64,000 bases of DNA from an uncultured Spartobacteria bacterium (GTDB lineage: Bacteria; Verrucomicrobiota; Verrucomicrobiia; Chthoniobacterales; Chthoniobacteraceae), in the NCBI GenBank assembly GCA_903882875.1, contig CAIRYQ010000028.1:1-64000 (forward strand). Direction: 5' to 3'. The position numbers were made by a program, and so were the translations under genes. Numbering within the stretch: the first letter of the stretch is position 1; each line of letters starts with the position of its first letter. The notes below the pieces were generated by a model. It was not told where the DNA came from. It searched no databases and was given only the letters and a program-made list of their open reading frames with translations. Shown here piece by piece: positions 1 through 64,000 of the stretch.

Positions 1-114
1 CGCTCTCTCGCCGACCTGCGCTCCAAGCTCATGCGCTACATCCGCCAATACAATAAAACGGCAACCCCAATCAAATGGACTTACTCCAATCCCAAACAAA
101 GAATCAAACCGTAG
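1..114 (+). CDS. IS630-type transposase, C-terminal end (cut by window edge)
   Basis: The first 37 codons read open to a TAG and encode a tail with the motif YIRQYNKTATPIKWTYSNP. This is the usual end of IS630-family transposases, where a YN.TA.P..W.Y motif follows the last catalytic region. Only the end is visible, so whether the copy is intact cannot be judged. It is immediately followed by lower-GC accessory sequence, consistent with an insertion-prone region. Confidence 0.6.
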   Translation, partial: RSLADLRSKLMRYIRQYNKTATPIKWTYSNPKQRIKP

Positions 115-226
115 CTGATTCATGTGTTACGTTGCACTAGACGGCCCGCCTGATTGTGGAATGCGTGCTTCAGTGATGGAGTCATGGTTTCTCCCGCTTA
201 TGCTGAATTGGAGATTCCCCCGAAAC

Positions 227-1837
227 TTATCGCAGGTAACGCAACGGAATCTGAATGAATCGGTTCGGATCGTTCGCCGCTTCATTCAGCCCGCTTACGA
301 TGTCGGTGGAGTTGAATAAACTGACATCGATCATCTTGCCGGTCGCGTGGTCATAGACGCGACGAACACCGCTGATGTATTCTATAAAGTCTGAATTGCT
401 GTCGTGGCGCGCTTTAGCCTGGGCGGCGATCCGCCGCTCATGATTCGCGAAGTTAATGGCCTGTTGGTCTTGAAAGTCCCGACCCGCCTTCATCAAAATC
501 TGGAACTTGTCCGCATAGATCTTCCGTATGGCCTCGCCGTTGCGCTGCTGCACCTGAGTCACCACATTCATGTTGAGGTTCACGCTGTTCAGAATGGTTT
601 GCATCACAGGCAGGTCGCGATCGAATATCTCGTCCGGGGCGCGCATATTACTCGTGCAGAGCTGCCATGCTTCACCCTTTGTCACGGGGGCCGTTTCCAG
701 CCGCTGAACCGCACGGGAATGTTTGATAGTGCCATCCGGGCTGTGGTCCGCGAATGCCAAATATGCGATTCCGGATTTCGAACCGGGTATGTAAGGATTG
801 GGATCACTTGGAAAGACCGCGATAATTTTCTCCACCGACGCATATCCTCGTCCGGTGCGTTGTCCCTTCGCCTCACGGATCGGGTACCAATATTTGAGCA
901 CCTCTTCAGATCCGTCACAATAGCGGCATATATTTAGCGCGGGGAACTCCACATTAGGATCGGCGTTGGGTGCCTTTGGCGGGATCGGCGGCCTTCCAAG
1001 CGGAATCTGGGGGTTGCGCTGGTGCCAATCCACCGCTTGCTGATACATCTGCATTTGGCGTTGGTAATTCAGCAACTGGATCTGATACGTCTGCCGCGTC
1101 GTGCGAATAGTTGCACATTCAGGGTCGGACATTAGCAGCGTCCCATGCCATGTTACCAATTGACCCTCGGGGCCCCGGACGCCGATTCCGTGTGCGGCGG
1201 TTTGATCCGGCGTCGTCCAACCATCCGGCAGATCGATGCTTCCGCTTTTGTCAGGAAACTCATGAGTCGTCATCTTGGTCGAGGGCGCAGGCATGAAGCC
1301 GAGCAGGGTCGTTAGCTCCTGCTTTGGAGCGTTCGCTGCTGCGAATACGATACTGGCCGTTCCCCCGCTCTTGTCCCAGCCACAGAAGATCAATCCGTGA
1401 ACGTCCCGCCCATTAAGATTCGCAGTGAGACTGACAACGCCCTTGCTTTTGCTTTGGGCATCGGCAAATGCGCCGCTGAGTGAGGGCTTGCCCCCAAATA
1501 GAGTGCTCAGTTCGTCGGCGGTGCGAGTCATCGCGGACTCCAGATTCTGTGCGTCTGGAAGTCTGATGAAAAGTGCTTTGCCCGTTTGTGTTTCACCGAG
1601 CACAATGAAGTTCCCGAACAATTGCACCTCATCCGATTGGCTGCCTTCAGCCGGTGCTCGCCCAGCATCGCCACGCGCAACCTGCAAAGTGCTGGGGCTG
1701 ATCCAGACGACGAGCGCGATTAGTGCGGGCATCCCGCTTCCTTTTAGAAACTTATTTTTATGCCAGTGAAACTGGAGGCAGTCGGAGCGCGATGCGGTCG
1801 CAGAAGGATTCATTTTTGTATCGTCGCTCGGGAGCAT
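227..1837 (-). CDS. Hypothetical secreted or membrane-anchored protein
   Basis: This 536-residue protein belongs to no family I recognise. The chosen ATG has a strong AGGAGG three bases upstream; the frame is open further, and a second ATG at 1732 has AGGAAG seven bases upstream and is a real alternative. A positively charged stretch followed by a hydrophobic segment at about residues 36-50 suggests export. The centre has a CRYC pair in LNICRYCDGSEE, and the second half is rich in Gln and charged helices (for example RQMQMYQQAVDWHQRNP), probably coiled-coil. Base composition is less GC-rich than in the core genes, and it lies beside a transposase tail, so recent acquisition is plausible. Function unknown. 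Confidence 0.6.
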   Translation of the reverse strand: MLPSDDTKMNPSATASRSDCLQFHWHKNKFLKGSGMPALIALVVWISPSTLQVARGDAGRAPAEGSQSDEVQLFGNFIVLGETQTGKALFIRLPDAQNLESAMTRTADELSTLFGGKPSLSGAFADAQSKSKGVVSLTANLNGRDVHGLIFCGWDKSGGTASIVFAAANAPKQELTTLLGFMPAPSTKMTTHEFPDKSGSIDLPDGWTTPDQTAAHGIGVRGPEGQLVTWHGTLLMSDPECATIRTTRQTYQIQLLNYQRQMQMYQQAVDWHQRNPQIPLGRPPIPPKAPNADPNVEFPALNICRYCDGSEEVLKYWYPIREAKGQRTGRGYASVEKIIAVFPSDPNPYIPGSKSGIAYLAFADHSPDGTIKHSRAVQRLETAPVTKGEAWQLCTSNMRAPDEIFDRDLPVMQTILNSVNLNMNVVTQVQQRNGEAIRKIYADKFQILMKAGRDFQDQQAINFANHERRIAAQAKARHDSNSDFIEYISGVRRVYDHATGKMIDVSLFNSTDIVSGLNEAANDPNRFIQIPLRYLR

Positions 1838-1920
1838 GAGCCTCCTTTCCGCTTTGCCAAGCGGCGATTGTAGCTGGGGATCTTGCTTTGAGACTCGATA
1901 CGAGCGATGCCAGCCTGTAA

Positions 1921-1985
1921 GTGCGATTCTGGGATTCGGTGACAATTTTTTCACTTCCAAAAATTCCCGGGTACCCCGGCACCGC
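1921..1985. repeat. Dispersed intergenic repeat, copy 1
   Basis: This stretch resembles 4929-4981 at the base level: both have GTGCGA, then a T-rich AATTTTT block, a CAA/AGAATTC block and ACCCCGG. Read on the minus strand both also give similar peptides, RGTREFLEVKK here and RGVREFLSWKN there. In both places the repeat forms the ragged end of a truncated open frame. Confidence 0.45.
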
Positions 1986-2187
1986 CTCGCGACTGCCATC
2001 TGGATTTTTCGGCGTGTTTAGCGACCGGTGAATGCCACGGCTTCACGATTCTGTGGACAGGAATTGAGGATACCCGTCCGGATTGTCCGAGGGGAACCGC
2101 ACCGTCTAGTTTCTCGACGATCGTCTCCTGCACAGCGCAAAGCTGGCCGAGGAGAGCGAAGGTGAACGTGAAGAAGATGGATTTCAT
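1951..2187 (-). pseudogene. Remnant of a secreted-protein gene (signal peptide only)
   Basis: A 78-codon frame opens with a convincing signal peptide, MKSIFFTFTFALLGQLCAV, then carries about 25 more plausible residues before running into the dispersed repeat at 1921-1985. It lies 68 bases downstream of the heparinase-like pseudogene on the same strand, as a following operon gene would. I read it as the N-terminal stump of a lost secreted protein. A short genuine secreted peptide is the alternative; no clear ribosome binding site is visible. Confidence 0.3.
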
Positions 2188-2255
2188 TTGCGCGCAGCGC
2201 GGCGAGCGGTGCGAGCGGCAGATTGGAGGTTCTCATCGGCGCGAAGCCTGCGGCA

Positions 2256-3125
2256 TCACTTCACCGTCGCGTGGGTGTGGATGGTGAAGTGGTTCCCGCC
2301 GGTGAACTCGCGGCGGGGGAAGAAGATTTCTTTGGGCACGCTGCCTTGGATGCGGAGGCCAGGGTCGTCCTTGAGAACGATCCACGTCTTGCCATCGCGA
2401 ACGGCGACGTGGTCGATCTCGAAAGCATCGGTGGTGCCGGCGGTTCAGAGCGCGACGTGCATCCAAGTGCCGCGCAGGGTCTCGCCTGCGGGGTGCGCGA
2501 TGCGGTGGCGATGAAGGCGTTCTCCGCGGCGCCGTCCCACTTGCTGGGGATGGGTTCGATGACGCCGCGATGGCTCGCGATGGGCGATGTCACGTGCAGA
2601 GCGCCGGATTGCAGATCGGTGCCGCCGATGAGACAGCCGCTGGCCGGGCCGTTCCGCGGAGTGGAGACTAGCGCGGCGATGCCGTGCATCGTTGCGGCTG
2701 CGGTCGAGCACCGTGCGCCCGGCGGACGGCCACTCGATCGGCGAGACAAATTCATCGTGACGATTGTCGCCGGGCGTGTTGAGAAAAGCCGCGCGGTCGT
2801 CGAGCGGGAACTGCGCGGTCGGAAATGTCACACCGCACTTCACACAAGTGATGCGATCCGGCGGCGCAAACTTCCACAGATTCCGGTCCAGCTCGCGCGT
2901 GTAGTGCCCGTGGCCGCAGGCCGGACAATCCGACGTGATGAACGGCGTCTGCACCGGCACCAGCGCCACCGCGTTCGCCTCGGTCAGCGCGAGGAACGGC
3001 TGCACCTCCGCTTCCAACTGCGCGCGGCTCTTCGCTCCGAGATCATGCTCCAGCAGCGGCTTCGCCAGCGTCCCGGCCAGCGCGAGCGATGCGCCAAAAA
3101 CGATGAGCGTGATGACGACTTTCAT
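2256..3125 (-). pseudogene. Heparinase II/III-like gene, deleted, frameshifted and interrupted
   Basis: The ATG overlaps the stop of the upstream esterase gene (ATGA), so this was the second gene of that operon. The first ~125 residues are a normal secreted start: a signal peptide, then CPACGHGHYTRELDRNLWKF and a second CVKCGV pair, as seen at the N-terminus of some heparinase II/III-type polysaccharide lyases. After about 2760 the sense-bearing frame changes (GVIEPIPSKWDGAAENAF is in another frame), then returns to the first frame. That frame meets a TGA at 2445-2447 and continues as FEIDHVAVRDGKTWIVLKDD to a final TGA at 2256. Intact family members are several hundred residues longer, so the centre is deleted. 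Non-functional with good confidence; the family name is less certain. Confidence 0.6.
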
Positions 3126-4699
3126 CGGCGGGCAGCGCGAGGACTCGTGTCCCAATCATCCGTGCGGAACGTCTGCGCGGGAAGGCCGTCTTGGTTGAAG
3201 AGATTCGCCCACGGTGCGTTGCTCGACCACGCGTAGCGCACGCCGGCGGGCTTTGGAATCGCGGCGCTGGAGACGACGACGCAGTCGCCGTCGATCGCCG
3301 CATCGGCCCAGACGAACTTCTTGTCCTCACCGGCGATGAGGAAGCCCTGGAGCTTGTCGGCGTGACGCGCGGCGAGCCCTTTGCCGACATGCGTGAACTT
3401 GATGCGCACCTTGTCGCCCACGATCTCATGCGAGGCGTAAAGCGGCCCGCTGAATTCGACTTTCTGGCCATAGACAAACCCTTTCGCCACGAGCAGCGCG
3501 CGGTCGGCGTAACCCGATTTGTTCACCGGATGCGTCATGCCGCCGAGGTCGGTGCTGGTGACCATGGCGGTGTTAGGTTGCTGTTGAATCTTGATGTGAA
3601 CCTCGCGGGCGATGCCTTCCTTATCAGCGGGCACCTTGGCGGGCAGCGCGGTGAAAGGGCTTGCGTTCTTCGTGGTCGGATTCGCAAGATCCCACGCGGT
3701 GCCACCGCCGCTGGGCTTCTGCATGTAGAGGAATGGGAAGTCCTGCCCCCACGCCTTGCGCCAGCCTTTGATCAGCGCGCCCATGACACGGAATTGATCC
3801 ACACCCGTGATGCCCGTGCCGCCCTCGCCTTGATCCCACAGCACGCCCCGAATCGCATACGGCACATAAGGCAGCACATGCGCGGCGTAGAGATGGCCAA
3901 ACTCGCCCACGCACTCACCCGGCTGCTGCGGTTTCGTAGGCTCGCGACCGACTTTCCCGCCACTTTGCTTTGCCTTTTCCGCATTCGCTTTCCACGCGAT
4001 CATGTAGCGCTCGTAGCCGTTCATCGCGCTGGCAAAGTCATAGGTCTTCGCAAACTCCTTCACCTGCGCCATGCAGGCCGCATCGCTGCGATACATCTCC
4101 TCCGTGAGCCAGTAACCCGAAGGCGTGCCGCCCACCGCGCCGGTCATCAGCCCCACCGGCACGCCGAGTTCCGCGTGCAGACGCGAGCCAAAGGCGAAAA
4201 GGATCGCAGAAAAAGTATCCACGTTCTCCGCCGTCGCGAGCTGCCAGCCCGCGCCACCTTGTTTGATCAGACGGATGCGTGGATACGGGGCGGCGGCCAG
4301 CGTCTTCTGCAAGCCCTCGTCATTCCCGCGAAACGTGCGCATCGGCCCCGCCATGTTCGACTGCCCCGAGCCGAGCCATACCTCGCCGACGAGCACATCC
4401 ACAATCGTCAGCGTCTCTTTCGCCCGAACCACCAAAGCTCGCGCCTCGCCACTCGCAGACAGTTTGTCCAATCGCAGCATCCAACGGCCCGTCGCATCCG
4501 CCCTTGCAGTCTTTGTCTGCCCGGCGAACTCCACGCTCACAACATCTCCGGGACTTGCAGAGCCCCACACCGGAATCGACAGGTCTTGCTGAAGCACCAT
4601 GTGATCGGAGAAGACTGGCGGAAGTTTCAATTCGCCCGCTTGCAAAGCACCCAAGGAACCGAACAGCAGTGCCGTAAGACGTGTGAGAATGCGCTTCAT
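3122..4699 (-). CDS. Secreted sialate O-acetylesterase (SGNH hydrolase)
   Basis: This 525-residue enzyme of the sialate 9-O-acetylesterase type removes O-acetyl groups from sialic acid or other glycans outside the cytoplasm. The start at 4699 gives a clean signal peptide (MKRILTRLTALLFGSLGALQA); the frame runs to 4801 but the extra residues do not look like an export signal. Diagnostic motifs are LPPVFSDHMVLQQ at the mature start, a beta-sandwich segment, the nucleophile block GSGQSNMAGPM, an oxyanion-type GGTPSGYWLT, and the late HP motif THPVNKSGYADR. It overlaps the broken heparinase-like gene by four bases, indicating a former polysaccharide-degradation operon whose downstream part has decayed. 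Confidence 0.88.
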   Translation of the reverse strand: MKRILTRLTALLFGSLGALQAGELKLPPVFSDHMVLQQDLSIPVWGSASPGDVVSVEFAGQTKTARADATGRWMLRLDKLSASGEARALVVRAKETLTIVDVLVGEVWLGSGQSNMAGPMRTFRGNDEGLQKTLAAAPYPRIRLIKQGGAGWQLATAENVDTFSAILFAFGSRLHAELGVPVGLMTGAVGGTPSGYWLTEEMYRSDAACMAQVKEFAKTYDFASAMNGYERYMIAWKANAEKAKQSGGKVGREPTKPQQPGECVGEFGHLYAAHVLPYVPYAIRGVLWDQGEGGTGITGVDQFRVMGALIKGWRKAWGQDFPFLYMQKPSGGGTAWDLANPTTKNASPFTALPAKVPADKEGIAREVHIKIQQQPNTAMVTSTDLGGMTHPVNKSGYADRALLVAKGFVYGQKVEFSGPLYASHEIVGDKVRIKFTHVGKGLAARHADKLQGFLIAGEDKKFVWADAAIDGDCVVVSSAAIPKPAGVRYAWSSNAPWANLFNQDGLPAQTFRTDDWDTSPRAARR

Positions 4700-4843
4700 A
4701 AGGAAATGGTTGATTTGTTTTGAGAGTATGTTTTCGGGCATCGCATCGCCCCGGCGCGCATAGACAGCAATACGGTGAAAGAATGGGATGTTGCTTTTCA
4801 TTAAGCGGATCGTGGATTGCGACTTGGCGTGTTCATCACAAAT

Positions 4844-5141
4844 CTAAAACTCAGCGGCGCAGCGAACACGACTGCTGACGCTGATGTGATGCCCCGCAAG
4901 CCAGCCGCTGCGACGTTTCATTGTTCCTGTGCGAGTGGGGGAATTTTTCCAACTCAAGAATTCACGGACACCCCGGACGCCATTTGCTGACTTCGCACGC
5001 AGGTCGGCAAGACGGCGCTTCGCGAGAGCCAAATTGGAAAACTTCAAAGATCGCTTAAACTGCTTGCCCCTCACCTTGCGAAGGGCAAAATACACTCTGT
5101 TGCCGTTGCGATACAGACACTCGCCAACCTTCTTGAGCATC
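4844..5141 (-). pseudogene. Tyrosine-recombinase (integrase) N-terminal stump
   Basis: Reading from the ATG at 5141, the first ~45 residues (GECLYRNGNRVYFAL, then RGKQFKRSLKFSNLALAKRR) match the Arm/SAM-like N-terminal part of phage-type site-specific integrases. After residue ~50 the frame runs into the dispersed repeat at 4929-4981 and ends. The catalytic R-H-R-Y domain is absent, so it cannot recombine. A GTG at 5173 could extend the frame slightly. It sits about 115 bases from the 5' end of an intact tRNA-Ser gene, a common target of such integrases, so it is probably debris of an integrated element. Confidence 0.6.
4929..4981. repeat. Dispersed intergenic repeat, copy 2
   Basis: Second copy of the element at 1921-1985, sharing the AATTTTT, AGAATTC/AAATTCCC and CACCCCGG blocks in the same order. 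It interrupts the integrase stump. Confidence 0.45.
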
Positions 5142-5255
5142 TGCGATTTTTGTGCTGCGCTTCCCGTCAGCACTACAGCCGGGTTACTTATTCGGGTTGC
5201 AAGTGAAATTTTTCGCGGCGAACAAAACGCAGCAAGTGTTTCACAATAAATAATT

Positions 5256-5340
5256 GGAGGGGTGGCAGAGCGGTCTAATGCATCGGTCTTGAAAACCGAC
5301 GGGCCGCAAGGTCCCGCGAGTTCGAATCTCGCCCCCTCCG
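5256..5340 (+). tRNA. tRNA-Ser (anticodon UGA)
   Basis: A complete cloverleaf with a long variable arm can be drawn. The acceptor stem is GGAGGGG paired with CCCCTCC (5333-5339). The anticodon stem TCGGT/ACCGA encloses loop CTTGAAA with anticodon TGA at 5290-5292. The variable arm is GC-rich, and the T-arm is GCGAG-TTCGAAT-CTCGC. The discriminator base is G and the CCA end is not encoded. The long variable arm and the UGA anticodon identify serine. The gene is intact despite the neighbouring integrase debris. Confidence 0.95.
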
Positions 5341-5574
5341 CTCGGCAACCATCGCAGCCTGGACGAGCGTCAAGCTTACGAAATCCGACACTGCCGTTGT
5401 AGCAGGATGATCGTGGAAATTCGTACGATTCGCGGCCCTACAGCCTCCCTGACCCTTTACCGAACACAGCGACGCACTGCATGTGATGCAGCCCACGTTG
5501 CAGCCGCCCATCAATCCGCCGCCTGCCCACAAAAAATGCGCACCTCGTTTGCAGACCATGAATGGTTGGCTGGC

Positions 5575-8500
5575 TCACTCGCGCGTCACGACCTCGTCGA
5601 GATTCAGCATGACGTTCGCCGTGCCGGTGTATGCGGCGAGTTCCACGGGGTTGAATTTCGCATCCGCCTTCGTCTCGCCGACCGCGAGAATTTTCGCCAC
5701 TTCATCCGCAGACTGCTGGAATCGCGCGGTGCGTTTGGCGAGCCCGGCGACGAGCAACTTCAGCTCATCCGCGCGCGGCTCGCGGCAGGTCGCGCGGCGG
5801 AATGCCCACGCGATGCGCTGCTCGGGAGTCGAGCCGCCCTCGGCGATCATGCGCTGCGCGAGGACACGGGCGGCTTCCACGTAGGTCTTCTCGTTCAGCA
5901 GCACGAGCGCCTGAAGCGGCGTGTTCGTGCGCGAGCGTTTCACCGTGCAAATCTCGCGCGACGGCGAATCGAACATCGTCATCGTCGGCGGTGCGGCGGT
6001 GCGTTTCCAGATCGTGTAGAGCGTGCGTCTGTAGAGGCCCTCGCCGGTGTCCTCCTTGTAGTTCCGCATGTCGCCATAGACGCTCGTCTCGTCCCACACG
6101 GCGGCGGGCATGTAGGGCTTCACGCTCGGCCCGCCGATTTTCTCCACGAGCAACCCGCTGATCGCGAGCGCCTGATCGCGCAGCGACTCCGCGCCGAGTC
6201 GGAACCGCGGCCCGCGCGCAAGAAGCCGGTTCTCGGGATCCTTCGCGAATGTTTCCGGCGTGACGCGCGACGACTGCCGGTACGTCGCGCTCGTCACTAT
6301 GAGCTTCTGCATTGCCTCCATGTCCCACTTCAGCCGCACGAATTCCGTCGCGAGCCAGTCGAGCAACTCCGGATGCGACGGCCACTCGGCCTGTGAGCCG
6401 AGATTTTCCGAAGTCCTCACGAGGCCCGTGCCGAAAAATCGCTCCCACTCACGGTTTACCCACACGCGCGCGGTGAGCGGATGCTCGCCGCTCACGAGCC
6501 ACTTCGCAAAGCCGAGCCGGTTGTTCGGAGCGCCGGACGGCAACGGCGGCATCACGGCGGGCAACGCACGCGGCACCGCATCGCCCGGCTTGTCGTATTC
6601 GCCGCGCTTCAAAATGTGCGCCTCCTTCGGCTGCGGCAGTTCCTCCATTACCATCGTGCTGTCCACGTCCGCATACACGGCTTCGATCGCCTTCTTCGCC
6701 GCGGCGACCGCGCTTTCCGCACACTTCGCGGGATTGTCCGTGTTCTCGCGGAAAAATTTCGCAAGCTCCGCCTTCTGCGCCGGCGTGCGCTTCGCAGGCT
6801 CCGCATTCACAGCGGCGACGATGTTCGGCGGGATCTTCGCGCCGTCGAGCTTCATCGCGGCGGCGGGCAGCGACGATGTGAAAATGCGAAAACGCCCGAT
6901 GTTGTGCCCGCCGATCGCGTCGTGACGCAGCGTGACGGTCAGCGTCGCATTCGGCGGGACGATGATCGGCGCAGCCGCGACAAACATCGCCCTGCGCGGA
7001 TCACGCTTCGTGGCGCCGTCAATCGCCCAGCCCTTCCTGTTCTTCGCGCCCTTGCCGCGCTTCGGCTTGTCCTCGACGATGAGTTTCACCTCGTAGCCTT
7101 TCTGGTTGTAGTCCGCCTCCGCACGCGTGAACACCGCCTGCAACGGCTTCGCGAGACCCGGCGCGGAAATCTCCGCGTCCACATCGGTGAGCACAAAATT
7201 TCCGCTCGGGTAGCGGCCGAGGCTTTGGTTTGGCAACGAAGGATCCGGCAGCGCATCGAGCAGCAGCCCGCTGAACGTGCCTTCGGAAATCGGCGCAACG
7301 ATTGTGTAGATGTCGTGCGGCGGATTGATGCCGCTCGCGAGCCACGAGCCGTCGGGCTGCTTCTTGAAAGTCGCGCCGCCGTCACTGCGCACTTCCTTCG
7401 GTTCGATCATTGTCCACGGATTCATCCCGCGCTGGATCTCCGCGCGGAATTTCGGTTCCCATGCGGCCTGCGCCGCTGCGAGTTCCTTCGTCGCCGCAGC
7501 CACACCCGCCTCCGCGTCCTTCACGGATTTTTCGAGTTGCGCAATCTGCGCCTCCTGCTCGGGCGACGGCAGCGGCAGCACCGGACGCGAATTTCCGCCA
7601 CGCCGCGTGCGGCCCGCGCCGCCGAAATCATCGAGCACGCCGTTCTCATTGTTGGAATTGAAGTAGGCGAAGAGCTGGTAAAATTCCTTCTGCGAAATCG
7701 GATCGTATTTGTGATCGTGGCAGCGGCAGCAGTTCAGCGTGAGCGCCATCCACGTGAGGCCCGTCGTCTCCACGCGATCGATTACCGTTTCCGCAAACCA
7801 CTCCTCGACGATGCGCCCGCCCTCGCCATTCAGCCGGTGGTTGCGGTTGAAGCCTGTTGCGACGATGCGGTCGCGATTGGAATCAGGAATCCAGGAAGGC
7901 AGGAACAATCCCTTCTTGGCCTCTTGGCTTCCTGTTTCTTCCTGCTTCGCGAGCAAATCACCGGCGAGCTGTTCGACCGTAAATTGATCGAACGGCATGT
8001 TGCGGTTGAACGCGCCGATGACCCAGTCGCGCCAGTGCCACATGTGCCGCTGCGTGTCGGACTGAAAGCCGTTGCTGTCCGCGTAGCGCGCCATGTCGAG
8101 CCAGCGCGCAGCCATGTGCTCGCCGTAGCGCGGCGAGGAAAGGACACGATCCACGACCTTCTCGTAGGCATTCGGCGATTGGTCTGTGAGAAAAGCGTCC
8201 ACCTCAGCAGCCGTTGGCGGGATGCCCGTGAGGTCGAGCGTCACGCGGCGGATGAGCGTTTCCTTCGGCGCCTCGGGCTGCGGCTTGAGTCCTTCCTTCG
8301 CGAGTCGTGCGAGAACGAAGGCATCAATGGCATTCGTAGCCGCCGACGGCACAAGGCGGGCACTCCTCGCCACAGCCAACGCTTGCTCAGCCTGCCTCCT
8401 CCCGTCGGCAGCCACGGGAGCGATGAACGCCCAATGCCCCTGGTACTCCGCGCCCTCGGCGATCCAGCGGCGGAACGAATCAATCTGCTCGGCCGTCAGC

Positions 8501-8841
8501 GTCTTGCCGCTCTTCTTCGGCGGCATGAAATCGTCCGCGTCGTGCGTCACGAGCCGCCTGTACACTTCGCTTTGCTCCGGCTTGCCCGGCACGATTGCCG
8601 GACCGGACTCGCCGCCCTTCATCGCCGCTTCCTTCGTGTCGAGCCGCAGGCCACCCTTCATCTTCGACACGTCGGGCCCGTGGCAGGTGAAGCAGATGTC
8701 CGAAAGAATCGGGCGGATGTCACGATTGAATGAAATTTTCTCCGCCGCGCGCGATGCACCTGCGGACAGGATGAATGCGAGCCCGAGCACCGCAAATGAA
8801 TTGCGCCGCGATGCGAAGGAAGAGCCTTTGTTTCGTTGCAT
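5575..8841 (-). CDS. PSCyt1-DUF1549-DUF1553 secreted cytochrome-type protein
   Basis: A 1088-residue exported protein of the planctomycete-cytochrome family. After a signal peptide (FAVLGLAFILSAGASRA) comes a PSCyt1 module with one heme-binding CFTCH near residue 50 and the typical DFMPPKKSGKTLT ending. A DUF1549/PSCyt2 block follows at about 165-390 (GIPPTAAEVDAFL, MAARWLDMARYADSNG, CRCHDHKYDPI, itself a second CxxCH). A central sandwich region is followed by a DUF1553/PSD1 block in the last third (NRLGFAKWLVSGEHPLTARV, SATYRQSS, LGAESLRDQALAISG, NTPLQALVLLN). Members are abundant in Planctomycetes and Verrucomicrobia, often near sulfatases; their biochemical role is unsettled. It is the second gene of an operon, 37 bases after the heme-binding partner at 8879-12103. 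Confidence 0.92.
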   Translation of the reverse strand: MQRNKGSSFASRRNSFAVLGLAFILSAGASRAAEKISFNRDIRPILSDICFTCHGPDVSKMKGGLRLDTKEAAMKGGESGPAIVPGKPEQSEVYRRLVTHDADDFMPPKKSGKTLTAEQIDSFRRWIAEGAEYQGHWAFIAPVAADGRRQAEQALAVARSARLVPSAATNAIDAFVLARLAKEGLKPQPEAPKETLIRRVTLDLTGIPPTAAEVDAFLTDQSPNAYEKVVDRVLSSPRYGEHMAARWLDMARYADSNGFQSDTQRHMWHWRDWVIGAFNRNMPFDQFTVEQLAGDLLAKQEETGSQEAKKGLFLPSWIPDSNRDRIVATGFNRNHRLNGEGGRIVEEWFAETVIDRVETTGLTWMALTLNCCRCHDHKYDPISQKEFYQLFAYFNSNNENGVLDDFGGAGRTRRGGNSRPVLPLPSPEQEAQIAQLEKSVKDAEAGVAAATKELAAAQAAWEPKFRAEIQRGMNPWTMIEPKEVRSDGGATFKKQPDGSWLASGINPPHDIYTIVAPISEGTFSGLLLDALPDPSLPNQSLGRYPSGNFVLTDVDAEISAPGLAKPLQAVFTRAEADYNQKGYEVKLIVEDKPKRGKGAKNRKGWAIDGATKRDPRRAMFVAAAPIIVPPNATLTVTLRHDAIGGHNIGRFRIFTSSLPAAAMKLDGAKIPPNIVAAVNAEPAKRTPAQKAELAKFFRENTDNPAKCAESAVAAAKKAIEAVYADVDSTMVMEELPQPKEAHILKRGEYDKPGDAVPRALPAVMPPLPSGAPNNRLGFAKWLVSGEHPLTARVWVNREWERFFGTGLVRTSENLGSQAEWPSHPELLDWLATEFVRLKWDMEAMQKLIVTSATYRQSSRVTPETFAKDPENRLLARGPRFRLGAESLRDQALAISGLLVEKIGGPSVKPYMPAAVWDETSVYGDMRNYKEDTGEGLYRRTLYTIWKRTAAPPTMTMFDSPSREICTVKRSRTNTPLQALVLLNEKTYVEAARVLAQRMIAEGGSTPEQRIAWAFRRATCREPRADELKLLVAGLAKRTARFQQSADEVAKILAVGETKADAKFNPVELAAYTGTANVMLNLDEVVTRE

Positions 8842-8878
8842 GGCTGTGTGTGTGACGCGGAAAACTACACCGCGCGCG

Positions 8879-11800
8879 CTATTTCTTGAACGCCTTGTCG
8901 TTCGGATTTCCGCCGCTGACCATGTAGGCGATGAGGTCGAGCAGCTCGTCCTTGTTCAGCGTGTTGATGAGGCCGGGCGGCATCATCGAGACATTGAACA
9001 CCAGACGGTTTTTTACATTCGCCGAGGGCACGGCGGTGAGATCGTCCGGCGCGAATGGGTTCGTCATCACGAAGAGCTTTCCATTTTCCTCGACGACGAC
9101 ACGGCCCACCACGAGGCCGCCGTCCTTCAGCTCGATCTGTTCGGTGCCGTACTGGTCGCTGATCACCTTCGACGGGTCTATGATGTTCTCCGCGAGATCG
9201 TGCATCGTGTAACGATTGCCGGCGCCGGTGAGGTCGGGGCCGATGTTGCCGCCCTCGCCATTGAAGTGATGGCAGCGCACGCAGAGCGTCGCAGTGAACA
9301 TCGCCTTGCCCTGCGCAAAATCGCGCGCGTGCAGTCCGCCTTTCGTGAGCGCGACGACGTCGTCGGTCGTCCACGCCTTGCCGGGGCCCTTCGGCGTCAC
9401 GACGTTCGCAGGCGGCGCGGGCGGGGCCTTCTTCGAGAGTTCGTCGAGCGCCTTGAATTCGGCGGGATCGGTCACGAAATTCGCGAGCGCCTCGGTGCGG
9501 ATGTGATCCATGAATTTCGGCAAGCTGTTGCCGCCATGCCATTCGTGCGTGCGAGGGAACCACGAGAAGAACGTCTTCTTCAGCTCCGGTGTCCATCCCG
9601 CGCGCGCATTGCGCAGCGAGGTGATGACGCGCGCATTGCGCAGCGAGGTGATGAGCGCGATCTGCTGGAGATTTGGACGGCTCGCGTGCGTGCTCTCGAC
9701 AGCCTTCGCGTAGCCGGGGTTCCGCGCGAGCAGTTCGTCGGACGCGATTGCACTCGCGTCGTCGCGCGCGGTGGCGACGAGGCCGAGCGTCTTTGCGACC
9801 ACGGTCTTCGAGTCCACGAAGATGAGGATCTGCGACAGCTCGCGGTTCACGAGCGCGTCCCTGCTCGGATAGTACGGGTCGAAATTTTGCGCGACCTTTG
9901 CGCACGTCGCGGTATCCGGTTTGCCAAGGCGCGCAAACGCAAGCTGGTAAGCACGCATGAGCTGGAGCTGAAAGCCGATGTCGAATTTTCCGAAACCTAC
10001 GCCGTCGGACTCCGAGATCACGCCGGGCCTCTGCGCCCACAGGCTGTCGAGCCGCGCGAGGATCTGCGCGAGCAGCTTCGCGTTCTCGGCATTCGCCGGG
10101 CCGACCGCGCCGGAGGAAGTGCCGGAGGCGGGCTTCCCGAGTTCCTGCGGATTCGGATTCCCCGTGCGGCCCATGCGCGCGAGCGCGATGGATGCCTCGA
10201 TCATCCCCTGCGGATTCTTTTCCGCGAGCGCGCGCTCTTTCCATAGCTTCACCGGCTGCCGCTCGATCGCGATGCGCGCGGCGAAGCGCAGGTAGCGGTC
10301 CTCGCTCGCGAGAAACGGCCACGCCTTCTCGATCGCCTCGGGCCCCGTGCCCTCCTCGTGCAGTTTTTCGAGTTCGCGCCTCTGCTTCATATCGTACGAA
10401 AGCGCCGCGGGCGCCGCGGGCGCGGTGGATTCCCTGCCCGCGTACGTCACGCGATACACCGCGCTCTGCGTGCGCCGCCCGCCGATGGCAAAATACATCG
10501 CGCCATCGTGCTGGCTGATCACCACGTCGGTGAGCGGCAGCGGCTTCCCGGTGATGAACTCCTCCTTCACCGCCTTCATGCCTGCGCCGGCGGATCTCAA
10601 ATGCACCGCGTACATCGTGCCGTACGTCCAGTCGTTGCCGAACATCGCGAGCTGATACTTCGCGGGAAATTTCGCGCCGGTGCCGAAGACGACGCCGGTC
10701 GGCGAGCCGGGGCCGATGTCCACGGCTTCGGGCAGGCTGTCCTCGTAGTACGCGGGCCATTTTCCCGCACCGCTGCGCCAGCCGTATTCGCCGCCGCTCA
10801 CGCAGTGGTTGATGCGCGTGGGGCGGTACCACGGCGCGCCGATGTCCCATTCCATGTCCGCGTCGTAGGCGAAAAGCTCGCCGTTCGCATCGAACGCGAA
10901 GTCGAACTCATTGCGGAAGCCGGAGCAGAACAGCTCGACTTTTTTCCCCTCGGGATCGGTTTTGCAAACGTAGCCGCCGGGCGCGAGGATGCCGCGCGCG
11001 TGGCCGTTGCCGTCCCACAGCCGCGGGAGGATGTGGTCCTCGTCCCACGAGTTCATCGCGGCGCGCGAGATGGCGAGGTTCACCGGCAGCTTCGTGTGGT
11101 TGCCGCAGTTGAAAAAGATGCTCATTCCGTCGGGCGAGAGCTGCACCGAGTGCGGGCCATGCTCGCCGCCGCCGTTGCACTCGCTGATGAGCACCGGCTT
11201 CTCAAAATGATCGTCGCCGTCCCTGTCCTTCAGCCGCAGGAGGCCGTGCGGCAGGCCCTTCACCACGTTCTCATTCACCATCGCGTAGAGCGAATCGTGC
11301 GCGTAGAGCAGCCCGTGCGCGCCGCCGACTTCCGCATCGATCGGCTCCACGACGGCCTTGCCACCGGAGCCGATCGCAGGCGGCGTGAGGCGGTAGATGC
11401 CGCCGTATTGATCGCCGCAGAGCAGCCGGCCCTTTTTGTCCACCGTTATGGAAACCCACGAGCCCTGCTCGGCTTTCGGCACCGTGTAGAGCAGCTCGAC
11501 CTTGAAGCCCGGCGGAACGTGAATCTCCGCCGGATCCGTCGCGGCTTCCGGCGTGTTGTTCACGCCGCGTTTGCCTTTGCCTTTCGCGGCCTTGCCGCCA
11601 TCCGCCAAGGCATCGCCCCACGGCCCCGCGCCGTATTTTGCAATCACGGCCGCGGGCTTGAACTCCGTGCCGCCCGCGGGTGCAGCGAGCCAGTCGCCGT
11701 GCGTTTCGATGAGCAGCTTCTGCCCGTCCGCAGTCTCGATCGTGAGCACCGCCACCGCCGCGGCGCTGCCTTCCTTGTTGCGCACGTCGAGGCGCAGCTC

Positions 11801-12103
11801 GTTTTTTCCCGGCTTGAGCAGCGCCTTCACGTCGCCCTTCGACGGGAACTGCCAGTCGGGATTTTCGAGCGCCTTCTGCCCGTTCAAGACTGCGGTCGCA
11901 CCGTTGTCACAAGTGAGCTGTAAAGTCGCGGATTTCACCTCGCCCTTGATTTCAAATTCCTTTTTCAGCGTGACCTTCTCGTTCGGCTTCGCGTTTTTCG
12001 AGAGCCAGATCCACTCAGGATCCGCGAAGGCGGTGAATGTGGGAAGCGATGCGCCGAGAAATGCGGCGAGTGCGACGATGCGGGTGAGGCTGGGGCGTTT
12101 CAT
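8879..12103 (-). CDS. PVC-type heme-binding protein with dehydrogenase-like propeller and C-terminal CxxCH
   Basis: This 1074-residue secreted protein is of the membrane-bound-dehydrogenase/heme-binding type found in PVC bacteria. The start at 12103 gives a signal peptide MKRPSLTRIVALAAFLGAS; the longer frame is not needed. An N-terminal beta-sandwich (residues ~25-150) is followed by a sorbosone-dehydrogenase-like propeller (~190-560; LLCGDQYGGIYRLTPP, LPRLWDGNGHARG, VSGGEYGWRSGAGKWP). An alpha-helical HEAT-like region follows, then a cytochrome-like domain with CVRCHHFNGEGGNIGPDLTG near residue 940. Electron transfer coupled to sugar or alcohol oxidation is the usual proposal, not demonstrated. 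It carries a perfect 27-bp tandem duplication (9601-9654) that preserves frame. Confidence 0.9.
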   Translation of the reverse strand: MKRPSLTRIVALAAFLGASLPTFTAFADPEWIWLSKNAKPNEKVTLKKEFEIKGEVKSATLQLTCDNGATAVLNGQKALENPDWQFPSKGDVKALLKPGKNELRLDVRNKEGSAAAVAVLTIETADGQKLLIETHGDWLAAPAGGTEFKPAAVIAKYGAGPWGDALADGGKAAKGKGKRGVNNTPEAATDPAEIHVPPGFKVELLYTVPKAEQGSWVSITVDKKGRLLCGDQYGGIYRLTPPAIGSGGKAVVEPIDAEVGGAHGLLYAHDSLYAMVNENVVKGLPHGLLRLKDRDGDDHFEKPVLISECNGGGEHGPHSVQLSPDGMSIFFNCGNHTKLPVNLAISRAAMNSWDEDHILPRLWDGNGHARGILAPGGYVCKTDPEGKKVELFCSGFRNEFDFAFDANGELFAYDADMEWDIGAPWYRPTRINHCVSGGEYGWRSGAGKWPAYYEDSLPEAVDIGPGSPTGVVFGTGAKFPAKYQLAMFGNDWTYGTMYAVHLRSAGAGMKAVKEEFITGKPLPLTDVVISQHDGAMYFAIGGRRTQSAVYRVTYAGRESTAPAAPAALSYDMKQRRELEKLHEEGTGPEAIEKAWPFLASEDRYLRFAARIAIERQPVKLWKERALAEKNPQGMIEASIALARMGRTGNPNPQELGKPASGTSSGAVGPANAENAKLLAQILARLDSLWAQRPGVISESDGVGFGKFDIGFQLQLMRAYQLAFARLGKPDTATCAKVAQNFDPYYPSRDALVNRELSQILIFVDSKTVVAKTLGLVATARDDASAIASDELLARNPGYAKAVESTHASRPNLQQIALITSLRNARVITSLRNARAGWTPELKKTFFSWFPRTHEWHGGNSLPKFMDHIRTEALANFVTDPAEFKALDELSKKAPPAPPANVVTPKGPGKAWTTDDVVALTKGGLHARDFAQGKAMFTATLCVRCHHFNGEGGNIGPDLTGAGNRYTMHDLAENIIDPSKVISDQYGTEQIELKDGGLVVGRVVVEENGKLFVMTNPFAPDDLTAVPSANVKNRLVFNVSMMPPGLINTLNKDELLDLIAYMVSGGNPNDKAFKK
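9601..9654. repeat. 27-bp perfect tandem duplication inside a coding gene
   Basis: Bases 9601-9627 and 9628-9654 are identical. The duplication is a multiple of three and adds nine residues to the heme-binding protein, seen as ITSLRNARVITSLRNAR in its helical region. It looks like recent slippage or unequal crossover. Confidence 0.9.
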
Positions 12104-12356
12104 GAGTGTAGGAAAAAGCCCGGTGCCGGCATTTGCTTGGCGGGTTTCATCTGGCGGGGTTGTGGACTCGCAAACAATCGGCAGGCTCACAAAGAAGAGC
12201 AGTGTCCTATTTTGAATTTGTGAGCCATGAATCCGGGAAAAGCGGGCCATGATGTCCCGCTGCCGCTCCCACTTCCTCCTGTCACGGCTTCCAAATTTGG
12301 GCGCTTCCCCCGCCCCGCGCGCTTGCCAGCGCCGCTGCATTCGGCGAGCTTGAGGC

Positions 12357-13583
12357 ATGGCCAACGCACTCATCATCGGCACGGGCGGAGTCGGCTCCGT
12401 AGTCGGCCAGAAATTGCACGGCTACGCGGCGTTCGACCGCATCTTCCTCGGCGACGTGGACACGACCTACGCGCAGCGGCTGCACGAGCGGACGAAGAAG
12501 AGCCGCTTCGAGGTCGTGCAGATCAACGCGATGGACGCCCCGAAGCTCGCCGCCTTCATGCAGGAAAAGAAGATCGCCGTGACGCTGAATGCCGCGACGT
12601 GGCAGGTGAACCACAGCGTGCTCGAAGCGTGCGCGCAGGCCGGCTCGCATTACCTCGACATGGCGGCGGACATCTATTCGCCACCCGGCGTGAAGCGCCC
12701 CGCGAAGAACAGCTACGAGGCGGAGATCGAGAAGTTCGACGTGCGCTTCCGCGAAAAGAACCTGCTCGGCCTGCTCTGCATGGGCTGCGATCCCGGCGCG
12801 GTGAATGTCTTCGCACGCTGGGCGATGGATCGCCTCGACACCGCCGAGAGCATCCGCATCCTTGATGCCGACAACGCCGACGTAAAAGGCTACCGCTTCG
12901 CCGTGCTGTTCTCGCCGGAGACGCTTTTCGAGGAACTCGGCGCGGTGCCATACTTCGTGAAGGACGCGCGCGTGATGTCCGGCAAGCCGCTGGAAACCGA
13001 GGTCGAGTGGCACCGCTTCCCGCCGCCGCTCGGTCTGATGAAAACCTACGCCGTCGCGCACGAGGAGGGCGTGTCACTCGGTCTCTACAAGCCGTTTGTT
13101 GAAAAGGGCGTTCGCTATTCCGTCTTCAAATACACGCTCAGCGACAAGGTCGTCTCGCTCGCAAAAAGCCTCGCGCTGCTCGAACTCGACACTTGGAAAA
13201 AGGTGAAGGTGGACGGCGTCGAGGTGAGCCCCGTGCGCGTCGCGTGCGCAAATCTTCCAAAGCCCGCCACGCTCGGCGCGACGGCGGACGGCTACTCGTG
13301 CGTCGGCACCGAAGTGCTCGGGACGAAGGACGGCAAGCGCGTGGAGTACTTCATCTACACGATGGACGGGCACCACGAGACATTCGAGCGATACGGCTAC
13401 TCGCTCACCGTCATCCAGACCGGCATCCCGCCCGCGCTCGCCGCGCGGCTCATCATCGAGGGCGCGATCCCCGAGCGCGGCGTGATGATGCCCGAAGCGC
13501 TGGCGCCCGACGCGCTGATGGACAACTTCTCAAAGGAGGGGCTGAAAATCTTCGTGGAGAAGCGCGAGGTCTTTGAAAAATAG
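12357..13583 (+). CDS. Saccharopine-dehydrogenase-like NAD(P)-dependent oxidoreductase
   Basis: A 408-residue protein of the saccharopine dehydrogenase family, which also includes lysine 6-dehydrogenase and carboxynorspermidine synthase. A Rossmann fold opens with MANALIIGTGGVGSVVGQ (GxGGVG dinucleotide site). NAATWQVNHSVLEACAQAG, then GCDPGAVNVFARWAMD, match the family's substrate-domain signature. The ATG directly follows a weak GAGG. The stop is three bases before the aldehyde dehydrogenase ATG, so the two are cotranscribed. That pairing, followed by aspartate kinase, points to lysine or a related diamine; which reaction it performs cannot be settled from sequence. Confidence 0.82.
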   Translation: MANALIIGTGGVGSVVGQKLHGYAAFDRIFLGDVDTTYAQRLHERTKKSRFEVVQINAMDAPKLAAFMQEKKIAVTLNAATWQVNHSVLEACAQAGSHYLDMAADIYSPPGVKRPAKNSYEAEIEKFDVRFREKNLLGLLCMGCDPGAVNVFARWAMDRLDTAESIRILDADNADVKGYRFAVLFSPETLFEELGAVPYFVKDARVMSGKPLETEVEWHRFPPPLGLMKTYAVAHEEGVSLGLYKPFVEKGVRYSVFKYTLSDKVVSLAKSLALLELDTWKKVKVDGVEVSPVRVACANLPKPATLGATADGYSCVGTEVLGTKDGKRVEYFIYTMDGHHETFERYGYSLTVIQTGIPPALAARLIIEGAIPERGVMMPEALAPDALMDNFSKEGLKIFVEKREVFEK

Positions 13584-13586
13584 GCG

Positions 13587-15011
13587 ATGCAGACACGACT
13601 TTTCATCGGCGGAAAATGGACAGGGACGGCCACGACGCTGCCGGTGGTGAATCCGTTCACCGGCGCAGAAATCGCGCAGGTGTCCCTCGGCGACACGCAA
13701 ACGCTGGACTCCGCCCTCGACGCCGCGCGCTCCGCTTTTCCCACGACTCGGGCGGTGCCCGCACACGAGCGCGCCGCGCTGCTCCGGCGCATCGCGGACG
13801 GAATCGAGGCGAGGCGCGGAAAATTTGCTGCGACGATCGTCGCGGAGGCCGGCAAGCCGATCACGCAGGCAGAGGGCGAGGTCACGCGTGCAATCGGCAC
13901 CTTCACCGTCGCCGCCGACGAGGCGCGCAGATGGAACGGCGGCGAGGTGCTCGCGCTCGACGCGACGCCCGCAGGCGCAGGGCACACGGGAATTGCGCGG
14001 CGTTTTCCCATCGGCGTCATCAGCGCGATCACGCCGTTCAATTTCCCACTGAACCTCGTCGCGCACAAAGTCGCGCCGTGCATCGCGACGGGCAACACGA
14101 TGGTCGTGAAGCCCGCGCCGAAGACGCCTCTCACCGCACTGATGCTCGCCGAGGTGATCGCAGCCGCGGGCGCACCGCCGGGACAGATGAACTTCGTGAC
14201 GTGCGCGAACGAACATGCCGCGCGGCTCGTGACGGATGATCGCGTGGCGATGGTGAGTTTCACCGGCAGCCCCGATGTCGGCTGGCCATTGAAGTCGCTC
14301 GCGGGAAAAAAGCGCGTGTGCCTCGAACTTGGCGGCAACGCAGGCGTGATCGTCCACGAGGACGCCGACCTCGCCGATGCCGTGCCGCTGATCGCCGTGG
14401 GCGCGTTCGGAAACGCGGGGCAGTCGTGCATCAGCGTGCAGCGGATTTTCGCCCACGAGAAAATCCACGACGAACTCCGCGCGCGCCTCATCGCGCACAT
14501 CCGCGAAAAGGTGAAGACTGGCGACCCGACCGATCGCGGGACCACCGTCGGCCCGATGATCAACCGCGACGCGCTGCAGCGCGCGCAGGCCCGCATCGCA
14601 AGCGCCATCGCCACAGGCGCGCACATCGTGATCGGTGGCGAAGTGCGCGGGCCGTGCCTCGAAGCGACGCTGCTCGAAGACGTACCGCTTTCGCACGAAT
14701 CATGTCGCGAGGAACTCTTCGCGCCGATCGCGACGCTGCACCGCTACGCTGATTTTGAGGAGGCGCTGCGTCTCGTGAACGACAGCCGTTTCGGCTTGCA
14801 GGCGGGCATTTTCACACGGGACCTCGCACTCGCACACCGCGCATTCGAGACGCTCGACGTCGGCGGCGTGCTCATCAACCAGGTGCCGACATGGCGCGTG
14901 GAGAACATGCCCTACGGCGGGATCAAGGACAGCGGTTTTGGCCGCGAGGGAATCCGCTACGCGATGGAAGAGATGACGGAGATCAAGACGCTGATCTTCC
15001 GGCAGGCGTGA
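13587..15011 (+). CDS. NAD(P)-dependent aldehyde dehydrogenase
   Basis: A 474-residue member of the aldehyde dehydrogenase superfamily. The nucleotide-binding region has ITPFNFPLNLVAHKVAP and VVKPAPKTPLTAL. The general-base glutamate is in LELGGNAG, and the catalytic cysteine in GNAGQSCISVQR. The late motif NMPYGGIKDSGFGREG is typical. The subgroup resembles lactaldehyde, semialdehyde and non-phosphorylating glyceraldehyde-3-phosphate dehydrogenases. The gap to the upstream saccharopine-dehydrogenase-like gene is three bases, so it may oxidise the semialdehyde made by that enzyme (inference), for example aminoadipate semialdehyde in lysine breakdown. Confidence 0.88.
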   Translation: MQTRLFIGGKWTGTATTLPVVNPFTGAEIAQVSLGDTQTLDSALDAARSAFPTTRAVPAHERAALLRRIADGIEARRGKFAATIVAEAGKPITQAEGEVTRAIGTFTVAADEARRWNGGEVLALDATPAGAGHTGIARRFPIGVISAITPFNFPLNLVAHKVAPCIATGNTMVVKPAPKTPLTALMLAEVIAAAGAPPGQMNFVTCANEHAARLVTDDRVAMVSFTGSPDVGWPLKSLAGKKRVCLELGGNAGVIVHEDADLADAVPLIAVGAFGNAGQSCISVQRIFAHEKIHDELRARLIAHIREKVKTGDPTDRGTTVGPMINRDALQRAQARIASAIATGAHIVIGGEVRGPCLEATLLEDVPLSHESCREELFAPIATLHRYADFEEALRLVNDSRFGLQAGIFTRDLALAHRAFETLDVGGVLINQVPTWRVENMPYGGIKDSGFGREGIRYAMEEMTEIKTLIFRQA

Positions 15012-15089
15012 CACCGCACACCTGCGCAGGTGGAATGCGCCGCCATTGACACCCCGCGCGCGCCGCGCAAATCTCCGCGCCCTTTTTCC

Positions 15090-16304
15090 ATGAGTCTCAT
15101 CGTCCAGAAATACGGCGGCACCAGCGTCGGTAATCCGGAGCGCATCAAGAATGTCGCGCGTCGCGTCGTCGCCGCGCAAGAGCAGGGGCATGGCGTCGTG
15201 GTCGTCGTGTCCGCGATGAGCGGGGTGACGGACAACCTCATCAGGCTCGCGCGCGAATGTTCGCCGAATCCCGAGGAACGCGAGATGGACGTGCTCCTCG
15301 CCACCGGCGAGCAGACGACGATCGCGCTCACGGCGATGGCGATCAATGCGCTCGGCAAAAAGGCCATCTCGCTGACGGGCGCGCAGGCGGGCATCGTCAC
15401 CGACGGCGTCCACACGAAGGCGAAAATTTCCGACCTTACTCCGAAGCAGCTCAAGCAGCACCTCGACGACGGCTACATTTGCATCGTCGCCGGCTTTCAG
15501 GGCGAGACGAAGGACAAGCGCATCACCACGCTCGGTCGCGGTGGCAGCGACCTCACCGCCATCGCGCTCGCCGCCGCGGTGAAGGCCGACCTTTGCCAGA
15601 TTTTCACCGACGTGGACGGCGTCTATACTTGCGACCCGCGCGTCGTCCCCACGGCGAAGAAGCTCGACGAAATCAGTTTCGACGAGATGCTCGAAATGGC
15701 GTCGAGCGGCAGCAAAGTCATGCAGTCGCGCAGCGTCGAGTTCGCCAAGAAATTCGGCGTCGTCTTCGAGGTCCGCAGTTCATTCAACGACAACCCAGGC
15801 ACCATCGTGAAAGAAGAAACCAAGAGCATGGAGGCCGTGGTCGTCCGCGGCGTCAGCATCGAAAAAAACCAGGCAAAGGTCACCGTCCGCGCCGTGCCCG
15901 ACCGGCCCGGTGTCGCCGCCCGCGTCTTCACCGCCGTCGCCGCCGCGAACATCGTGATCGACATGATCGTGCAGAACGTCTCGCACGACGGCACCACCGA
16001 CATCAGCTTCACGCTGAACAAGGACGAGCTGCCCAAGGTCGAGACCGGCCTCGGCAAAGTCGTGAAGGAAATCGGCGCTCGCTCGCTCGAAATCGAGAGC
16101 GGCTACGGCAAGCTGAGCATCATCGGCGTCGGCATGAGAAGCCACAGCGGCGTCGCGGCGAAGATGTTCGAGGCGCTCAGCAAGGGCGGAATCAACATCG
16201 TTATGATCAGCACGTCGGAGATCAAAACCGCCGTCATCATTGACGAGGCGAAGCTGACCGATGGCGCAAACGTCGTGCACGAGGCCTTCGGGCTCGGAAA
16301 GTAG
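15090..16304 (+). CDS. lysC: Aspartate kinase
   Basis: A 404-residue aspartokinase, first enzyme of the aspartate pathway to lysine, threonine, methionine and diaminopimelate. The start MSLIVQKYGGTSVGNPERI carries the KYGGTS signature; SAMSGVTDNLI, GRGGSDLTAIALAAAVKAD and FTDVDGVYTCDPR complete the kinase domain. Residues ~260-400 form two ACT domains (VPDRPGVAARVF, MRSHSGVAAKMFEAL, IKTAVIIDE), so feedback inhibition by lysine and/or threonine is expected. An upstream in-frame extension to 15030 lacks family similarity. It lies 78 bases after the aldehyde dehydrogenase gene and may be read from the same transcript. Confidence 0.95.
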   Translation: MSLIVQKYGGTSVGNPERIKNVARRVVAAQEQGHGVVVVVSAMSGVTDNLIRLARECSPNPEEREMDVLLATGEQTTIALTAMAINALGKKAISLTGAQAGIVTDGVHTKAKISDLTPKQLKQHLDDGYICIVAGFQGETKDKRITTLGRGGSDLTAIALAAAVKADLCQIFTDVDGVYTCDPRVVPTAKKLDEISFDEMLEMASSGSKVMQSRSVEFAKKFGVVFEVRSSFNDNPGTIVKEETKSMEAVVVRGVSIEKNQAKVTVRAVPDRPGVAARVFTAVAAANIVIDMIVQNVSHDGTTDISFTLNKDELPKVETGLGKVVKEIGARSLEIESGYGKLSIIGVGMRSHSGVAAKMFEALSKGGINIVMISTSEIKTAVIIDEAKLTDGANVVHEAFGLGK

Positions 16305-16318
16305 CGCAACGGAAGTTT

Positions 16319-17251
16319 TCAGTTGCTTCGCGAAACGGCGGCCTCAGCCCGCACGAACCATCGTCGCACCCAGCGCGTGATCCGATCGATATCCTCTGCG
16401 CGCAGGCAGGCGAGATAGGTCATCATCATCGAAAGGAAAAACAGCCCGAGATCGCGCGCGACGAGCGAGATGCCCGCGTGCAGGGAGAAGCCGAGCAGCA
16501 TTCCCCACCAGCGCGTTTTTTTCACCAGCAGCAGCACGGGAACCGTCAGCTCCGTGAACTGTGCCGCATACGTCGCAAATGTCAGCAGGCCCCCGTATTC
16601 CAGCACCCACGGCCCCGGCCAGCGCGCGTGATGCGAGAGCATGAAGTAGCTCATGAATTCGCCGTTGCCCCAGTAGGGATCCGGGCACGCGATCCTCGCG
16701 AACACCGCCTGCCAGTAAATCACGAGCACCTGGATGCGCATGAGCACAAGCCCATAACCGGGGAGCAGCGCCGGCTGTATTTTTCCGCCGCGCAGCAGTG
16801 CCGGGAGCGTCCAGCATTTTCCAGCAGGGCTCATGAGGACGAGGAAGGAATAGGCCCGCAGCACCTGATCCCAGCCGCCCATCGAAAGCGGCGCGCGGGC
16901 TGTGTATGAGAGATGCCACACCAGCACCCAGAATGCGGCGAGCCTCGTGGCGACTCCGGTGAGCAGCATCACGAGTGCGATCGCCGTCGCGGCCATGCAG
17001 CACGTCACCGCCGCACCGCTGTACGCAAAAGCGAAGATGGAAAAATAAAAGGGGTTCCCCTGCGCTCGCGCCACGTCGGCGTCCAGCATTCCGCCGTCGG
17101 AGAAAAAGACATGCCTGTCCGGCCACAGGAAGATCAGGTTCAGCAGCGCGACCGCGGCAAATCCGATGCGCACCGCCGCGTAGATGCGCTCGTCCTCCTG
17201 CCTGAAAAACAGGCGTGCCGGGAGCCGGAGCCATTTTGGGATCGAACGCAT
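16319..17251 (-). CDS. HTTM-family integral membrane protein
   Basis: A 310-residue protein with several hydrophobic helices and the features of the HTTM domain related to the membrane part of vitamin-K-dependent gamma-carboxylase. These include FFRQEDERIYAAVRIGFAAVALLNL at the start of the first helix (two pieces of one motif), YWQAVFARIACPDPYWGNGE and a helix with FTELTVPVLLLVKKTRWWG. The ATG at 17251 fits the family start; the frame runs on upstream without similarity. It begins eight bases after the stop of the upstream membrane-anchored partner and converges with lysC, 14 bases away. Bacterial members have no well-established activity. Confidence 0.75.
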   Translation of the reverse strand: MRSIPKWLRLPARLFFRQEDERIYAAVRIGFAAVALLNLIFLWPDRHVFFSDGGMLDADVARAQGNPFYFSIFAFAYSGAAVTCCMAATAIALVMLLTGVATRLAAFWVLVWHLSYTARAPLSMGGWDQVLRAYSFLVLMSPAGKCWTLPALLRGGKIQPALLPGYGLVLMRIQVLVIYWQAVFARIACPDPYWGNGEFMSYFMLSHHARWPGPWVLEYGGLLTFATYAAQFTELTVPVLLLVKKTRWWGMLLGFSLHAGISLVARDLGLFFLSMMMTYLACLRAEDIDRITRWVRRWFVRAEAAVSRSN

Positions 17252-17259
17252 CGGTTCAG

Positions 17260-17844
17260 CTAGCGGGGGGTTCCGCCGGGGTTTGCAGCATCGAAGGATC
17301 GCGAGGCCGGCACATACAGCCCGCCATCGCGACGGCTGTGGATCAAAGTCCTCGTCCATTCCACATCCACCACCAGCGCCCAATGGCCGGTGATCGCGCT
17401 CCCCCGCTGCGAGCGCAGCAGCACGTCCGTCCTCCGCAGATACGCCTCAAAAAACGACGGGCGCTCGGCCTGTATCATCATCCGGTGGAACAGCACGTAA
17501 TAGCGCGACTGTTCCGGCCTCGGATACGGCGTGAACCCCGGCAGCACGCTGCCCACGACGACGACTTCGCCCGGCCCGTCGTCCACCACGATCCGCGCAT
17601 CGAGCGAGTGGAGCAGCGGGATCGTCTCGAACATATTCCACTGCTGCTGGCCACCAGTGAACAGCCGATAGAACGCCAGCACCGGGTTCCCCCGCTCCGT
17701 CGGCGGAGGATTCCGCGTCACGATGGATGCGATCAGGAAAACCGCGTGCCCGCAGCAAAACAGCAGCAGCAGCACGGCCCGCACACGGCCTTTCACCGGA
17801 AACGCGCCATGCTGCGCCGTGCCTGCCGGGTCTCCGCCGCTCAT
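17260..17844 (-). CDS. Single-pass membrane protein paired with the HTTM protein
   Basis: A 194-residue protein with one N-terminal transmembrane helix (VRAVLLLLFCCGHAVFLIAS) and an exported domain containing GGQQQWNMFETIPLLHSLDAR and RPEQSRYYVLFHRMM. I recognise no enzymatic motif. Small proteins of this shape are commonly encoded directly before HTTM proteins, so it is probably that protein's partner. A GTG three codons upstream (17853) is an alternative start. Only eight bases separate it from the HTTM gene. Confidence 0.65.
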   Translation of the reverse strand: MSGGDPAGTAQHGAFPVKGRVRAVLLLLFCCGHAVFLIASIVTRNPPPTERGNPVLAFYRLFTGGQQQWNMFETIPLLHSLDARIVVDDGPGEVVVVGSVLPGFTPYPRPEQSRYYVLFHRMMIQAERPSFFEAYLRRTDVLLRSQRGSAITGHWALVVDVEWTRTLIHSRRDGGLYVPASRSFDAANPGGTPR

Positions 17845-18083
17845 CGCCCGCACGAATGGAGCACCGCCGCCCCGCTGGATTTCACATGCGCCGTCCTGTG
17901 CTCCTCACAATCGAATGCGGGCATTCGTCCGGGATGAAATTCGGTCACGGGAAGATTCATGCGCGTGGTTTGATTCGCCGGAGAATGCCCGCCGGGAGCT
18001 GGCGTGCAAAGTGTGTTTTTTCTGCGCCATCAGCGCGCGACACTCGTTCACAAAAATTGGGCGGCACCCGAAAATTTGAGGCG

Positions 18084-20276
18084 TCACTTTGCCCGGCTGA
18101 AGCGGTTACCCAACAGCGTTTCGGCGACGACGAGACCGATGGCGAGCAGTGCAATCGGGAGCCAGAGTTCGGTGCCGTTGCGCTCGCGTTCCATCTGACC
18201 GCGGAGATCGGCATCGGGCGTCCAGCGGATGACGCGTGCGACGGTGCCAAGCGCGGTGAGGTCAGCGGCGGAGAGTTCGTGCAGATCGCTCTCGCCGGGA
18301 TCGGATGCGGCGGCGAAGCGCACCGCATTGCCCGTCTCCTCGGTGAAGCGGACGGCATACACCCCCGCGGCTGAAGTATCGGCCTGCTCGATCTGCGGCG
18401 TTACATTTTTCACCATCACGGTGTGCGTGCGCGCGGCACCGGGCTTCCCGCCGGGTTCGGTGACGGTGTAGTTTTTTCCCGCGCGCTCCGCGGCGACGGG
18501 GTGCGTGAATGGCGTGCCGGCGCGGATGTTCAACCGGTCGCCCGATCGCTCCAGCAGGAAGCCAAGCGTACGGTGCATGAGCGGGAGGAAAATCGGGCGC
18601 ACGGGGAGATCGTTCCATGCGCCGTCAGCGGTGCTGCTGAATTGCACCACGCGCCCGAGGCCAAACGGTCGCTCCATCACCGCGGGTTCGCCGTCCGCGT
18701 AGCTGAGGACGACCGCGGGCAGGCCGGCATCACCGGGCACGTCGCTTTGCTTCGCGGGCTGCAACGTGAATGCGCGGTAAAATTGTGCGGAGCCCAGCGA
18801 ACCGCTCGCGGGATCTTTCCACAACTCGACGATGCGGTGCACGTAGTCTTTTGCCTGGAGGCGGAAAAATTTGTCAGGCCGCTCGGCCTTTGTCTCGTCG
18901 AAATTTTCGCCTCGCACTGTACCGAATGCCGCAGGCAGCAGGCCGCGTTCGCCGAGCAGCAGCCCGTTGTAAAACGGCACGCTGATGCGCGAGCCGGGGA
19001 AAACGAGCAGGCCGCCACCGCCGCGCACGTAGGCTTGCAGCGCGTCCGCCGCGAGCGGCGAAAGGTCCACGACATTGGCGAGGACGACGGCGTCGAAGTC
19101 GCGCAACGCGGTCTTTTCAAATTCCGCGCCGGTGACGGTGCGGGTCTTGATGAAAAAGCGGTCGCGCAACTCGGCGGGCACGGGCGTGAGCGCATTGCGC
19201 AGGTAGAAGACCTCGCTGTCGCGCGGCTCCGCGCCGGGGTCGCCGTCCACGAGGAGCACGTTCACTTCGTCAATGACGCGCAGGGCGAACGAGCGCTGGT
19301 CGTCGAACGGGCAGCGGTCCGCGTGCAGCCGCGCGGTTACGGTGTGGAAGCCCGGCTCGCGGAATGTGGCGAAAAGCGAAAGCGTCTTCGGTGCGCCGCC
19401 CTCGGGGATGGTGTCGAGCGTCTGCTCCTCGACGGGCGGCTCGTCGTCAATGGCGAGGCTCACTGCGACGCCGGTCGCCTCGGCGGGACCGAAGTTTGCG
19501 ACAGAGACCTCGAAGCGCAACGGCTGGTTCACCGTCGGCAGCGCGGTGGCGAGACGGACATCGGTGATGCCGAGATTTCCCTGCTCGCCCTCGGTGGTGA
19601 GCACAAGCGTCGCGCGCATTTCGCGCTTCACGGATTCGAGCAGCGCGCGGATTTCGCCGACTCCTTTCCAGCCCGCGGCCTGTCCGTCGGTGACGGCGTA
19701 GATGTGCTTGTGGACGCCAGGCTGCTTTTTCAACACCTCCACCGCGCGCCGCAACGCAGGCTGCCACTCGGTGCCCTGATCGGTGCGCTTCGCTTCGATG
19801 ACACTTTTCCGTGCGAACGCGAGATCACGCGCTGGCTCGGAGACGGATTCGCGCACAGTGTCCGACACGAGCCACACCGCGACGCGTGAACCGGCAGGCA
19901 GCCCGTCGAGAATCTGGCCCGCGGCCTTCTGCGCCTTTTCAAAACGCGTCACCGCGCCGTCGGTCGCGGACATCGATCCCGAATTGTCCACGAGAATGAT
20001 CGCCGCCTCGTCGCCGCCGAATCCCCCGAAGCCGCCTTCGCTCAGCGAAGGCCGCGCGAGCGCAAATGCAAGCAGCACGAGAATAAGGCAGCGCAGCACC
20101 AGCAGCAGGATGTCCTTGATGTTCATCTTCCGCTTGTTGCGATCCACGGTGATTTTCAAAAACCGCATCGCCGCCCACACCACGCGCTTGATCTGCTTTT
20201 TCGCAAGCAGGTGGATGATGATCGGCGAGGCGATCGCAGCGACGCCGAAAAGCAGGAAAGGGTTGAGGAAGGACAT
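18084..20276 (-). CDS. BatA/vWA-domain membrane protein
   Basis: A 730-residue protein of the BatA-vWA-glutamine-amidotransferase-like type. It starts MSFLNPFLLFGVAAIASPII, the standard BatA N-terminus, followed by a second helix (LLLVLRCLILVLLAFALARP). A von Willebrand A domain has the metal site IILVDNSGSMSA (DxSxS). The middle has a CARDB-like sandwich (VNQPLRFEVSVANFGPAEAT) and a class-I glutamine-amidotransferase-like fold without an obvious active cysteine (VLLVDGD, AYVRGGGGLLVFPGS). A C-terminal helix (LWLPIALLAIGLVVAETLLG) anchors the far end. Such proteins usually sit with MoxR ATPase and DUF58 genes; none are adjacent here. Confidence 0.85.
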   Translation of the reverse strand: MSFLNPFLLFGVAAIASPIIIHLLAKKQIKRVVWAAMRFLKITVDRNKRKMNIKDILLLVLRCLILVLLAFALARPSLSEGGFGGFGGDEAAIILVDNSGSMSATDGAVTRFEKAQKAAGQILDGLPAGSRVAVWLVSDTVRESVSEPARDLAFARKSVIEAKRTDQGTEWQPALRRAVEVLKKQPGVHKHIYAVTDGQAAGWKGVGEIRALLESVKREMRATLVLTTEGEQGNLGITDVRLATALPTVNQPLRFEVSVANFGPAEATGVAVSLAIDDEPPVEEQTLDTIPEGGAPKTLSLFATFREPGFHTVTARLHADRCPFDDQRSFALRVIDEVNVLLVDGDPGAEPRDSEVFYLRNALTPVPAELRDRFFIKTRTVTGAEFEKTALRDFDAVVLANVVDLSPLAADALQAYVRGGGGLLVFPGSRISVPFYNGLLLGERGLLPAAFGTVRGENFDETKAERPDKFFRLQAKDYVHRIVELWKDPASGSLGSAQFYRAFTLQPAKQSDVPGDAGLPAVVLSYADGEPAVMERPFGLGRVVQFSSTADGAWNDLPVRPIFLPLMHRTLGFLLERSGDRLNIRAGTPFTHPVAAERAGKNYTVTEPGGKPGAARTHTVMVKNVTPQIEQADTSAAGVYAVRFTEETGNAVRFAAASDPGESDLHELSAADLTALGTVARVIRWTPDADLRGQMERERNGTELWLPIALLAIGLVVAETLLGNRFSRAK

Positions 20277-20461
20277 CAGATGCGATGGCGCTGACGATGA
20301 ACATCGGACGGGCCGCGTCCAGCATCCTCGTCCGGTGAATTCGGGCCTTCCGCCGTCGGCAGGCACACATCATTGGCTCCGTCACATCCTTCGCTGAGTC
20401 TTGGCGAGGCAACTCGCAAAGGAACGGCACGCGGGGAGGTTGAGGTTGCAGACCCCTCCTT

Positions 20462-23400
20462 ATGAAATCACCCCTTCTGTGTGTCGCGTCCATTCTCGTC
20501 GCCTGTGTGTGTCCCGCAGCGCCGCCGGCTTTCCACACGACATCCGCGCCGGAAGGCTGGGCCGTCGTGCGCGGCGAGGCAGAACTCGGCGCGGTGCGAA
20601 ATGCCAAGCCTGCGATCCCGCTCGAACTGAAGACCGTCGCGCCGATCGCGTTGCCTGCGGAGGTGGCATTCCGTTTTCGTGCGGCGCAGGGCGATGCGAT
20701 CACGTTTCAACTGCTCGGCGAGGCGAAGGATGCGAAGCCGCTGCTCCAGTGTGCATTTCGCCCGACGGAGGCGACGAAGGCGAGCGTGACCGCGCACGCG
20801 GATGGCGAGCCGATGGCGACGACCGTCGTCTCCACGCGCACCTATTCGGCACAGCGGAAAAACACCGGGTCGCTCACCTATTCGTGGCGTTTCCCGAAGG
20901 TGAAAAACCTGTGGAACGAAATGGATCGCAAGGAAATCGGCTCGGCTTACGCGAAGCTGGTGCCGTTCGAGGAGAAGACATTCGTGCTGCGGTTCACGCT
21001 CACGCCGACGGGCCGACAGATATGGCTCGACGACCGGCTCGTCGCGGAAGCTCGGACGGAAAGCCCGAAACAGGCGTTTGTCTTGATGCAGCTCGCGAAA
21101 TCGGCGCAGGTGCTCTCGGCGGAATTTTCCAAGCCCGCGGACGAGGGACGCTTCCTGCCGTTGTCGCTCGCGCACCACAGCCATGCGAAAAATGCGCAGG
21201 CAGTGAGTTCGGATGCGGCGCTGGTTTCGGTTCAAAACGTGCCGGTGCTCGTTCCGCAGACATCAGCTTCGGAGGTGAGCCTCCGCGATTCGATCTACCG
21301 CTACCGAATGACGCATGGCAGCGGCCCGAATACGGGCTATGTGAATGCGATGTGCTCGTGGCCGGGCGCGTTCGAGGTGGACCCGGCGTCGCTCACATTC
21401 CGCGTGCCGTATCGCACCTACCGAAATGCGTGGCTGCTCGCGTGGGTGGACGATGCGCCAAATTCAGTGCCGCAAGGTGCGTTCCGATTTTTCCGTCCCG
21501 TGGCGGGCTATCCCGCGGCGACGGGTTTTGAGATCACGGACGACGCAATTGCTAAGGGCCTCGTGACGCGCGTGCCGCAGAAGACGGCCGACGGGAAACA
21601 GCTCTACCTCGTGCGTGTTCCGGTGAACACGGAGGACTTCTACGGCTTCCGCGACATGGCGGATCAGTTTCTGGAATTCGAACTTACGAAGCCGCTGGCG
21701 CTCGGGCGCAGCTATCCCGATCCGATTTACTACGGGTATCATCCCGCGGGGCTGCCGAGTTCAATCCACGTCGTCGGGATCACGCTGGAAGCCGCGGCAT
21801 TTTCCTACGAGGTGAAGCCGAAGCAGACGGGCTTTGTCTTTGAGCAGCCGGAGCGTCCGGCGCACGCGGTCGCGATCACAAACACGGGCTCCGCGCCACT
21901 CACGGCACAAGTGACGATGCAGTCGAAGAGCTTCGACAGCGAGGAGCAGCAGACCGTGAGCGCCAGTGTGAAGGTCGCGCCGGGCGAATCGCGCGATGCA
22001 GAGCTACAGTTCGATTTGAAAAAACTCGGCTGGCATGAACTGAAGGTGACGGTCGAGGCGGGCGGTGAAGTCCGGCAAAATACGCTGAGCATGGTGCTAC
22101 TGCCGCCGAACACGCGCACGTACGGCGATGCGCCGAATGAGACGCGGTTCGGCACATGGAACCTGCTCGGGCATTACACGCCGTTCGGCGTGAAGGAGCC
22201 GGCGAACGATTCGCTGCTGGCGATGCTGCGCAAGCTCGGGCTGCGGAAGGTGGCGATCCACGAGGCATTCATCCCCTCCGAGATGGCGAAGAAGCACGAC
22301 TTCCTGCCGGTCGGCCCGCACACGGTGATTGATGTCGTGTACCGCTGGAAGCAGGACGACACCGAGAAGCAGAAGAAGATGATCGAAGCGGAACTTGCGG
22401 CGATGGAGACGCTCTCGAAACAGGCGGCCGCGCCGACTTATTTCTACGGTGGCGAATGGCACATCGGACGCATGGCCCAATACGCACCGTGGCCATTTTA
22501 CACCGGCGACGGCGACCGCGGCCTGAGCGACGAGGAGCGGCAGAACGCGGAACATCAGGTGCCCATCTTCACCGCGATTGGAAAGGCGCTGCGCGAAAAA
22601 TATCCGCAGGCGAGGAAGTTTCTGCAATGGGGCGCGGCGATCGGCACGACGGCCTACATGCGCGCGGGCATCGGCAAGGACGTCGTGGACGGCTACGGAA
22701 TGGACGCGCCGATGTTTGAGCTGCTGCCGGAATCATCGAACACGACGGGATCGATCAACCAACTGTGGATGCTCCGTCAGGAAGCAAAGCGGCTCGGCTG
22801 GCCGCAACTGCCGATCCATTGGTGCGAAGGGCCGTTTTTTCCGACGAACCCCGGCGCGCTCACCGAGGCGGAGCAGATGGACTACCAAGTGCGCTACCTG
22901 CTACTCGGGCTCGGCTACGGCGTGGATGGCTTCGAGGCGGGGATCGTCCCGCACGATGCGGGAAATTACTACGGTGCCGAACACTACGGAGCGGGCGTCT
23001 TCCATCGCGCACCGCTCGAGAATCCGAAGCCCGCCGTGGCCGCAATCGCGACGATGACGACGATGCTGTGCGGCGCAGATCCGGTCGGCGGCGTGGAGAC
23101 CGGCAGCCTCACGGCGTATTGCATGGAATTCCGGCGCGCGAAGGACAAGGCGCGGATCTTTGCACTCTGGCGCGTCACGGGAAAATCCACCGCGCAGGTG
23201 AAGGTGCGCGGCACGCAGGCGACGCTCACCGATGCGATGGGCAATACCACGAAGCTGCCGGTGAACAACGGCACAATCGCGGTGCCGTTGGGCGCAACGC
23301 CGGTGTGGCTCACAGGCATGGAAAAAATCGAGGCCATCGAATCCGGTGTGGCAACCTTCGACTCCGCGCCCGCGGCGATCACGCGTCCGCTTGCGGACAT

Positions 23401-24427
23401 GACGGCTGCGAAATGGGAATACGACGGCTCGGAGGACAAGGCGTATGCGAACAATCATTTTTCCGTGCGACGGATTCCGGATCCGAAGCTCACGGCGGAA
23501 TTTGGATCCGGCGAGGAAGGACATGCCGATGCGGTCGCGGTGACGCTGGCAGTCGAGCCGGGCGATCGTCCGCTCGCAACGCGGTACGGCGCGCTGAAAT
23601 TGAAGAAGCCCGTTACGATTCCCGGCAAGGCGTCTGCGCTCGGCATCTGGATCAAGGGCAACTCCTCGTGGGGCCGCGTCATTTACCAGCTCCGCGATGC
23701 GAAGGGCGAAATCTGGACATCCAGCGGTACGAAGGACGATTGGAACTGCGACGACACGCACGGCTGGTCATCCGTGACATTCGACGGCTGGCGCTACGTG
23801 CGCTTTCCCCTGCCGGGCACGCATCCATACGACGGCGCGCGCGAAATGGAGACGACCTGGTGGGGTTCGCGCGGCGGAGATGGTATCGTGGATCTGCCAC
23901 TCACTGTGGAGAAGATCATCGTCGAGGCGCGCAACGAGGTGCCGTGGCTCGGCGAGATGAAGACGGTGCCCGTGCGCAGCTACAAGCTCTCGCAGCTCGT
24001 CGCGGAATATGATTCCGATCAAGACACCGCGCCCGCGATCGTCGTGAAGAGCCGCCTGCGGATGCCGCCGCCGGTGTGGACCGGCCCGCAGGAAAATCTC
24101 CTCGCAAAACTGAATGCCGAAGGCTCAGGCCCCGCGCCGGAACTGCGCGAATTCACGGAGCCCACGCACTTCAACGACGGGCGGCGGATGCACGTCCATT
24201 TCGACGAGGCGGCGGATCGGAAATACAACCTCTACCTCTCAATTTACCCCGACGGCCGCGGCGCGGATCTGCTGAAGGCCGCCGTGAAATCCGGCGACCA
24301 GGTCGCGGGCCTCAAGCCCGAGACGCCGATGTACCTTTTCCTCACAAGCATCGGTGCGGACAAAAAGGAGTCGAAGCCGTCGAAGGCGTTCAAGCTGATC
24401 ACGCACGACAATTTTGCGGAGAAATAG
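20462..24427 (+). CDS. Large secreted protein, probable glycan-active enzyme, family unknown
   Basis: A 1321-residue exported protein with an N-terminal signal (MKSPLLCVASILVACVCPA; the LVAC could also serve as a lipobox). Domain-like regions by eye: a concanavalin-like sandwich (~30-230), a second sandwich (~250-440), an Ig-like segment (~450-545), and a barrel-like catalytic candidate (~560-890; PTYFYGGEWHIGRM, LPIHWCEGPFF, GVDGFEAGIVPHDAGNYYG). These are followed by two further sandwich modules (~990-1190; GIWIKGNSSWGRVIYQLRDA) and a fibronectin-III-like end. Conserved acidic residues around WHIGRM and HWCEGPF could be catalytic (inference). It heads an operon with a sialidase-like gene and a second barrel protein, so carbohydrate depolymerisation is the likely theme. 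Confidence 0.6.
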   Translation: MKSPLLCVASILVACVCPAAPPAFHTTSAPEGWAVVRGEAELGAVRNAKPAIPLELKTVAPIALPAEVAFRFRAAQGDAITFQLLGEAKDAKPLLQCAFRPTEATKASVTAHADGEPMATTVVSTRTYSAQRKNTGSLTYSWRFPKVKNLWNEMDRKEIGSAYAKLVPFEEKTFVLRFTLTPTGRQIWLDDRLVAEARTESPKQAFVLMQLAKSAQVLSAEFSKPADEGRFLPLSLAHHSHAKNAQAVSSDAALVSVQNVPVLVPQTSASEVSLRDSIYRYRMTHGSGPNTGYVNAMCSWPGAFEVDPASLTFRVPYRTYRNAWLLAWVDDAPNSVPQGAFRFFRPVAGYPAATGFEITDDAIAKGLVTRVPQKTADGKQLYLVRVPVNTEDFYGFRDMADQFLEFELTKPLALGRSYPDPIYYGYHPAGLPSSIHVVGITLEAAAFSYEVKPKQTGFVFEQPERPAHAVAITNTGSAPLTAQVTMQSKSFDSEEQQTVSASVKVAPGESRDAELQFDLKKLGWHELKVTVEAGGEVRQNTLSMVLLPPNTRTYGDAPNETRFGTWNLLGHYTPFGVKEPANDSLLAMLRKLGLRKVAIHEAFIPSEMAKKHDFLPVGPHTVIDVVYRWKQDDTEKQKKMIEAELAAMETLSKQAAAPTYFYGGEWHIGRMAQYAPWPFYTGDGDRGLSDEERQNAEHQVPIFTAIGKALREKYPQARKFLQWGAAIGTTAYMRAGIGKDVVDGYGMDAPMFELLPESSNTTGSINQLWMLRQEAKRLGWPQLPIHWCEGPFFPTNPGALTEAEQMDYQVRYLLLGLGYGVDGFEAGIVPHDAGNYYGAEHYGAGVFHRAPLENPKPAVAAIATMTTMLCGADPVGGVETGSLTAYCMEFRRAKDKARIFALWRVTGKSTAQVKVRGTQATLTDAMGNTTKLPVNNGTIAVPLGATPVWLTGMEKIEAIESGVATFDSAPAAITRPLADMTAAKWEYDGSEDKAYANNHFSVRRIPDPKLTAEFGSGEEGHADAVAVTLAVEPGDRPLATRYGALKLKKPVTIPGKASALGIWIKGNSSWGRVIYQLRDAKGEIWTSSGTKDDWNCDDTHGWSSVTFDGWRYVRFPLPGTHPYDGAREMETTWWGSRGGDGIVDLPLTVEKIIVEARNEVPWLGEMKTVPVRSYKLSQLVAEYDSDQDTAPAIVVKSRLRMPPPVWTGPQENLLAKLNAEGSGPAPELREFTEPTHFNDGRRMHVHFDEAADRKYNLYLSIYPDGRGADLLKAAVKSGDQVAGLKPETPMYLFLTSIGADKKESKPSKAFKLITHDNFAEK

Positions 24428-24454
24428 GAACGCCCATTTTTCAAATCCGCAGTC

Positions 24455-25498
24455 ATGAAGACTCAGAACCAACCAACTGCACCGAATCTCCACGGCGCAA
24501 AAAACTCACGCGCATCCGGTTTCCTCGCAGCGATGCTCGCAATTTCTCCGCTGGCATTTGCCGGACGGGAAAATCTCCCGCCGCCCGTGCGCATCGAGAC
24601 GGGCGTGAGCGGGCACATTCATCCCGCCCTGTGCATCACCGCAAAAGGCACGCTGGTCGTGGTCTTCTGCAAAAGTGAGTTCAAGCCGCATCTGATCACG
24701 CGCTCGACGGATGGCGGGAAGTCGTGGTCGAAGCCTGCGCTGTTTCCACACACCACGGAGACTGCGATCTACCCCGGCTCGCTCACGACACTTGCCGACG
24801 GACGGATCGTCCACGCATGGAACGTCTGGTTTTCCCCAGAGGAAAAGGTGAAGTCGCGCTTCGTCGCGTTCTCGATCAGCAGCGACGATGGCGTCACCTG
24901 GAGCGAGCCAAAGAGTCTCGCGAAAAATGCGGATCCGAAAATCCACAGTGTCATCCGCCATCCGATCGTCGAGCTGTCGCCGAGCGCGTGGCTCTTTCCG
25001 CTGGCCGATCGCACGGCGCTCTACAATCCCGTGACCGGCGAGGAGACCGCATTTGGCGATCCCGCCGCACACGGACTCGTGCCGATCGTCCGCACTGCTG
25101 GCGCAACATTGATCAGCGGAAAAGGCAAACGCTCCACCGATGGCGGCGTGACGTGGCAGGAGGTGAAACCGTTCCCCAATGTCTCCACGCAAGGCTGGCG
25201 GCACGAGATGATCGCGCTGAAGAACGGCTGGCTGCTCGCGTCGCAGATCATCGGCCCCGGTGTCGGCGGCGAGAAAATCAACTTCATCATCTCCCGCGAC
25301 GACGGGAAGTCGTGGGACTTGGAACATCCGGTGGAATTCTACAATCCCGTCCGCCCCATCGGCGGCAGGGCCTGCCCCCGAACGGTCGAACTCGACGACC
25401 GCACGCTCGGGACAATCTTCTACGACACCGATGCAAAGCAGCCCGGCGGCTCGGGTGTGTTTTTCCGGACGACGCCGACGTCGAACTTGATGCCGTGA
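24455..25498 (+). CDS. Secreted sialidase-like (BNR/Asp-box) protein
   Basis: A 347-residue six-bladed-propeller protein of the sialidase superfamily. Four Asp-box motifs are visible: RSTDGGKSW, SSDDGVTW, RSTDGGVTW and SRDDGKSW. The conserved HPALCITAKGTLVV opening, IYPGSLTTLADGRI and RACPRTVELDDRTLG fit the exo-alpha-sialidase-like group common in Verrucomicrobia and Planctomycetes. The N-terminus has a signal peptide (FLAAMLAISPLAFAG). The TGA overlaps the GTG of the next gene. True sialidase activity is not assured, since many family members act on other glycans; the catalytic Tyr and Arg triad cannot be assigned reliably by eye. Confidence 0.8.
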   Translation: MKTQNQPTAPNLHGAKNSRASGFLAAMLAISPLAFAGRENLPPPVRIETGVSGHIHPALCITAKGTLVVVFCKSEFKPHLITRSTDGGKSWSKPALFPHTTETAIYPGSLTTLADGRIVHAWNVWFSPEEKVKSRFVAFSISSDDGVTWSEPKSLAKNADPKIHSVIRHPIVELSPSAWLFPLADRTALYNPVTGEETAFGDPAAHGLVPIVRTAGATLISGKGKRSTDGGVTWQEVKPFPNVSTQGWRHEMIALKNGWLLASQIIGPGVGGEKINFIISRDDGKSWDLEHPVEFYNPVRPIGGRACPRTVELDDRTLGTIFYDTDAKQPGGSGVFFRTTPTSNLMP

Positions 25499-26619
25499 AC
25501 AGATCTATCCTCGCGATCGCTTCGCTCATCCTCGCGCTTGTTTCAGCCGAAAAATCGCAAGCGCAAAACGCATCCCCTGCCCTGCCGCCGATCGAGAGCG
25601 CGATCAGCGACGGGCACGGGCGGCTGATCGTGAATGGCAGCCCATTTTTTCCCATACTCCTCTACGACGTGCCGTCCGATGCGGAATCGCTGAAGCGCAT
25701 CCACGATCACGGATTCAACATGATCACCGTGGCGAAGGCGGAGGAGGCCGATGCGGCGCGCGCCGCGGGCATGTATTCCGCGACACACGGGCGGAAGATT
25801 GAGAAATTTGATAGCATCCTCATGGCGATCGGAATGGACAGCCCGGTGCTGAATCTCAAGCAGCCGCTCCTCGAAAATCTCAGGGCCGACCTCGAAAAAG
25901 CGCGCAAGGAAATCCCGGGCCGCCCGGTGATGCACGCGATTGGATATTGGCTGAACGAACCGGCGGGCGTCATCGCGAACACGCTGCCTCCGCCGGAAAA
26001 ATACGAATCCGTCGTGCAGGCGATCGAAGTCTCCGCACCGTATCTTTACCCCGTGCCCTATCAGCCGATCCGCAGCGTGGGCGAGGCCGTGGCCCGCGCG
26101 TCTGCTGCGAGCGGCGGGAAAAAGCCGCTGCTGCCGATCCTTCAAATTTTCAAGTGGACCGCGGACGATCGCTACCCGACCGCCGCGGAACTCCGGTGCA
26201 TGGTGAGCCTCTCGCTGATCCACGGCGCGACCGGGATCGGATTTTATTCGTACCGGCACGTCGCCGGGAAAAAAGGCGTCACGTTCGCGGAGGAAAACCC
26301 CGTCGTGTGGAATTCGCTGAAGGACGTGAATGCCGACCTCGCGCAGATCGGCCCGTTCCTCCTCGACGCAAAACCGGACGCAACGGTGACGCTGAAAGAA
26401 GGTGGCTCCGGCGTGGAAATCCGCGCCGTGTCCCGTTGCGGCTCTCGTCTGATCCTGCTCGCGAATCCCGCGGACACCGCAAGGGAAGCGACGATCGAGA
26501 TCCCATCCGCGCCAGACGGCATCCTCAAACCGATCGGCCGAGGAACAGACATCGCAATCCGCGGCGGCATCGCAAAGATGATGCTCGAAGCAAACGGAAC
26601 CGCGGCGCTGCGACAATGA
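25495..26619 (+). CDS. Secreted barrel-type glycoside-hydrolase-like protein
   Basis: A 374-residue exported protein. The start is a GTG at 25495 overlapping the upstream stop (GTGA), giving a good signal peptide (MNRSILAIASLILALVSAE). The body reads as a TIM barrel: GSPFFPILLYDVPSD, LKRIHDHGFNMITVAKAEEAD, HAIGYWLNEPAG, VSAPYLYPVPYQPI, ELRCMVSLSLIHGATGIGFY, a pattern seen in several uncharacterised glycoside-hydrolase-like families. The C-terminus is a small beta sandwich. No catalytic pair can be named with certainty, although NEP in WLNEPAG resembles the acid/base motif of clan-A hydrolases. Translational coupling at both ends ties it to the operon. Confidence 0.65.
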   Translation: MNRSILAIASLILALVSAEKSQAQNASPALPPIESAISDGHGRLIVNGSPFFPILLYDVPSDAESLKRIHDHGFNMITVAKAEEADAARAAGMYSATHGRKIEKFDSILMAIGMDSPVLNLKQPLLENLRADLEKARKEIPGRPVMHAIGYWLNEPAGVIANTLPPPEKYESVVQAIEVSAPYLYPVPYQPIRSVGEAVARASAASGGKKPLLPILQIFKWTADDRYPTAAELRCMVSLSLIHGATGIGFYSYRHVAGKKGVTFAEENPVVWNSLKDVNADLAQIGPFLLDAKPDATVTLKEGGSGVEIRAVSRCGSRLILLANPADTAREATIEIPSAPDGILKPIGRGTDIAIRGGIAKMMLEANGTAALRQ

Positions 26620-27176
26620 CACGCCGGCCGGGTGCGCAAAACAAATTGCGCCGAGGTGATACCGTGATCACGCTGCGCGAAAGAACCGCCACCTTGCCGT
26701 CCCGACCGTCCATCTTCCTCACGCTGCTTCCGATGCTGCTGCTCTCATCGTGCGAGCCGGGCGAGGACGGATCCGGTGCGGGAAGCGGCAGCAGTGATCG
26801 CGACAGGAAAAAGCGCACAAAACTCCCGACCGACACGATGAACACGGAACGCATCGCCGCACAGGATTCGCTCGGCAAGCCGCCGCAGCCGCGCAACCTG
26901 CTGGAAGGCGTCGAAGACGAATGCCCGGTGCATCACGAAAAAATGAAGGTGCGGGAAATCCCCATCGTCTTCGGGGACGCCGCGCCTGAAAAATCCGAAC
27001 ATGAAAACCCGTCCAGCGCGGAAAAATTTCCGTTCGGCGCGGAGAAAATCATCTCCACAGGGAATGCGCTCCTCCCCGGCGAACCGGTGACCGCACGTGT
27101 GTACCAGTGCGCCTCGTGCGTCGCCGCACGCAAGGCCGCAGAGGAAAAACAGGCGCTGACGCGTGCGTCGCACTGA
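26616..27176 (+). CDS. Cysteine/histidine-containing lipoprotein, unknown function
   Basis: A 186-residue protein whose ATG overlaps the preceding stop (ATGA). A hydrophobic segment ends in a lipobox, MLLLSSC, around residue 43, which predicts a lipid-anchored periplasmic protein. The mature part is hydrophilic with DECPVHHEKMKVREIPIVFG and, near the end, YQCASCVAARKA. The C-x-x-H-H and C-x-x-C groups could bind a metal or heme-like cofactor (inference). Last gene of the 20462-27176 operon. Confidence 0.6.
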   Translation: MTRRPGAQNKLRRGDTVITLRERTATLPSRPSIFLTLLPMLLLSSCEPGEDGSGAGSGSSDRDRKKRTKLPTDTMNTERIAAQDSLGKPPQPRNLLEGVEDECPVHHEKMKVREIPIVFGDAAPEKSEHENPSSAEKFPFGAEKIISTGNALLPGEPVTARVYQCASCVAARKAAEEKQALTRASH

Positions 27177-27194
27177 TCGCCCATTCGCGCCCGA

Positions 27195-28106
27195 TCACTT
27201 CGCGCGCTTTTCCGCCGGGCGCGTGAGCTTCGCGATTTCCTCGGCGGAGACGCATGAGCGCAACGGCATGCCGAAACTGGTGGTGATGTTTTTCCCTTCG
27301 CCGTCCTTTTGATCCTCGATGCTCGAAGTGATGCTCTGAACCTGGCCGACGACGTTGCCGCACTCGTCCACGACCGGCGCGCCGCTGCTGCCGGGCGAAT
27401 ATTCGGCCGTCACATTGATGTAGAGTGATGGTGCGACCCTCGGCTTCGCTGGCGGCTTGTCGCCATCGCTCGCAGCCTCGTGGTTTATGAAAAATCGCGA
27501 GAGCATTCCCGAGGTGAACATCCAGTGGTTCCCGTCCGGATGGCTCACGCAGAAAACCGGATCGCCGACCTCCGCATCGCGGTTCAGCGGGAGCGGCGGC
27601 AGATCGAGCCCGGCGACGCGGAGCAGGCAGGTGTCCGAGTCGGCATTCGCGGCGAGCACCTCGGCAACCGGGAACACGCGGCCCTTCGAGTCCACGACGA
27701 TGAGGTAGCCGTCCTTCATCCCATCATCCTCAAAATCCACAACGTGCTCGCTCGTGCTCACAACACCGTCCGCTGCGACGAAACCGGACGCGCTGTCGAA
27801 GTGCCACTTCTTGCATTTCGTGCAGTGGTAAAATGTCGCGACCGCGACGGTGCTGCTGCGGACGAGGCGATAGACTTCGCGCGGCTGGAGCCTGTCCTTG
27901 CGCGGCTCGGGCAGGACGACATTGCAACGCGCACGCTTGAGCTGCGTGCGGAGTTTCGTGAGCGAGACGAGCTTGTCCTTCCCATGCAGCGCGGTGGCAG
28001 CAGAGATCGCCTGCCCCTCGAAAGCCTCGTCGTCCACCACAAGCCGGTCGCCGGCGAGGAGCACGGCGGGGAGAAATGCGATGAAGATTGCGAGACGGCG
28101 AAACAT
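27195..28106 (-). CDS. Secreted trypsin-like serine protease
   Basis: A 303-residue S1-type protease-like protein with a signal peptide (MFRRLAIFIAFLPAVLLAG). The catalytic triad can be read as His in VVSTSEHVVDFED, Asp in AANADSDTCLLRV and Ser in SPGSSGAPVVDECGNVVG. A CTKC pair precedes the protease domain. No PDZ domain follows, unlike DegP-type proteases. The start at 28106 was chosen because it gives the export signal; the frame is open another 96 bases. It is transcribed away from the ABC permease gene, with 105 bases between them. Confidence 0.8.
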   Translation of the reverse strand: MFRRLAIFIAFLPAVLLAGDRLVVDDEAFEGQAISAATALHGKDKLVSLTKLRTQLKRARCNVVLPEPRKDRLQPREVYRLVRSSTVAVATFYHCTKCKKWHFDSASGFVAADGVVSTSEHVVDFEDDGMKDGYLIVVDSKGRVFPVAEVLAANADSDTCLLRVAGLDLPPLPLNRDAEVGDPVFCVSHPDGNHWMFTSGMLSRFFINHEAASDGDKPPAKPRVAPSLYINVTAEYSPGSSGAPVVDECGNVVGQVQSITSSIEDQKDGEGKNITTSFGMPLRSCVSAEEIAKLTRPAEKRAK

Positions 28107-28211
28107 TTGCGGAGCATCGCCGAGAAGCGCGCGCAGGCAAGCACTCGGCGGATGCGAGCGAAACGACGACTGCATGTTGACGCTGTGCCTCCCCTGTTCC
28201 ATTCACAGCGC

Positions 28212-29378
28212 ATGGCACTGCCGATCCAATACAGCCTGCGAAACGTTTTCGTCCGCTGGCGCTCGACAATCGCGACGGTGCTCGGCATCGCGCTCGTCGT
28301 GCTCGTGTGGATCATCATGCAGGCGCTCGCGGCCGGGCTGGAGGCCGCCGGCGGCACGACCGGCGATCCGCGGAATCTGCTCATCGTGCGCAAGGGCTCG
28401 GACTCCGAATCCACGAGCCAGATCGGCCTCGATGATGTGCGCTCGATTCAGTACTCGGAAGAAATTGCGCGCGATGAAAAGAACAGGCCGCTGATTTCCG
28501 CAGACACGCTCGTCACCGCATATCTGCCGCGCGCCGGCGGTGCGGAAGGCGGGGCCAATGTGATTTTCCGCGGCGTCTCGCCGAACGGTCCGCCGCTGCG
28601 CCCGCAGGTGCGGCTTGTCGCGGGCCGCTGGTTTGTGCCGGGAAAGCGCGAGGCGGTCACGAGCGTGCGGCTCGCACGGCGCTTTGCCGGCGTGAATGTC
28701 GGCGACGAGATCAAGCTCGGTTCGCGCACGCTCACCGTGGTCGGGCAGTTCGACGCGGGCGGCAGCGCCTTCGACTCGGAGGCGTGGATGGATTCCGACG
28801 AGGCACGCTCCATTTTCAACCGCGCAAACTACGCCAGCGTGCTCATCCGCCCCGTGGATGCCGCGGCCTCTGCACGGCTGAAGACTCGGCTCGAAAGCGA
28901 TCACCGCCTGACAATGCGCGTCGTGCCAGAAATGGAATACTACGCACAGCAGACGAAGACCGCGGGGCCGATTCGCTTCGGCGGAAATGTGATCGCCACC
29001 GTGATGTCCATCGGCGCGGTACTAGCCGCGATGAATACGATGTATGCAAGCGTCGGCGCACGCACACGCGAGATCGGGACGCTGCGCGTGCTCGGATTCC
29101 GCAGGCGCTCAATCGTCGCGACGATCCTCATCGAGGGGACGTGCCTCGCGTTCATCGGCGGCGTCATCGGCGGCGCATTCTCGCTTCTGGCGAACGGCTA
29201 CAAGACGGGCACGATGAATTTCCAGACGTTCAGCGAGACAGTCTTCGAACTCACCGTGACCGCGCCGACCCTCGCGAAGGGCCTGGCCTTTGCCGCGCTC
29301 GTCGGCCTGCTCGGCGCGCTGCTGCCGGCGCTGCGCGCATCGCGGCTGCCGGTGATCGAGTCGTTGAAGGCCGTCTGA
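28212..29378 (+). CDS. ABC transporter permease, MacB/FtsX type
   Basis: A 388-residue permease: one N-terminal transmembrane helix (STIATVLGIALVVLVWIIM), a MacB-type periplasmic core domain (~55-250) and three C-terminal helices of the FtsX domain, with the hallmark VGARTREIGTLRVLGFRRRSI. Such permeases work with a cytoplasmic ATPase and an adaptor in lipoprotein release, peptide export or macrolide efflux. The adaptor gene follows after 20 bases, but no ATPase gene is adjacent on either side. Confidence 0.88.
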   Translation: MALPIQYSLRNVFVRWRSTIATVLGIALVVLVWIIMQALAAGLEAAGGTTGDPRNLLIVRKGSDSESTSQIGLDDVRSIQYSEEIARDEKNRPLISADTLVTAYLPRAGGAEGGANVIFRGVSPNGPPLRPQVRLVAGRWFVPGKREAVTSVRLARRFAGVNVGDEIKLGSRTLTVVGQFDAGGSAFDSEAWMDSDEARSIFNRANYASVLIRPVDAAASARLKTRLESDHRLTMRVVPEMEYYAQQTKTAGPIRFGGNVIATVMSIGAVLAAMNTMYASVGARTREIGTLRVLGFRRRSIVATILIEGTCLAFIGGVIGGAFSLLANGYKTGTMNFQTFSETVFELTVTAPTLAKGLAFAALVGLLGALLPALRASRLPVIESLKAV

Positions 29379-29398
29379 TCCGCGCTACACTCGCGCAC

Positions 29399-30385
29399 AT
29401 GGACGCGGCAAAATTGCAGACCATTCAGATTTCGGAAGGCAGGCGGCAACGCTCGCAGGGCTCGTTCCGATACATCATCCTCGGCGTGATCGCCGCGACC
29501 GCCGTCGCCCTCTACATCGCGAAGCCGTGGGCCACCGACGCGCGCACCGGCACCGGCAAGGCTGTGCAACCCGGCGAAAAATCCGCCAAACCCGCCGCGG
29601 TCGCGCCCGCCAATGAAAAGCCCGCGAAGGCCGGCGACGCGCTGCTCACCGTCAGCGGCTACATCATCAACCGCGAGCGAATCGAGCTCAGCCCGCGGAC
29701 GATGAACGAAGTAAAGTGGATCGGCGTGAAAAAGGGCGACCCGGTGAAGCAGGGCGAGATCGTCGTGCGGCTCGACGATTCGGAGCAAAAGGCGCGCATC
29801 GCTGAAATCGAAGGCCAGCTCGCCGTCGCGCGCGTCGCGGTGGAGCGCGCGAAGATCAATTTTGAACGCGTGAAAAGATTGCGCCTCACGCAAAATGAGA
29901 CCGCCGAACGCGAAGACGAGGCGCGGCTCGCCGTCGCGTCCGCGGAGGCGCAGGTGCGCCAGCTCGATGGCACACGTTCAATGGCGCAGGTGTGGCTCGA
30001 GTGGACCGTGATCCGCTCGCCGATTGACGGCGTCGTGCTGGAAAAACTTTCCCATCCCGGCGAACTCGTGACGCCTCAGACCTTCGGCGGCACCGGCACC
30101 CACGGCCCGAGCAGCGCGCTGCTCTCGCTCGCCGATCCGAACGATCTCCAGGTCGAGGTGGACATCAGCGAAGCGGATCTCCCGAAGGTCTCGATGAACC
30201 AGCCATGCCGCGTGAGCCCCGAGGCATGGCCGGAAAAAGTGTACGCCGGCATCGTGGCCGAGATCGCACCCGAGGCCAACCGCCAGAAAGGCACTCTCCA
30301 GGTGAAGGTGAAAATCGAAAAGCCGGATCGTTTCCTCACGCCCGAGCTGAGCGCGAAGGTGGAGTTTCTGAAGGGCGGCGGTTAG
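29399..30385 (+). CDS. Periplasmic adaptor (membrane-fusion) protein
   Basis: A 328-residue HlyD/MacA-like adaptor. It has one N-terminal membrane helix (YIILGVIAATAVALYIA), a linker rich in Pro, Ala and Lys, then a lipoyl-like half (LSPRTMNEVKWIGVKKGDPV) and a coiled-coil hairpin (~135-195; AEIEGQLAVARVAVERAKIN). The second lipoyl half (VIRSPIDGVVLEKLSHPGE) and a beta-barrel (SLADPNDLQVEVDISEADL) follow. It pairs with the upstream permease. Its last 50 bases overlap, in the opposite direction, the end of lnt. Confidence 0.88.
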   Translation: MDAAKLQTIQISEGRRQRSQGSFRYIILGVIAATAVALYIAKPWATDARTGTGKAVQPGEKSAKPAAVAPANEKPAKAGDALLTVSGYIINRERIELSPRTMNEVKWIGVKKGDPVKQGEIVVRLDDSEQKARIAEIEGQLAVARVAVERAKINFERVKRLRLTQNETAEREDEARLAVASAEAQVRQLDGTRSMAQVWLEWTVIRSPIDGVVLEKLSHPGELVTPQTFGGTGTHGPSSALLSLADPNDLQVEVDISEADLPKVSMNQPCRVSPEAWPEKVYAGIVAEIAPEANRQKGTLQVKVKIEKPDRFLTPELSAKVEFLKGGG

Positions 30386-32009
30386 CCCTACGCGACGCAG
30401 CAGTGATTACGATCACAAGCAACGACAGCACTCCGCACGCGGCGGAAAATGCCTCGCCGTGCCGTGTGTAGAACGTCTCGCGCAGTTCGACTGGAACGCT
30501 CACCGGCTGGATCTTCCAGCCTTCGGTGAACGGCTCCATCCAACGATCCACCCGACCGAAACTGTCCACCGACGCCGTGATGCCGTTGTTCGTGCAGCGC
30601 ACCATCGGGCGGCGGTTTTCGATGCAGCGGAAAATCGCGTCGTTCATGTGCTGGTCGAGTTCCGCCGTGCGGCCGAACCATCCGTCATTCGTGAGATTCA
30701 CGAGCAGGTGCGCGCCCAGCTTCACCTGCGCACGCGTGATGTCGCCGCGCGTGTCCTCAAAGCAAATCAGCGGTGCGAGTTTCAGCGCAGGTTTTGCGAG
30801 TGAAAACAAACCGGGCGATTTTCCCGGCTTGAAATCGCCCTCGACCATGCCGCCGAAAATCGGGCCGAGCAGCGGGCGCAGCGGCAGATATTCGCCGAAG
30901 GGAACGAGCTGCTGCTTGTCGTAAAACTGCGGCTCCTTTTCCCCCTTCTGGATGAAGGCGGCGCTGTTGTGATCTTCCCCGCGCGCGCCGCCGCGGTTCA
31001 GATCATCGGTGCCGATCATCAGCGCCGGGACGAGCGCCGCTCGCTCGCGTACCCACGCGAGTGTGTCCGCATCACAGAGCATCCCGCCGGGGACGGATGC
31101 CTCCGGCCACAGGAGCAAATCCGGCGAGGCAGCGGAGGCGAGATCGCTCAGAAATTCGATCCGATCACAAATCTCGTCTCCGCGATCCCTGTCCATCTTG
31201 TCCCGCTGCGAAATGTTCGGCTGCACCGCGGCGACACTCAGCGGCACGGTCTTTGCCGGCGACTGCTGCGCGTGAATGAGCACGCGCGTGCCGAAGCCGA
31301 ATGCGAGCACGACGAGCCCCGCGGTGATCGCGAAGTCAAAGTGCGGGCGCAGGCGGATGCGTCCGATCTCCGCGCGCACGCGGAGGACGGTGATGAGCAG
31401 GATCGCATTGCACATCACGAGCAGGAAGCTGAGGCCGCCGACGCCGGTGAATTCTGCGATCTGGATGAGCGCGAGATCGCGGTGCAGCGCGAGGCCGAGC
31501 TTGTTCCAGCCGAAGCCGGAGAGCATCCAGCCGCGAGTCCACTCGAGCGCGACCCACGACGCGGCGCAGAAAATCGCGATGCCGAGATTCCGCGACGACT
31601 GCAGCAGTTGCGGACGCTCGAACGGCGCGAGCGGATCGGGCGGCGGCAGCGGCCGGAACTGTGCGCCCGCGATCCATCCCGTGAGCCACGCCCACATCGC
31701 CGGGTAGAGCGAGAGATAGGCGGCGAAGAGCAGCGGCAGGCCGTTCAGCGCACGCGAGCCGAAGAGCGGCGCGAGTTCCCGAAACCATGAAAATGTCGTG
31801 GTGAAAAAGACGAGCCCTGCGACGTAGCCGAGCGTGAAGTGCCGCAGCCCGCGCCGCTTTTTGTGCTGCGGAATCCACACCGCCATGAGCAGCGGGACGA
31901 GCGCGATGAATGCAAGCCCGCCGGCATCCGCAGGAGGAAAACTCAGCGTGAGCAGCGCACCGCTGGCCAACGCCGCCAGCCACGGCCATGCGCGTTTCAA
32001 AAACTTCAC
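30336..32009 (-). CDS. lnt: Apolipoprotein N-acyltransferase
   Basis: A 557-residue inner-membrane enzyme that adds the third acyl chain to lipoproteins. Multiple helices occupy residues 1-245, followed by a nitrilase-like periplasmic domain with Glu in LLLWPEASVPGG, Lys in QFYDKQQLVPFGEYLP and Cys in APLICFEDTRGD, the expected triad. HLLVNLTNDGWFG is a further signature. The start codon is GTG, overlapping the stop of the upstream aminotransferase gene (GTGA). The 3' end overlaps the convergent adaptor gene by 50 bases. Its presence agrees with the many lipoproteins predicted here. Confidence 0.93.
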   Translation of the reverse strand: MKFLKRAWPWLAALASGALLTLSFPPADAGGLAFIALVPLLMAVWIPQHKKRRGLRHFTLGYVAGLVFFTTTFSWFRELAPLFGSRALNGLPLLFAAYLSLYPAMWAWLTGWIAGAQFRPLPPPDPLAPFERPQLLQSSRNLGIAIFCAASWVALEWTRGWMLSGFGWNKLGLALHRDLALIQIAEFTGVGGLSFLLVMCNAILLITVLRVRAEIGRIRLRPHFDFAITAGLVVLAFGFGTRVLIHAQQSPAKTVPLSVAAVQPNISQRDKMDRDRGDEICDRIEFLSDLASAASPDLLLWPEASVPGGMLCDADTLAWVRERAALVPALMIGTDDLNRGGARGEDHNSAAFIQKGEKEPQFYDKQQLVPFGEYLPLRPLLGPIFGGMVEGDFKPGKSPGLFSLAKPALKLAPLICFEDTRGDITRAQVKLGAHLLVNLTNDGWFGRTAELDQHMNDAIFRCIENRRPMVRCTNNGITASVDSFGRVDRWMEPFTEGWKIQPVSVPVELRETFYTRHGEAFSAACGVLSLLVIVITAASRRANRRPSETPPSRSARA

Positions 32010-33139
32010 GCGTGGAATTCGGCAATTTTTCCGATGACGTAGTCCACCTGCGCGGGCGAAAGCTCCGGGTAGATCGGCAGCGCGACCGACTCGCGTGCGG
32101 CGCGCTCGCTCTCGGGAAAATCACCATCGCGATGGCCCAGGTCGCGGTAGCACTCCTGCAGGTGCAACGGCAGCGGGTAGTAGATTTCCGAGCCGATTCC
32201 CGCGGCGGTGAGGTGCGCGCGGAGAGCGTCGCGACGCGGCGAGCGAATGATGAACTGGTTGTAGATGTGGTGGTTTTCCGTGCCGGTGCCGGCCCACGGC
32301 TCGACGGGGAGCGTGAGCACTTTGTCCAGTCCTCTCGCGATGAATCCCTCTCGGTAACGCGCGGCGTTTTTCCGACGGGCCGCGCCCCATGTGTCTAGGT
32401 GCGGAAGTTTCACGGTGAGGACTGCGCTCTGGATCGCATCAATGCGGAAGTTGCCGCCGATCCATTTGTGAAAATACCGCGGCTCCATGCCGTGGTTCCG
32501 CAGCGCGCGGATTTTCGCGGCGAGCGCGTCGTCCGCACAGGTGACCATGCCGGCGTCGCCGAACGCGCCGAGGTTTTTTGTCGGGTAAAATGAGAACCAT
32601 CCGGCCTCACCGATCGCGCCCGCGCCGCCGAGCGGATGCCGTGCGCCGAGCGCCTGCGCCGCGTCTTCGAGCACGGGGACGCCGTATTTTTTTCCGAGAG
32701 CGAGAATCGCCGCCATGTCCGCGCAGCAGCCAAAAAGGTGGACGGGAATGATCGCCTTTGCGTTCGCATTTTTCCGCAGCGCGTCTTCGAGCGCGTCGGG
32801 CGAGATGTTGAACGTCGCGGGGTCTATGTCCACAAACACGGGCCGCGCACCGAGGCGGCTCACGCAGCCGGCGGTCGCGAAAAATGTGTATGGCGTCGTG
32901 AGCACGACGTCGCCCGGCCCGATGCCGAGCGCCATGAGCAGGACGAGCTGAGCATCCGTGCCGGAAGACACGCCGATGCAGTGCTGCGCTCCGCAGTACG
33001 CCGCGACGGCCTTTTCAAATGCCTCGGTCTTTGGCCCGAGCACAAGCGCCTGACTGTCGCACACGGCCTCGATTTCGGCCATGATGCGTGCCTTGAGCGG
33101 TGCGTATTGAGCGCGAAGATCGAGAAGCGGAACCTGCAT
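32006..33139 (-). CDS. DegT/DnrJ/EryC1/StrS-family PLP aminotransferase
   Basis: A 377-residue sugar aminotransferase-like protein. The family start VPLLDLRAQYAPLKARI is present, as are the cofactor motifs GVSSGTDAQLVLLMALG, PVLEDAAQALGA and the PLP-binding lysine in FSFYPTKNLGAFGDAG. Such enzymes aminate nucleotide-linked keto-sugars for lipopolysaccharide or glycan synthesis. The stop overlaps the GTG of lnt. No other nucleotide-sugar genes are next to it, so the substrate is unknown. Confidence 0.9.
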   Translation of the reverse strand: MQVPLLDLRAQYAPLKARIMAEIEAVCDSQALVLGPKTEAFEKAVAAYCGAQHCIGVSSGTDAQLVLLMALGIGPGDVVLTTPYTFFATAGCVSRLGARPVFVDIDPATFNISPDALEDALRKNANAKAIIPVHLFGCCADMAAILALGKKYGVPVLEDAAQALGARHPLGGAGAIGEAGWFSFYPTKNLGAFGDAGMVTCADDALAAKIRALRNHGMEPRYFHKWIGGNFRIDAIQSAVLTVKLPHLDTWGAARRKNAARYREGFIARGLDKVLTLPVEPWAGTGTENHHIYNQFIIRSPRRDALRAHLTAAGIGSEIYYPLPLHLQECYRDLGHRDGDFPESERAARESVALPIYPELSPAQVDYVIGKIAEFHA

Positions 33140-33275
33140 GCGCGCACCATGCGGAACGCGGCGCGCGCGCGTCGAGGCGGTTTTGTGCTGGCGTGAAAAA
33201 ATCCCGGCTGCGAGAGCGTGATGCTGCGGCCCGGCTCCAGCTCGACGTTCGCAGTCGTACTGCTCAGCGACTGCG

Positions 33276-33650
33276 TCAGCCCCTCTTCCAGTCGAGCACA
33301 CCCTTCCGGATGGCATAGACGTAGCCGACGGTGACGAGCGAGAGGAAGCCGGCCATGCCCCAGAAAATCACGCTGCCGTGCGCCTTGAGCATCTGCGTGA
33401 AATTCACGGCCCAAGGGTAGAGGAAGACCACCTCGATGTCGAAGAGGATGAACAGCATCGCCACGAGGTAGAATTTCACCGAGAAGCGCGGCTGCGCCTC
33501 GCCCTGCGGCAACATGCCGCACTCGTAAGCGGCATCCTTCGCCGGGGTGCGTTTCGCGGACTTTCCGAGAAGCACGCTGATGATAAGTGCAGAGATCCCG
33601 AAGCCGAGAACGATCCCGACTTGGATGAGGATGGGCAGGAATTCCTTCAC
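33276..33650 (-). CDS. nuoA: NADH-quinone oxidoreductase subunit A
   Basis: A 124-residue protein with three transmembrane helices and the conserved NuoA/NdhC segments YECGMLPQGEAQPRFSVKF, YLVAMLFILFDIEVVFLYPW and FLSLVTVGYVYAIRKGVLDW. It contributes to the quinone-proximal membrane part of complex I. The gene begins three bases after the stop of the small upstream gene. No other nuo gene is next to it: 136 bases of non-coding sequence separate it from the aminotransferase gene. Confidence 0.95.
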   Translation of the reverse strand: MKEFLPILIQVGIVLGFGISALIISVLLGKSAKRTPAKDAAYECGMLPQGEAQPRFSVKFYLVAMLFILFDIEVVFLYPWAVNFTQMLKAHGSVIFWGMAGFLSLVTVGYVYAIRKGVLDWKRG

Positions 33651-33653
33651 CGG

Positions 33654-33968
33654 TCAGATCGCGGGGGTGACGTTCGTCTGGAGCGTGGCGAGCTGCTTGG
33701 CGAGACCCTTGTAGGTTTTCTTACCATCCTTGCCGACGGTGATTTTTACCATGCCGCGTCCGACCAAAGCCTGAAGCTTCTCGTATGAGCGGAGGCGGAG
33801 CATCTCCTCGCCACCGCTGGCGGCGTTGCGCGCCTTGAGATTTTCATGCACGACGTCAAAAAGATCCTTGAACTCATATCCGGCCTTGCCAGACAGCACT
33901 GCGGCGAGTTCCTCCGTCACCAAATCAGGGAGACGACGACTGAATGCAGGTTTTTTCGTGATAGACAT
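33654..33968 (-). CDS. Small conserved-type hypothetical protein upstream of nuoA
   Basis: A 104-residue basic protein. It has a helical N-terminus (SRRLPDLVTEELAAVLSGK) and a central RLRSYEKLQALVGRGMVKIT that looks like a winged-helix or small regulatory fold ending in Lys-rich sequence. No family recognised. It is the first gene of a two-gene unit with nuoA (gap three bases). A TAGTATAAA-like -10 box sits at about 33974-33983, only six bases from the ATG, so a short-leader or leaderless transcript is possible. Confidence 0.6.
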   Translation of the reverse strand: MSITKKPAFSRRLPDLVTEELAAVLSGKAGYEFKDLFDVVHENLKARNAASGGEEMLRLRSYEKLQALVGRGMVKITVGKDGKKTYKGLAKQLATLQTNVTPAI

Positions 33969-34111
33969 AGGGTGTTTATACTAACACAAATCCGGCCGCA
34001 AACGAGCGAAATCTTCCCGACCGTAACGCGCTGGCGCATTTTGCTGACCCACCGTTATTTACGGATTGGAAACGGCGGGCAACGAGGGCCGGTTGGCTGA
34101 CACTTGCAACT

Positions 34112-34720
34112 TTACGGTTCCTCGATCCGGCCAGCCGCCTTCAGCCCGTGCCCGCTGAGTTCGAAGACCTCCAGGCTCACCTTCGCCGCCAGACTTCGCC
34201 AGGCTTCCAGAATCATCGGCGCATATTCGGACAGGTCCACCCCGATCCCCGGAAATACGAACACGGTCTGGCGGTTCGGCATGACGAGCAGCATCTTCGG
34301 CCCGAAGACGTCCTCGAACTGCTTGCGAAATTCCGGCGCGAACACCGTGACGCACACCGGAAATCTGTCCGAACGCAGCGCGGCATATTCCACGACGTTC
34401 TTCGAATTCCTCACCCAATCCACCTTCACATGCCTCAGCCAGTCCGACGCCGTCAGCGCCGTCACCTTGCGCACGGCTTCCTCATTCAGCCCGGCTGCCA
34501 TCCATGAGCCGACGGTCAGAAATTCCACGCCGCTCTCGCCCATCCGCGCCGGCGCAAGCACGGTGGACTTCGCGCCGCCGAACGGGAATGATATCTCGTT
34601 CCCCATGAATTTCGGCACCGGGAGAAAGAACCAGTCGTTCGCATTTGCGACACAGGCGGACAGCAGGAAGATGAATGCGAGCAGCAGACGAGGCGTGCGA
34701 TTCCCTTCCCCGCCACGCAA
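34112..34720 (-). CDS. Hypothetical exported protein, probable TTG start
   Basis: A protein of about 202 residues with a signal or lipobox segment (RLLLAFIFLLSACVANAND) and no family I recognise. No ATG precedes this signal in a sensible position; a TTG at 34718-34720, after an AGCAGG, gives the best start. The mature part has VPKFMGNEISFPFGGAKS and ends in a compact alpha/beta region (VMPNRQTVFVFPGIGVD). It is transcribed divergently from ruvA, with 21 bases between the starts. Confidence 0.5.
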   Translation of the reverse strand: MRGGEGNRTPRLLLAFIFLLSACVANANDWFFLPVPKFMGNEISFPFGGAKSTVLAPARMGESGVEFLTVGSWMAAGLNEEAVRKVTALTASDWLRHVKVDWVRNSKNVVEYAALRSDRFPVCVTVFAPEFRKQFEDVFGPKMLLVMPNRQTVFVFPGIGVDLSEYAPMILEAWRSLAAKVSLEVFELSGHGLKAAGRIEEP

Positions 34721-34741
34721 GCACCTGCTACCGCTCCGCGC

Positions 34742-35344
34742 ATGATCACGCACCTCTCCGGCACGCTCGTCGAATCGCTCCCCACGCACATTGTCCTCGA
34801 TGTCGGCGGCGTTGGTTATCATGTGCTCATTCCACTTTCGAGCTACGACAAGCTCCCCGCCACCGGCACGCAACTCAAAATCCTCACCCACCTCGCCATC
34901 CGCGAGGACGCACACGTGCTCTACGGCTTCATGAGCGCCGCAGAACGCGACCTTTTCCGCCTGCTCGTGAACCACGTCAGCGGCATCGGGCCAAAGACCG
35001 CGCTCGACGTGCTCAGCGGCACGAGTGTCGCGTCGTTCAAGGCGTGCGTCGTCGCCGGCGACGTCGCTGCACTTTCGAGGACAAAGGGCATCGGCAAAAA
35101 AACCGCCGAGCGAATCGTGGTCGAGTTGAAGGACAAGGTCGGCATCGCCGCCGCATGGGAAGCCGCCAGCACCGCACACGCGCCCTCGGCGGAAGATGCG
35201 AAAATTACCGACGCCGTCCTCGCGCTGATCGCCCTCGGCTACAAGCAGGTGGACGCGCACAAGGCCGTGAAACAAGCCGTCGCCAAGACGCCCGACGCAG
35301 CCGTGGAATCCCTCGTCACCGCTGCGCTGAAACTGCTGCTGTAA
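34742..35344 (+). CDS. ruvA: Holliday junction branch migration protein RuvA
   Basis: A 200-residue protein of normal family length. An N-terminal OB fold (MITHLSGTLVESLPTHIVLD) is followed by two helix-hairpin-helix motifs (NHVSGIGPKTALDVLSG and RTKGIGKKTAERIVVELKDK) and a C-terminal RuvB-contacting domain (DAVLALIALGYKQVDAHKAV). RuvA binds four-way junctions and loads the RuvB motor. Neither ruvB nor ruvC is adjacent in the window. Confidence 0.97.
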   Translation: MITHLSGTLVESLPTHIVLDVGGVGYHVLIPLSSYDKLPATGTQLKILTHLAIREDAHVLYGFMSAAERDLFRLLVNHVSGIGPKTALDVLSGTSVASFKACVVAGDVAALSRTKGIGKKTAERIVVELKDKVGIAAAWEAASTAHAPSAEDAKITDAVLALIALGYKQVDAHKAVKQAVAKTPDAAVESLVTAALKLLL

Positions 35345-35358
35345 GGTGCCGCAACGCA

Positions 35359-35378
35359 GCGAGGTTTGCAAACCTCGC
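35359..35378. terminator. Perfect 20-bp palindrome between convergent genes
   Basis: GCGAGGTTTGCAAACCTCGC is a perfect 10+10 palindrome in the 34-base gap between ruvA and the convergent phosphodiesterase gene. The position suggests a bidirectional terminator or a dispersed palindromic repeat. There is no clear T-run, so intrinsic termination is uncertain. Confidence 0.45.
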
Positions 35379-36998
35379 CTACTTTGCTTCCTGCGCGCCG
35401 TTGCCCTCGATGAAGTAGGTCGCGCCCTGGAAGGTCGCGGTGCGAAGGTATTGCATCCACTTCACTGTGCCGAGATCGCATGAAGCTTCGATGCGGTTTT
35501 CCTCGGGCTTTGCCTCAGTCGGCACGCGTTCGCGAAGGGCCTCGAAGAGCACGCGCCCGTCGAGCTTCGCGAGCGGGCGGATGCCCAGGAGCCAGAGCAT
35601 CGTCGGCGCGACATCAATGTTTCCGGACGGAAGTTCGTCGCGCCAGCCGACGCGGAGGTCCGGCCCCGCACCGATGAGCGTGTTCGTCTGATCGAACGGG
35701 CTCAGCGAGCCGTGCATGCCGAGGCCGATTTTTTTTGCGCCATCCTGCGTGAGCGTTCCCGGCACTCCGAATTCATTTTTCTCCGCGGTCCACCGCGAGG
35801 CGACGACGACATCCGGCGCATCCGGCGAATCCACCCGCGCGGCACTGAGCGGGAATGTCCCCTCGATCGTCCCGCGGGAAAAAATCACGCCGCTCGACGG
35901 AGCCGCCTGCAATGCGCGCACGAGTTTCGCGATGACACCCTCATCGTGTCCGATCACGTAGAGCAGCAGCGTCGCGCCGGTGTTCACGATGAGGATCTCG
36001 CCATTCGCCGGCGGCGCGGCGAAGGCCCGCTGAGCGTGGAGCCCGGCGTCGGCGCACAGTTTCACGACATCCGCGGACGCCGAGATGGTGGAGAATCCGT
36101 GATCGGACACCACGAAGATGTCCGTCTTTTCGAGCACACCCTTTTCCTTCAGAGAGTCGAGCACGGTGCCGAGGCGGTCGTCCGCGCTGCGCAACGCGGC
36201 GAGCGCGATGGGCGAGCCGGGCGCGGTGGCGTGCTGCGAAAAATCCGGGTCGCTCATCCAGAGCACGGAATATTTCGGCACGCCCACCTTCCACAGTTCG
36301 CCGGTGAGGACAGCGGCCGTCCAGCGATCCTGCTCGCTGTTGGGAAATGTGATCGTTTTCGGAAACTCGCCGACCGTCTTGCTCAGTCCCGCCGCAGCAT
36401 CCGCCGGGGCGCTTTTGCCTCCGAAGACATCCACTGATTCGCGCGCTGCCCGCGACTTCCGCACTTCGGCACGATCCTGGAGAATCGCGACGGCTTTCGT
36501 CCCAGCCACGGCGGTACGGAAGCCGGCCTTTTGCACGGTCTCCGCGACGGTCGGGCCGGCGATGTGCATCCCGTGCTTGATCTCATCATCCTTGCGCACG
36601 ACTTCCAGTTCTTCGGTGGCGACACCTTTGCGCGGATCGATTGCGGGACGGAATTCCCGGTTGCCGATGATGCCGCTGTGCGACGGATACAGCCCGCTCG
36701 CGATCGCGGTGCCGTTCACTTCCGTCGTGGATGGAAATGCGGGATGATGGTTTGCAAAGAACACGCCGCGCTGCGCGAGCGCCCACAGATTCGGCGTGTT
36801 TTCCTCGCTCACAAGATCGGGCCTCATGCCGTCCCACACCATTACGACGACATGCTCCGCTTTTCCGCGTTCCTCGGAGAGCAAATATTTTTCCGCGGGC
36901 TCGTCCGACGCGGAATCCTGCGGGCCGCCCTTCTTTTTTTCGCACGAGACGAATGCGAACAACGCTGTGAAGCAGGCGAGGAATGCGGGGGATCTCAT
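35379..36998 (-). CDS. Lipoprotein of the alkaline phosphatase / nucleotide pyrophosphatase superfamily
   Basis: A 539-residue type-I phosphodiesterase-like enzyme. The start at 36998 gives a lipoprotein signal (FTALFAFVSC, lipobox cysteine ~19). Metal and catalytic residues are in place: Asp in VVVMVWDGMRPD, the nucleophile Thr in HPAFPSTTEVNGTA, Asp and His in MSDPDFSQHATAPGSP, Asp-His in VVSDHGFSTI and a late His in GLGMHGSLSPFD. It should hydrolyse phosphodiester or phosphonate-type substrates in the periplasm; which is unknown. The broken sigma-factor gene lies 98 bases upstream on the same strand. Confidence 0.87.
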   Translation of the reverse strand: MRSPAFLACFTALFAFVSCEKKKGGPQDSASDEPAEKYLLSEERGKAEHVVVMVWDGMRPDLVSEENTPNLWALAQRGVFFANHHPAFPSTTEVNGTAIASGLYPSHSGIIGNREFRPAIDPRKGVATEELEVVRKDDEIKHGMHIAGPTVAETVQKAGFRTAVAGTKAVAILQDRAEVRKSRAARESVDVFGGKSAPADAAAGLSKTVGEFPKTITFPNSEQDRWTAAVLTGELWKVGVPKYSVLWMSDPDFSQHATAPGSPIALAALRSADDRLGTVLDSLKEKGVLEKTDIFVVSDHGFSTISASADVVKLCADAGLHAQRAFAAPPANGEILIVNTGATLLLYVIGHDEGVIAKLVRALQAAPSSGVIFSRGTIEGTFPLSAARVDSPDAPDVVVASRWTAEKNEFGVPGTLTQDGAKKIGLGMHGSLSPFDQTNTLIGAGPDLRVGWRDELPSGNIDVAPTMLWLLGIRPLAKLDGRVLFEALRERVPTEAKPEENRIEASCDLGTVKWMQYLRTATFQGATYFIEGNGAQEAK

Positions 36999-37096
36999 GG
37001 CAATGTGGACGTGGAGTGGACAGCGAATCTGCACCGGCGTCAAAGCCTCGGCTGTATTTGCCGCAGCCTTTTTGAAAAGGGGCGGCAGGCCGCGAC

Positions 37097-37873
37097 TCAC
37101 TTGCGCACCGCGGCACCGCGCGGCGCATCGGCTTTTTCACGCTCGGTGCCGAACACGGCCATGAGGTGCGCAATTTCGGCCGGCACGTCCTTCGGATCCT
37201 CGACGGTCTGCGCCACTTCTTCTTCGAGCACCGCGCGGTAATCGCGCAGGTGCCGGAGGAGCGCGACACGCAGCGCACCCTCGCTCATTCCGAGCCTGGC
37301 GGCGATCGCCGGAGCATCGTGCCCGCGCAGGCTGCCCCCGCCGATCAGCACCGGGCGGAGCGCCGCAAACAGCGCGCCTTTCCCGCTCGCCTCGCACCTC
37401 TTTTTCAGCTCTTCCATCACGCGCGACATGAGTGCATGGCCCCACTTCCGCTCGAAGATCTGCTCCGGCGTGTCATCCGTGCTGAACTGTTCCTTCGCAT
37501 ATCGCTTCTCCTCGGACTCCATCGGGCCGCCCGGCAGATCCTTCGCGTAACCCCCGTGCCGATCATCATTGCGTTTCCAGTTGGAAAGGAAGTGATCGAG
37601 AGTGGTGCTGAGGAACCCGCGCAGGCGTCCGCGCTTCGCATCGGCAGCCAGAAGCCCTTTCACGTTCAGCAGCTTCACGAGAAATTCCTGGAGCGCGTCC
37701 TCCGCATCGTGGTGCGGGAACCCGCGGCGGCGGATGAATGCGTAGAGCGTGTAGCGGTATTACGCGAGCAGATCGTCCAGCGCGCGGCACGCCTCGCCGG
37801 GGTCGCCGCTGTGCAGCCGCGCTATGAGCGTCCAATGCGTCGTTGGAAATTGGGAGTGCCGCTTATTGCTCAC
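37097..37873 (-). pseudogene. ECF-like RNA polymerase sigma factor interrupted by a TAA
   Basis: The reading frame is continuous from a GTG at 37873 except for one in-frame TAA at 37760-37762. Before it lies QFPTTHWTLIARLHSGDPGE, the standard N-terminus of the sigma-70 subfamily common in Planctomycetes and Verrucomicrobia. After it come RYTLYAFIRRRGFPHHDAED, region-2-like LQEFLVKLLNVKGL, and the region-4 helix-turn-helix APAIAARLGMSEGALRVALL. Everything but one codon is as in intact members, so the break is recent, or the stop is suppressed or a sequencing error. An internal restart at 37678 would lack half of region 2. Confidence 0.75.
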
Positions 37874-38187
37874 TCCTGATGCTGCGCAGAAAAGTGCGGC
37901 GCATTCAATCCCATTGCGCATCCGCAGGCCAGCCATTCCACTCCGGAGCATGTTGCGCGGTTGAAATACCCCCCGCCACCGTATCTGCGGCCACCGCACC
38001 GGGAGAACCGCAGCACACCCGTGCGCAACGCCTTACACGACCGGGCTCGGGGGCGGTGAATATGCGACCACTTTCCGGCAAAAGCTAGGTTTGCGATCCT
38101 TTTCAGATCCATCGCCACACCCGTCAGGCGCTGCCCACGGATCCGGCTTCGGTCTGAACAAGACCTTGGTTTTCAAAACAGGTTCTT

Positions 38188-38711
38188 CCCCGGCATCCGT
38201 GTGCGTCCTGCCAGGCGCCGGGGAAATTTTTCCGGCTGCCACGTCAGCAGCATCCGGAGCTTGCTCTGCCGAAAGGCTCCCAGACATCGTGCAAACCGCG
38301 TCGTCCGTCTGGGCGACCTGATGCGAAATCCCGCCCCACAGCAGGAATTCACTCCCGCTCAGGAAAATACTCCCATCCCGCAACTGTGAAGTCTGGGCAC
38401 GCTCCCCAATACCTCCCATCCAGTGCGACGCTACCTCAGCCGCCAGCCCTTGGAGCGGGTTGGCGTCCGGTGCGCCCCACGCACCGGACGCCTTTCCCCC
38501 CATTGCCAGGCGGTTCCCAGCCGCCTGCCGTGCCCGTTGCAGGCGCGGCAGCCCGGCACTCGCCCGGCAACCTGATTCCAAAAGCAACCCCGAAATCCAC
38601 AGGCAGTGCGCCGGAACGACCGGGGCTTGTTGAAAATTGAGCGTCTTCATCGAGAAATGTGTGTCTATATACGGATACACTTCTCGTGGGCCGTTTGTTA
38701 CACGAACGGGC
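38188..38711. other. Non-coding region dense in strong hairpins (possible structured RNA)
   Basis: The 37874-38793 gap has no convincing gene but many inverted repeats: CCCCGGC/GCCGGGG (38188-38223), CCCAGAC/GTCTGGG (38279-38313), CGCCA/TGGCG with CCC/GGG inside (38441-38465) and a perfect 13-bp stem with a 5-base loop (38462-38492). Others are CAGGCGG/CCGCCTG (38507-38527), a 9-bp stem (38526-38550), and smaller ones to 38711. CCCGCAACTGTGA at 38377-38389 equals the core box of cobalamin riboswitches, but the remaining consensus boxes are not convincing. The strand is undetermined. A long open minus-strand frame also crosses the area but has no recognisable protein features. Confidence 0.45.
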
Positions 38712-38793
38712 GATCTTTTTTCGCAAAACCGCAAAAAAGTTTCGCCGCACCCCCTTTGGCTCCATTCCGACCGGCCCCGCCACCCGGCTTCGC

Positions 38794-39042
38794 CTACGGC
38801 GTCACACCCGTGCCAGCGTCGTACGCGGCGACGAAGAACCGCACGGTGTACCAAATCGCGACACAGATCGCCACAAACGCGGACACCTTCACGAAGATCA
38901 CCACCGGGCGCCGCTCATTCCTGTGGTAACAGTGAGGGCACTTTCTCTTCGTCCATCGGATCCGTCTATGGCATTGCTTGCAGCGTATGCGCACTTTTTG
39001 TGTGGGATGGGATCGGGTTGGCGTTTCGGAGTGAGCGTCCAT
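38794..39042 (-). CDS. Small zinc-ribbon membrane protein
   Basis: An 82-residue protein with a four-cysteine zinc-ribbon pattern (RCKQCHRRIRW, then KCPHCYHRN) followed by one transmembrane helix (VVIFVKVSAFVAICVAIWY). The compact architecture and Lys/Arg flanks make a real gene likely although it is short. Function unknown. The ATG has no clear ribosome binding site. It stands alone between the sialidase-like gene and the hairpin-rich region. Confidence 0.55.
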   Translation of the reverse strand: MDAHSETPTRSHPTQKVRIRCKQCHRRIRWTKRKCPHCYHRNERRPVVIFVKVSAFVAICVAIWYTVRFFVAAYDAGTGVTP

Positions 39043-39161
39043 TTAGACGATGCGCGGAGATTCTGCAAAACTGTTTATCGCACGGACATGGGGAAATTTC
39101 ACCCGGAGAGTGCCGTCACGACAGATTCGCGCTCCCCTTTCACGAAGTCCGAGGCTCGCAG

Positions 39162-40214
39162 TCACGGCCACACGCCGCCCTCGATCGGCCGCGTCTTCAA
39201 CTGCGCCGGATCGATCACACAATGCCGCACACGCTGGCGCTTCCAAGTGTAGGTGACATGCACCAGCCCGTCGCCCGTCTGGATGATCGCCGGATAGCTG
39301 TATTCGCCCGGTTCATTCTCGATCACGAGCGCCGCCTCCCACTTTGCGCCATCGCGCGACACCGCGAGGTTCAGCGGCGTGCGCCCTTTCGCGGTGTGGT
39401 TGTAGATCAGGAGATGCCGCCCGTCGCTCAGCGTCACGGCATCAATGCCGGAGTTTGGGTTCGGCAATTCCGTCAGCGACATCGCACCCCACGACTTTCC
39501 TCCATCGTCCGATGCGATGCGGAAAATGTGCGCCTGCTTCGTACGCCCGAGTGCGAGCAGCTTCTCCCCTCCGAGGAAAAGGATGCTCGGCTGGATCGCG
39601 CCGATGCTCCTGCCGTCGTTCACCGCATCCGTTTTCGTCCACGTCGCGCCGTCGTCGCTGCTGCGCTCGAAATGCACGCGCCATCCCGCATCCTCGGTGC
39701 TCGTCGGAGAAAGGACCTCGCCGTTTGCGAACTGCACTGGCTTGTTCTTGATCGGGCCGAGGATGCCGTCGGGCAGACGGCGCGCATCGCTCCATGTACG
39801 ACCGCCATCGGTCGAGTTGCGCAGCATGCCCCACCACTTGCTCGGGCTCGGGCCGACTTTGTAAAAAAGCATCAGCGCGCCGCCCTTCGGCTGGAAAAGC
39901 ACGGGATTCCAACACGGGAATCGTGTGCCGTCCGCCTGCACACCGTCCGCGACCTCGACCGGCGCAGTCCATTTTCCACCGACCGCACGCGATGACCAGA
40001 TGCCCACATCCGCCGCACCCTCACGCGCGCCGCCAAACCACGCGGCAACAAGCCCGCCGCCCGTCGGCTCGACGATGGTCGTCGCATGACAGCTCGGGAA
40101 CGGCGCGCTCTCGTAGATGAATTCGGATTTCAGAAAGCCCGGCTGCGGCTCCACTGCGAGCGCGGATGGCAGCAGGCTGAGCAATGCAAGGACATGGAGA
40201 CGTTGTGTTTTCAT
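39162..40214 (-). CDS. Secreted sialidase-like (BNR/Asp-box) protein
   Basis: A 350-residue propeller protein distinct from the one at 24455. It has a signal peptide (MKTQRLHVLALLSLLPSALA), then EFIYESAPFPSCHATTIVEP and LVAAWFGGAREGAADVGIW, the N-terminal signature of the BNR exo-sialidase group. Asp-boxes are RNSTDGGRTW, RSSDDGATW and IASDDGGKSW, with a weaker SRDGAKW. PGEYSYPAIIQTGDGLVHVTYTW is the family's C-terminal block. Last gene of the operon read from 45083, eight bases after the transporter. Substrate unknown. Confidence 0.85.
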   Translation of the reverse strand: MKTQRLHVLALLSLLPSALAVEPQPGFLKSEFIYESAPFPSCHATTIVEPTGGGLVAAWFGGAREGAADVGIWSSRAVGGKWTAPVEVADGVQADGTRFPCWNPVLFQPKGGALMLFYKVGPSPSKWWGMLRNSTDGGRTWSDARRLPDGILGPIKNKPVQFANGEVLSPTSTEDAGWRVHFERSSDDGATWTKTDAVNDGRSIGAIQPSILFLGGEKLLALGRTKQAHIFRIASDDGGKSWGAMSLTELPNPNSGIDAVTLSDGRHLLIYNHTAKGRTPLNLAVSRDGAKWEAALVIENEPGEYSYPAIIQTGDGLVHVTYTWKRQRVRHCVIDPAQLKTRPIEGGVWP

Positions 40215-40222
40215 GGGGAAAT

Positions 40223-41461
40223 TCAGGCGGGAGTATTTGCATCGCGCGGCTTGATAAGCAGCACGATGAACACCGACAGGAGTGCGAGACCCGCGAAGAC
40301 GCCGAAGATGACGTTCAGCGGCGTGTGCCGGTCGCGCAGCGCGCCGAAGGCCCAATCCCCGAACCCGCCAAAGCTGGTGCTCACCAAGTTCATGATGCCA
40401 TAGCCGGTCGCCCGCCACTCGGGCCGCGCGATCTGGCAGAGGATGGGCATGTTGTTGCAGTCGAAAAATCCCCACCCGAACCCGAACACGACGAGCCCGA
40501 CAATCGCGACCGTCAGCGTCCCTGCGTTCCCCACACTGAAGAGCGCCGGCAGAAACAGCACCATGCCGATGACACTTGTAAAAATGCGCCCCCGCTGCGT
40601 GCGGCGCATCCAGCGATCCGCAAGCACCCCGCCGATCAGCACGCCGACGAGCGATGCCACCTGCACAAACAGAATCGCGCTCACTCCCGCCCCGCCCTGC
40701 CCGAGAGCAAATTTTTCCTTCAGAATGTCCGGCATCCAGTCCCGCACCACCCAGCCCGCGATGGCGGGCAGCGTGAAGTAGAGCACGAGCAGGAGAAAAT
40801 TGCGGTTGCCGAGCAGTCCGCGGAATACATTGCCATCGGCCACGGGCAAACTCGCATCCGCAGCGGGCCGCACCGGATTGCGCAGCAGCGCCAGCAGCGG
40901 CAGCGCGTAGAGGATCCCGATCATCCCGCACATCGTGAACGCCCAGCGCCACCCGTGCTCCGGCGAATCCGCGACATAGCCGGCAAACCCACCGAGAATC
41001 TGCCCGACGTAAATTCCCGCCTGATGCACACCGACCGCTCTCGAACGCGTCGGCCCGGTGTGGTAATCCGCGATCAGCGCCAGCGCCGCCGGGATGTAGA
41101 ACGCCTCGCTGATGCCCATGAGCGCCCGCGCGCCCATGAGTTCATGGAACGTCGTCACGTGCCCCGTCCACCACGTCACCGCCGACCACACAAAGAGGCT
41201 CGCGCCGATGACGAGCCGCCGCCCCATCCGATCTGCGATGAAGCCGGCGAACGGACTGAGGAAAGCATAAGTCCATTTGAAGCAGCCGAGCACAAGCCCC
41301 CAGTCCGCCTTGTTCGCGATGCTCGGAATATCCCCGACCATCGAGGACTTCATCGTCGCAAGCATCTGCCGGTCGAGATAGTTCAGCAGCGCCACTGGGA
41401 AAAGCAGCGCGACCACGCACCATGCGTAACGAGAGCTGCATGCCGATGTGTTTGTGTTCAT
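40223..41461 (-). CDS. MFS transporter, ACS-like
   Basis: A 412-residue twelve-helix major-facilitator protein. The loop motif GFIADRMGRRLVIG after helix 2 is the family signature, and GALMGISEAFYIPAALALIADY with RSRAVGVHQAGIYVGQILGG resembles the anion:cation (hexuronate/sialate) symporter group. It probably imports a sugar acid or related product released by the operon's secreted enzyme (inference from context). Spacing to the flanking genes is 8 and 27 bases. Confidence 0.88.
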   Translation of the reverse strand: MNTNTSACSSRYAWCVVALLFPVALLNYLDRQMLATMKSSMVGDIPSIANKADWGLVLGCFKWTYAFLSPFAGFIADRMGRRLVIGASLFVWSAVTWWTGHVTTFHELMGARALMGISEAFYIPAALALIADYHTGPTRSRAVGVHQAGIYVGQILGGFAGYVADSPEHGWRWAFTMCGMIGILYALPLLALLRNPVRPAADASLPVADGNVFRGLLGNRNFLLLVLYFTLPAIAGWVVRDWMPDILKEKFALGQGGAGVSAILFVQVASLVGVLIGGVLADRWMRRTQRGRIFTSVIGMVLFLPALFSVGNAGTLTVAIVGLVVFGFGWGFFDCNNMPILCQIARPEWRATGYGIMNLVSTSFGGFGDWAFGALRDRHTPLNVIFGVFAGLALLSVFIVLLIKPRDANTPA

Positions 41462-41488
41462 GCGCCGGGGAAAATCTACGCGCCGCCT

Positions 41489-43438
41489 TCAGCGAGTGCG
41501 CGGATTGCGCAGGTAGTAAAAACGTCCGTCCTCCGCGCCGCCGAGGAAATTGGGGATGCCGTCGCCGTTGAAATCCACGACCGTCGGGCTCACGTCATGC
41601 CCCTCGATGTTTTCCATCACGAGCGGGCCCTCGTCCTTAAAGAACCACTTGCCATCGCGCGCGTCCACCTGCCGGAGAAAATTCGCGCTCGATGAATTGA
41701 GCAGGATGTCGAGCTTCCCGTCGCCATCCCAGTCGGTGATGCAGATTTTCCTGCGTCCGCTTTTTCCGGCGGTGCCTTTGTTGAGCCTCAACGGCTCGCC
41801 TTTTTCGTCGCATAGCACGCGCTTCGGCGGGAGCAGCACGAGTTTGCCGTCGCGCTTCGCACGCTCGAAGAATGCGAGGTAGCCCTCGTGATCAAGCATC
41901 ACAAGATCGATCAGCCCGTCGTGATTCCAGTCCACGGCAAACGGCGTCGTGCGCCATTGCGTGAGCAGCGCCTTGCCCTCGGGGCGCATCCAGCCCCAAG
42001 CGAGCGCGGGCTGCGCGCCTTCCCACTCCACTTCGATGGGCTGCGCGGCGGCGAGCTTTGGCTCCGTCCGCGTGCCGATGTTTTTGAACCACACGACTTT
42101 TCCAAAAATGGAATTCACGATGAGGTCCGGCAGGCCGTCGCCATCCCAATCTGCCACGCTGACCGTCGTGTAGCCCCACTTCGATTCGGCAGGCCCTTGG
42201 ATGCTTCCATTCGCACCGGCCATGAAACGGATCACCTTGCCGTCGGCTTCGAGGTATTTCGGCGCGGCCCACTTCGGCTTTTCCACGCCGGGCGCACTGA
42301 GGTTTTTGAAGAACAAAATGTAGCCCGCGCTGTTGCCGCTGACGATGTCCATCGCGCCGTCGCCATCCCAATCCACGCCGACGGGCGTTGCGAGCGCACC
42401 GCACTTCACGTCGTCCGCCTCCTGCTGAAAATAGCGCGGCGGCAAAAACTGCGGCGTTCCGTCGGAGGAAACTTTCCCGGTGTTCTCGATGAACGCCACG
42501 CGCCCATCCTCGTCGCCGCAGATCAAATCCACGTGCCCATCCTTATTCCAGTCGAGCGCCGTCGGCGTGATCATCTCCAAGTCCATCGTGAGCGGCGTAC
42601 CGTCGGATTTTTTCAGCACGCGACCCGGCGCATACTTCGGCGCCGTGCGCGTGCCGATGTTTTCAAAAAACGTGAAGCCGTCGCGGAACTCGCCGCAGAT
42701 CAGATCGAGTTTTCCCGTGCTGCGAAAATCCGCGAAGCACGGCGACGGCCAGCCAAACGTCTCGACCGGCTTGTCGCCCGCCATGAGCTTCATCGGCTTG
42801 TCGTAAATCGGCGCGTCGTTTGTGCCCGTATTGCGCAGCACATACACGAAGCCGCGCAGCGGGCCGGCAGTCCATTTTCCCTCGGGCGTGTAGGCATTGT
42901 CCCAGCCGTATTCCGTCCAGTCGTCCACACCGACGACGAGGTCCACCTTGCCATCACCGTCGAAATCCACGTAGCGCCACATGTCCCCGCGGATCTTGTT
43001 GGGGTGAATTTTTCCGCTCACCGGAAGCTTCACACCCTTTTCCAAACCGGTGCTGAAGAAATCCGGGAACTCCACCGCCGGTCCCAGCACGCGCGGCTTG
43101 CCACCGACGAAGGAGACCTCGGCCATCTGGATGCCTTTGCTGATGCGGCGGCCCGCCTTGAAAACCGGCATCGCATTTTGTGCCGTGTCCGTGCCGGGAT
43201 TCTCGAAGACGTAGGTGCCATTATACGGCTTGTCCGGGGACGACACGACGAGGTCGAGTTTGCAGTCGCCATTGAAATCCATCGGCAGCGGAAACGCCCA
43301 CAGACCGACGCCGAGGTCCACGGTAAGCCCGGGGTTGTTGTATTTCAGCCGCTCAAGTCCGTCCGCGCGCGCGACGTGCGCGGAGAAATTCGCAAGCAAA
43401 GCAACGGATGCGAGAGCAGTGAGGACGTGATTTTTCAT
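41489..43438 (-). CDS. Secreted FG-GAP/VCBS-repeat protein
   Basis: A 649-residue exported protein made of calcium-binding FG-GAP/VCBS repeats. At least eight DxDxDGxxD-type loops are visible (DFNGDCKLDLVV, DFDGDGKVDLVV, DWNKDGHVDLICG, DWDGDGAMDIVSG, DWDGDGLPDLIV, DWNHDGLIDLVM, DWDGDGKLDILL, DFNGDGIPNFLG). Each is followed by a GxxxFFENIGT-like strand, giving an integrin-type propeller. The signal peptide is MKNHVLTALASVALLANFSA. Likely a binding or surface protein for the operon's substrate. Confidence 0.88.
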   Translation of the reverse strand: MKNHVLTALASVALLANFSAHVARADGLERLKYNNPGLTVDLGVGLWAFPLPMDFNGDCKLDLVVSSPDKPYNGTYVFENPGTDTAQNAMPVFKAGRRISKGIQMAEVSFVGGKPRVLGPAVEFPDFFSTGLEKGVKLPVSGKIHPNKIRGDMWRYVDFDGDGKVDLVVGVDDWTEYGWDNAYTPEGKWTAGPLRGFVYVLRNTGTNDAPIYDKPMKLMAGDKPVETFGWPSPCFADFRSTGKLDLICGEFRDGFTFFENIGTRTAPKYAPGRVLKKSDGTPLTMDLEMITPTALDWNKDGHVDLICGDEDGRVAFIENTGKVSSDGTPQFLPPRYFQQEADDVKCGALATPVGVDWDGDGAMDIVSGNSAGYILFFKNLSAPGVEKPKWAAPKYLEADGKVIRFMAGANGSIQGPAESKWGYTTVSVADWDGDGLPDLIVNSIFGKVVWFKNIGTRTEPKLAAAQPIEVEWEGAQPALAWGWMRPEGKALLTQWRTTPFAVDWNHDGLIDLVMLDHEGYLAFFERAKRDGKLVLLPPKRVLCDEKGEPLRLNKGTAGKSGRRKICITDWDGDGKLDILLNSSSANFLRQVDARDGKWFFKDEGPLVMENIEGHDVSPTVVDFNGDGIPNFLGGAEDGRFYYLRNPRTR

Positions 43439-43466
43439 GGAGAGGAAAATGCGGATGCGACGCGCA

Positions 43467-45083
43467 TTACGAGCGGCGCAGCGTGCCGCACACATTCACG
43501 CGCATGCCGAGCGCGTGCGCGAACGCAGCCTTTGCGAACATGCACTCATCCGCGGCCTTCGCGTCTCTCGCGTAGGCGACTTGGATGTGATTCGCCTGGT
43601 GCTTCGCCATGAGCTGGTCGCGCGAAACGCCGTAGGTGACGGCGTGCATGATGGGCCATTGCGGCGTGGTCGCCTGCCAGCGGCGCTCGGTCTCCTCGCG
43701 CGGCAGCGTCACGACTCCGCCGCGGCCGATGTCCATGTGCAGCGACTCGCCCTCGACGTAGATGCGCGACCATACGATTTCGCCGGGCCTGCTGATACCG
43801 CGCAGCGTCGAGCCGCCGTTCGGAAAATACATCGTGGGCTGGCGGAAACCTTCCGCGCCCTTCCAGCAGCCGATAAAGTGCGCAGGTGGCGCGGCACCGC
43901 TGATGAGGAAGACCCACACGTATTCGCCGCCAAACTCCGCGCCCCAGCGCACGTCGTGCAGCGTGTTCTCGACCGGCTGGCCGAGCGCAGCGTGGATGCG
44001 CTGCGTGAGCAGTCCATCGAGTCCGGCACATTCGTCCACTTCATTGAAATGCGTGACTGGCCTCCCCGCGTAGAGCACACGCTTGCCATCGCGCGACATC
44101 ACCGGCGGACGATCGGAGTTGTTCAGCATGCCCTCGACGAGATCGCTCGCGGGCAGCAAATCTTTCAGGCCTTGCTGATACTGGATGCCGATGGCGTCGC
44201 AGCCGAAATCATCCGCGATACGGACGGTGGCGACATACATTTTGCACTGGAGACGGATCTGCGCGTCGGTGAGATCCGTCGAGTGCGTCGGGCCGGTGTG
44301 AAATTTCATACCGCGCTTTTCAAGCCACGCGCGCACGGCGTCGGCCTCGGCATCCGGCACACGCATCGTCTCGGCGAAGAGCGCGGACTGGCTGAGGCGT
44401 TCCTTGAAAACGCCGCACGCGTGCAGCGCATGATCGGGGATGATGGCGTTGAACATGCCCATGCAGCCTTCGTCGAAAATTCCGAGGATGGCTTTTTCAC
44501 TTCGGAGTTGCGCCGCGAGTTTTTCACCGAGCCTCGCAGCGCGTACGGGCACGCGCACGTTCGCCAGCGGACGCGCGTGCGAGGTCTCGTGCGTGATGCG
44601 CCCGGTCTTCAGCCACTGCTGCAGCTTCGTGCGGAAAAAATCGTCTGTGAAATTTTCGCTCCACAGCGTGGAGTAGCGCACGCCTGCCTTCGTGAGCGAG
44701 CCGTTGAGGTTCAACATGCCGACGAGCCCCGGCCACTGGCCGCTCCAATTTGCCACCGTGAGAATCGGCCCGCGGTGCGTCGTGAGTCCCGCGAGGATGT
44801 GGTGCGAATACTGCCACACCGCCTCGGCGACGATGAGCGGCGCATCGGGGTCCACGTTGCGGAAAACTTCCAGGCCCAGCTTCTGCGAATCAATGAACCC
44901 GTGCTTCGCCTTCGCATCGAACCGATGCGCACGCACGACATCAAAGTCCTCGGCTTTCAGTGCCCCACCGAGCGCCTCTTCCATCGCGGCCTGCGCGGGC
45001 CAGCAGACTTGGTTCGCGCTCAGGCGGAGGTCGCCGCTGGCGATGAGTTGCACGGAATTTTTCGGGAATCGTTTTGCGGACAT
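43467..45083 (-). CDS. L-fucose/L-arabinose-isomerase-like protein
   Basis: A 538-residue cytoplasmic protein resembling the fucose/arabinose isomerase fold. It has an N-terminal Rossmann-like half ([19 protein letters not shown]), a central [16 protein letters not shown], where the Glu could be a metal ligand, then [17 protein letters not shown]. The C-terminal sandwich ends in [14 protein letters not shown], with the His expected near the active site. No signal peptide. It is first in a four-gene operon with an FG-GAP protein, an MFS transporter and a sialidase-like enzyme, so conversion of an imported sugar is likely. Family assignment is moderate. Confidence 0.65.
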
Positions 45084-45193
45084 CGGAGTGTGGATTGGTG
45101 CGGGGACTTTCAGCCGGGACTGCGTGAAATGTCAGTGTGCATCGCTGGCAGATTGCCTCCGCGCTGTCGAACTTCGGAAAACATGCGGGGCTG

Positions 45194-45300
45194 ACGCATC
45201 AAAATCGGGGCAGCGGCGAGCGGAAGCTTCCGGGTGGAGCATGAGACCCGCGTGCTCCACCCGGAAATTGCCGTCGCTCTCCGGTGAGATTTTGATGCGT
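45194..45300. repeat. Large two-stem palindromic element
   Basis: This 107-bp intergenic element is nearly self-complementary. Its outer arms ACGCATCAAAATC (45194-45206) and GATTTTGATGCGT (45288-45300) match perfectly. The inner arms TCCGGGTGGAGCA (45229-45241) and TGCTCCACCCGGA (45253-45265) also match perfectly, with partly complementary sequence between. ACATGCGG occurs on both sides (45181 and 45316). It fills much of the 324-base gap between two divergent genes; no gene is seen in that gap. Confidence 0.85.
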
Positions 45301-45407
45301 CGTCTCCAAGGAAACATGCGGGCCGGCTCGACGCACCCAGGGTCGGCATTGTAATCACGGGGCAGCAAAATTTCCGCGTCCGAAAGAACAATCCCGATCC
45401 ACGCCCC

Positions 45408-46403
45408 ATGAAGCCCTCCCACATTTTCTTCCTGACCCTCAGCCTCCTCTGCCCACCGCTGCCCGCCGACGACAAGCGTGCCGAGACCAAGTCCGCACCT
45501 GCGCCGCTCCCCGCGGACGTTGAAAAACGCACCGTGCAAATCTGGAGCGACGGCACGCGCATGGCGGCACATTTGTATCTGCCGAAACATCACAAGCCGG
45601 GCGACAGGCTGCCCGCCGTAGTCCTTTGCGCCGGCACCGGCGGCACGAAGGAACACACCGGTAGTCGCCTCGGCCCGATCCTTGCGCAACACGGCTACGT
45701 CGCGCTCGCATTCGACTACCGCGGCTGGGGGGAAAGCGACAGCCGGCTCATGTCCGTCGAGCCGCAGCCACAGCCCGGCGCACAGCAGGAGATCACGATC
45801 AAAGTGAAGCCGCTGCGCGGGCAGATGAGCTACGCCGAGCAGACCGAGGACATCCGCGCCGCGATCAGCTACATCGTCGGCGAGCCCGGCGTGGACGCAG
45901 CGCGCATCGGGCTTTGGGGCACGAGCTACGGCGGCGGGCTGGTGATCTGGGTCGCGGGGAATGACCCGCGCGTAAAGTGCATGGCCGCGCAAGTCCCCGG
46001 CATGGGCGCGGGCAGCAATCCCGCCGCGATGAAAGCCGCCTACGATCTCGCCACGAAACAGGCGCGCGGTGAGACCGAGCCCGTGCCGATCGAGACCGGC
46101 AAGCTCACCGGCGCGCTCGCCCGCTACACCGCCATGCGCCGAAATCCTGTGAAGAGCATCGGCTTCAGCGCCACCGAAGCCTCCGCGAAAATTACCGCGC
46201 CCTCGCTCTTCGTCGTCGCGGAAAAGGAGGAACTCAGCGGCAATGCCGCCGTCGAGAGCGTGCATCACGATCTCGTGAAGCGCGGCGTGCCCTCGGGTTT
46301 CCACGTCATCAAGGACATCACGCACTACGGAGTCTATGCCGAGGGCTTCGCCGAGGCGACGCGCGTCGAGTTGGAGTGGTTCGACGCGCACTTGAAAAAG
46401 TAG
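45408..46403 (+). CDS. Secreted alpha/beta hydrolase
   Basis: A 331-residue serine hydrolase with a short signal peptide (MKPSHIFFLTLSLLCPPLPA). The fold markers are LPAVVLCAGTGGTKEH (oxyanion region), GYVALAFDYRGWGESDSR, the nucleophile elbow GLWGTSYGGGLV and a late His in DITHYGVY. The acid is probably in SLFVVAEKEEL. It resembles dienelactone-hydrolase/acetyl-esterase-like enzymes; substrate unknown. It lies downstream of the palindromic element and converges with the DUF1552 gene. Confidence 0.82.
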   Translation: MKPSHIFFLTLSLLCPPLPADDKRAETKSAPAPLPADVEKRTVQIWSDGTRMAAHLYLPKHHKPGDRLPAVVLCAGTGGTKEHTGSRLGPILAQHGYVALAFDYRGWGESDSRLMSVEPQPQPGAQQEITIKVKPLRGQMSYAEQTEDIRAAISYIVGEPGVDAARIGLWGTSYGGGLVIWVAGNDPRVKCMAAQVPGMGAGSNPAAMKAAYDLATKQARGETEPVPIETGKLTGALARYTAMRRNPVKSIGFSATEASAKITAPSLFVVAEKEELSGNAAVESVHHDLVKRGVPSGFHVIKDITHYGVYAEGFAEATRVELEWFDAHLKK

Positions 46404-46419
46404 CGCGTCCGAAAAAACG

Positions 46420-47709
46420 TCACGCCATTTCCAACCCGCGGATCGTCCCCTTGCCCGACGAAAACTGATCGGCTTCGATGCCGAGGCGCTCGAGCAGTGA
46501 GACGAAGAGCTTGCTGATCGGTTCGTTGCGCTCGGTGTTGAACGCAAGGTGCTGGCCGTGCTTGAAGCCGCCGCCTGCGAGGAGCATCGGCCAGTTCTGG
46601 TTGCTGTGGCCGTTCGCATTTCCCATGCAGGTGCCGTAGAGCACGGCGGTGCGGTCGAGCAGCGGACTGCCGGTGTCGGCGGCGCCGCTGAGGCTGGTGA
46701 GAAAATCACGGAACGCCTGGAACTGCGCCTCCTCGATTTTGCGCAGCTCCTCGATCATCTCGGGGCGGTTGCCGTGGTGCGTGAGCGAATGCGTCTCGTG
46801 CTGCACGCCCGCGATCTCGTTCAGCACGCCGAGCGGCTGGATGAAAAGGCTGACGATGCGCGTGGAATCCGTCTCCAGCGCGAGCTTGATGAGATCATAC
46901 GTCGTGCGCAGCCGCGTGATGAGCTGCGCGGGCTCCTTGTTTTCCTTCGGCTCGGCCATGGCGACTTTCGGCTTCGGCTTCGTCTCCCAAGACTCGGTCT
47001 GCACGAGCTGCTGTTCGAGTTCGCGGATGGAGGTGAAATATTGATCGAGCCGGCTGCGATCGGTCGCGCTCACGGAATTTTCGAGCCGCTTTGCGCGTTC
47101 GCGCACGGAGTCGAGCAGGCTGCGGCCCGAGCGGAGGTCGCTGATGCGCGACGCGATTTCCTTTTCCGTGCCCTGGATGAACAGCGTGCGGTAGAGCTTC
47201 GCCGCGCTCGTCTCCGGCGGGATGAGGATGCCCGCGCGATTGAAGGACATGCTGCGATCGCCGGCATTGCTCGCGGCGAGGACGAGCGACTGGAAGCGCG
47301 TGTCGTTGCCCACGCGCTCCGCGGCGAACTGATCCACCGAGATCGAATTGCGGAAGCCCGCGCCCGCGGGATGCGGCGCACCGGTGAGGAAGCAGAGTTC
47401 GTTCGCATGGCCACCGTCCACACCCGGATGCGACAGGCCGGAGAACACGGTGAAATTTTCGCGCAGCGGCTCCAGCATCTTCAGATACGGCGAAAGCTCA
47501 TAGCCGCGCCCCTCGCCCTTTGGAAAAAACAGGTGCGGCATGATGCCCTGGTTCGTCTGAATCGTGACGAGCCGCCGCGGTGCTTCCGCATTCGCGCCGC
47601 GCGTGAACGCCGGTCGCATGGCTTCGAGCATCGGGAGCGTGAGCGCGACTCCGATGCCGCGGAGAAATGTGCGGCGTGAGAGCGATGCGGGCGCGGGGAT
47701 GAAGTTCAT
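46420..47709 (-). CDS. DUF1552 protein, Tat-exported
   Basis: A 429-residue protein of the DUF1552 family with a twin-arginine-type signal (SLSRRTFLRGIGVALTLPML). Family blocks are RLVTIQTNQGIMPHLFFPKG, LSHPGVDGGHANELCFLTGA, SISVDQFAAERVG and VLYGTCMGNANGHSNQNWP. Its gene starts two bases after the stop of the DUF1592-type cytochrome gene, the standard arrangement in Planctomycetes and Verrucomicrobia, where the two are presumed partners. Biochemical role unknown. Confidence 0.92.
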   Translation of the reverse strand: MNFIPAPASLSRRTFLRGIGVALTLPMLEAMRPAFTRGANAEAPRRLVTIQTNQGIMPHLFFPKGEGRGYELSPYLKMLEPLRENFTVFSGLSHPGVDGGHANELCFLTGAPHPAGAGFRNSISVDQFAAERVGNDTRFQSLVLAASNAGDRSMSFNRAGILIPPETSAAKLYRTLFIQGTEKEIASRISDLRSGRSLLDSVRERAKRLENSVSATDRSRLDQYFTSIRELEQQLVQTESWETKPKPKVAMAEPKENKEPAQLITRLRTTYDLIKLALETDSTRIVSLFIQPLGVLNEIAGVQHETHSLTHHGNRPEMIEELRKIEEAQFQAFRDFLTSLSGAADTGSPLLDRTAVLYGTCMGNANGHSNQNWPMLLAGGGFKHGQHLAFNTERNEPISKLFVSLLERLGIEADQFSSGKGTIRGLEMA

Positions 47710-47711
47710 GG

Positions 47712-50372
47712 TTATTTCCTTTGGAAGACTTGGTTCACGACGATCTCTTTGATCAACGTGCGCAATCCGTAGCCACCCTCGCGACTGTGCTGGAGGATGA
47801 GATCCACCGACGCGCGATCGGCGTAGCTCACCGGCGCGCCAGTCGCGTAGAGGATGAGCCGCTGGACAAGGTTGCGCGCGAGCACTTCCTCGTCGGCGAG
47901 CAGGATGCGTTTGAAATCGTGGATGTCCTTGAACGGCCGCCCGTCCACGGTCGTGCCGGTCGCGTCCACGGGAAGGCCGAGGCGAACGTTGTTCAGCACA
48001 TGCTGCCACTGCTGCACGCCGACGCCGAGGAACTGCGCCTTCACCGGATCGCCGCCTTTGCGCTCCGAGGGATCGTCCACCTTTTCCCCGACGAAACGGT
48101 ACTGAGTGCGCCACGCGCCGATGACGTCGAAATTCTCCAGCGCAAAACCCGCGGGGTCCATCTTCGCATGGCACCCGGCGCAGACGGCGGTGTTGCGGTG
48201 CTTGTCGAGCTGCTCGCGGATCGTCGTGAGGCCGCGGATGTCGGGATCCACCGCCGGGATGTCCGGCGGAGGCGGCGGCAGCGGGCGGCCGATGATGCGG
48301 TTCATCACCCACGCGCCGCGGAGCACAGGCGAGGTCGTCGTGCCGTTTGCGGTGAGCTTCAAAATCGCGCCCTGCGTGAGCAGCCCGCCGCGCGGACTGC
48401 CCGCGGGCTTTGGCACGCGGCGGATCGCGCTGCCCTCCACGCCGGGGATGCCGTAGTGCTCGGCGAGGCGCTGGTTGATCATGAGAAAGTCGGAGTCCAC
48501 GAGATGCGAGACGCCGAGATCCTTTGTGATCATCTCGCGGAAAAATGCGCGCGTCTCGGCGAGCATCGCGTCGCGGAGATCGGGACGGAACTCCGGGTAG
48601 AGCTTCACGTCCGGGCTGGTGAAATCAATTTTCCGCAGCTCGACCCACTGGTCCAAAAAGTCCGCGATGAAGCGTTCTGCTTTTGGATCGTCGAGCATCC
48701 GGTCGAGCTGCTTTGCGAGCGTGCCGCCACCGAGCTGGTTCTTCGCGGCGAGCGCGATCAGCTCGTCGTCCGGCATCGAGTTCCAGATGAAATACGAGAG
48801 GCGCGACGCGATGGAATGGCTGTCAATGCGCGTCGGATCCTTCGGGTGCGCCTGCGGCTCCTGGAGGTAGAGGAAGTCCGGCGAGCAGAGCGCGGTGCGG
48901 TACGCGTCGCGCATCGCAGTCTCAAAGAAGTCGCCCGCCGCGATGTGATCGCGCGCGATTTTCACATACACCGCAACTTCCTCCGGCGGCACCGGGCGGC
49001 GGAACGCGCGCGGCAGAAAATCATTCAGCAGCCGCTCCGCATCTTCCGGCGGACGCGGTGACGCGGCGGTCCACACCGGCTGCCATTTTTGAAACTCCGC
49101 ACCGTCCACATGATGCGGACGCGCGCCCGGACGCCGCACGGGAATCGGCGGCTGACGCGGATAGACGAGCGGCCCAGGGTAAGGCGTAGCGTCGGCGACA
49201 CGCTTCGCGGCGAGTTGCGCGATCGGGAGATTGCCGAAAAGCCGCCGGTGACTCGCGGGCGGCCACGAGTCGTTCAGCGGGCCCTCGATATCCACAAAGT
49301 CCACGGCGACACCGGGACCCTCGTAGTTGAAGGGCGTGTTGAAATTGCCCCACAGGTTCGCGGGATTGAGCTGGAGATCGTCGGCGGCGTTCAGCCATAC
49401 GGTCATCTCGTGCTCCTGCGGCTTCAGCGACGGCGCGTCGAGATACGCGATGAGCCGTCCGCTCGCCGTGAGCGCGAAGGACTGCATGCGCGTCGCGGGA
49501 AGAATCTCGCCCTTGTTGAACTCGAAACTCCAGAGCGACATCCGCAGGCGGTAGAAGCCCGAGTGATATGGCGAGAATGTCTCGAACTCCGGCGTGAACG
49601 CAGGCCGCGCGTGCGTGATGATGCCGAGCGAATCCATTTCCTGGAGGATCGGCAGGCGCTCGTTGAAATCCATCCCCTTGCCTCCTCCCGGCGGGTGGAT
49701 GCGGCCGACGAGATCCATGTCCACCTTCATCTTGTGGATGGGAAAAATGGATTCACCGAATTGCGCGAGACCTCCGATGCGCCGGTTGCGCTGCTTCCAC
49801 ACGATCGGCTTGTCCTGATGCGCGATCGCCGCGTCGAGCACGTAGTCAGCGGCCTCAAGGTACTTCCGCATCTGCACCGCCGACATGTCGAGCGCCGTCG
49901 CCGCCTTGTCGAAGCCGTCGAATCGCCCGTCCTCCGGCAGCAAATCCTTCACGAGCATTCCGGGCATCGAGAAAAGATCGCGGATCGTGTTCTCATACTC
50001 GGTGCGGTTCATCCGGCGCAGCGGCACGCGGCCCTGCTCGCGCTGGCGCTTGCCGTCCGCGCGCGCAAGCAGATCATTGAGCCCCTTCAGCATCGCCTCG
50101 CGCTCCGCCGCGGCTGGCTGCTCCTTTTTCGCGGGCGGCATCTCGCCCGCGCGCACTCGGTCGTGGATTTTCACCCAGCGCGCGAACGTCTCCGCATTTT
50201 CAAAATCCGGCGCGAGCGCCGTAAGGTCGAGGCCGCCCTTTTTCGTCTCCGCATCGTGGCACTCCGTGCATCGCTTCGTGATGAACTGCTTCGCCGCGCC
50301 CGGCAGTTCATCCGCCGCGCACAGCGGGATGAACACGAAAAGAGTGAATGAGAAAAATAGCGCGGCACGCAT
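47712..50372 (-). CDS. PSCyt1-DUF1587-DUF1592-DUF1588-DUF1585 secreted cytochrome-type protein
   Basis: An 886-residue exported protein (signal MRAALFFSFTLFVFIPLCAA). A PSCyt1 module carries the heme motif CTECHDAETKKGGLDL and the GEMPPAKKEQP ending. Then come DUF1587 (PLRRMNRTEYENTIRDLF), a DUF1595/1592 block (RPPEDAERLLNDFLPRAFRR, SRLSYFIWNSMPDDEL), DUF1588 (GLLTQGAILKLTANGTTTSP, CAGCHAKMDPAGFALENFD, a second CxxCH) and DUF1585 (NLVQRLILYATG). It is the upstream partner of the DUF1552 gene. The start at 50372 is the one giving the signal peptide. Confidence 0.93.
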   Translation of the reverse strand: MRAALFFSFTLFVFIPLCAADELPGAAKQFITKRCTECHDAETKKGGLDLTALAPDFENAETFARWVKIHDRVRAGEMPPAKKEQPAAAEREAMLKGLNDLLARADGKRQREQGRVPLRRMNRTEYENTIRDLFSMPGMLVKDLLPEDGRFDGFDKAATALDMSAVQMRKYLEAADYVLDAAIAHQDKPIVWKQRNRRIGGLAQFGESIFPIHKMKVDMDLVGRIHPPGGGKGMDFNERLPILQEMDSLGIITHARPAFTPEFETFSPYHSGFYRLRMSLWSFEFNKGEILPATRMQSFALTASGRLIAYLDAPSLKPQEHEMTVWLNAADDLQLNPANLWGNFNTPFNYEGPGVAVDFVDIEGPLNDSWPPASHRRLFGNLPIAQLAAKRVADATPYPGPLVYPRQPPIPVRRPGARPHHVDGAEFQKWQPVWTAASPRPPEDAERLLNDFLPRAFRRPVPPEEVAVYVKIARDHIAAGDFFETAMRDAYRTALCSPDFLYLQEPQAHPKDPTRIDSHSIASRLSYFIWNSMPDDELIALAAKNQLGGGTLAKQLDRMLDDPKAERFIADFLDQWVELRKIDFTSPDVKLYPEFRPDLRDAMLAETRAFFREMITKDLGVSHLVDSDFLMINQRLAEHYGIPGVEGSAIRRVPKPAGSPRGGLLTQGAILKLTANGTTTSPVLRGAWVMNRIIGRPLPPPPPDIPAVDPDIRGLTTIREQLDKHRNTAVCAGCHAKMDPAGFALENFDVIGAWRTQYRFVGEKVDDPSERKGGDPVKAQFLGVGVQQWQHVLNNVRLGLPVDATGTTVDGRPFKDIHDFKRILLADEEVLARNLVQRLILYATGAPVSYADRASVDLILQHSREGGYGLRTLIKEIVVNQVFQRK

Positions 50373-50483
50373 CTCGCGTATCAGCTTCGCATTCACAATG
50401 TTCTTAGGGGGCGTACCGGCAGGTCTGAGACCTCTGCGAAAAGCAGGCGCACGAGGATGGGGCGGATATTTGACCCCGGATTT

Positions 50484-50539
50484 CACGGATGACACGGATG
50501 GGTTTCAAATGGGGAGTACTTTCATCCGTGCCATCCGTG
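50484..50539. repeat. Inverted repeat, 17-bp arms
   Basis: The arms CACGGATGACACGGATG (50484-50500) and CATCCGTGCCATCCGTG (50523-50539) pair except for one central position; each arm is itself a doubled 8-mer. It lies just upstream of the DUF1592-type gene. The rest of 50373-50599 shows no gene. Confidence 0.7.
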
Positions 50540-50599
50540 GTTCCTCCTCGGCGCCCTCCGTGGAGTTTCACAGGGGTCTCCGTTGGCGTTGGGGTGGCG

Positions 50600-50866
50600 T
50601 CATGCGCGCCATCCTCGATACGAATACGGCCCTCCGCCGCCCTTGCCCGCGCTGAGGCCGAAGGCGAAATTCGTCACATTCCTCTGCCCGTTTGCGGCCA
50701 CCGCATTCGGGTCATTCGCCACGCCATTCGCCACGCCATTCGTCGTAGCCCACGCTTGGAAAAACGTCTGCCCCGTCCCCATCAGCGCGATGTCGAAAGG
50801 GTTCTTCGCGCCGTTCGTATTGCCCGCGATGTGAATGGCCGCGCTCCTGCTGGCGAATTGCGCTTC
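50600..50866 (-). pseudogene. C-terminal fragment of a choice-of-anchor-type secreted protein
   Basis: This open minus-strand frame reads SRSAAIHIAGNTNGAKNPFD, then IALMGTGQTFFQAWATTNGV and NVTNFAFGLSAGKGG before a stop at 50600. The NPF.I.L.GTG block and the W-x-x-x-N-G...N-x-x-x-FAFG ending are typical of the end of large choice-of-anchor-D/autotransporter-like proteins in Verrucomicrobia. No start or upstream body is present, so this is debris. It abuts the methyltransferase fragment at 50920. Confidence 0.5.
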
Positions 50867-50919
50867 GCCCGTCTTTCATCTTCCCGCACAGGCGGTCTTC
50901 CGCTAATGCCACACCCCGC

Positions 50920-51105
50920 ATGGGCACCCTCTGCTACGGCGACCGGCGAAGCCGGTTTCCATTTCTCGACATCCTCCGCCGCTACGTCGCGGACGCCTCC
51001 GTGGACCTCGTCTATCTCGACCCGCCCTTCAACAGCGCGCAGAACACCAACGCCTTCTTCCAGGAAAAGGACGGCACCGTCGCGGCGCAATCATCGGTCT
51101 GCTAG
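50920..51105 (+). pseudogene. DNA methyltransferase, N-terminal fragment
   Basis: A 61-codon frame starts MGTLCYGD and contains RRYVADASVDLVYLDPPFNS and AFFQEKDGT. This is the N-terminus of adenine/cytosine-N4 DNA methyltransferases of the beta-like class, in which DPPF is catalytic motif IV. Similarity stops after GTVAAQ and the frame ends four codons later. Compared with the usual YYGDNLDVLRR start, an extra in-frame stretch (RRSRFPF) sits after GD, containing a perfect ACCGGC-GAA-GCCGGT hairpin at 50942-50956. The matching C-terminus lies at 52710-52952, beyond the three-gene cassette. Confidence 0.72.
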
Positions 51106-51167
51106 ATGTCACCGAAAAGGTCTTGAACCTGCTTTCGGAGCCTCTAGCCTCCCGCCCCGCTTGTTCC

Positions 51168-51671
51168 ATGAAGCCAGAAAAAAAACAGATCGTGCTGGAT
51201 CCGCAAAGCGACAGACCCGGGGTCAGTCTGTTTGCCGACAGTTTTGCTATTCACGATGCCGGTGCTTTCGTCGATTTAGATTTCTTCAATACGCGCGCGG
51301 GAACGGGTGTGACTATCCGGGTTCAAAAAATCACCATCGCGCAGCAGAAGGACGGTTTCGTCAAATACCTGAAAGAGATCGGATATCCCGAGGCCGCGGC
51401 TCCGTTGGCCAAGCTGTTCGTCCCGTCGCAGGTGCTATTCGCGGATATGATCGGCCTTGCACGCCACGGCGAGATGACGGAGTTCTCGTTTCACGCCGTG
51501 TGCTGGAAAGTCACCATTGAAAAGGGGCGCGCAATGGCGAAAAAACAAAAGCATTCTGACGAAAAAATCCCAATGCCTGCATTCTGCGTCGCACTGATCC
51601 GAAGTAATTTGGACCTGCAGCGGCACTGGGTCGGCAGCCTCTACCCCAAAGAAAATGAAAACCCTGCTTAA
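51168..51671 (+). CDS. Cassette gene A, unknown
   Basis: A 167-residue protein, first of three overlapping genes that lie between the two halves of the methyltransferase gene. The ATG at 51168 was chosen (MKPEKKQIVLDPQSDRPG); an earlier ATG at 51123 is possible. The N-terminal half reads as a beta-rich domain, GVSLFADSFAIHDAGAFVDL and GVTIRVQKITIA, faintly like small DUF3467-type proteins (weak, inference). The second half contains MPAFCVALIRSNLDLQRHW. No signal peptide or membrane helix. Composition is clearly less GC-rich than flanking core genes. It overlaps gene B by 17 bases. Confidence 0.65.
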   Translation: MKPEKKQIVLDPQSDRPGVSLFADSFAIHDAGAFVDLDFFNTRAGTGVTIRVQKITIAQQKDGFVKYLKEIGYPEAAAPLAKLFVPSQVLFADMIGLARHGEMTEFSFHAVCWKVTIEKGRAMAKKQKHSDEKIPMPAFCVALIRSNLDLQRHWVGSLYPKENENPA

Positions 51672-52158
51672 AACACAGCTTAAAGAGAGCACAGCCGGCG
51701 GTTTGAGCCTTGCCGATGACGACACTTATGCTGACGGCTCGCCATTTTCAGTCGCCCCAGGTCCTGATGTGCTAAGTATCGCAGCGCATGGGCACGATGA
51801 CGCCGAGCAGTCGGCAGACTCCAGCCAGGAACCACAATCTTACGAAGGTGCAGAGCAGCAGGCGGAGACGGCTGAGGTGGTCGTTCAACTTAGTGACACG
51901 GCTTATGGCAGCAAGGAAGAGGAGCGCTTCCATGAGTTGGTCATATTGCGTGCTTCCAGAAAGGCGACCGAGGAGCAGCAGAAGGAGTTTGTTGTGCTTC
52001 AGGCCGCCCGGCGCGCGGCATTGCAGCCTGATTCAACGGACGCGATCCTTCAAGAATACCGTCGCCAGCAGTTCTTCCTCGATGCGCTTCAAGTCTTAAG
52101 CCGCCATGCCAAGTTCCTCGAACCCGCGAATCAAGCGAGGCCCCGGACCTCCCGATAG
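51655..52158 (+). CDS. Cassette gene B, acidic helical protein, unknown
   Basis: A 167-residue protein, second in the cassette. The N-terminal half is acidic and low-complexity (DDAEQSADSSQEPQSYEGAE), probably disordered. The second half is helical and likely coiled-coil (EERFHELVILRASRKATEEQ, ILQEYRRQQFFLDALQVL). No family recognised. It overlaps gene A by 17 bases and the HNH gene by 53 bases, so translation of all three is probably coupled. It may act as an adaptor or partner for the nuclease (inference). Confidence 0.6.
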   Translation: MKTLLKTQLKESTAGGLSLADDDTYADGSPFSVAPGPDVLSIAAHGHDDAEQSADSSQEPQSYEGAEQQAETAEVVVQLSDTAYGSKEEERFHELVILRASRKATEEQQKEFVVLQAARRAALQPDSTDAILQEYRRQQFFLDALQVLSRHAKFLEPANQARPRTSR

Positions 52159-52708
52159 GCTTACCGACAGCAACGTCCGGGTGAAGGCGTGGCCTCACCT
52201 GCTGGCGGATTTTAAATCCCGGTGCGGATATACGATGCGGCACCGTCTGGACGACCCCGATTCCCAGATGGAGATCGACCATTTCGACCCGACGCTCGAA
52301 GGGGCGGCGCGGAATCAATACTCAAATTTGATGCTGGCCACAGCCCATTGTAATAACTTCAAACGCAAGACGTGGCCGCACAAGGCCCTACAGGAACAGG
52401 GATATCGTTTCCTCAATCCCACGGTCGAGCAGGACTACGGGGTGCATCTTTTTGAGAATCCGGAAACCCATGAACTGGAGACCACGACCTCAGAGGGGCG
52501 TTATCACATCGACATGCTCGATTTGAACAACAATGCATTCGTGCGGGAGCGGAAAACTCGCGCTGAATTGCGCAAGCTCAGAAAGACGCTGCCTACACTG
52601 GGCGGCAGTCCGTCCCAGCTTAGTGAGATGATCAGGATGTTGAGCGCGGTGCGATCCATGATTCCCCCCATCGCCCCGCCGCCTCCTGGCGCGGATTTGA
52701 TCTACTAA
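52106..52708 (+). CDS. Cassette gene C, HNH endonuclease-like protein
   Basis: A 200-residue protein with a recognisable HNH nuclease core at residues ~38-95: RCGYTMRH, then EIDHFDPTLEGAARNQYSNL and CNNFKRKTWP. The order is D-H-F, a central Asn, then C-N-N..K..WP. The C-terminal half (FLNPTVEQDYGVHLFENP, LDLNNNAFVRERKTRAEL) follows the layout of HNH proteins found near mobile or defence genes. One of the usual zinc cysteines is replaced (CGYTM rather than CxxC), so it may lack the structural zinc site. Its start overlaps gene B by 53 bases. Likely a DNA-cutting effector (inference). Confidence 0.7.
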   Translation: MPSSSNPRIKRGPGPPDRLTDSNVRVKAWPHLLADFKSRCGYTMRHRLDDPDSQMEIDHFDPTLEGAARNQYSNLMLATAHCNNFKRKTWPHKALQEQGYRFLNPTVEQDYGVHLFENPETHELETTTSEGRYHIDMLDLNNNAFVRERKTRAELRKLRKTLPTLGGSPSQLSEMIRMLSAVRSMIPPIAPPPPGADLIY

Positions 52709-52709
52709 C

Positions 52710-52952
52710 AACAAAACCGCCGCGAGGCAGAAGGCGCCCACGGCTAAGATGAAGGAATGGGCGGCGACGTGCGGCTTCTACACGAGCGCGTTCAACGGGC
52801 AGAAGTTCCCGCGCATCCGGCTCCGCACCATCGGGCAACTCCTCGCCGGAGTCGCCATCGAGCGCCCGAGCGGGAACGTGGCCGTGGATGAGACCTTCAA
52901 GAAGGCCCCGAAGGCGAAGGCGAAGCGCGGGGAGCAGACGGAGATGCTGTGA
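52710..52952 (+). pseudogene. DNA methyltransferase, C-terminal fragment
   Basis: Directly after the HNH gene stop, an open frame encodes QKAPTAKMKEWAATCGFYTS, then FPRIRLRTIGQLLAGVAIER and ETFKKAPKAKAKRG before a TGA. The GFY.S...G..FP.I...TI..LL.G...  pattern followed by TFKKAPKAK is the normal end of the same methyltransferase family whose N-terminus lies at 50920. The central target-recognition and cofactor regions are missing. An ATG at 52749 could start a 67-residue product, but this is unlikely to be functional. Confidence 0.7.
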
Positions 52953-53054
52953 GCGGCATGAAGCCATCTCCGGAATGTGGAACGGAAGGCCCGCTAGCCG
53001 CGCCTCGTGAGAGCGCAGGCTGAAATCTCCTCCGGGTGCGGCTGCAAGGAGTGC

Positions 53055-53074
53055 CCACGCTTTCACAAGCGTGG
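53055..53074. repeat. Short perfect hairpin
   Basis: CCACGCTT-TCAC-AAGCGTGG is a perfect 8-bp stem with a 4-base loop in the 664-base gap 52953-53616. It may be a dispersed repeat or a terminator for the upstream cassette; no T-run follows. Apart from this hairpin and the tandem repeat, no gene is seen in the gap. Confidence 0.5.
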
Positions 53075-53182
53075 CTACGGATGGTGCGCATCGCTCTGTG
53101 CGCGTTGCGGCTGGTCAAAATTAGCCAATAACAGGGGGGATCATGGGAAAGTGGCAAAAAGTGGCTGTTTTTGTGGTTTCCC

Positions 53183-53357
53183 CATGTCCGCGAGTGCTCC
53201 GGGGATGTCCCCCGAGTGGTCGGGGGACATCCTCCGAGTGGTTGGGGGACATCCTCCGGGTAGTCGCAGGACATTGATCGAGTGGTCGTACGACATTGAT
53301 CGAGTGGTCACACGACATTGGGCGAGTGGTCGTACGGCATTGGGGGAGTGGTCGGAT
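53183..53357. repeat. 22-bp tandem repeat array
   Basis: Seven consecutive 22-bp units start at 53204, 53226, 53248, 53270, 53292, 53314 and 53336; a degenerate unit precedes them from 53183. The consensus is close to GACATYNNNCGAGTGGTCG plus three bases. The first three units end in G-rich sequence and the later ones in GTAC/ACAC, showing two subtypes. It is non-coding and lies just downstream of the methyltransferase fragment. Confidence 0.9.
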
Positions 53358-53540
53358 GGTGTCATGCTTACAGTCATCCTGACTTGGTTATGCTGGAATG
53401 CGTGTGGATTGACCGACGCGAATCAATACCAGACGCACAGTCGCTACGAAGTGCCGCGTCGTGTGACAAAAACCGCAATGAAGGCGGGATGAGGCGGGCC
53501 ATCCAAAGCCGAAGCCCGGAGTCCGCTACCCGGAAGGAAA

Positions 53541-53571
53541 ATGCAGCCCGGCGTGCCTTCCGCTTTTGTCC
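53541..53571. repeat. Imperfect direct repeat, left copy
   Basis: ATGCAGCCCGGCGTGCC, then CCGCTTTTGTCC, resembles the copy at 54148-54176. The two copies bracket the gene at 53617-54093. Confidence 0.4.
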
Positions 53572-53616
53572 TTCAAAACCGCCCCTTCCTCACTCATCTT
53601 TTGCCCGCTCCCCGCC

Positions 53617-54093
53617 ATGACTCCCGAAGATCCCATCCTCGCCGAACTCGCGCTCATGCTGGCGGAGGCGGAGACGTATGGCGAGGAGGAGCATGGGAAG
53701 CTCGCAGAGCTTTTCGACCTGGTCCGCGAAGGGCTGGCGGCCATCGCGGCCAAGCCGGACATCACGCCGGAGGAGGCGGCGCAGCACCGGGCGACGTTCC
53801 GGGAGGCGTGGCTCAAGGTGTTTGAGGCGACCCGCGCCATCGCGGAAAAGAAGGATGAACTCCTCGTCGCAGGCGCCAATCTTGCCGAATCCATGCAGCC
53901 GCTCTCGATGATGACCCTGCGCATCGCGCACAGGATTCGCTGCGCGATGGAGGATGGGAGCTTCACGGGCACGTGGGAGCAGCGCGAGGAACTGCTGGAG
54001 ATGGCGGAGGACATCGAGGACCGCCGCGAGTCGTTCATGGAGTATCTCACCGCGGAGGACATCCGGCTGCTCCGCGACGAAGGCGTGCTTTAG
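53617..54093 (+). CDS. Hypothetical helical protein
   Basis: A 158-residue acidic, largely helical protein without a signal peptide or membrane segment. The ATG at 53617 (MTPEDPILAELALMLAEAET) was chosen over an earlier ATG at 53566, whose extra residues resemble translated intergenic sequence. Several heptad-like stretches (REELLEMAEDIEDRRESFME) suggest coiled coils. No family recognised. It is flanked by imperfect direct repeats and lies beyond the 22-bp array, so it may belong to the accessory block. Confidence 0.55.
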   Translation: MTPEDPILAELALMLAEAETYGEEEHGKLAELFDLVREGLAAIAAKPDITPEEAAQHRATFREAWLKVFEATRAIAEKKDELLVAGANLAESMQPLSMMTLRIAHRIRCAMEDGSFTGTWEQREELLEMAEDIEDRRESFMEYLTAEDIRLLRDEGVL

Positions 54094-54147
54094 GTCCCAA
54101 CCATTCCTATCCGGCTTGTTGATAACGCTGGGGGAAATCGTGGCGAG

Positions 54148-54176
54148 ATGCAGCCTGGTGTTGCCCGCTTTTCTAC
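54148..54176. repeat. Imperfect direct repeat, right copy
   Basis: ATGCAGCCTGGTGTTGCC, then CGCTTTTCTAC, is similar to 53541-53571. It sits in the 177-base gap before the thioredoxin-like gene; nothing else is seen in that gap. Confidence 0.4.
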
Positions 54177-54270
54177 GCAGTGCTGCAGCGCATCAATGCG
54201 TGCCGCAAGGTCATCGCACCCACGCCTGCCGGCCCGGCTCATGGCAGCAATCCTGCTCCGCAGATGAATC

Positions 54271-55119
54271 ATGAACCGGCATGTCCTCATCGTCTGTGCG
54301 CTACTTTTCGCATCGCTGCCCGCTTCACAGGCGGGAGTTCCGATGAGTTACAAAGAAATCGCCATGCTGCTCCGCAACGGTGAGGATCCGCAGTTCATCA
54401 TCACGGACACGGTGCGGAGAAAACTGCTCCAGCCGCTCTCCCGTGAAGAGGAGCAAACCTTGCTTTCGCTGCGCGCCACTCCCGCCTTGATGGCGGTTCT
54501 CCGAGATCCGGCGACCATTGTATCGCCGGAGGTTGCAGCAACCTACGCCGCGCGCATACAGCAGCAAAAACAGCAGGCGCTCAGAGAACAGCAATTCGCG
54601 GCACGGACATCCTCCGCGGCACTTTTGCAACCACCTCGGCAGGGAGAAATCTCCCCGGCGAAACCCGCGGGTGCCGCCAGTCTTTCCAACGGCACGGACA
54701 ATGGACTTGTGGGCAAACCGCTTTCCTTGAAATTCGATGCGGCTGACGGCTCGCCTGTGGATCTCGCGCAGATGCGCGGGAAGGTCGTCTTGATTGACTT
54801 CTGGGCGACATGGTGCGGGCCGTGCATGAAAGAAGTGCCCGCCGTGGTCGCCGCCTACCGGAAGTATCACGAAAAGGGCTTCGAGATCATCGGCATTTCC
54901 TTGGATAAGAGCAAAGACGCCATGCTCAGGACGACCGCGCAAAAAGGGATGGCATGGCCCCAATACTTCGATGGGAAAGGTTGGGAGAATGCGATCAGCA
55001 GCGGATTCCACATCAGGTCGATCCCGACCATGTGGCTCGTGAATAAGAATGGCGTGCTCGCGATCCCCGATGCTCGCGCCGATCTCGACGGGCAGATCGC
55101 GAAACTTCTCGCAGAGTGA
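54271..55119 (+). CDS. TlpA-type thioredoxin-domain protein, exported
   Basis: A 282-residue protein with a signal peptide (MNRHVLIVCALLFASLPASQAG), a helical N-terminal region (~25-105) and a Gln/Ala-rich linker. The C-terminal TlpA/ResA-like thioredoxin domain (~150-282) has the redox motif VVLIDFWATWCGPCMKEVPA and the cis-Pro loop HIRSIPTMWLVNKNG. It should reduce or isomerise disulfides in the periplasm, for example apocytochrome cysteines before heme attachment, which fits the several c-type cytochromes here (inference). Confidence 0.88.
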   Translation: MNRHVLIVCALLFASLPASQAGVPMSYKEIAMLLRNGEDPQFIITDTVRRKLLQPLSREEEQTLLSLRATPALMAVLRDPATIVSPEVAATYAARIQQQKQQALREQQFAARTSSAALLQPPRQGEISPAKPAGAASLSNGTDNGLVGKPLSLKFDAADGSPVDLAQMRGKVVLIDFWATWCGPCMKEVPAVVAAYRKYHEKGFEIIGISLDKSKDAMLRTTAQKGMAWPQYFDGKGWENAISSGFHIRSIPTMWLVNKNGVLAIPDARADLDGQIAKLLAE

Positions 55120-55259
55120 GCAGCACCGTATTCGAGGCGTTGCTGTCGCTCACTCCGGGACACGGCGACGGTACGAAACTCAGGTGATGTCCGGCGGGTT
55201 AATAACGAGTGGCGAGCGTGTGGCGACGGAGACGATCAGCCTTTCCCCCGCGCAACCGC

Positions 55260-56573
55260 TCATTTCCCGGCACCCGCGGCGCTGCGGTCCCGGCGCTGGA
55301 CGACGCAGAGCGTCACGGCGGCGGCGAGGATGCAGATGCTCGCGCCGATGATGATGGTCACGGGGACGCCGACCATTCGCGCGAAGCCGCCGGAGACGAG
55401 GCTGCCGAAGGGCATCATGCCGCCGAAGATGAGCGCCCAGATGCCCATCACGCGGCCGCGCATTTCATCCGGCACGCTGGTCTGGAGCGCGGAATTGGAT
55501 GTCGCCATGAAGAGCATCATGCCAAAGCCCGCGCCGGCGAGCAGCGGCAGCGCGGCGTAGAAATTCCGGTTCAGCGCGAAGAGGATGATCATGCCGGAGA
55601 AGATCCACACGCCGCCGATCGCGAGCGTGCGCGCTTTGAATTTTTCCGACGCCGCAGTGACGCACAGCGCTCCGGCGAGCGCACCGGCGCCGCTCGCGGT
55701 GAGGAGTGCGCCGTAGGCCTGTTCGCCGAGGCCGAGCACGTCGCGCGCGAAGGCGGGCATGAGCACGGAGTAGGACCAGCCGAAGATTCCCACGACGGCG
55801 AAGAGCGTGAGGATGGTGAAGACGCGCGGGTTGTTCCAGACGTAGCGGAAGCCGCCGAGCGCGTGGTCGAGCTTCGAGCCGGTGTGCTCCTTGCGGACGT
55901 GCTTCGGCAGGCGCAGCGCGAGCAGGCCGAGGATGACGGCGATGAAGCTGACGCCATCAATGAAGTAGCACAGCGCGACGCCGAATTTCGCCATCACCAC
56001 GCCCGCGATCGCGGGGCCGATGATGCGCGCGCCGTTGATCATCGAGCTGTTGAGCGCAATCGCGTTTGGCAGATCCTCGCGGCTCGTCATCTCGATCACG
56101 AAGGACTGCCGCGCGGGCATCTCGAAGGCCATCACGATGCCGCCGAGCCCCGCGATGGTGATGATCTGCCACGGCTGGATGAGGCCGCGCCAAGTGAGAA
56201 AGGCGAGCAGCAGCGAGAGCACCATCGAGACGATCTGCGCGATGACGAGCACGGTGCGCTTCGGATGCCGGTCCGCGACCCAGCCGCCCCATGTGGAAAG
56301 GAAAAGCATCGGCCCCGTGGAGGCCGCGGCCACGACGCCGAGCAGCGCCGTCGAGCCCGTGAGCTGATAGACGAGCCAGCCTTCCGCCGTGCTGTTCACC
56401 CAATTCCCAATCAGCGAAACGAGCTGGCCGCTGAAATAGAGCCGGTAGTTCCGGTGCCGGAATGCCGAGAACATCTTCCGCCAACCCGCCGCGGTCTTTG
56501 GTGACGCACCGTCGCCGGTCGCTGCGGCCGTCTGCGCCGCCATGGCAGCGGGATTTTCGTCATTCAAATTCAT
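55260..56573 (-). CDS. MFS transporter, EntS-like exporter family
   Basis: A 437-residue twelve-helix transporter of the MFS_3/EntS-like group. Characteristic segments are FSAFRHRNYRLYFSGQLVSL at the first helix, GSTALLGVVAAASTGPMLFL, GGWVADRHPKRTVLV after helix 2, and RQSFVIEMTSREDLPNAIAL. Relatives export siderophores or drugs. A short N-terminal cytoplasmic extension (MNLNDENPAAMAAQ) is present. It is transcribed divergently from the porin gene. Confidence 0.87.
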   Translation of the reverse strand: MNLNDENPAAMAAQTAAATGDGASPKTAAGWRKMFSAFRHRNYRLYFSGQLVSLIGNWVNSTAEGWLVYQLTGSTALLGVVAAASTGPMLFLSTWGGWVADRHPKRTVLVIAQIVSMVLSLLLAFLTWRGLIQPWQIITIAGLGGIVMAFEMPARQSFVIEMTSREDLPNAIALNSSMINGARIIGPAIAGVVMAKFGVALCYFIDGVSFIAVILGLLALRLPKHVRKEHTGSKLDHALGGFRYVWNNPRVFTILTLFAVVGIFGWSYSVLMPAFARDVLGLGEQAYGALLTASGAGALAGALCVTAASEKFKARTLAIGGVWIFSGMIILFALNRNFYAALPLLAGAGFGMMLFMATSNSALQTSVPDEMRGRVMGIWALIFGGMMPFGSLVSGGFARMVGVPVTIIIGASICILAAAVTLCVVQRRDRSAAGAGK

Positions 56574-56971
56574 CGGCCGTGGAATCTACACAGCATCTCA
56601 TCGCACGCCGCGCAATTTTGTATGCCACGGCTTTCACTTTCCGGAGGCACCGCATCCAGTCACGGCACGGGCACCATTCCGCAGAGAACCTTTTCATCCT
56701 GTGGTCGTGTTGTGCGTTGTCCTGGGCGGTTCTTTTCTGACTGCCCGCCCCAAACCGGCAAGACACGGGGAGCGCCGCGATGCTGCGATTGACAAACGGC
56801 AACACAGATTGGGCAAGCGAGGGGCAGTGCTGGGCAAGCCATGTTGAGACAAGGGACGGTGGAATCCTCAGAATTTTTTGCGTCAAGCACGTCCATCTGC
56901 GCAGCCACCTGCGAAGAGCAGAGAGCATCTCAGCCATTCAAATACACCACCACACTCAAAGCCCCAATCCC
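56574..56971. other. Intergenic region between divergent genes
   Basis: About 400 bases between the MFS gene and the porin gene. It must hold both promoters, but I cannot point to a convincing -35/-10 pair. A short imperfect direct repeat (GGGCAAGCGAGGGGCAG and TGGGCAAGCC, ~56812-56842) is present. No gene is supported: the open plus-strand frame upstream of 56972 does not look like protein. Confidence 0.4.
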
Positions 56972-58342
56972 ATGGCAAACCACCAACGTAATTATACGGG
57001 CACCTGCGCCACGCTTGCGGCAGCGTGCATGTTCGGAGTCAGCGCATACCAGCCCGCAAAGGCCGCGGTGAGCGACGAAGATTTCGCCGCCCTCAAGCAG
57101 GCAGTCGAGCAGCTCGGCAAAAAGGTGCAGACCCTTGAGGCGACCCACGAGCAGGATCAGGCCACCATCCGCAAGCTGAAGAATCGCGTGGCGGAAATTC
57201 CCGCGAAAGGTACGGTGGCACCGGTGGCCGAAGGGCCGAAAGGTGGAGCGGAAGGCAAAGGAAGCGTCCCTCCGGCTTCGCGACTCGACACAGCCGTCTC
57301 CGACATCACCGGGTCGCTGGCCACACATAATTTCAGCATGATCGGCGACGCGGAGGTGCAGTTCGTCAAGTCGCGCGGATCGCGGGGCGGATTTGTGATG
57401 GCGGACTTTGCGCCCATCTTCCTCTACCGAGCAAGCGACCGCGTGCTGTTCGAGGCGGGATTTGACTTCATGCTGCAAAACAACGCACCGAACGGCGGCG
57501 GTTACACCACGACGGTGAACCTGAGCTTTGCGACGATTGACTACACGCTGAACGACTACTTCACGCTGGTCGCTGGTAACATGCTGCTGCCGCTGGGCAC
57601 TTACAGCGAGCGGAGCGCAGGATGGCTGAACAAGCTCCCCGATGCCCCATTGATGAGAAACCTCGTGCCGGGCAACGGCATCGGTGCGCAGTTGCGCGGC
57701 TCCATCCCGATCGGAGAAAAAGGCGCGAATTTCAGCTATTCGGCCTTTGTGGCAAACGGCCCGGGCTCGATTGACGGCAGCGGCAGGGCCGGGCAGCTCG
57801 ACCTCGGCGGCAATGTGGGCATCAACCTCGCAGGCAACGCGACCAACAACCATGGCGGCATGGGCTATGGCGGACGCTTGGCTTACTTCTATCCATGGAA
57901 GGCCAATCATGACATCGAGTTTGGCCTCTCGGGAATGTCCGGTTCGTGGGACAATGCGGGCAACCGCAATTACTCCGCAGGCGTGGCGGACGTGGCGATG
58001 CACTTCGGTCCCTCAGTGGAGATCAAGGGCGAATACGCAAAGACCTGGGTCGCCACGGACGACCTCGGGACCATCAAGCCCGAAGGCTGGTATCTGCAGG
58101 GAGGCTACAAGCTTTCCGGCATCGCCCCAGACACCGCTTTCATCAAGAATCTGGAGTTGGTCGGCCGCTATGACTGGACACGGGACGGTTTGGGCACGCG
58201 TACGAACCGCACCACAGCCGGCTTTGTCTATTACCTGACCAACACCCTGTGGCTGGAAGGCGCCTACGAATGGATGCACAGCAGCGGTGCGACCCCCTCG
58301 ACAGGCAACCAAGTCATCTTCCAAATTTCCTACGGCTTCTAA
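56972..58342 (+). CDS. Outer-membrane porin-like protein
   Basis: A 456-residue beta-barrel candidate. A signal region (TCATLAAACMFGVSAYQPAKA) is followed by a coiled-coil stretch (~32-65; DFAALKQAVEQLGKKVQTLE), a linker, then alternating strands with aromatic girdles (FVMADFAPIFLYRASDRVLF, YTLNDYFTLVAGNMLLPLG, GGRLAYFYPWKANHDIEFG). It ends in FQISYGF, the C-terminal Phe used for barrel insertion. The coiled coil plus barrel resembles phosphate-selective or S-layer-linked porins. It starts an operon with two single-heme cytochromes (gaps 29 and 19 bases). Confidence 0.78.
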   Translation: MANHQRNYTGTCATLAAACMFGVSAYQPAKAAVSDEDFAALKQAVEQLGKKVQTLEATHEQDQATIRKLKNRVAEIPAKGTVAPVAEGPKGGAEGKGSVPPASRLDTAVSDITGSLATHNFSMIGDAEVQFVKSRGSRGGFVMADFAPIFLYRASDRVLFEAGFDFMLQNNAPNGGGYTTTVNLSFATIDYTLNDYFTLVAGNMLLPLGTYSERSAGWLNKLPDAPLMRNLVPGNGIGAQLRGSIPIGEKGANFSYSAFVANGPGSIDGSGRAGQLDLGGNVGINLAGNATNNHGGMGYGGRLAYFYPWKANHDIEFGLSGMSGSWDNAGNRNYSAGVADVAMHFGPSVEIKGEYAKTWVATDDLGTIKPEGWYLQGGYKLSGIAPDTAFIKNLELVGRYDWTRDGLGTRTNRTTAGFVYYLTNTLWLEGAYEWMHSSGATPSTGNQVIFQISYGF

Positions 58343-58371
58343 GTCTGCAATACCTGCCAAAAAACAATCCT

Positions 58372-58812
58372 ATGAATCCATCCAATACCAAAGCGCCTGT
58401 TTCCAAATTCGCCGCACTCGCCGCCGGAACCTCCGTCATCGCGGTGCTCGCCGCCATCGCGGCACCAGCCTTTGCAGAGAATGCCCCGTGGGTCGCGCCC
58501 GCCTCGGCAGCGGCGAAGAAGAATCCCTTTTCCGGCAGCGCCCAGGCAGCCGCTTCTGGAAAGCAGATCTACATGACCACCTGCGCGCCCTGCCACGGTG
58601 CGACCGGGCGCGGTGACGGTCCCGCCGCGGCCGCGCTCAACCCCAAGCCCGCCAACTACACCACCAAGGCCATCGCCGCCGAAAGTGACGGTTCTCTCTT
58701 CTGGAAGCTCAGCGAGGGTCGCGGCGCGATGGTGCCTTTCAAGACCGCCTATTCGGAAAAGCAACGCTGGGAACTCATCACCTACATCCGCACCCTGCAG
58801 GGAAAAAAATAG
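58372..58812 (+). CDS. Single-heme cytochrome c
   Basis: A 146-residue exported cytochrome. A signal peptide (TSVIAVLAAIAAPAFA) is followed by GKQIYMTTCAPCHGATGRGD, a class-I heme site, and an axial Met candidate in RGAMVPFKTAYSEKQRWELI, with the usual YIRTLQGKK end. It resembles small diffusible or complex-bound cytochromes of the cbb3/alternative-complex type. It lies between the porin gene and a second CxxCH gene. Confidence 0.9.
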   Translation: MNPSNTKAPVSKFAALAAGTSVIAVLAAIAAPAFAENAPWVAPASAAAKKNPFSGSAQAAASGKQIYMTTCAPCHGATGRGDGPAAAALNPKPANYTTKAIAAESDGSLFWKLSEGRGAMVPFKTAYSEKQRWELITYIRTLQGKK

Positions 58813-58831
58813 CGACCAACACCATCTGCCC

Positions 58832-59137
58832 ATGAAAGCAAACCCGATCCTTTCCATCGCATTTCGTCTCCTGTCGCTGATCACGATCACCTGTACGATC
58901 ACCACCAACGGCTTCGCCGGCTCCAAAGACGCACCGCCCGTCGAGACAAAGGCCGGCCTCTCCGGTATCGAGCTATGGAGCATCCACTGCAACCGCTGCC
59001 ATACCTATCGCGGCTCCAACGAATTTACCGCCGCGCACTGGCAGAACATTGTGATGCACATGCGCGTCCGCGCCAATCTTCCCGCCGCACAGGCCCGGGA
59101 GATCCTCAAGTATCTCCAGCAGGGCGCTGGAAAATAG
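58832..59137 (+). CDS. Small CxxCH protein (monoheme cytochrome-like)
   Basis: A 101-residue exported protein with a signal region (LLSLITITCTITTNGFAG) and one heme-binding motif in LWSIHCNRCHTYRGSNEFTA. HWQNIVMHMRVRANLPAAQA, rich in Met and His, could supply the sixth ligand. It starts 19 bases after the upstream cytochrome gene, so the porin and the two cytochromes form one unit. No terminator is obvious in the 216 bases that follow. Confidence 0.82.
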   Translation: MKANPILSIAFRLLSLITITCTITTNGFAGSKDAPPVETKAGLSGIELWSIHCNRCHTYRGSNEFTAAHWQNIVMHMRVRANLPAAQAREILKYLQQGAGK

Positions 59138-59353
59138 GCCGCAAGTCACCGAACAGGAAGTTCAGCCGTGCCTCGAACCACGGCGTGGGCGAAGCCCTCG
59201 GCAAACACATCGCCCAGCAGGCGGATGCGTTTGCGCTTCCGTTTGAGGAAAGGGGATTGACTTCACGGTGAACATGGCTCACCCCGCCTTGACTCTCGAT
59301 AAACTCACCACGATTCAGCTTGCGTCATAGATGCATTAAAATAAACGGGAACT

Positions 59354-59950
59354 ATGAAACATCCGATCTGGAGCGCGTTTTTTTCAGTCGTCGCTTGGGC
59401 TCTAACTTCAATTCTCTCGGCAGTTCCTCCAACTCCTCAGCAAATCGCCACTGAAATTGATCGCCTTACAAAGGCGAACCCGCAACTCGCGAAAGACCCC
59501 GCCGCACTTGCCATCTTCGCCGCGAAAGCCAGCGGTATCTACTCGGCGGACCGAGTTGTTCCTCAAAGCATCTTTAACCGCCACGTAGGCATGAGCGGAG
59601 AAATAAAGGGCGGCATGGCATATGATGGAGTTGCGATCGGTGTGGTAGGTGGCCGGACTGGAGAAATGCAGCGATTTCTGGAAATGCACGATCTTGTTCC
59701 AGCCCGCTGTGGCAGTGATGGCAAACACGCTGAAACCAAGGAAATGATCCGTATCGGCCGGAACCGAATCCGTTTTGTCGCTGCAATTCTCCATCAGGAT
59801 ATTTCCAAACTGGAACAAATTTGGGCAACACAAGACGTAGCATCCGCCATTGCCGAAAATACCGAGGCTCTCAGGGCGCTAAACGCTCAACAGAATGATC
59901 TCGCGTTTCAAATCCAACTTCTCCGGAGCCAACGGAATGATATAAAATAA
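59354..59950 (+). CDS. Hypothetical exported protein
   Basis: A 198-residue protein with a signal peptide (SAFFSVVAWALTSILSAVP). The mature part is helical at both ends and has KHAETKEMIRIGRNRIRFVA, then ALNAQQNDLAFQIQLLRSQR at the C-terminus, probably coiled-coil. No family recognised. Its base composition is visibly less GC-rich than that of the neighbouring mnmA gene, suggesting later acquisition. Confidence 0.6.
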   Translation: MKHPIWSAFFSVVAWALTSILSAVPPTPQQIATEIDRLTKANPQLAKDPAALAIFAAKASGIYSADRVVPQSIFNRHVGMSGEIKGGMAYDGVAIGVVGGRTGEMQRFLEMHDLVPARCGSDGKHAETKEMIRIGRNRIRFVAAILHQDISKLEQIWATQDVASAIAENTEALRALNAQQNDLAFQIQLLRSQRNDIK

Positions 59951-60056
59951 AGTGACGCGCAACACGGCTCGCGCCTCGCTTGCTGCTGCCGTGAGCCGGA
60001 GTCAAAAATCATTTGCCGTCCCGGTCGCCGCACCGGAACGTCCGCGCCTGAACGCC

Positions 60057-61268
60057 ATGGACACTTCTGCCGATATTTTGACGCCGCCTTTGAAAAAGGG
60101 CGTGCGTGTCGTCGTGGGGATGAGCGGTGGCGTGGATTCGAGCGTCGCGGCCTTCCTGCTGAAAGAGCAAGGCTACGAGGTAGTCGGCGTGACGATGAAG
60201 GTGTGGCCGCAGGACTGCATCTCGCGCGCGGAGGACAAGTGCTGCGGCCCGCAGGCCATCGCCGATGCGCGCGGCGTGGCGCACGCGCTCGGCATCCCAC
60301 ACTATGTCGTGGACGAAGGGGAGAATTTCGAGCGCGCGGTGATTGATTATTTCACGGCGGAATATCAGGCGGGACGCACGCCGAACCCGTGCGTGATGTG
60401 CAATGAGAAGGTGAAATTTGGCAACCTGTGGGGAAAGGCCAAGAGCATCGGCGCGGACTTCATCGCGACGGGGCACTATGCGATCGTCGAGCGCGTGAAA
60501 AATGCGGACGGCTCAACGCGCGCCGTGCTGCGCAAGGGGCGCGATCCGCGGAAGGACCAGTCGTATTTTCTCTTCAGCCTGCGCCAGCCGCAGCTCACAC
60601 GCGCGCTGCTGCCGCTCGGCGCGATGGAGAAGACGGAGATCCGCGCCATCGCGCGCAAGCTCGGGCTGAAAGTCGCGGAAAAGGAAGACAGCCAGGAAAT
60701 CTGTTTCGTGCCGGGGAACGACTACAAGGCGTTCCTGCGATCGCACATGGGCGCGCGCGATTTCCATCCCGGCGGAATCTACGACAAGAGCGGACGCCGC
60801 ATCGCGGAGCACGAGGGCATCGAGCTTTTTACCATCGGTCAGCGCAAGGGACTGCCGGGCGGTTCGCCGAAGCCGGTGTATGTGATTGATATAGATCCGG
60901 CGACGAGCAGCGTGATCGTGGGCGACGCGGAGGATCTCATCACGGAGGAATTCACGATGGACCACTGCTCGTGGCACAGCGATGCGAGTGCGCCTTTCGA
61001 GGTGACGGTGAAGATCCGCTACGCGCATCCCGGAGCGGCGGCGACGGTCTTTCCCGGTGAAAATGGCGAGGCCCGCGTGCGGCTGCATGTGCCCACGCGC
61101 GCAGTGACGCCCGGCCAGGCCGCCGTGTGCTATCGCGGCGACGAGGTGCTCGGCGGCGGCTGGATCACGCGGCAGAAGGCGGCCGGACGCAAGCCGGTGC
61201 TTGCGGAGCCGGAGGGCGATCTTGAAACACTCACGGGGCTCGGTGCGGGCTGCGGCGCGAAACGGTAA
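60057..61268 (+). CDS. mnmA: tRNA-specific 2-thiouridylase MnmA
   Basis: A 403-residue enzyme that puts the 2-thio group on U34 of tRNA-Lys, -Glu and -Gln. The ATP-pyrophosphatase loop is VVVGMSGGVDSSVAAFLLK; the catalytic cysteines are in RTPNPCVMCNEKVKFG and in EDSQEICFVPG; FTIGQRKGLPGG marks the central domain. The ATG at 60057 was chosen; upstream residues have no similarity. cutA follows after four bases. Confidence 0.95.
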   Translation: MDTSADILTPPLKKGVRVVVGMSGGVDSSVAAFLLKEQGYEVVGVTMKVWPQDCISRAEDKCCGPQAIADARGVAHALGIPHYVVDEGENFERAVIDYFTAEYQAGRTPNPCVMCNEKVKFGNLWGKAKSIGADFIATGHYAIVERVKNADGSTRAVLRKGRDPRKDQSYFLFSLRQPQLTRALLPLGAMEKTEIRAIARKLGLKVAEKEDSQEICFVPGNDYKAFLRSHMGARDFHPGGIYDKSGRRIAEHEGIELFTIGQRKGLPGGSPKPVYVIDIDPATSSVIVGDAEDLITEEFTMDHCSWHSDASAPFEVTVKIRYAHPGAAATVFPGENGEARVRLHVPTRAVTPGQAAVCYRGDEVLGGGWITRQKAAGRKPVLAEPEGDLETLTGLGAGCGAKR

Positions 61269-61272
61269 CGCC

Positions 61273-61593
61273 ATGCACGAGGACGTCTTTCTCCTCATCA
61301 GCAATTTCCCCGGTGCGGACACCGCACGGAAGGCCGTGCGCCTGCTCGTGGAGGAGCGGTTGATCGCGTGCGGCAATCTCATCATGGGCGTCGAGTCCAT
61401 TTACGAATGGAAAGGCAAGATTGAGAACGCGAACGAGGTGATGGTGATCGCGAAGACCACTGCGGATCGCGCGGAGGCAGCGATGGCGCGGCTGCGCGCG
61501 CTGCATCCGTACGAAGTGCCGGAGATCCTGCTCGTGCCCGTGACCACCGGCTGGCCCGATTATCTCGCGTGGGTGGCCGCGCAGTGCAGGTGA
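61273..61593 (+). CDS. cutA: CutA1 divalent-cation tolerance protein
   Basis: A 106-residue trimeric ferredoxin-like protein of normal family length. It carries the family blocks ARKAVRLLVEERLIACGNLI, SIYEWKGKIENANEVMVIAK and LHPYEVPEILLVPVTTGWPD, with YLAWV at the end. It is linked to copper and other divalent-cation tolerance, although its exact role remains debated. Four bases separate it from mnmA. Confidence 0.94.
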   Translation: MHEDVFLLISNFPGADTARKAVRLLVEERLIACGNLIMGVESIYEWKGKIENANEVMVIAKTTADRAEAAMARLRALHPYEVPEILLVPVTTGWPDYLAWVAAQCR

Positions 61594-61666
61594 CGCAAAG
61601 GCAGGGCTCGCATTTTCACTGCGGACGGATTGTTACACTCCAGTGACACCACGGATTCCCCTCCCA

Positions 61667-62749
61667 ATGACGCGCATCATTTTTCTCCCCCTGCTACTCA
61701 CGCTCGCGTGCGCGTGCGCGTCCGGTGCAGAAAAAAATGCACCTCCATCGCTGCCACAGGGCGAGGAGTTGCGCCGCTGGTTTTCACTCGTGAAAGAGGT
61801 CGAGCGCGGGCTGGAGCACGGAGACAATCGCTACGGTTTTCAGATGAAGAAAATGCACGTCCACGCGAAGGTGCTGCGCGACGGCGCGGTGATCGGCGCG
61901 TTCCGTTCCGAGACTTCCTCGACGTGCGTGGACGGCGAGATCGCGAGCTTCAACATCGCGCGCGCGCTCGGATGCGGCGAACTTTTCCAACCCGCCGCGC
62001 CGATCACGCTGCGCGGAAAAGGACTCGCGACGCTGAAGCAGCTCATGACCGAGGCGCGCTTCCCCGACACAGAGAAGGAGGACGACCGGCTGCAACTGCT
62101 CCAGGAAATCGAGGACAATCCGGGCGGGATGCGCGGCGATTTCCGGATGGCGACGCCGGAGAATGCGGAAAAATATCACGCCATCGAGTCGCCGGCAGCG
62201 CCGCCAAACGGCGGGCTGAACGAGCAGGATCGCGTGGCGGTGTTTTTGAAATCGGGCGCGCCGCAGCCCGGCACCGCGAAGCTGAAACTCAAGGGCCTCG
62301 ACTGCCACGCGCCCGCGGTGAGCCTCGCGCGCGAGCTGTCGGACATCCTGCTCGTGGACGCGCTCGCAGGTCAGTGGGACCGCTTCAGCGGCGGCAATCT
62401 GCATGTCGTGGGGACGAAGAAGCACGCGCATTTCCTCGCCGTGGACAACGGCGGTGCGAGCTTCGAGGATGATCAGGGTTACATGGCGCTGTTCAAAAAA
62501 TGGGTGACGCGTTTTGACCGGCGGGTCGTCACACAGCTTTTCGCGCTGGAGGAGTTTTTCGATTCGCAGAAAGAAGGCGTGCCCGCGGCGGAGCGTGGAA
62601 AATTCCTCGGCTTCAGCGATGAGAAGTCGCTCGCCGATGCAATGAGCATCTCCATGACGAAGGACTGGGAGCTGTTCAAGAAACGCGCGAAAGAAGTCGC
62701 GGAGCATGTGCGCTCGATCGGCGGCGAAGGAAAGTATTTCGAGGAATGA
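61667..62749 (+). CDS. Secreted protein with Fam20C/actin-fragmin-type kinase motifs
   Basis: A 360-residue exported protein, probably a lipoprotein (LLLTLACACASG at residues 9-20). The centre resembles atypical secretory kinases: FRSETSSTCVDGEIASFNIA with Glu91 on a helix, ALGCGELFQPA, then DALAGQWDRFSGGNL (Asp238-Arg239, Asn244) as the catalytic loop. AHFLAVDNGGASF (Asp260) acts like the DFG metal site. The D-R-x(4)-N followed by D-N-G layout is as in Fam20C, HipA-like and actin-fragmin kinases. Phosphotransfer outside the cytoplasm is therefore possible. The nucleotide-binding lysine cannot be fixed by eye. Confidence 0.55.
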   Translation: MTRIIFLPLLLTLACACASGAEKNAPPSLPQGEELRRWFSLVKEVERGLEHGDNRYGFQMKKMHVHAKVLRDGAVIGAFRSETSSTCVDGEIASFNIARALGCGELFQPAAPITLRGKGLATLKQLMTEARFPDTEKEDDRLQLLQEIEDNPGGMRGDFRMATPENAEKYHAIESPAAPPNGGLNEQDRVAVFLKSGAPQPGTAKLKLKGLDCHAPAVSLARELSDILLVDALAGQWDRFSGGNLHVVGTKKHAHFLAVDNGGASFEDDQGYMALFKKWVTRFDRRVVTQLFALEEFFDSQKEGVPAAERGKFLGFSDEKSLADAMSISMTKDWELFKKRAKEVAEHVRSIGGEGKYFEE

Positions 62750-62751
62750 GA

Positions 62752-62766
62752 GCGCGGGCTCCGCGC
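62752..62766. terminator. GC-rich hairpin between convergent genes
   Basis: GCGCGG-GCT-CCGCGC forms a perfect 6-bp stem in the 66-base gap between the kinase-like gene and the convergent squalene synthase gene. No T-run follows, so this is a tentative terminator. Confidence 0.3.
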
Positions 62767-62815
62767 CGCAGCCATTCTCCCAAAACGCTCCATTCCCGCT
62801 ACAACCGCACGGCGT

Positions 62816-63781
62816 TCAACGCAGAGGGAAATTGGTGAACGCGGCGACGAGGCCGCGGAGCATCGTACCGTACACCATCATGCGTGAGACCTTCACTTTT
62901 TCCGCGCTGAGGAGCGGCGGCTTTGCGGCCATGAGAGCGAGCGTTTGTTTCGCGAGCCGCCACGGCACGTAGCACGCGAAACGGACACGCCACGGGCGGA
63001 TGGCGCGGATGTAGTCGCGGCCTTCATCGAGAAAGGCGCCCGCCTTTGCCATCCATGCGTCGAAGACGGGCTGCGCGACGGATGGATCGTCGGACAGCGA
63101 GGCGGGATCCGTGCCGGCGCTCTGGAGTTCGTCCGCGGGCAGGTAGCAGCGCCCGGCACGGAGGTCGGCGGGCATGTCGCGGAGGATGTTCACGAGCTGG
63201 AGCGCCTTTCCGAATGATGCGGCGAGCGGCATGAGTTCCTCCTCGGTACGATTCGAGTAGCGCGAAAAATGATGATAGCTCATGCGCGTCCACCATTCGC
63301 CGACGCAGCCTGCGACAAGGTAGGCGTAGTCCTCGAGACTGTAGGCGTCGGGGAGCGCGGCGATTTTTTCCGGATCGGAAAATGTGCGCAGGTCGTTCGA
63401 CTGGCCCTGGATGATGTTTGTGAGCAGCTCGATCGTCTCCTTCCACTCCCACGGGCGGAATGCGCCGAAGCGCGAAAGCACGAGGGGCATCGCGGCGATG
63501 AGAGCACGATCACCTTCGTGTGTCGGCCGGATCTCGCGCTGGATGTAGCCGATGAACTGCTGCGATGCGCCGGTGTGGAGCATCTTCCCGAATTCCTCGA
63601 GCCGCCGCAGCCTCACGGAGACCGCGGCAGCCTCCGAGTCCGCGATGGTGTCGCTCGTACGCGCGAGCAGGTAGGCGACACCCATCGCCTCGCGCAATTC
63701 CGCGGGGAGGATGCGGATGCTGAGGTAGAAGGTGCGCGAAACGGAGCGCAGAAGCCCTCGTGTGACATCGTCGTGGTTCAT
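62816..63781 (-). CDS. Squalene/phytoene synthase family protein
   Basis: A 321-residue head-to-head prenyl synthase. The first Asp-rich motif is in YLLARTSDTIADSEAAA and the second in LQLVNILRDMPADLRAGRCY; SRTFYLSIRILPAELREAMG is the conserved N-terminal block, and YAYLVAGCVGEWWTRM the middle one. It should condense two farnesyl or geranylgeranyl diphosphates to squalene or phytoene for hopanoid or carotenoid synthesis. The start ATG overlaps the stop of the upstream DUF362 gene (ATGA). Confidence 0.92.
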   Translation of the reverse strand: MNHDDVTRGLLRSVSRTFYLSIRILPAELREAMGVAYLLARTSDTIADSEAAAVSVRLRRLEEFGKMLHTGASQQFIGYIQREIRPTHEGDRALIAAMPLVLSRFGAFRPWEWKETIELLTNIIQGQSNDLRTFSDPEKIAALPDAYSLEDYAYLVAGCVGEWWTRMSYHHFSRYSNRTEEELMPLAASFGKALQLVNILRDMPADLRAGRCYLPADELQSAGTDPASLSDDPSVAQPVFDAWMAKAGAFLDEGRDYIRAIRPWRVRFACYVPWRLAKQTLALMAAKPPLLSAEKVKVSRMMVYGTMLRGLVAAFTNFPLR

Positions 63782-64000
63782 CGGGCTGTGGAAAGGATCA
63801 TCATTTCGCGCTCGGCGTTGCCAGCGTTCGTCCCACGGAGCCATGCAGCTTTCGCGCCGATCGGGCCGAAGCTCGCGCGCCTGCGCCATTTTTCCAGAAG
63901 ATCAAGGCCGAGCGAATCGAGCGCGACGGGATCGCGGCTTGCGTAGAGCGTGTTGTGAACCGCGGAATTCTGCGGGCTCCCGCCGGTGCCGCCAGCGTAG
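63778..64000 (-). CDS. DUF362-family protein, C-terminal part (cut by window edge)
   Basis: The last 73 codons read into the window with NSAVHNTLYASRDPVALDSL, GLDLLEKWRR and a TGA at 63778-63780. The N-T-L-Y-A-S-x-DPVALD block is the C-terminal signature of DUF362 proteins. It overlaps the squalene/phytoene synthase start by four bases, so the two are translationally coupled. Confidence 0.7.
   Translation of the reverse strand, partial: YAGGTGGSPQNSAVHNTLYASRDPVALDSLGLDLLEKWRRRASFGPIGAKAAWLRGTNAGNAEREMMILSTAR

Follow-up and report, generated by a model that had tools for sequence, protein, structure and literature searches.

A candidate exported kinase-like family in Spartobacteria and its place beside the PI3/4-kinase-like and Fam20-like proteins

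The interior of the cell, where ATP is found, is the normal site of action of kinases, and outside the cytoplasm ATP is scarce. An exported kinase is therefore unusual, and in bacteria, to our knowledge, scarcely any are known to act beyond the cytoplasm. The locus studied here raises this very question. In the window, namely the whole stretch of 64,000 nucleotides of Spartobacteria DNA that was analysed, one gene encodes a protein of 360 residues that joins an export-like N-terminus with motifs of a kinase-like active site. What is this protein, and to which kinases, if any, is it related? With an exported family of such kinases in bacteria, the questions of donor, target and origin would become testable in a simple system. 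Searches among open-licence papers gave no title on an exported Verrucomicrobial kinase, and the available portions of PMC7948968, PMC10870513, PMC5865150 and PMC12599244 make no mention of a bacterial exported family of such kind. With moderate confidence, we take the protein to be periplasmic or envelope-anchored, a member of the protein-kinase-like superfamily standing near the bacterial PI3/4-kinase-like and Fam20-like kinases, with probable nucleotide binding and phosphate transfer.

The gene, its N-terminus and its neighbourhood

The open reading frame is genuine according to the list of frames and its translation, and it runs from an ATG start through 360 codons to a stop (Table 1). Its sole close relative found, L002, is 75% identical and lies on the same contig as L003 (JANXZI010000792.1, a Spartobacteria MAG), so that the family is known from only two sequences. 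Comparison of the two over 357 codons gives pN/pS 0.41, dN 0.174 and dS 0.527, that is a dN/dS of about 0.33, which indicates purifying selection. No kinase match to the protein was found in Pfam, NCBIfam, PADLOC or the PDB sequences. In Pfam neither the Fam20C model nor PF00454 (PI3_PI4_kinase) was listed at E up to 10, and the same holds for CotH and actin-fragmin kinase, for which the Pfam model was the one comparison made. A match to HepII_C (E 0.03-0.09) was set aside, being far below the cut-off of that model.

Table 1. Features of the locus and what each assignment is based on
Feature	Position	Strand	Basis
CutA1, upstream neighbour (context)	61273..61593	+	Pfam; same order in relative
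CDS, exported kinase-like protein	61667..62749	+	ORF and translation; homologue L002; purifying selection
Export signal, residues 1-21; Cys15 (61709-61711) a possible weak lipobox cysteine	61667..61729	+	Sequence; hydrophobicity 2.85; C15 also in L002
Predicted beta2-beta3 hairpin, residues 63-83; K68 in first strand, R80 at beta3-lysine position	61853..61915	+	Alignments; FAM20C beta3 'LFKP'; hairpin in both low-confidence models
E91, putative alpha-C glutamate (GEIASFNIARAL; FAM20C: AEIAAFHLDRIL)	61937..61939	+	Sequence; FAM20C letters
Putative catalytic loop D238-R-F-S-G-G-N244	62378..62398	+	Translation, alignments, hhalign
Putative metal-site motif D260-N261-G262	62444..62452	+	Translation, hhalign, four-row alignment
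Predicted C-lobe helix segment VTRFDRRVVTQLFALEEFFD, aligned to second-family SHMDPKTYNRLLDLQKEL	62504..62563	+	Alignment

The earlier note on this DNA had given the protein an export signal together with a probable lipid anchor, and the first part stood while the second was weakened. At the N-terminus, MTRIIFLPLLLTLACACASGA, there is a hydrophobic core like that of a signal peptide, with a Kyte-Doolittle mean of 2.85 over 10 residues (2.87 in L002), which also agrees with the secretory or export signal expected of Fam20 proteins. Cys15 is common to both sequences and is preceded by T or A at position -3 and L at -2; by the standard of the lipobox consensus, this T/A-L-A-C is weak. Since signal-peptidase-I-like sites also follow downstream of Cys15, a lipid anchor through this residue is plausible and should be claimed at no greater strength.

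According to Pfam, the gene comes after mnmA and cutA, and a gene for a squalene/phytoene synthase faces it; the gene of L002 likewise adjoins cutA and mnmA. It occurs in two of ten genomes of the genus, in 2 of 38 relatives and in 1 of 387 genomes drawn from the phylum, the last being its own genome, while CutA is present in nine of the ten genus members. In the genomes G004 (whose CutA is 88% identical), G001, G005 and G007, a metallophosphoesterase-like gene adjoins cutA with no kinase-like gene between them; in G003 the kinase-like gene sits exactly between cutA and the position of the metallophosphoesterase-like gene (L002 against L076, L081, L082 and L083). This pattern of presence and absence at the cutA site means that the gene is an accessory one at a fixed location. 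No relative was found in plasmids, phages or viral contigs, and a contig scan with patterns taken outside the catalytic motifs returned only the known relative. Queries from the second family described below also found no relative in plasmids, phages or viral contigs, a 54-residue core giving only matches at E 0.8-9.

Motifs of the active site

The order of a Glu helix, D-R-x(4)-N and D-N-G, which was noticed earlier, is borne out: the two Asp motifs are found at the residues first given for them, and all three elements are invariant in L002 and collinear with kinase-like families. E91 sits within VDGEIASFNIARALG, and where FAM20C has NAEIAAFHLDRIL in alpha-C the protein has DGEIASFNIARAL. Among nine aligned sequences D231, Q236, D238, R239 and N244 are invariant, and in a four-row alignment D238, R239, N244 and D260 are kept. 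The alpha-C Glu, catalytic Asp, Asn and metal Asp expected of a kinase thus all have a counterpart, namely E91, D238, N244 and D260. In the mechanism that we propose, a nucleotide would probably be bound between the C-lobe and the N-lobe hairpin with the alpha-C helix carrying E91; D238 would serve as the catalytic base while N244 and D260 bind the metal, and the phosphate would be passed to an envelope or extracellular target.

The beta3 region departs from this picture. The beta3 lysine is needed for canonical activity and not for the fold, and in WNK kinases it is supplied from a neighbouring strand. When GQALFKPMKQ of FAM20C is set against GAVIGAFRSE of our protein, the lysine of F-K falls on R80, and an alignment of low identity shows that this arginine apparently replaces the lysine in L002 too. 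K68 lies in the preceding strand and perhaps stands in for it. With Arg80 at this position, nucleotide binding must be non-canonical, or else the protein is a pseudokinase. In Fam20C a second Glu that precedes the one of alpha-C by five residues (E213 of ceFam20) matters, as far as the available part of PMC5865150 tells, and by counting this position falls on T86. Because of the apparent Arg80 and the missing Fam20 active-site Glu, we do not assign the protein to Fam20, and it may be a pseudokinase, that is, an exported protein using a kinase-like fold for binding or scaffolding with no phosphotransfer. Export into an ATP-poor space would fit such a role; however, pseudokinases usually lose some of the four active-site residues, and all are kept here, so that we regard this alternative as possible but rather unlikely.

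Profile comparisons with kinase-like families

Relatives among bacterial PI3/4-kinase-like proteins were reached in two ways. A core profile matched 8 of 384 genomes, its own and seven others; among the four frames read (L031, L032, L035 and L037) only L035 (E 0.028) is kinase-like, and L033, L034 and L036 were left out of this reading. A search of 387 genomes matched two, its own and that of L028, whose frame was left unread. L035 is the same gene as in L038, whose kinase region matches (2e-12) a Comamonas plasmid protein annotated as phosphatidylinositol 4-kinase, WP_231043629.1, which just passes PF00454 with 27.7 bits against a cut-off of 27.1. The L038 gene (positions 1722-4559) is a Verrucomicrobial frame of 946 residues with a C-terminal PI3/4-kinase-like domain; the Comamonas plasmid gene adjoins an annotated type III secretion chaperone. 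Independently, PF00454 itself found L044, L045 and L047 in two of 141 genomes of the class, and in a third genome, the one that carries the studied gene, its sole match was a HipA-like frame that scored below the cut-off.

In hhalign the 360-residue protein together with L002 scores 28.6 with this PF00454-found trio, which none of 150 shuffles reaches (maximum 22.2), the match extending across the catalytic loop and the D-N site; the similarity to accepted kinase-like members is thus beyond the controls. Taken singly, the trio scores 27.3, 25.2 and 25.0, and the highest score among 70 unrelated natural proteins is 23.2; the Comamonas protein alone is outscored by 5 of these 70. All five PI3/4-kinase-like sequences together give 39.2 (0 of 200 shuffles, maximum 25.9), a set that includes L038, itself found with a profile containing our protein. 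The best direct matches of the protein are bacterial PI3/4-kinase-like proteins. The proposal that it phosphorylates proteins gained no support.

A variant of our preferred reading follows from the same comparison, namely that the protein is a lipid or glycan kinase, an exported relative of the PI3/4-kinase-like proteins or of Fam20B-type xylosylkinases with an envelope lipid or sugar as substrate. In the available part of PMC9758233, the FAM20/CotH families are placed beside the phosphatidylinositol kinases LepB and AnkK, four Legionella families join the FAM20/CotH group along with these two, and the FAM20 clusters are eukaryote- or Metazoa-specific. However, PF00454 has no match on the protein, and the substrate does not follow from a fold family; we hold this variant only tentatively.

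The second set of relatives comes from its own order. When a two-row profile was searched against 213 genomes of the order, weak matches at the catalytic loop (E 0.02-0.08) appeared in four genomes of the genus g234; at E<=0.1 there were 12 matching genomes, comprising two of its own family, four of this second family (L013, L015, L016 and L018) and six judged from their frames to be chance. A search of 40 genomes at E<=10 matched eight, and beyond the two real ones, L004, L005, L006 and L008 are without kinase-like features (L007, L009, L010 and L011 were left out of the frame reading). The second family, with members such as L013-L026 and L052-L074, is present in 11 of 35 genomes of g234, and no Pfam kinase model matches it, though its profile resembles FAM20C. 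Against 16 of its domains, the protein with L002 scores 44.6 over 162 columns, reached by none of 200 shuffles (maximum 27.2) and, in a repeat, by none of 100; the reversed profile gives 11.3. The homology to other kinase-like proteins suggested earlier thus rests on scores that, for two kinase-like sets, no shuffled control reaches.

The second family is partly exported, since a strongly hydrophobic N-terminus is seen in five of the 19 rows for which there is a candidate start, and some of its proteins carry PG_binding_1 C-termini (9.3e-10 in L018). Its genes or domains often stand in tandem, as in L018 (424-3087), L024 (1123-2748), L026, L072 and others of g234. In L020, genes for Amidase_2 and YkuD (L,D-transpeptidase) on the reverse strand adjoin tandem kinase-like genes, a neighbourhood hinting at a cell-wall context.

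Could the motifs be due to chance in a protein of some other fold? The lack of library matches would agree with this, and so would the structure predictions, for AlphaFold gave a pLDDT of 39.7 with two rows and 42.0 with 18, and the latter model returned no kinase with Foldseek and VIA, a search treated as uninformative. In both very-low-confidence models there are elements that a kinase would have, namely a hairpin, a helix containing E91 and, late in the chain, a pair of strands, which is only a hint. The profile scores beyond all shuffles for both sets, and the collinear order of the motifs, make such an explanation improbable.

The relation to Fam20 itself is complicated by gap-rich alignments of the second family, in which stray shuffles scored above 130: one of 100 in one Fam20 run and, in a later run, one of 100 for Fam20, two of 100 for the PF00454 trio and one of 60 for the HipA-like protein, falling to none of 150 after the gap-rich columns were dropped. 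With these columns dropped, the second family scores 39.5 with the Fam20 set (maximum 22.7 in 150 shuffles), and its score with the PF00454 trio is reached by one of 150 shuffles. With human FAM20C it scores 37.0, against a maximum of 25.5 among 70 unrelated natural proteins. In the PDB, profile A6 placed FAM20C first (human E 1.2, zebrafish E 2.4) in three collinear pieces, whereas FAM20C was absent with the 16-row profile A7, which had no match, and with the 4-row A8, which gave non-kinases; Fam20 was chosen as comparator after topping the A6 list, though the earlier note had named it beforehand. Despite these likenesses of the second family and of A6, we think it very improbable that the protein is a true bacterial Fam20 member acting as a secreted protein kinase, as first suggested, because its own score with four Fam20 sequences (19.85) is background, since 2 of 100 shuffles and some natural proteins without any relation to it score as high, and it appears to depart from Fam20 at both the E213 and beta3-lysine positions. 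HipA, the other family proposed for profile comparison, fared likewise, the one HipA-like sequence used, L048, giving a background score of 17.7 that 13 of 60 shuffles reach.

Comparison with known systems

On these sequence comparisons, the protein would best be read as representing a kinase-like family within the PI3/4K-Fam20 group that is new, rare and exported. A far bolder and improbable extension is that two lineages in this order, one of them with peptidoglycan-binding domains, are true kinases of the extracytoplasmic space, which would phosphorylate proteins or glycans of the envelope there and have a common ancestry with the Golgi and secretory kinases of animals; if so, secretory kinases would be matched in bacteria by a group that solves the phosphate-donor problem in its own way.

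Among the systems compared, the HipA-like protein L048 (contig C107 of the same genome) has a loop, LDALIGNTDRHHEN, of the same broad class; its frame (L048, 5965-6972) directly follows a gene reading as a type I restriction specificity subunit. FAM20C, FAM20A and FAM20B resemble the protein in alpha-C (AEIAAFHLDRIL against GEIASFNIARAL), in LDVMDMTIFDFLMGNMDR, in LDNG and in secretory location, but their loop is DRHHYE instead of DRFSGGN and no direct profile score is significant, and the protein has R80 for the beta3 lysine, T86 at the E213 position and no QCC motif. The second family shares the hairpin, the alpha-C segment, the D-x(4)-Q-x-D-R loop followed by Asn and the C-lobe helix, has KDND as counterpart of the D-N site and shows several signal-like N-termini. 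In contrast, it is larger, has two domains (as tandem genes or in one chain), a PG-binding C-terminus in some members and a long insert before the D-N site, because of which this site is misaligned to ours in the 18-row alignment, fragment rows being no cure; it keeps the beta3 lysine and is without Glu at the aligned alpha-C position. The bacterial PI3/4-kinase-like proteins (L044, L045, L047, L038 and WP_231043629.1) have frames of about 700-1100 residues, and PF00454, their family model, has no match on our protein, but they share with it L-S-D-L-x-x-x-D-x-[IL]-x-G-Q-x-D-R, followed by G-N and [IV]-D-N.
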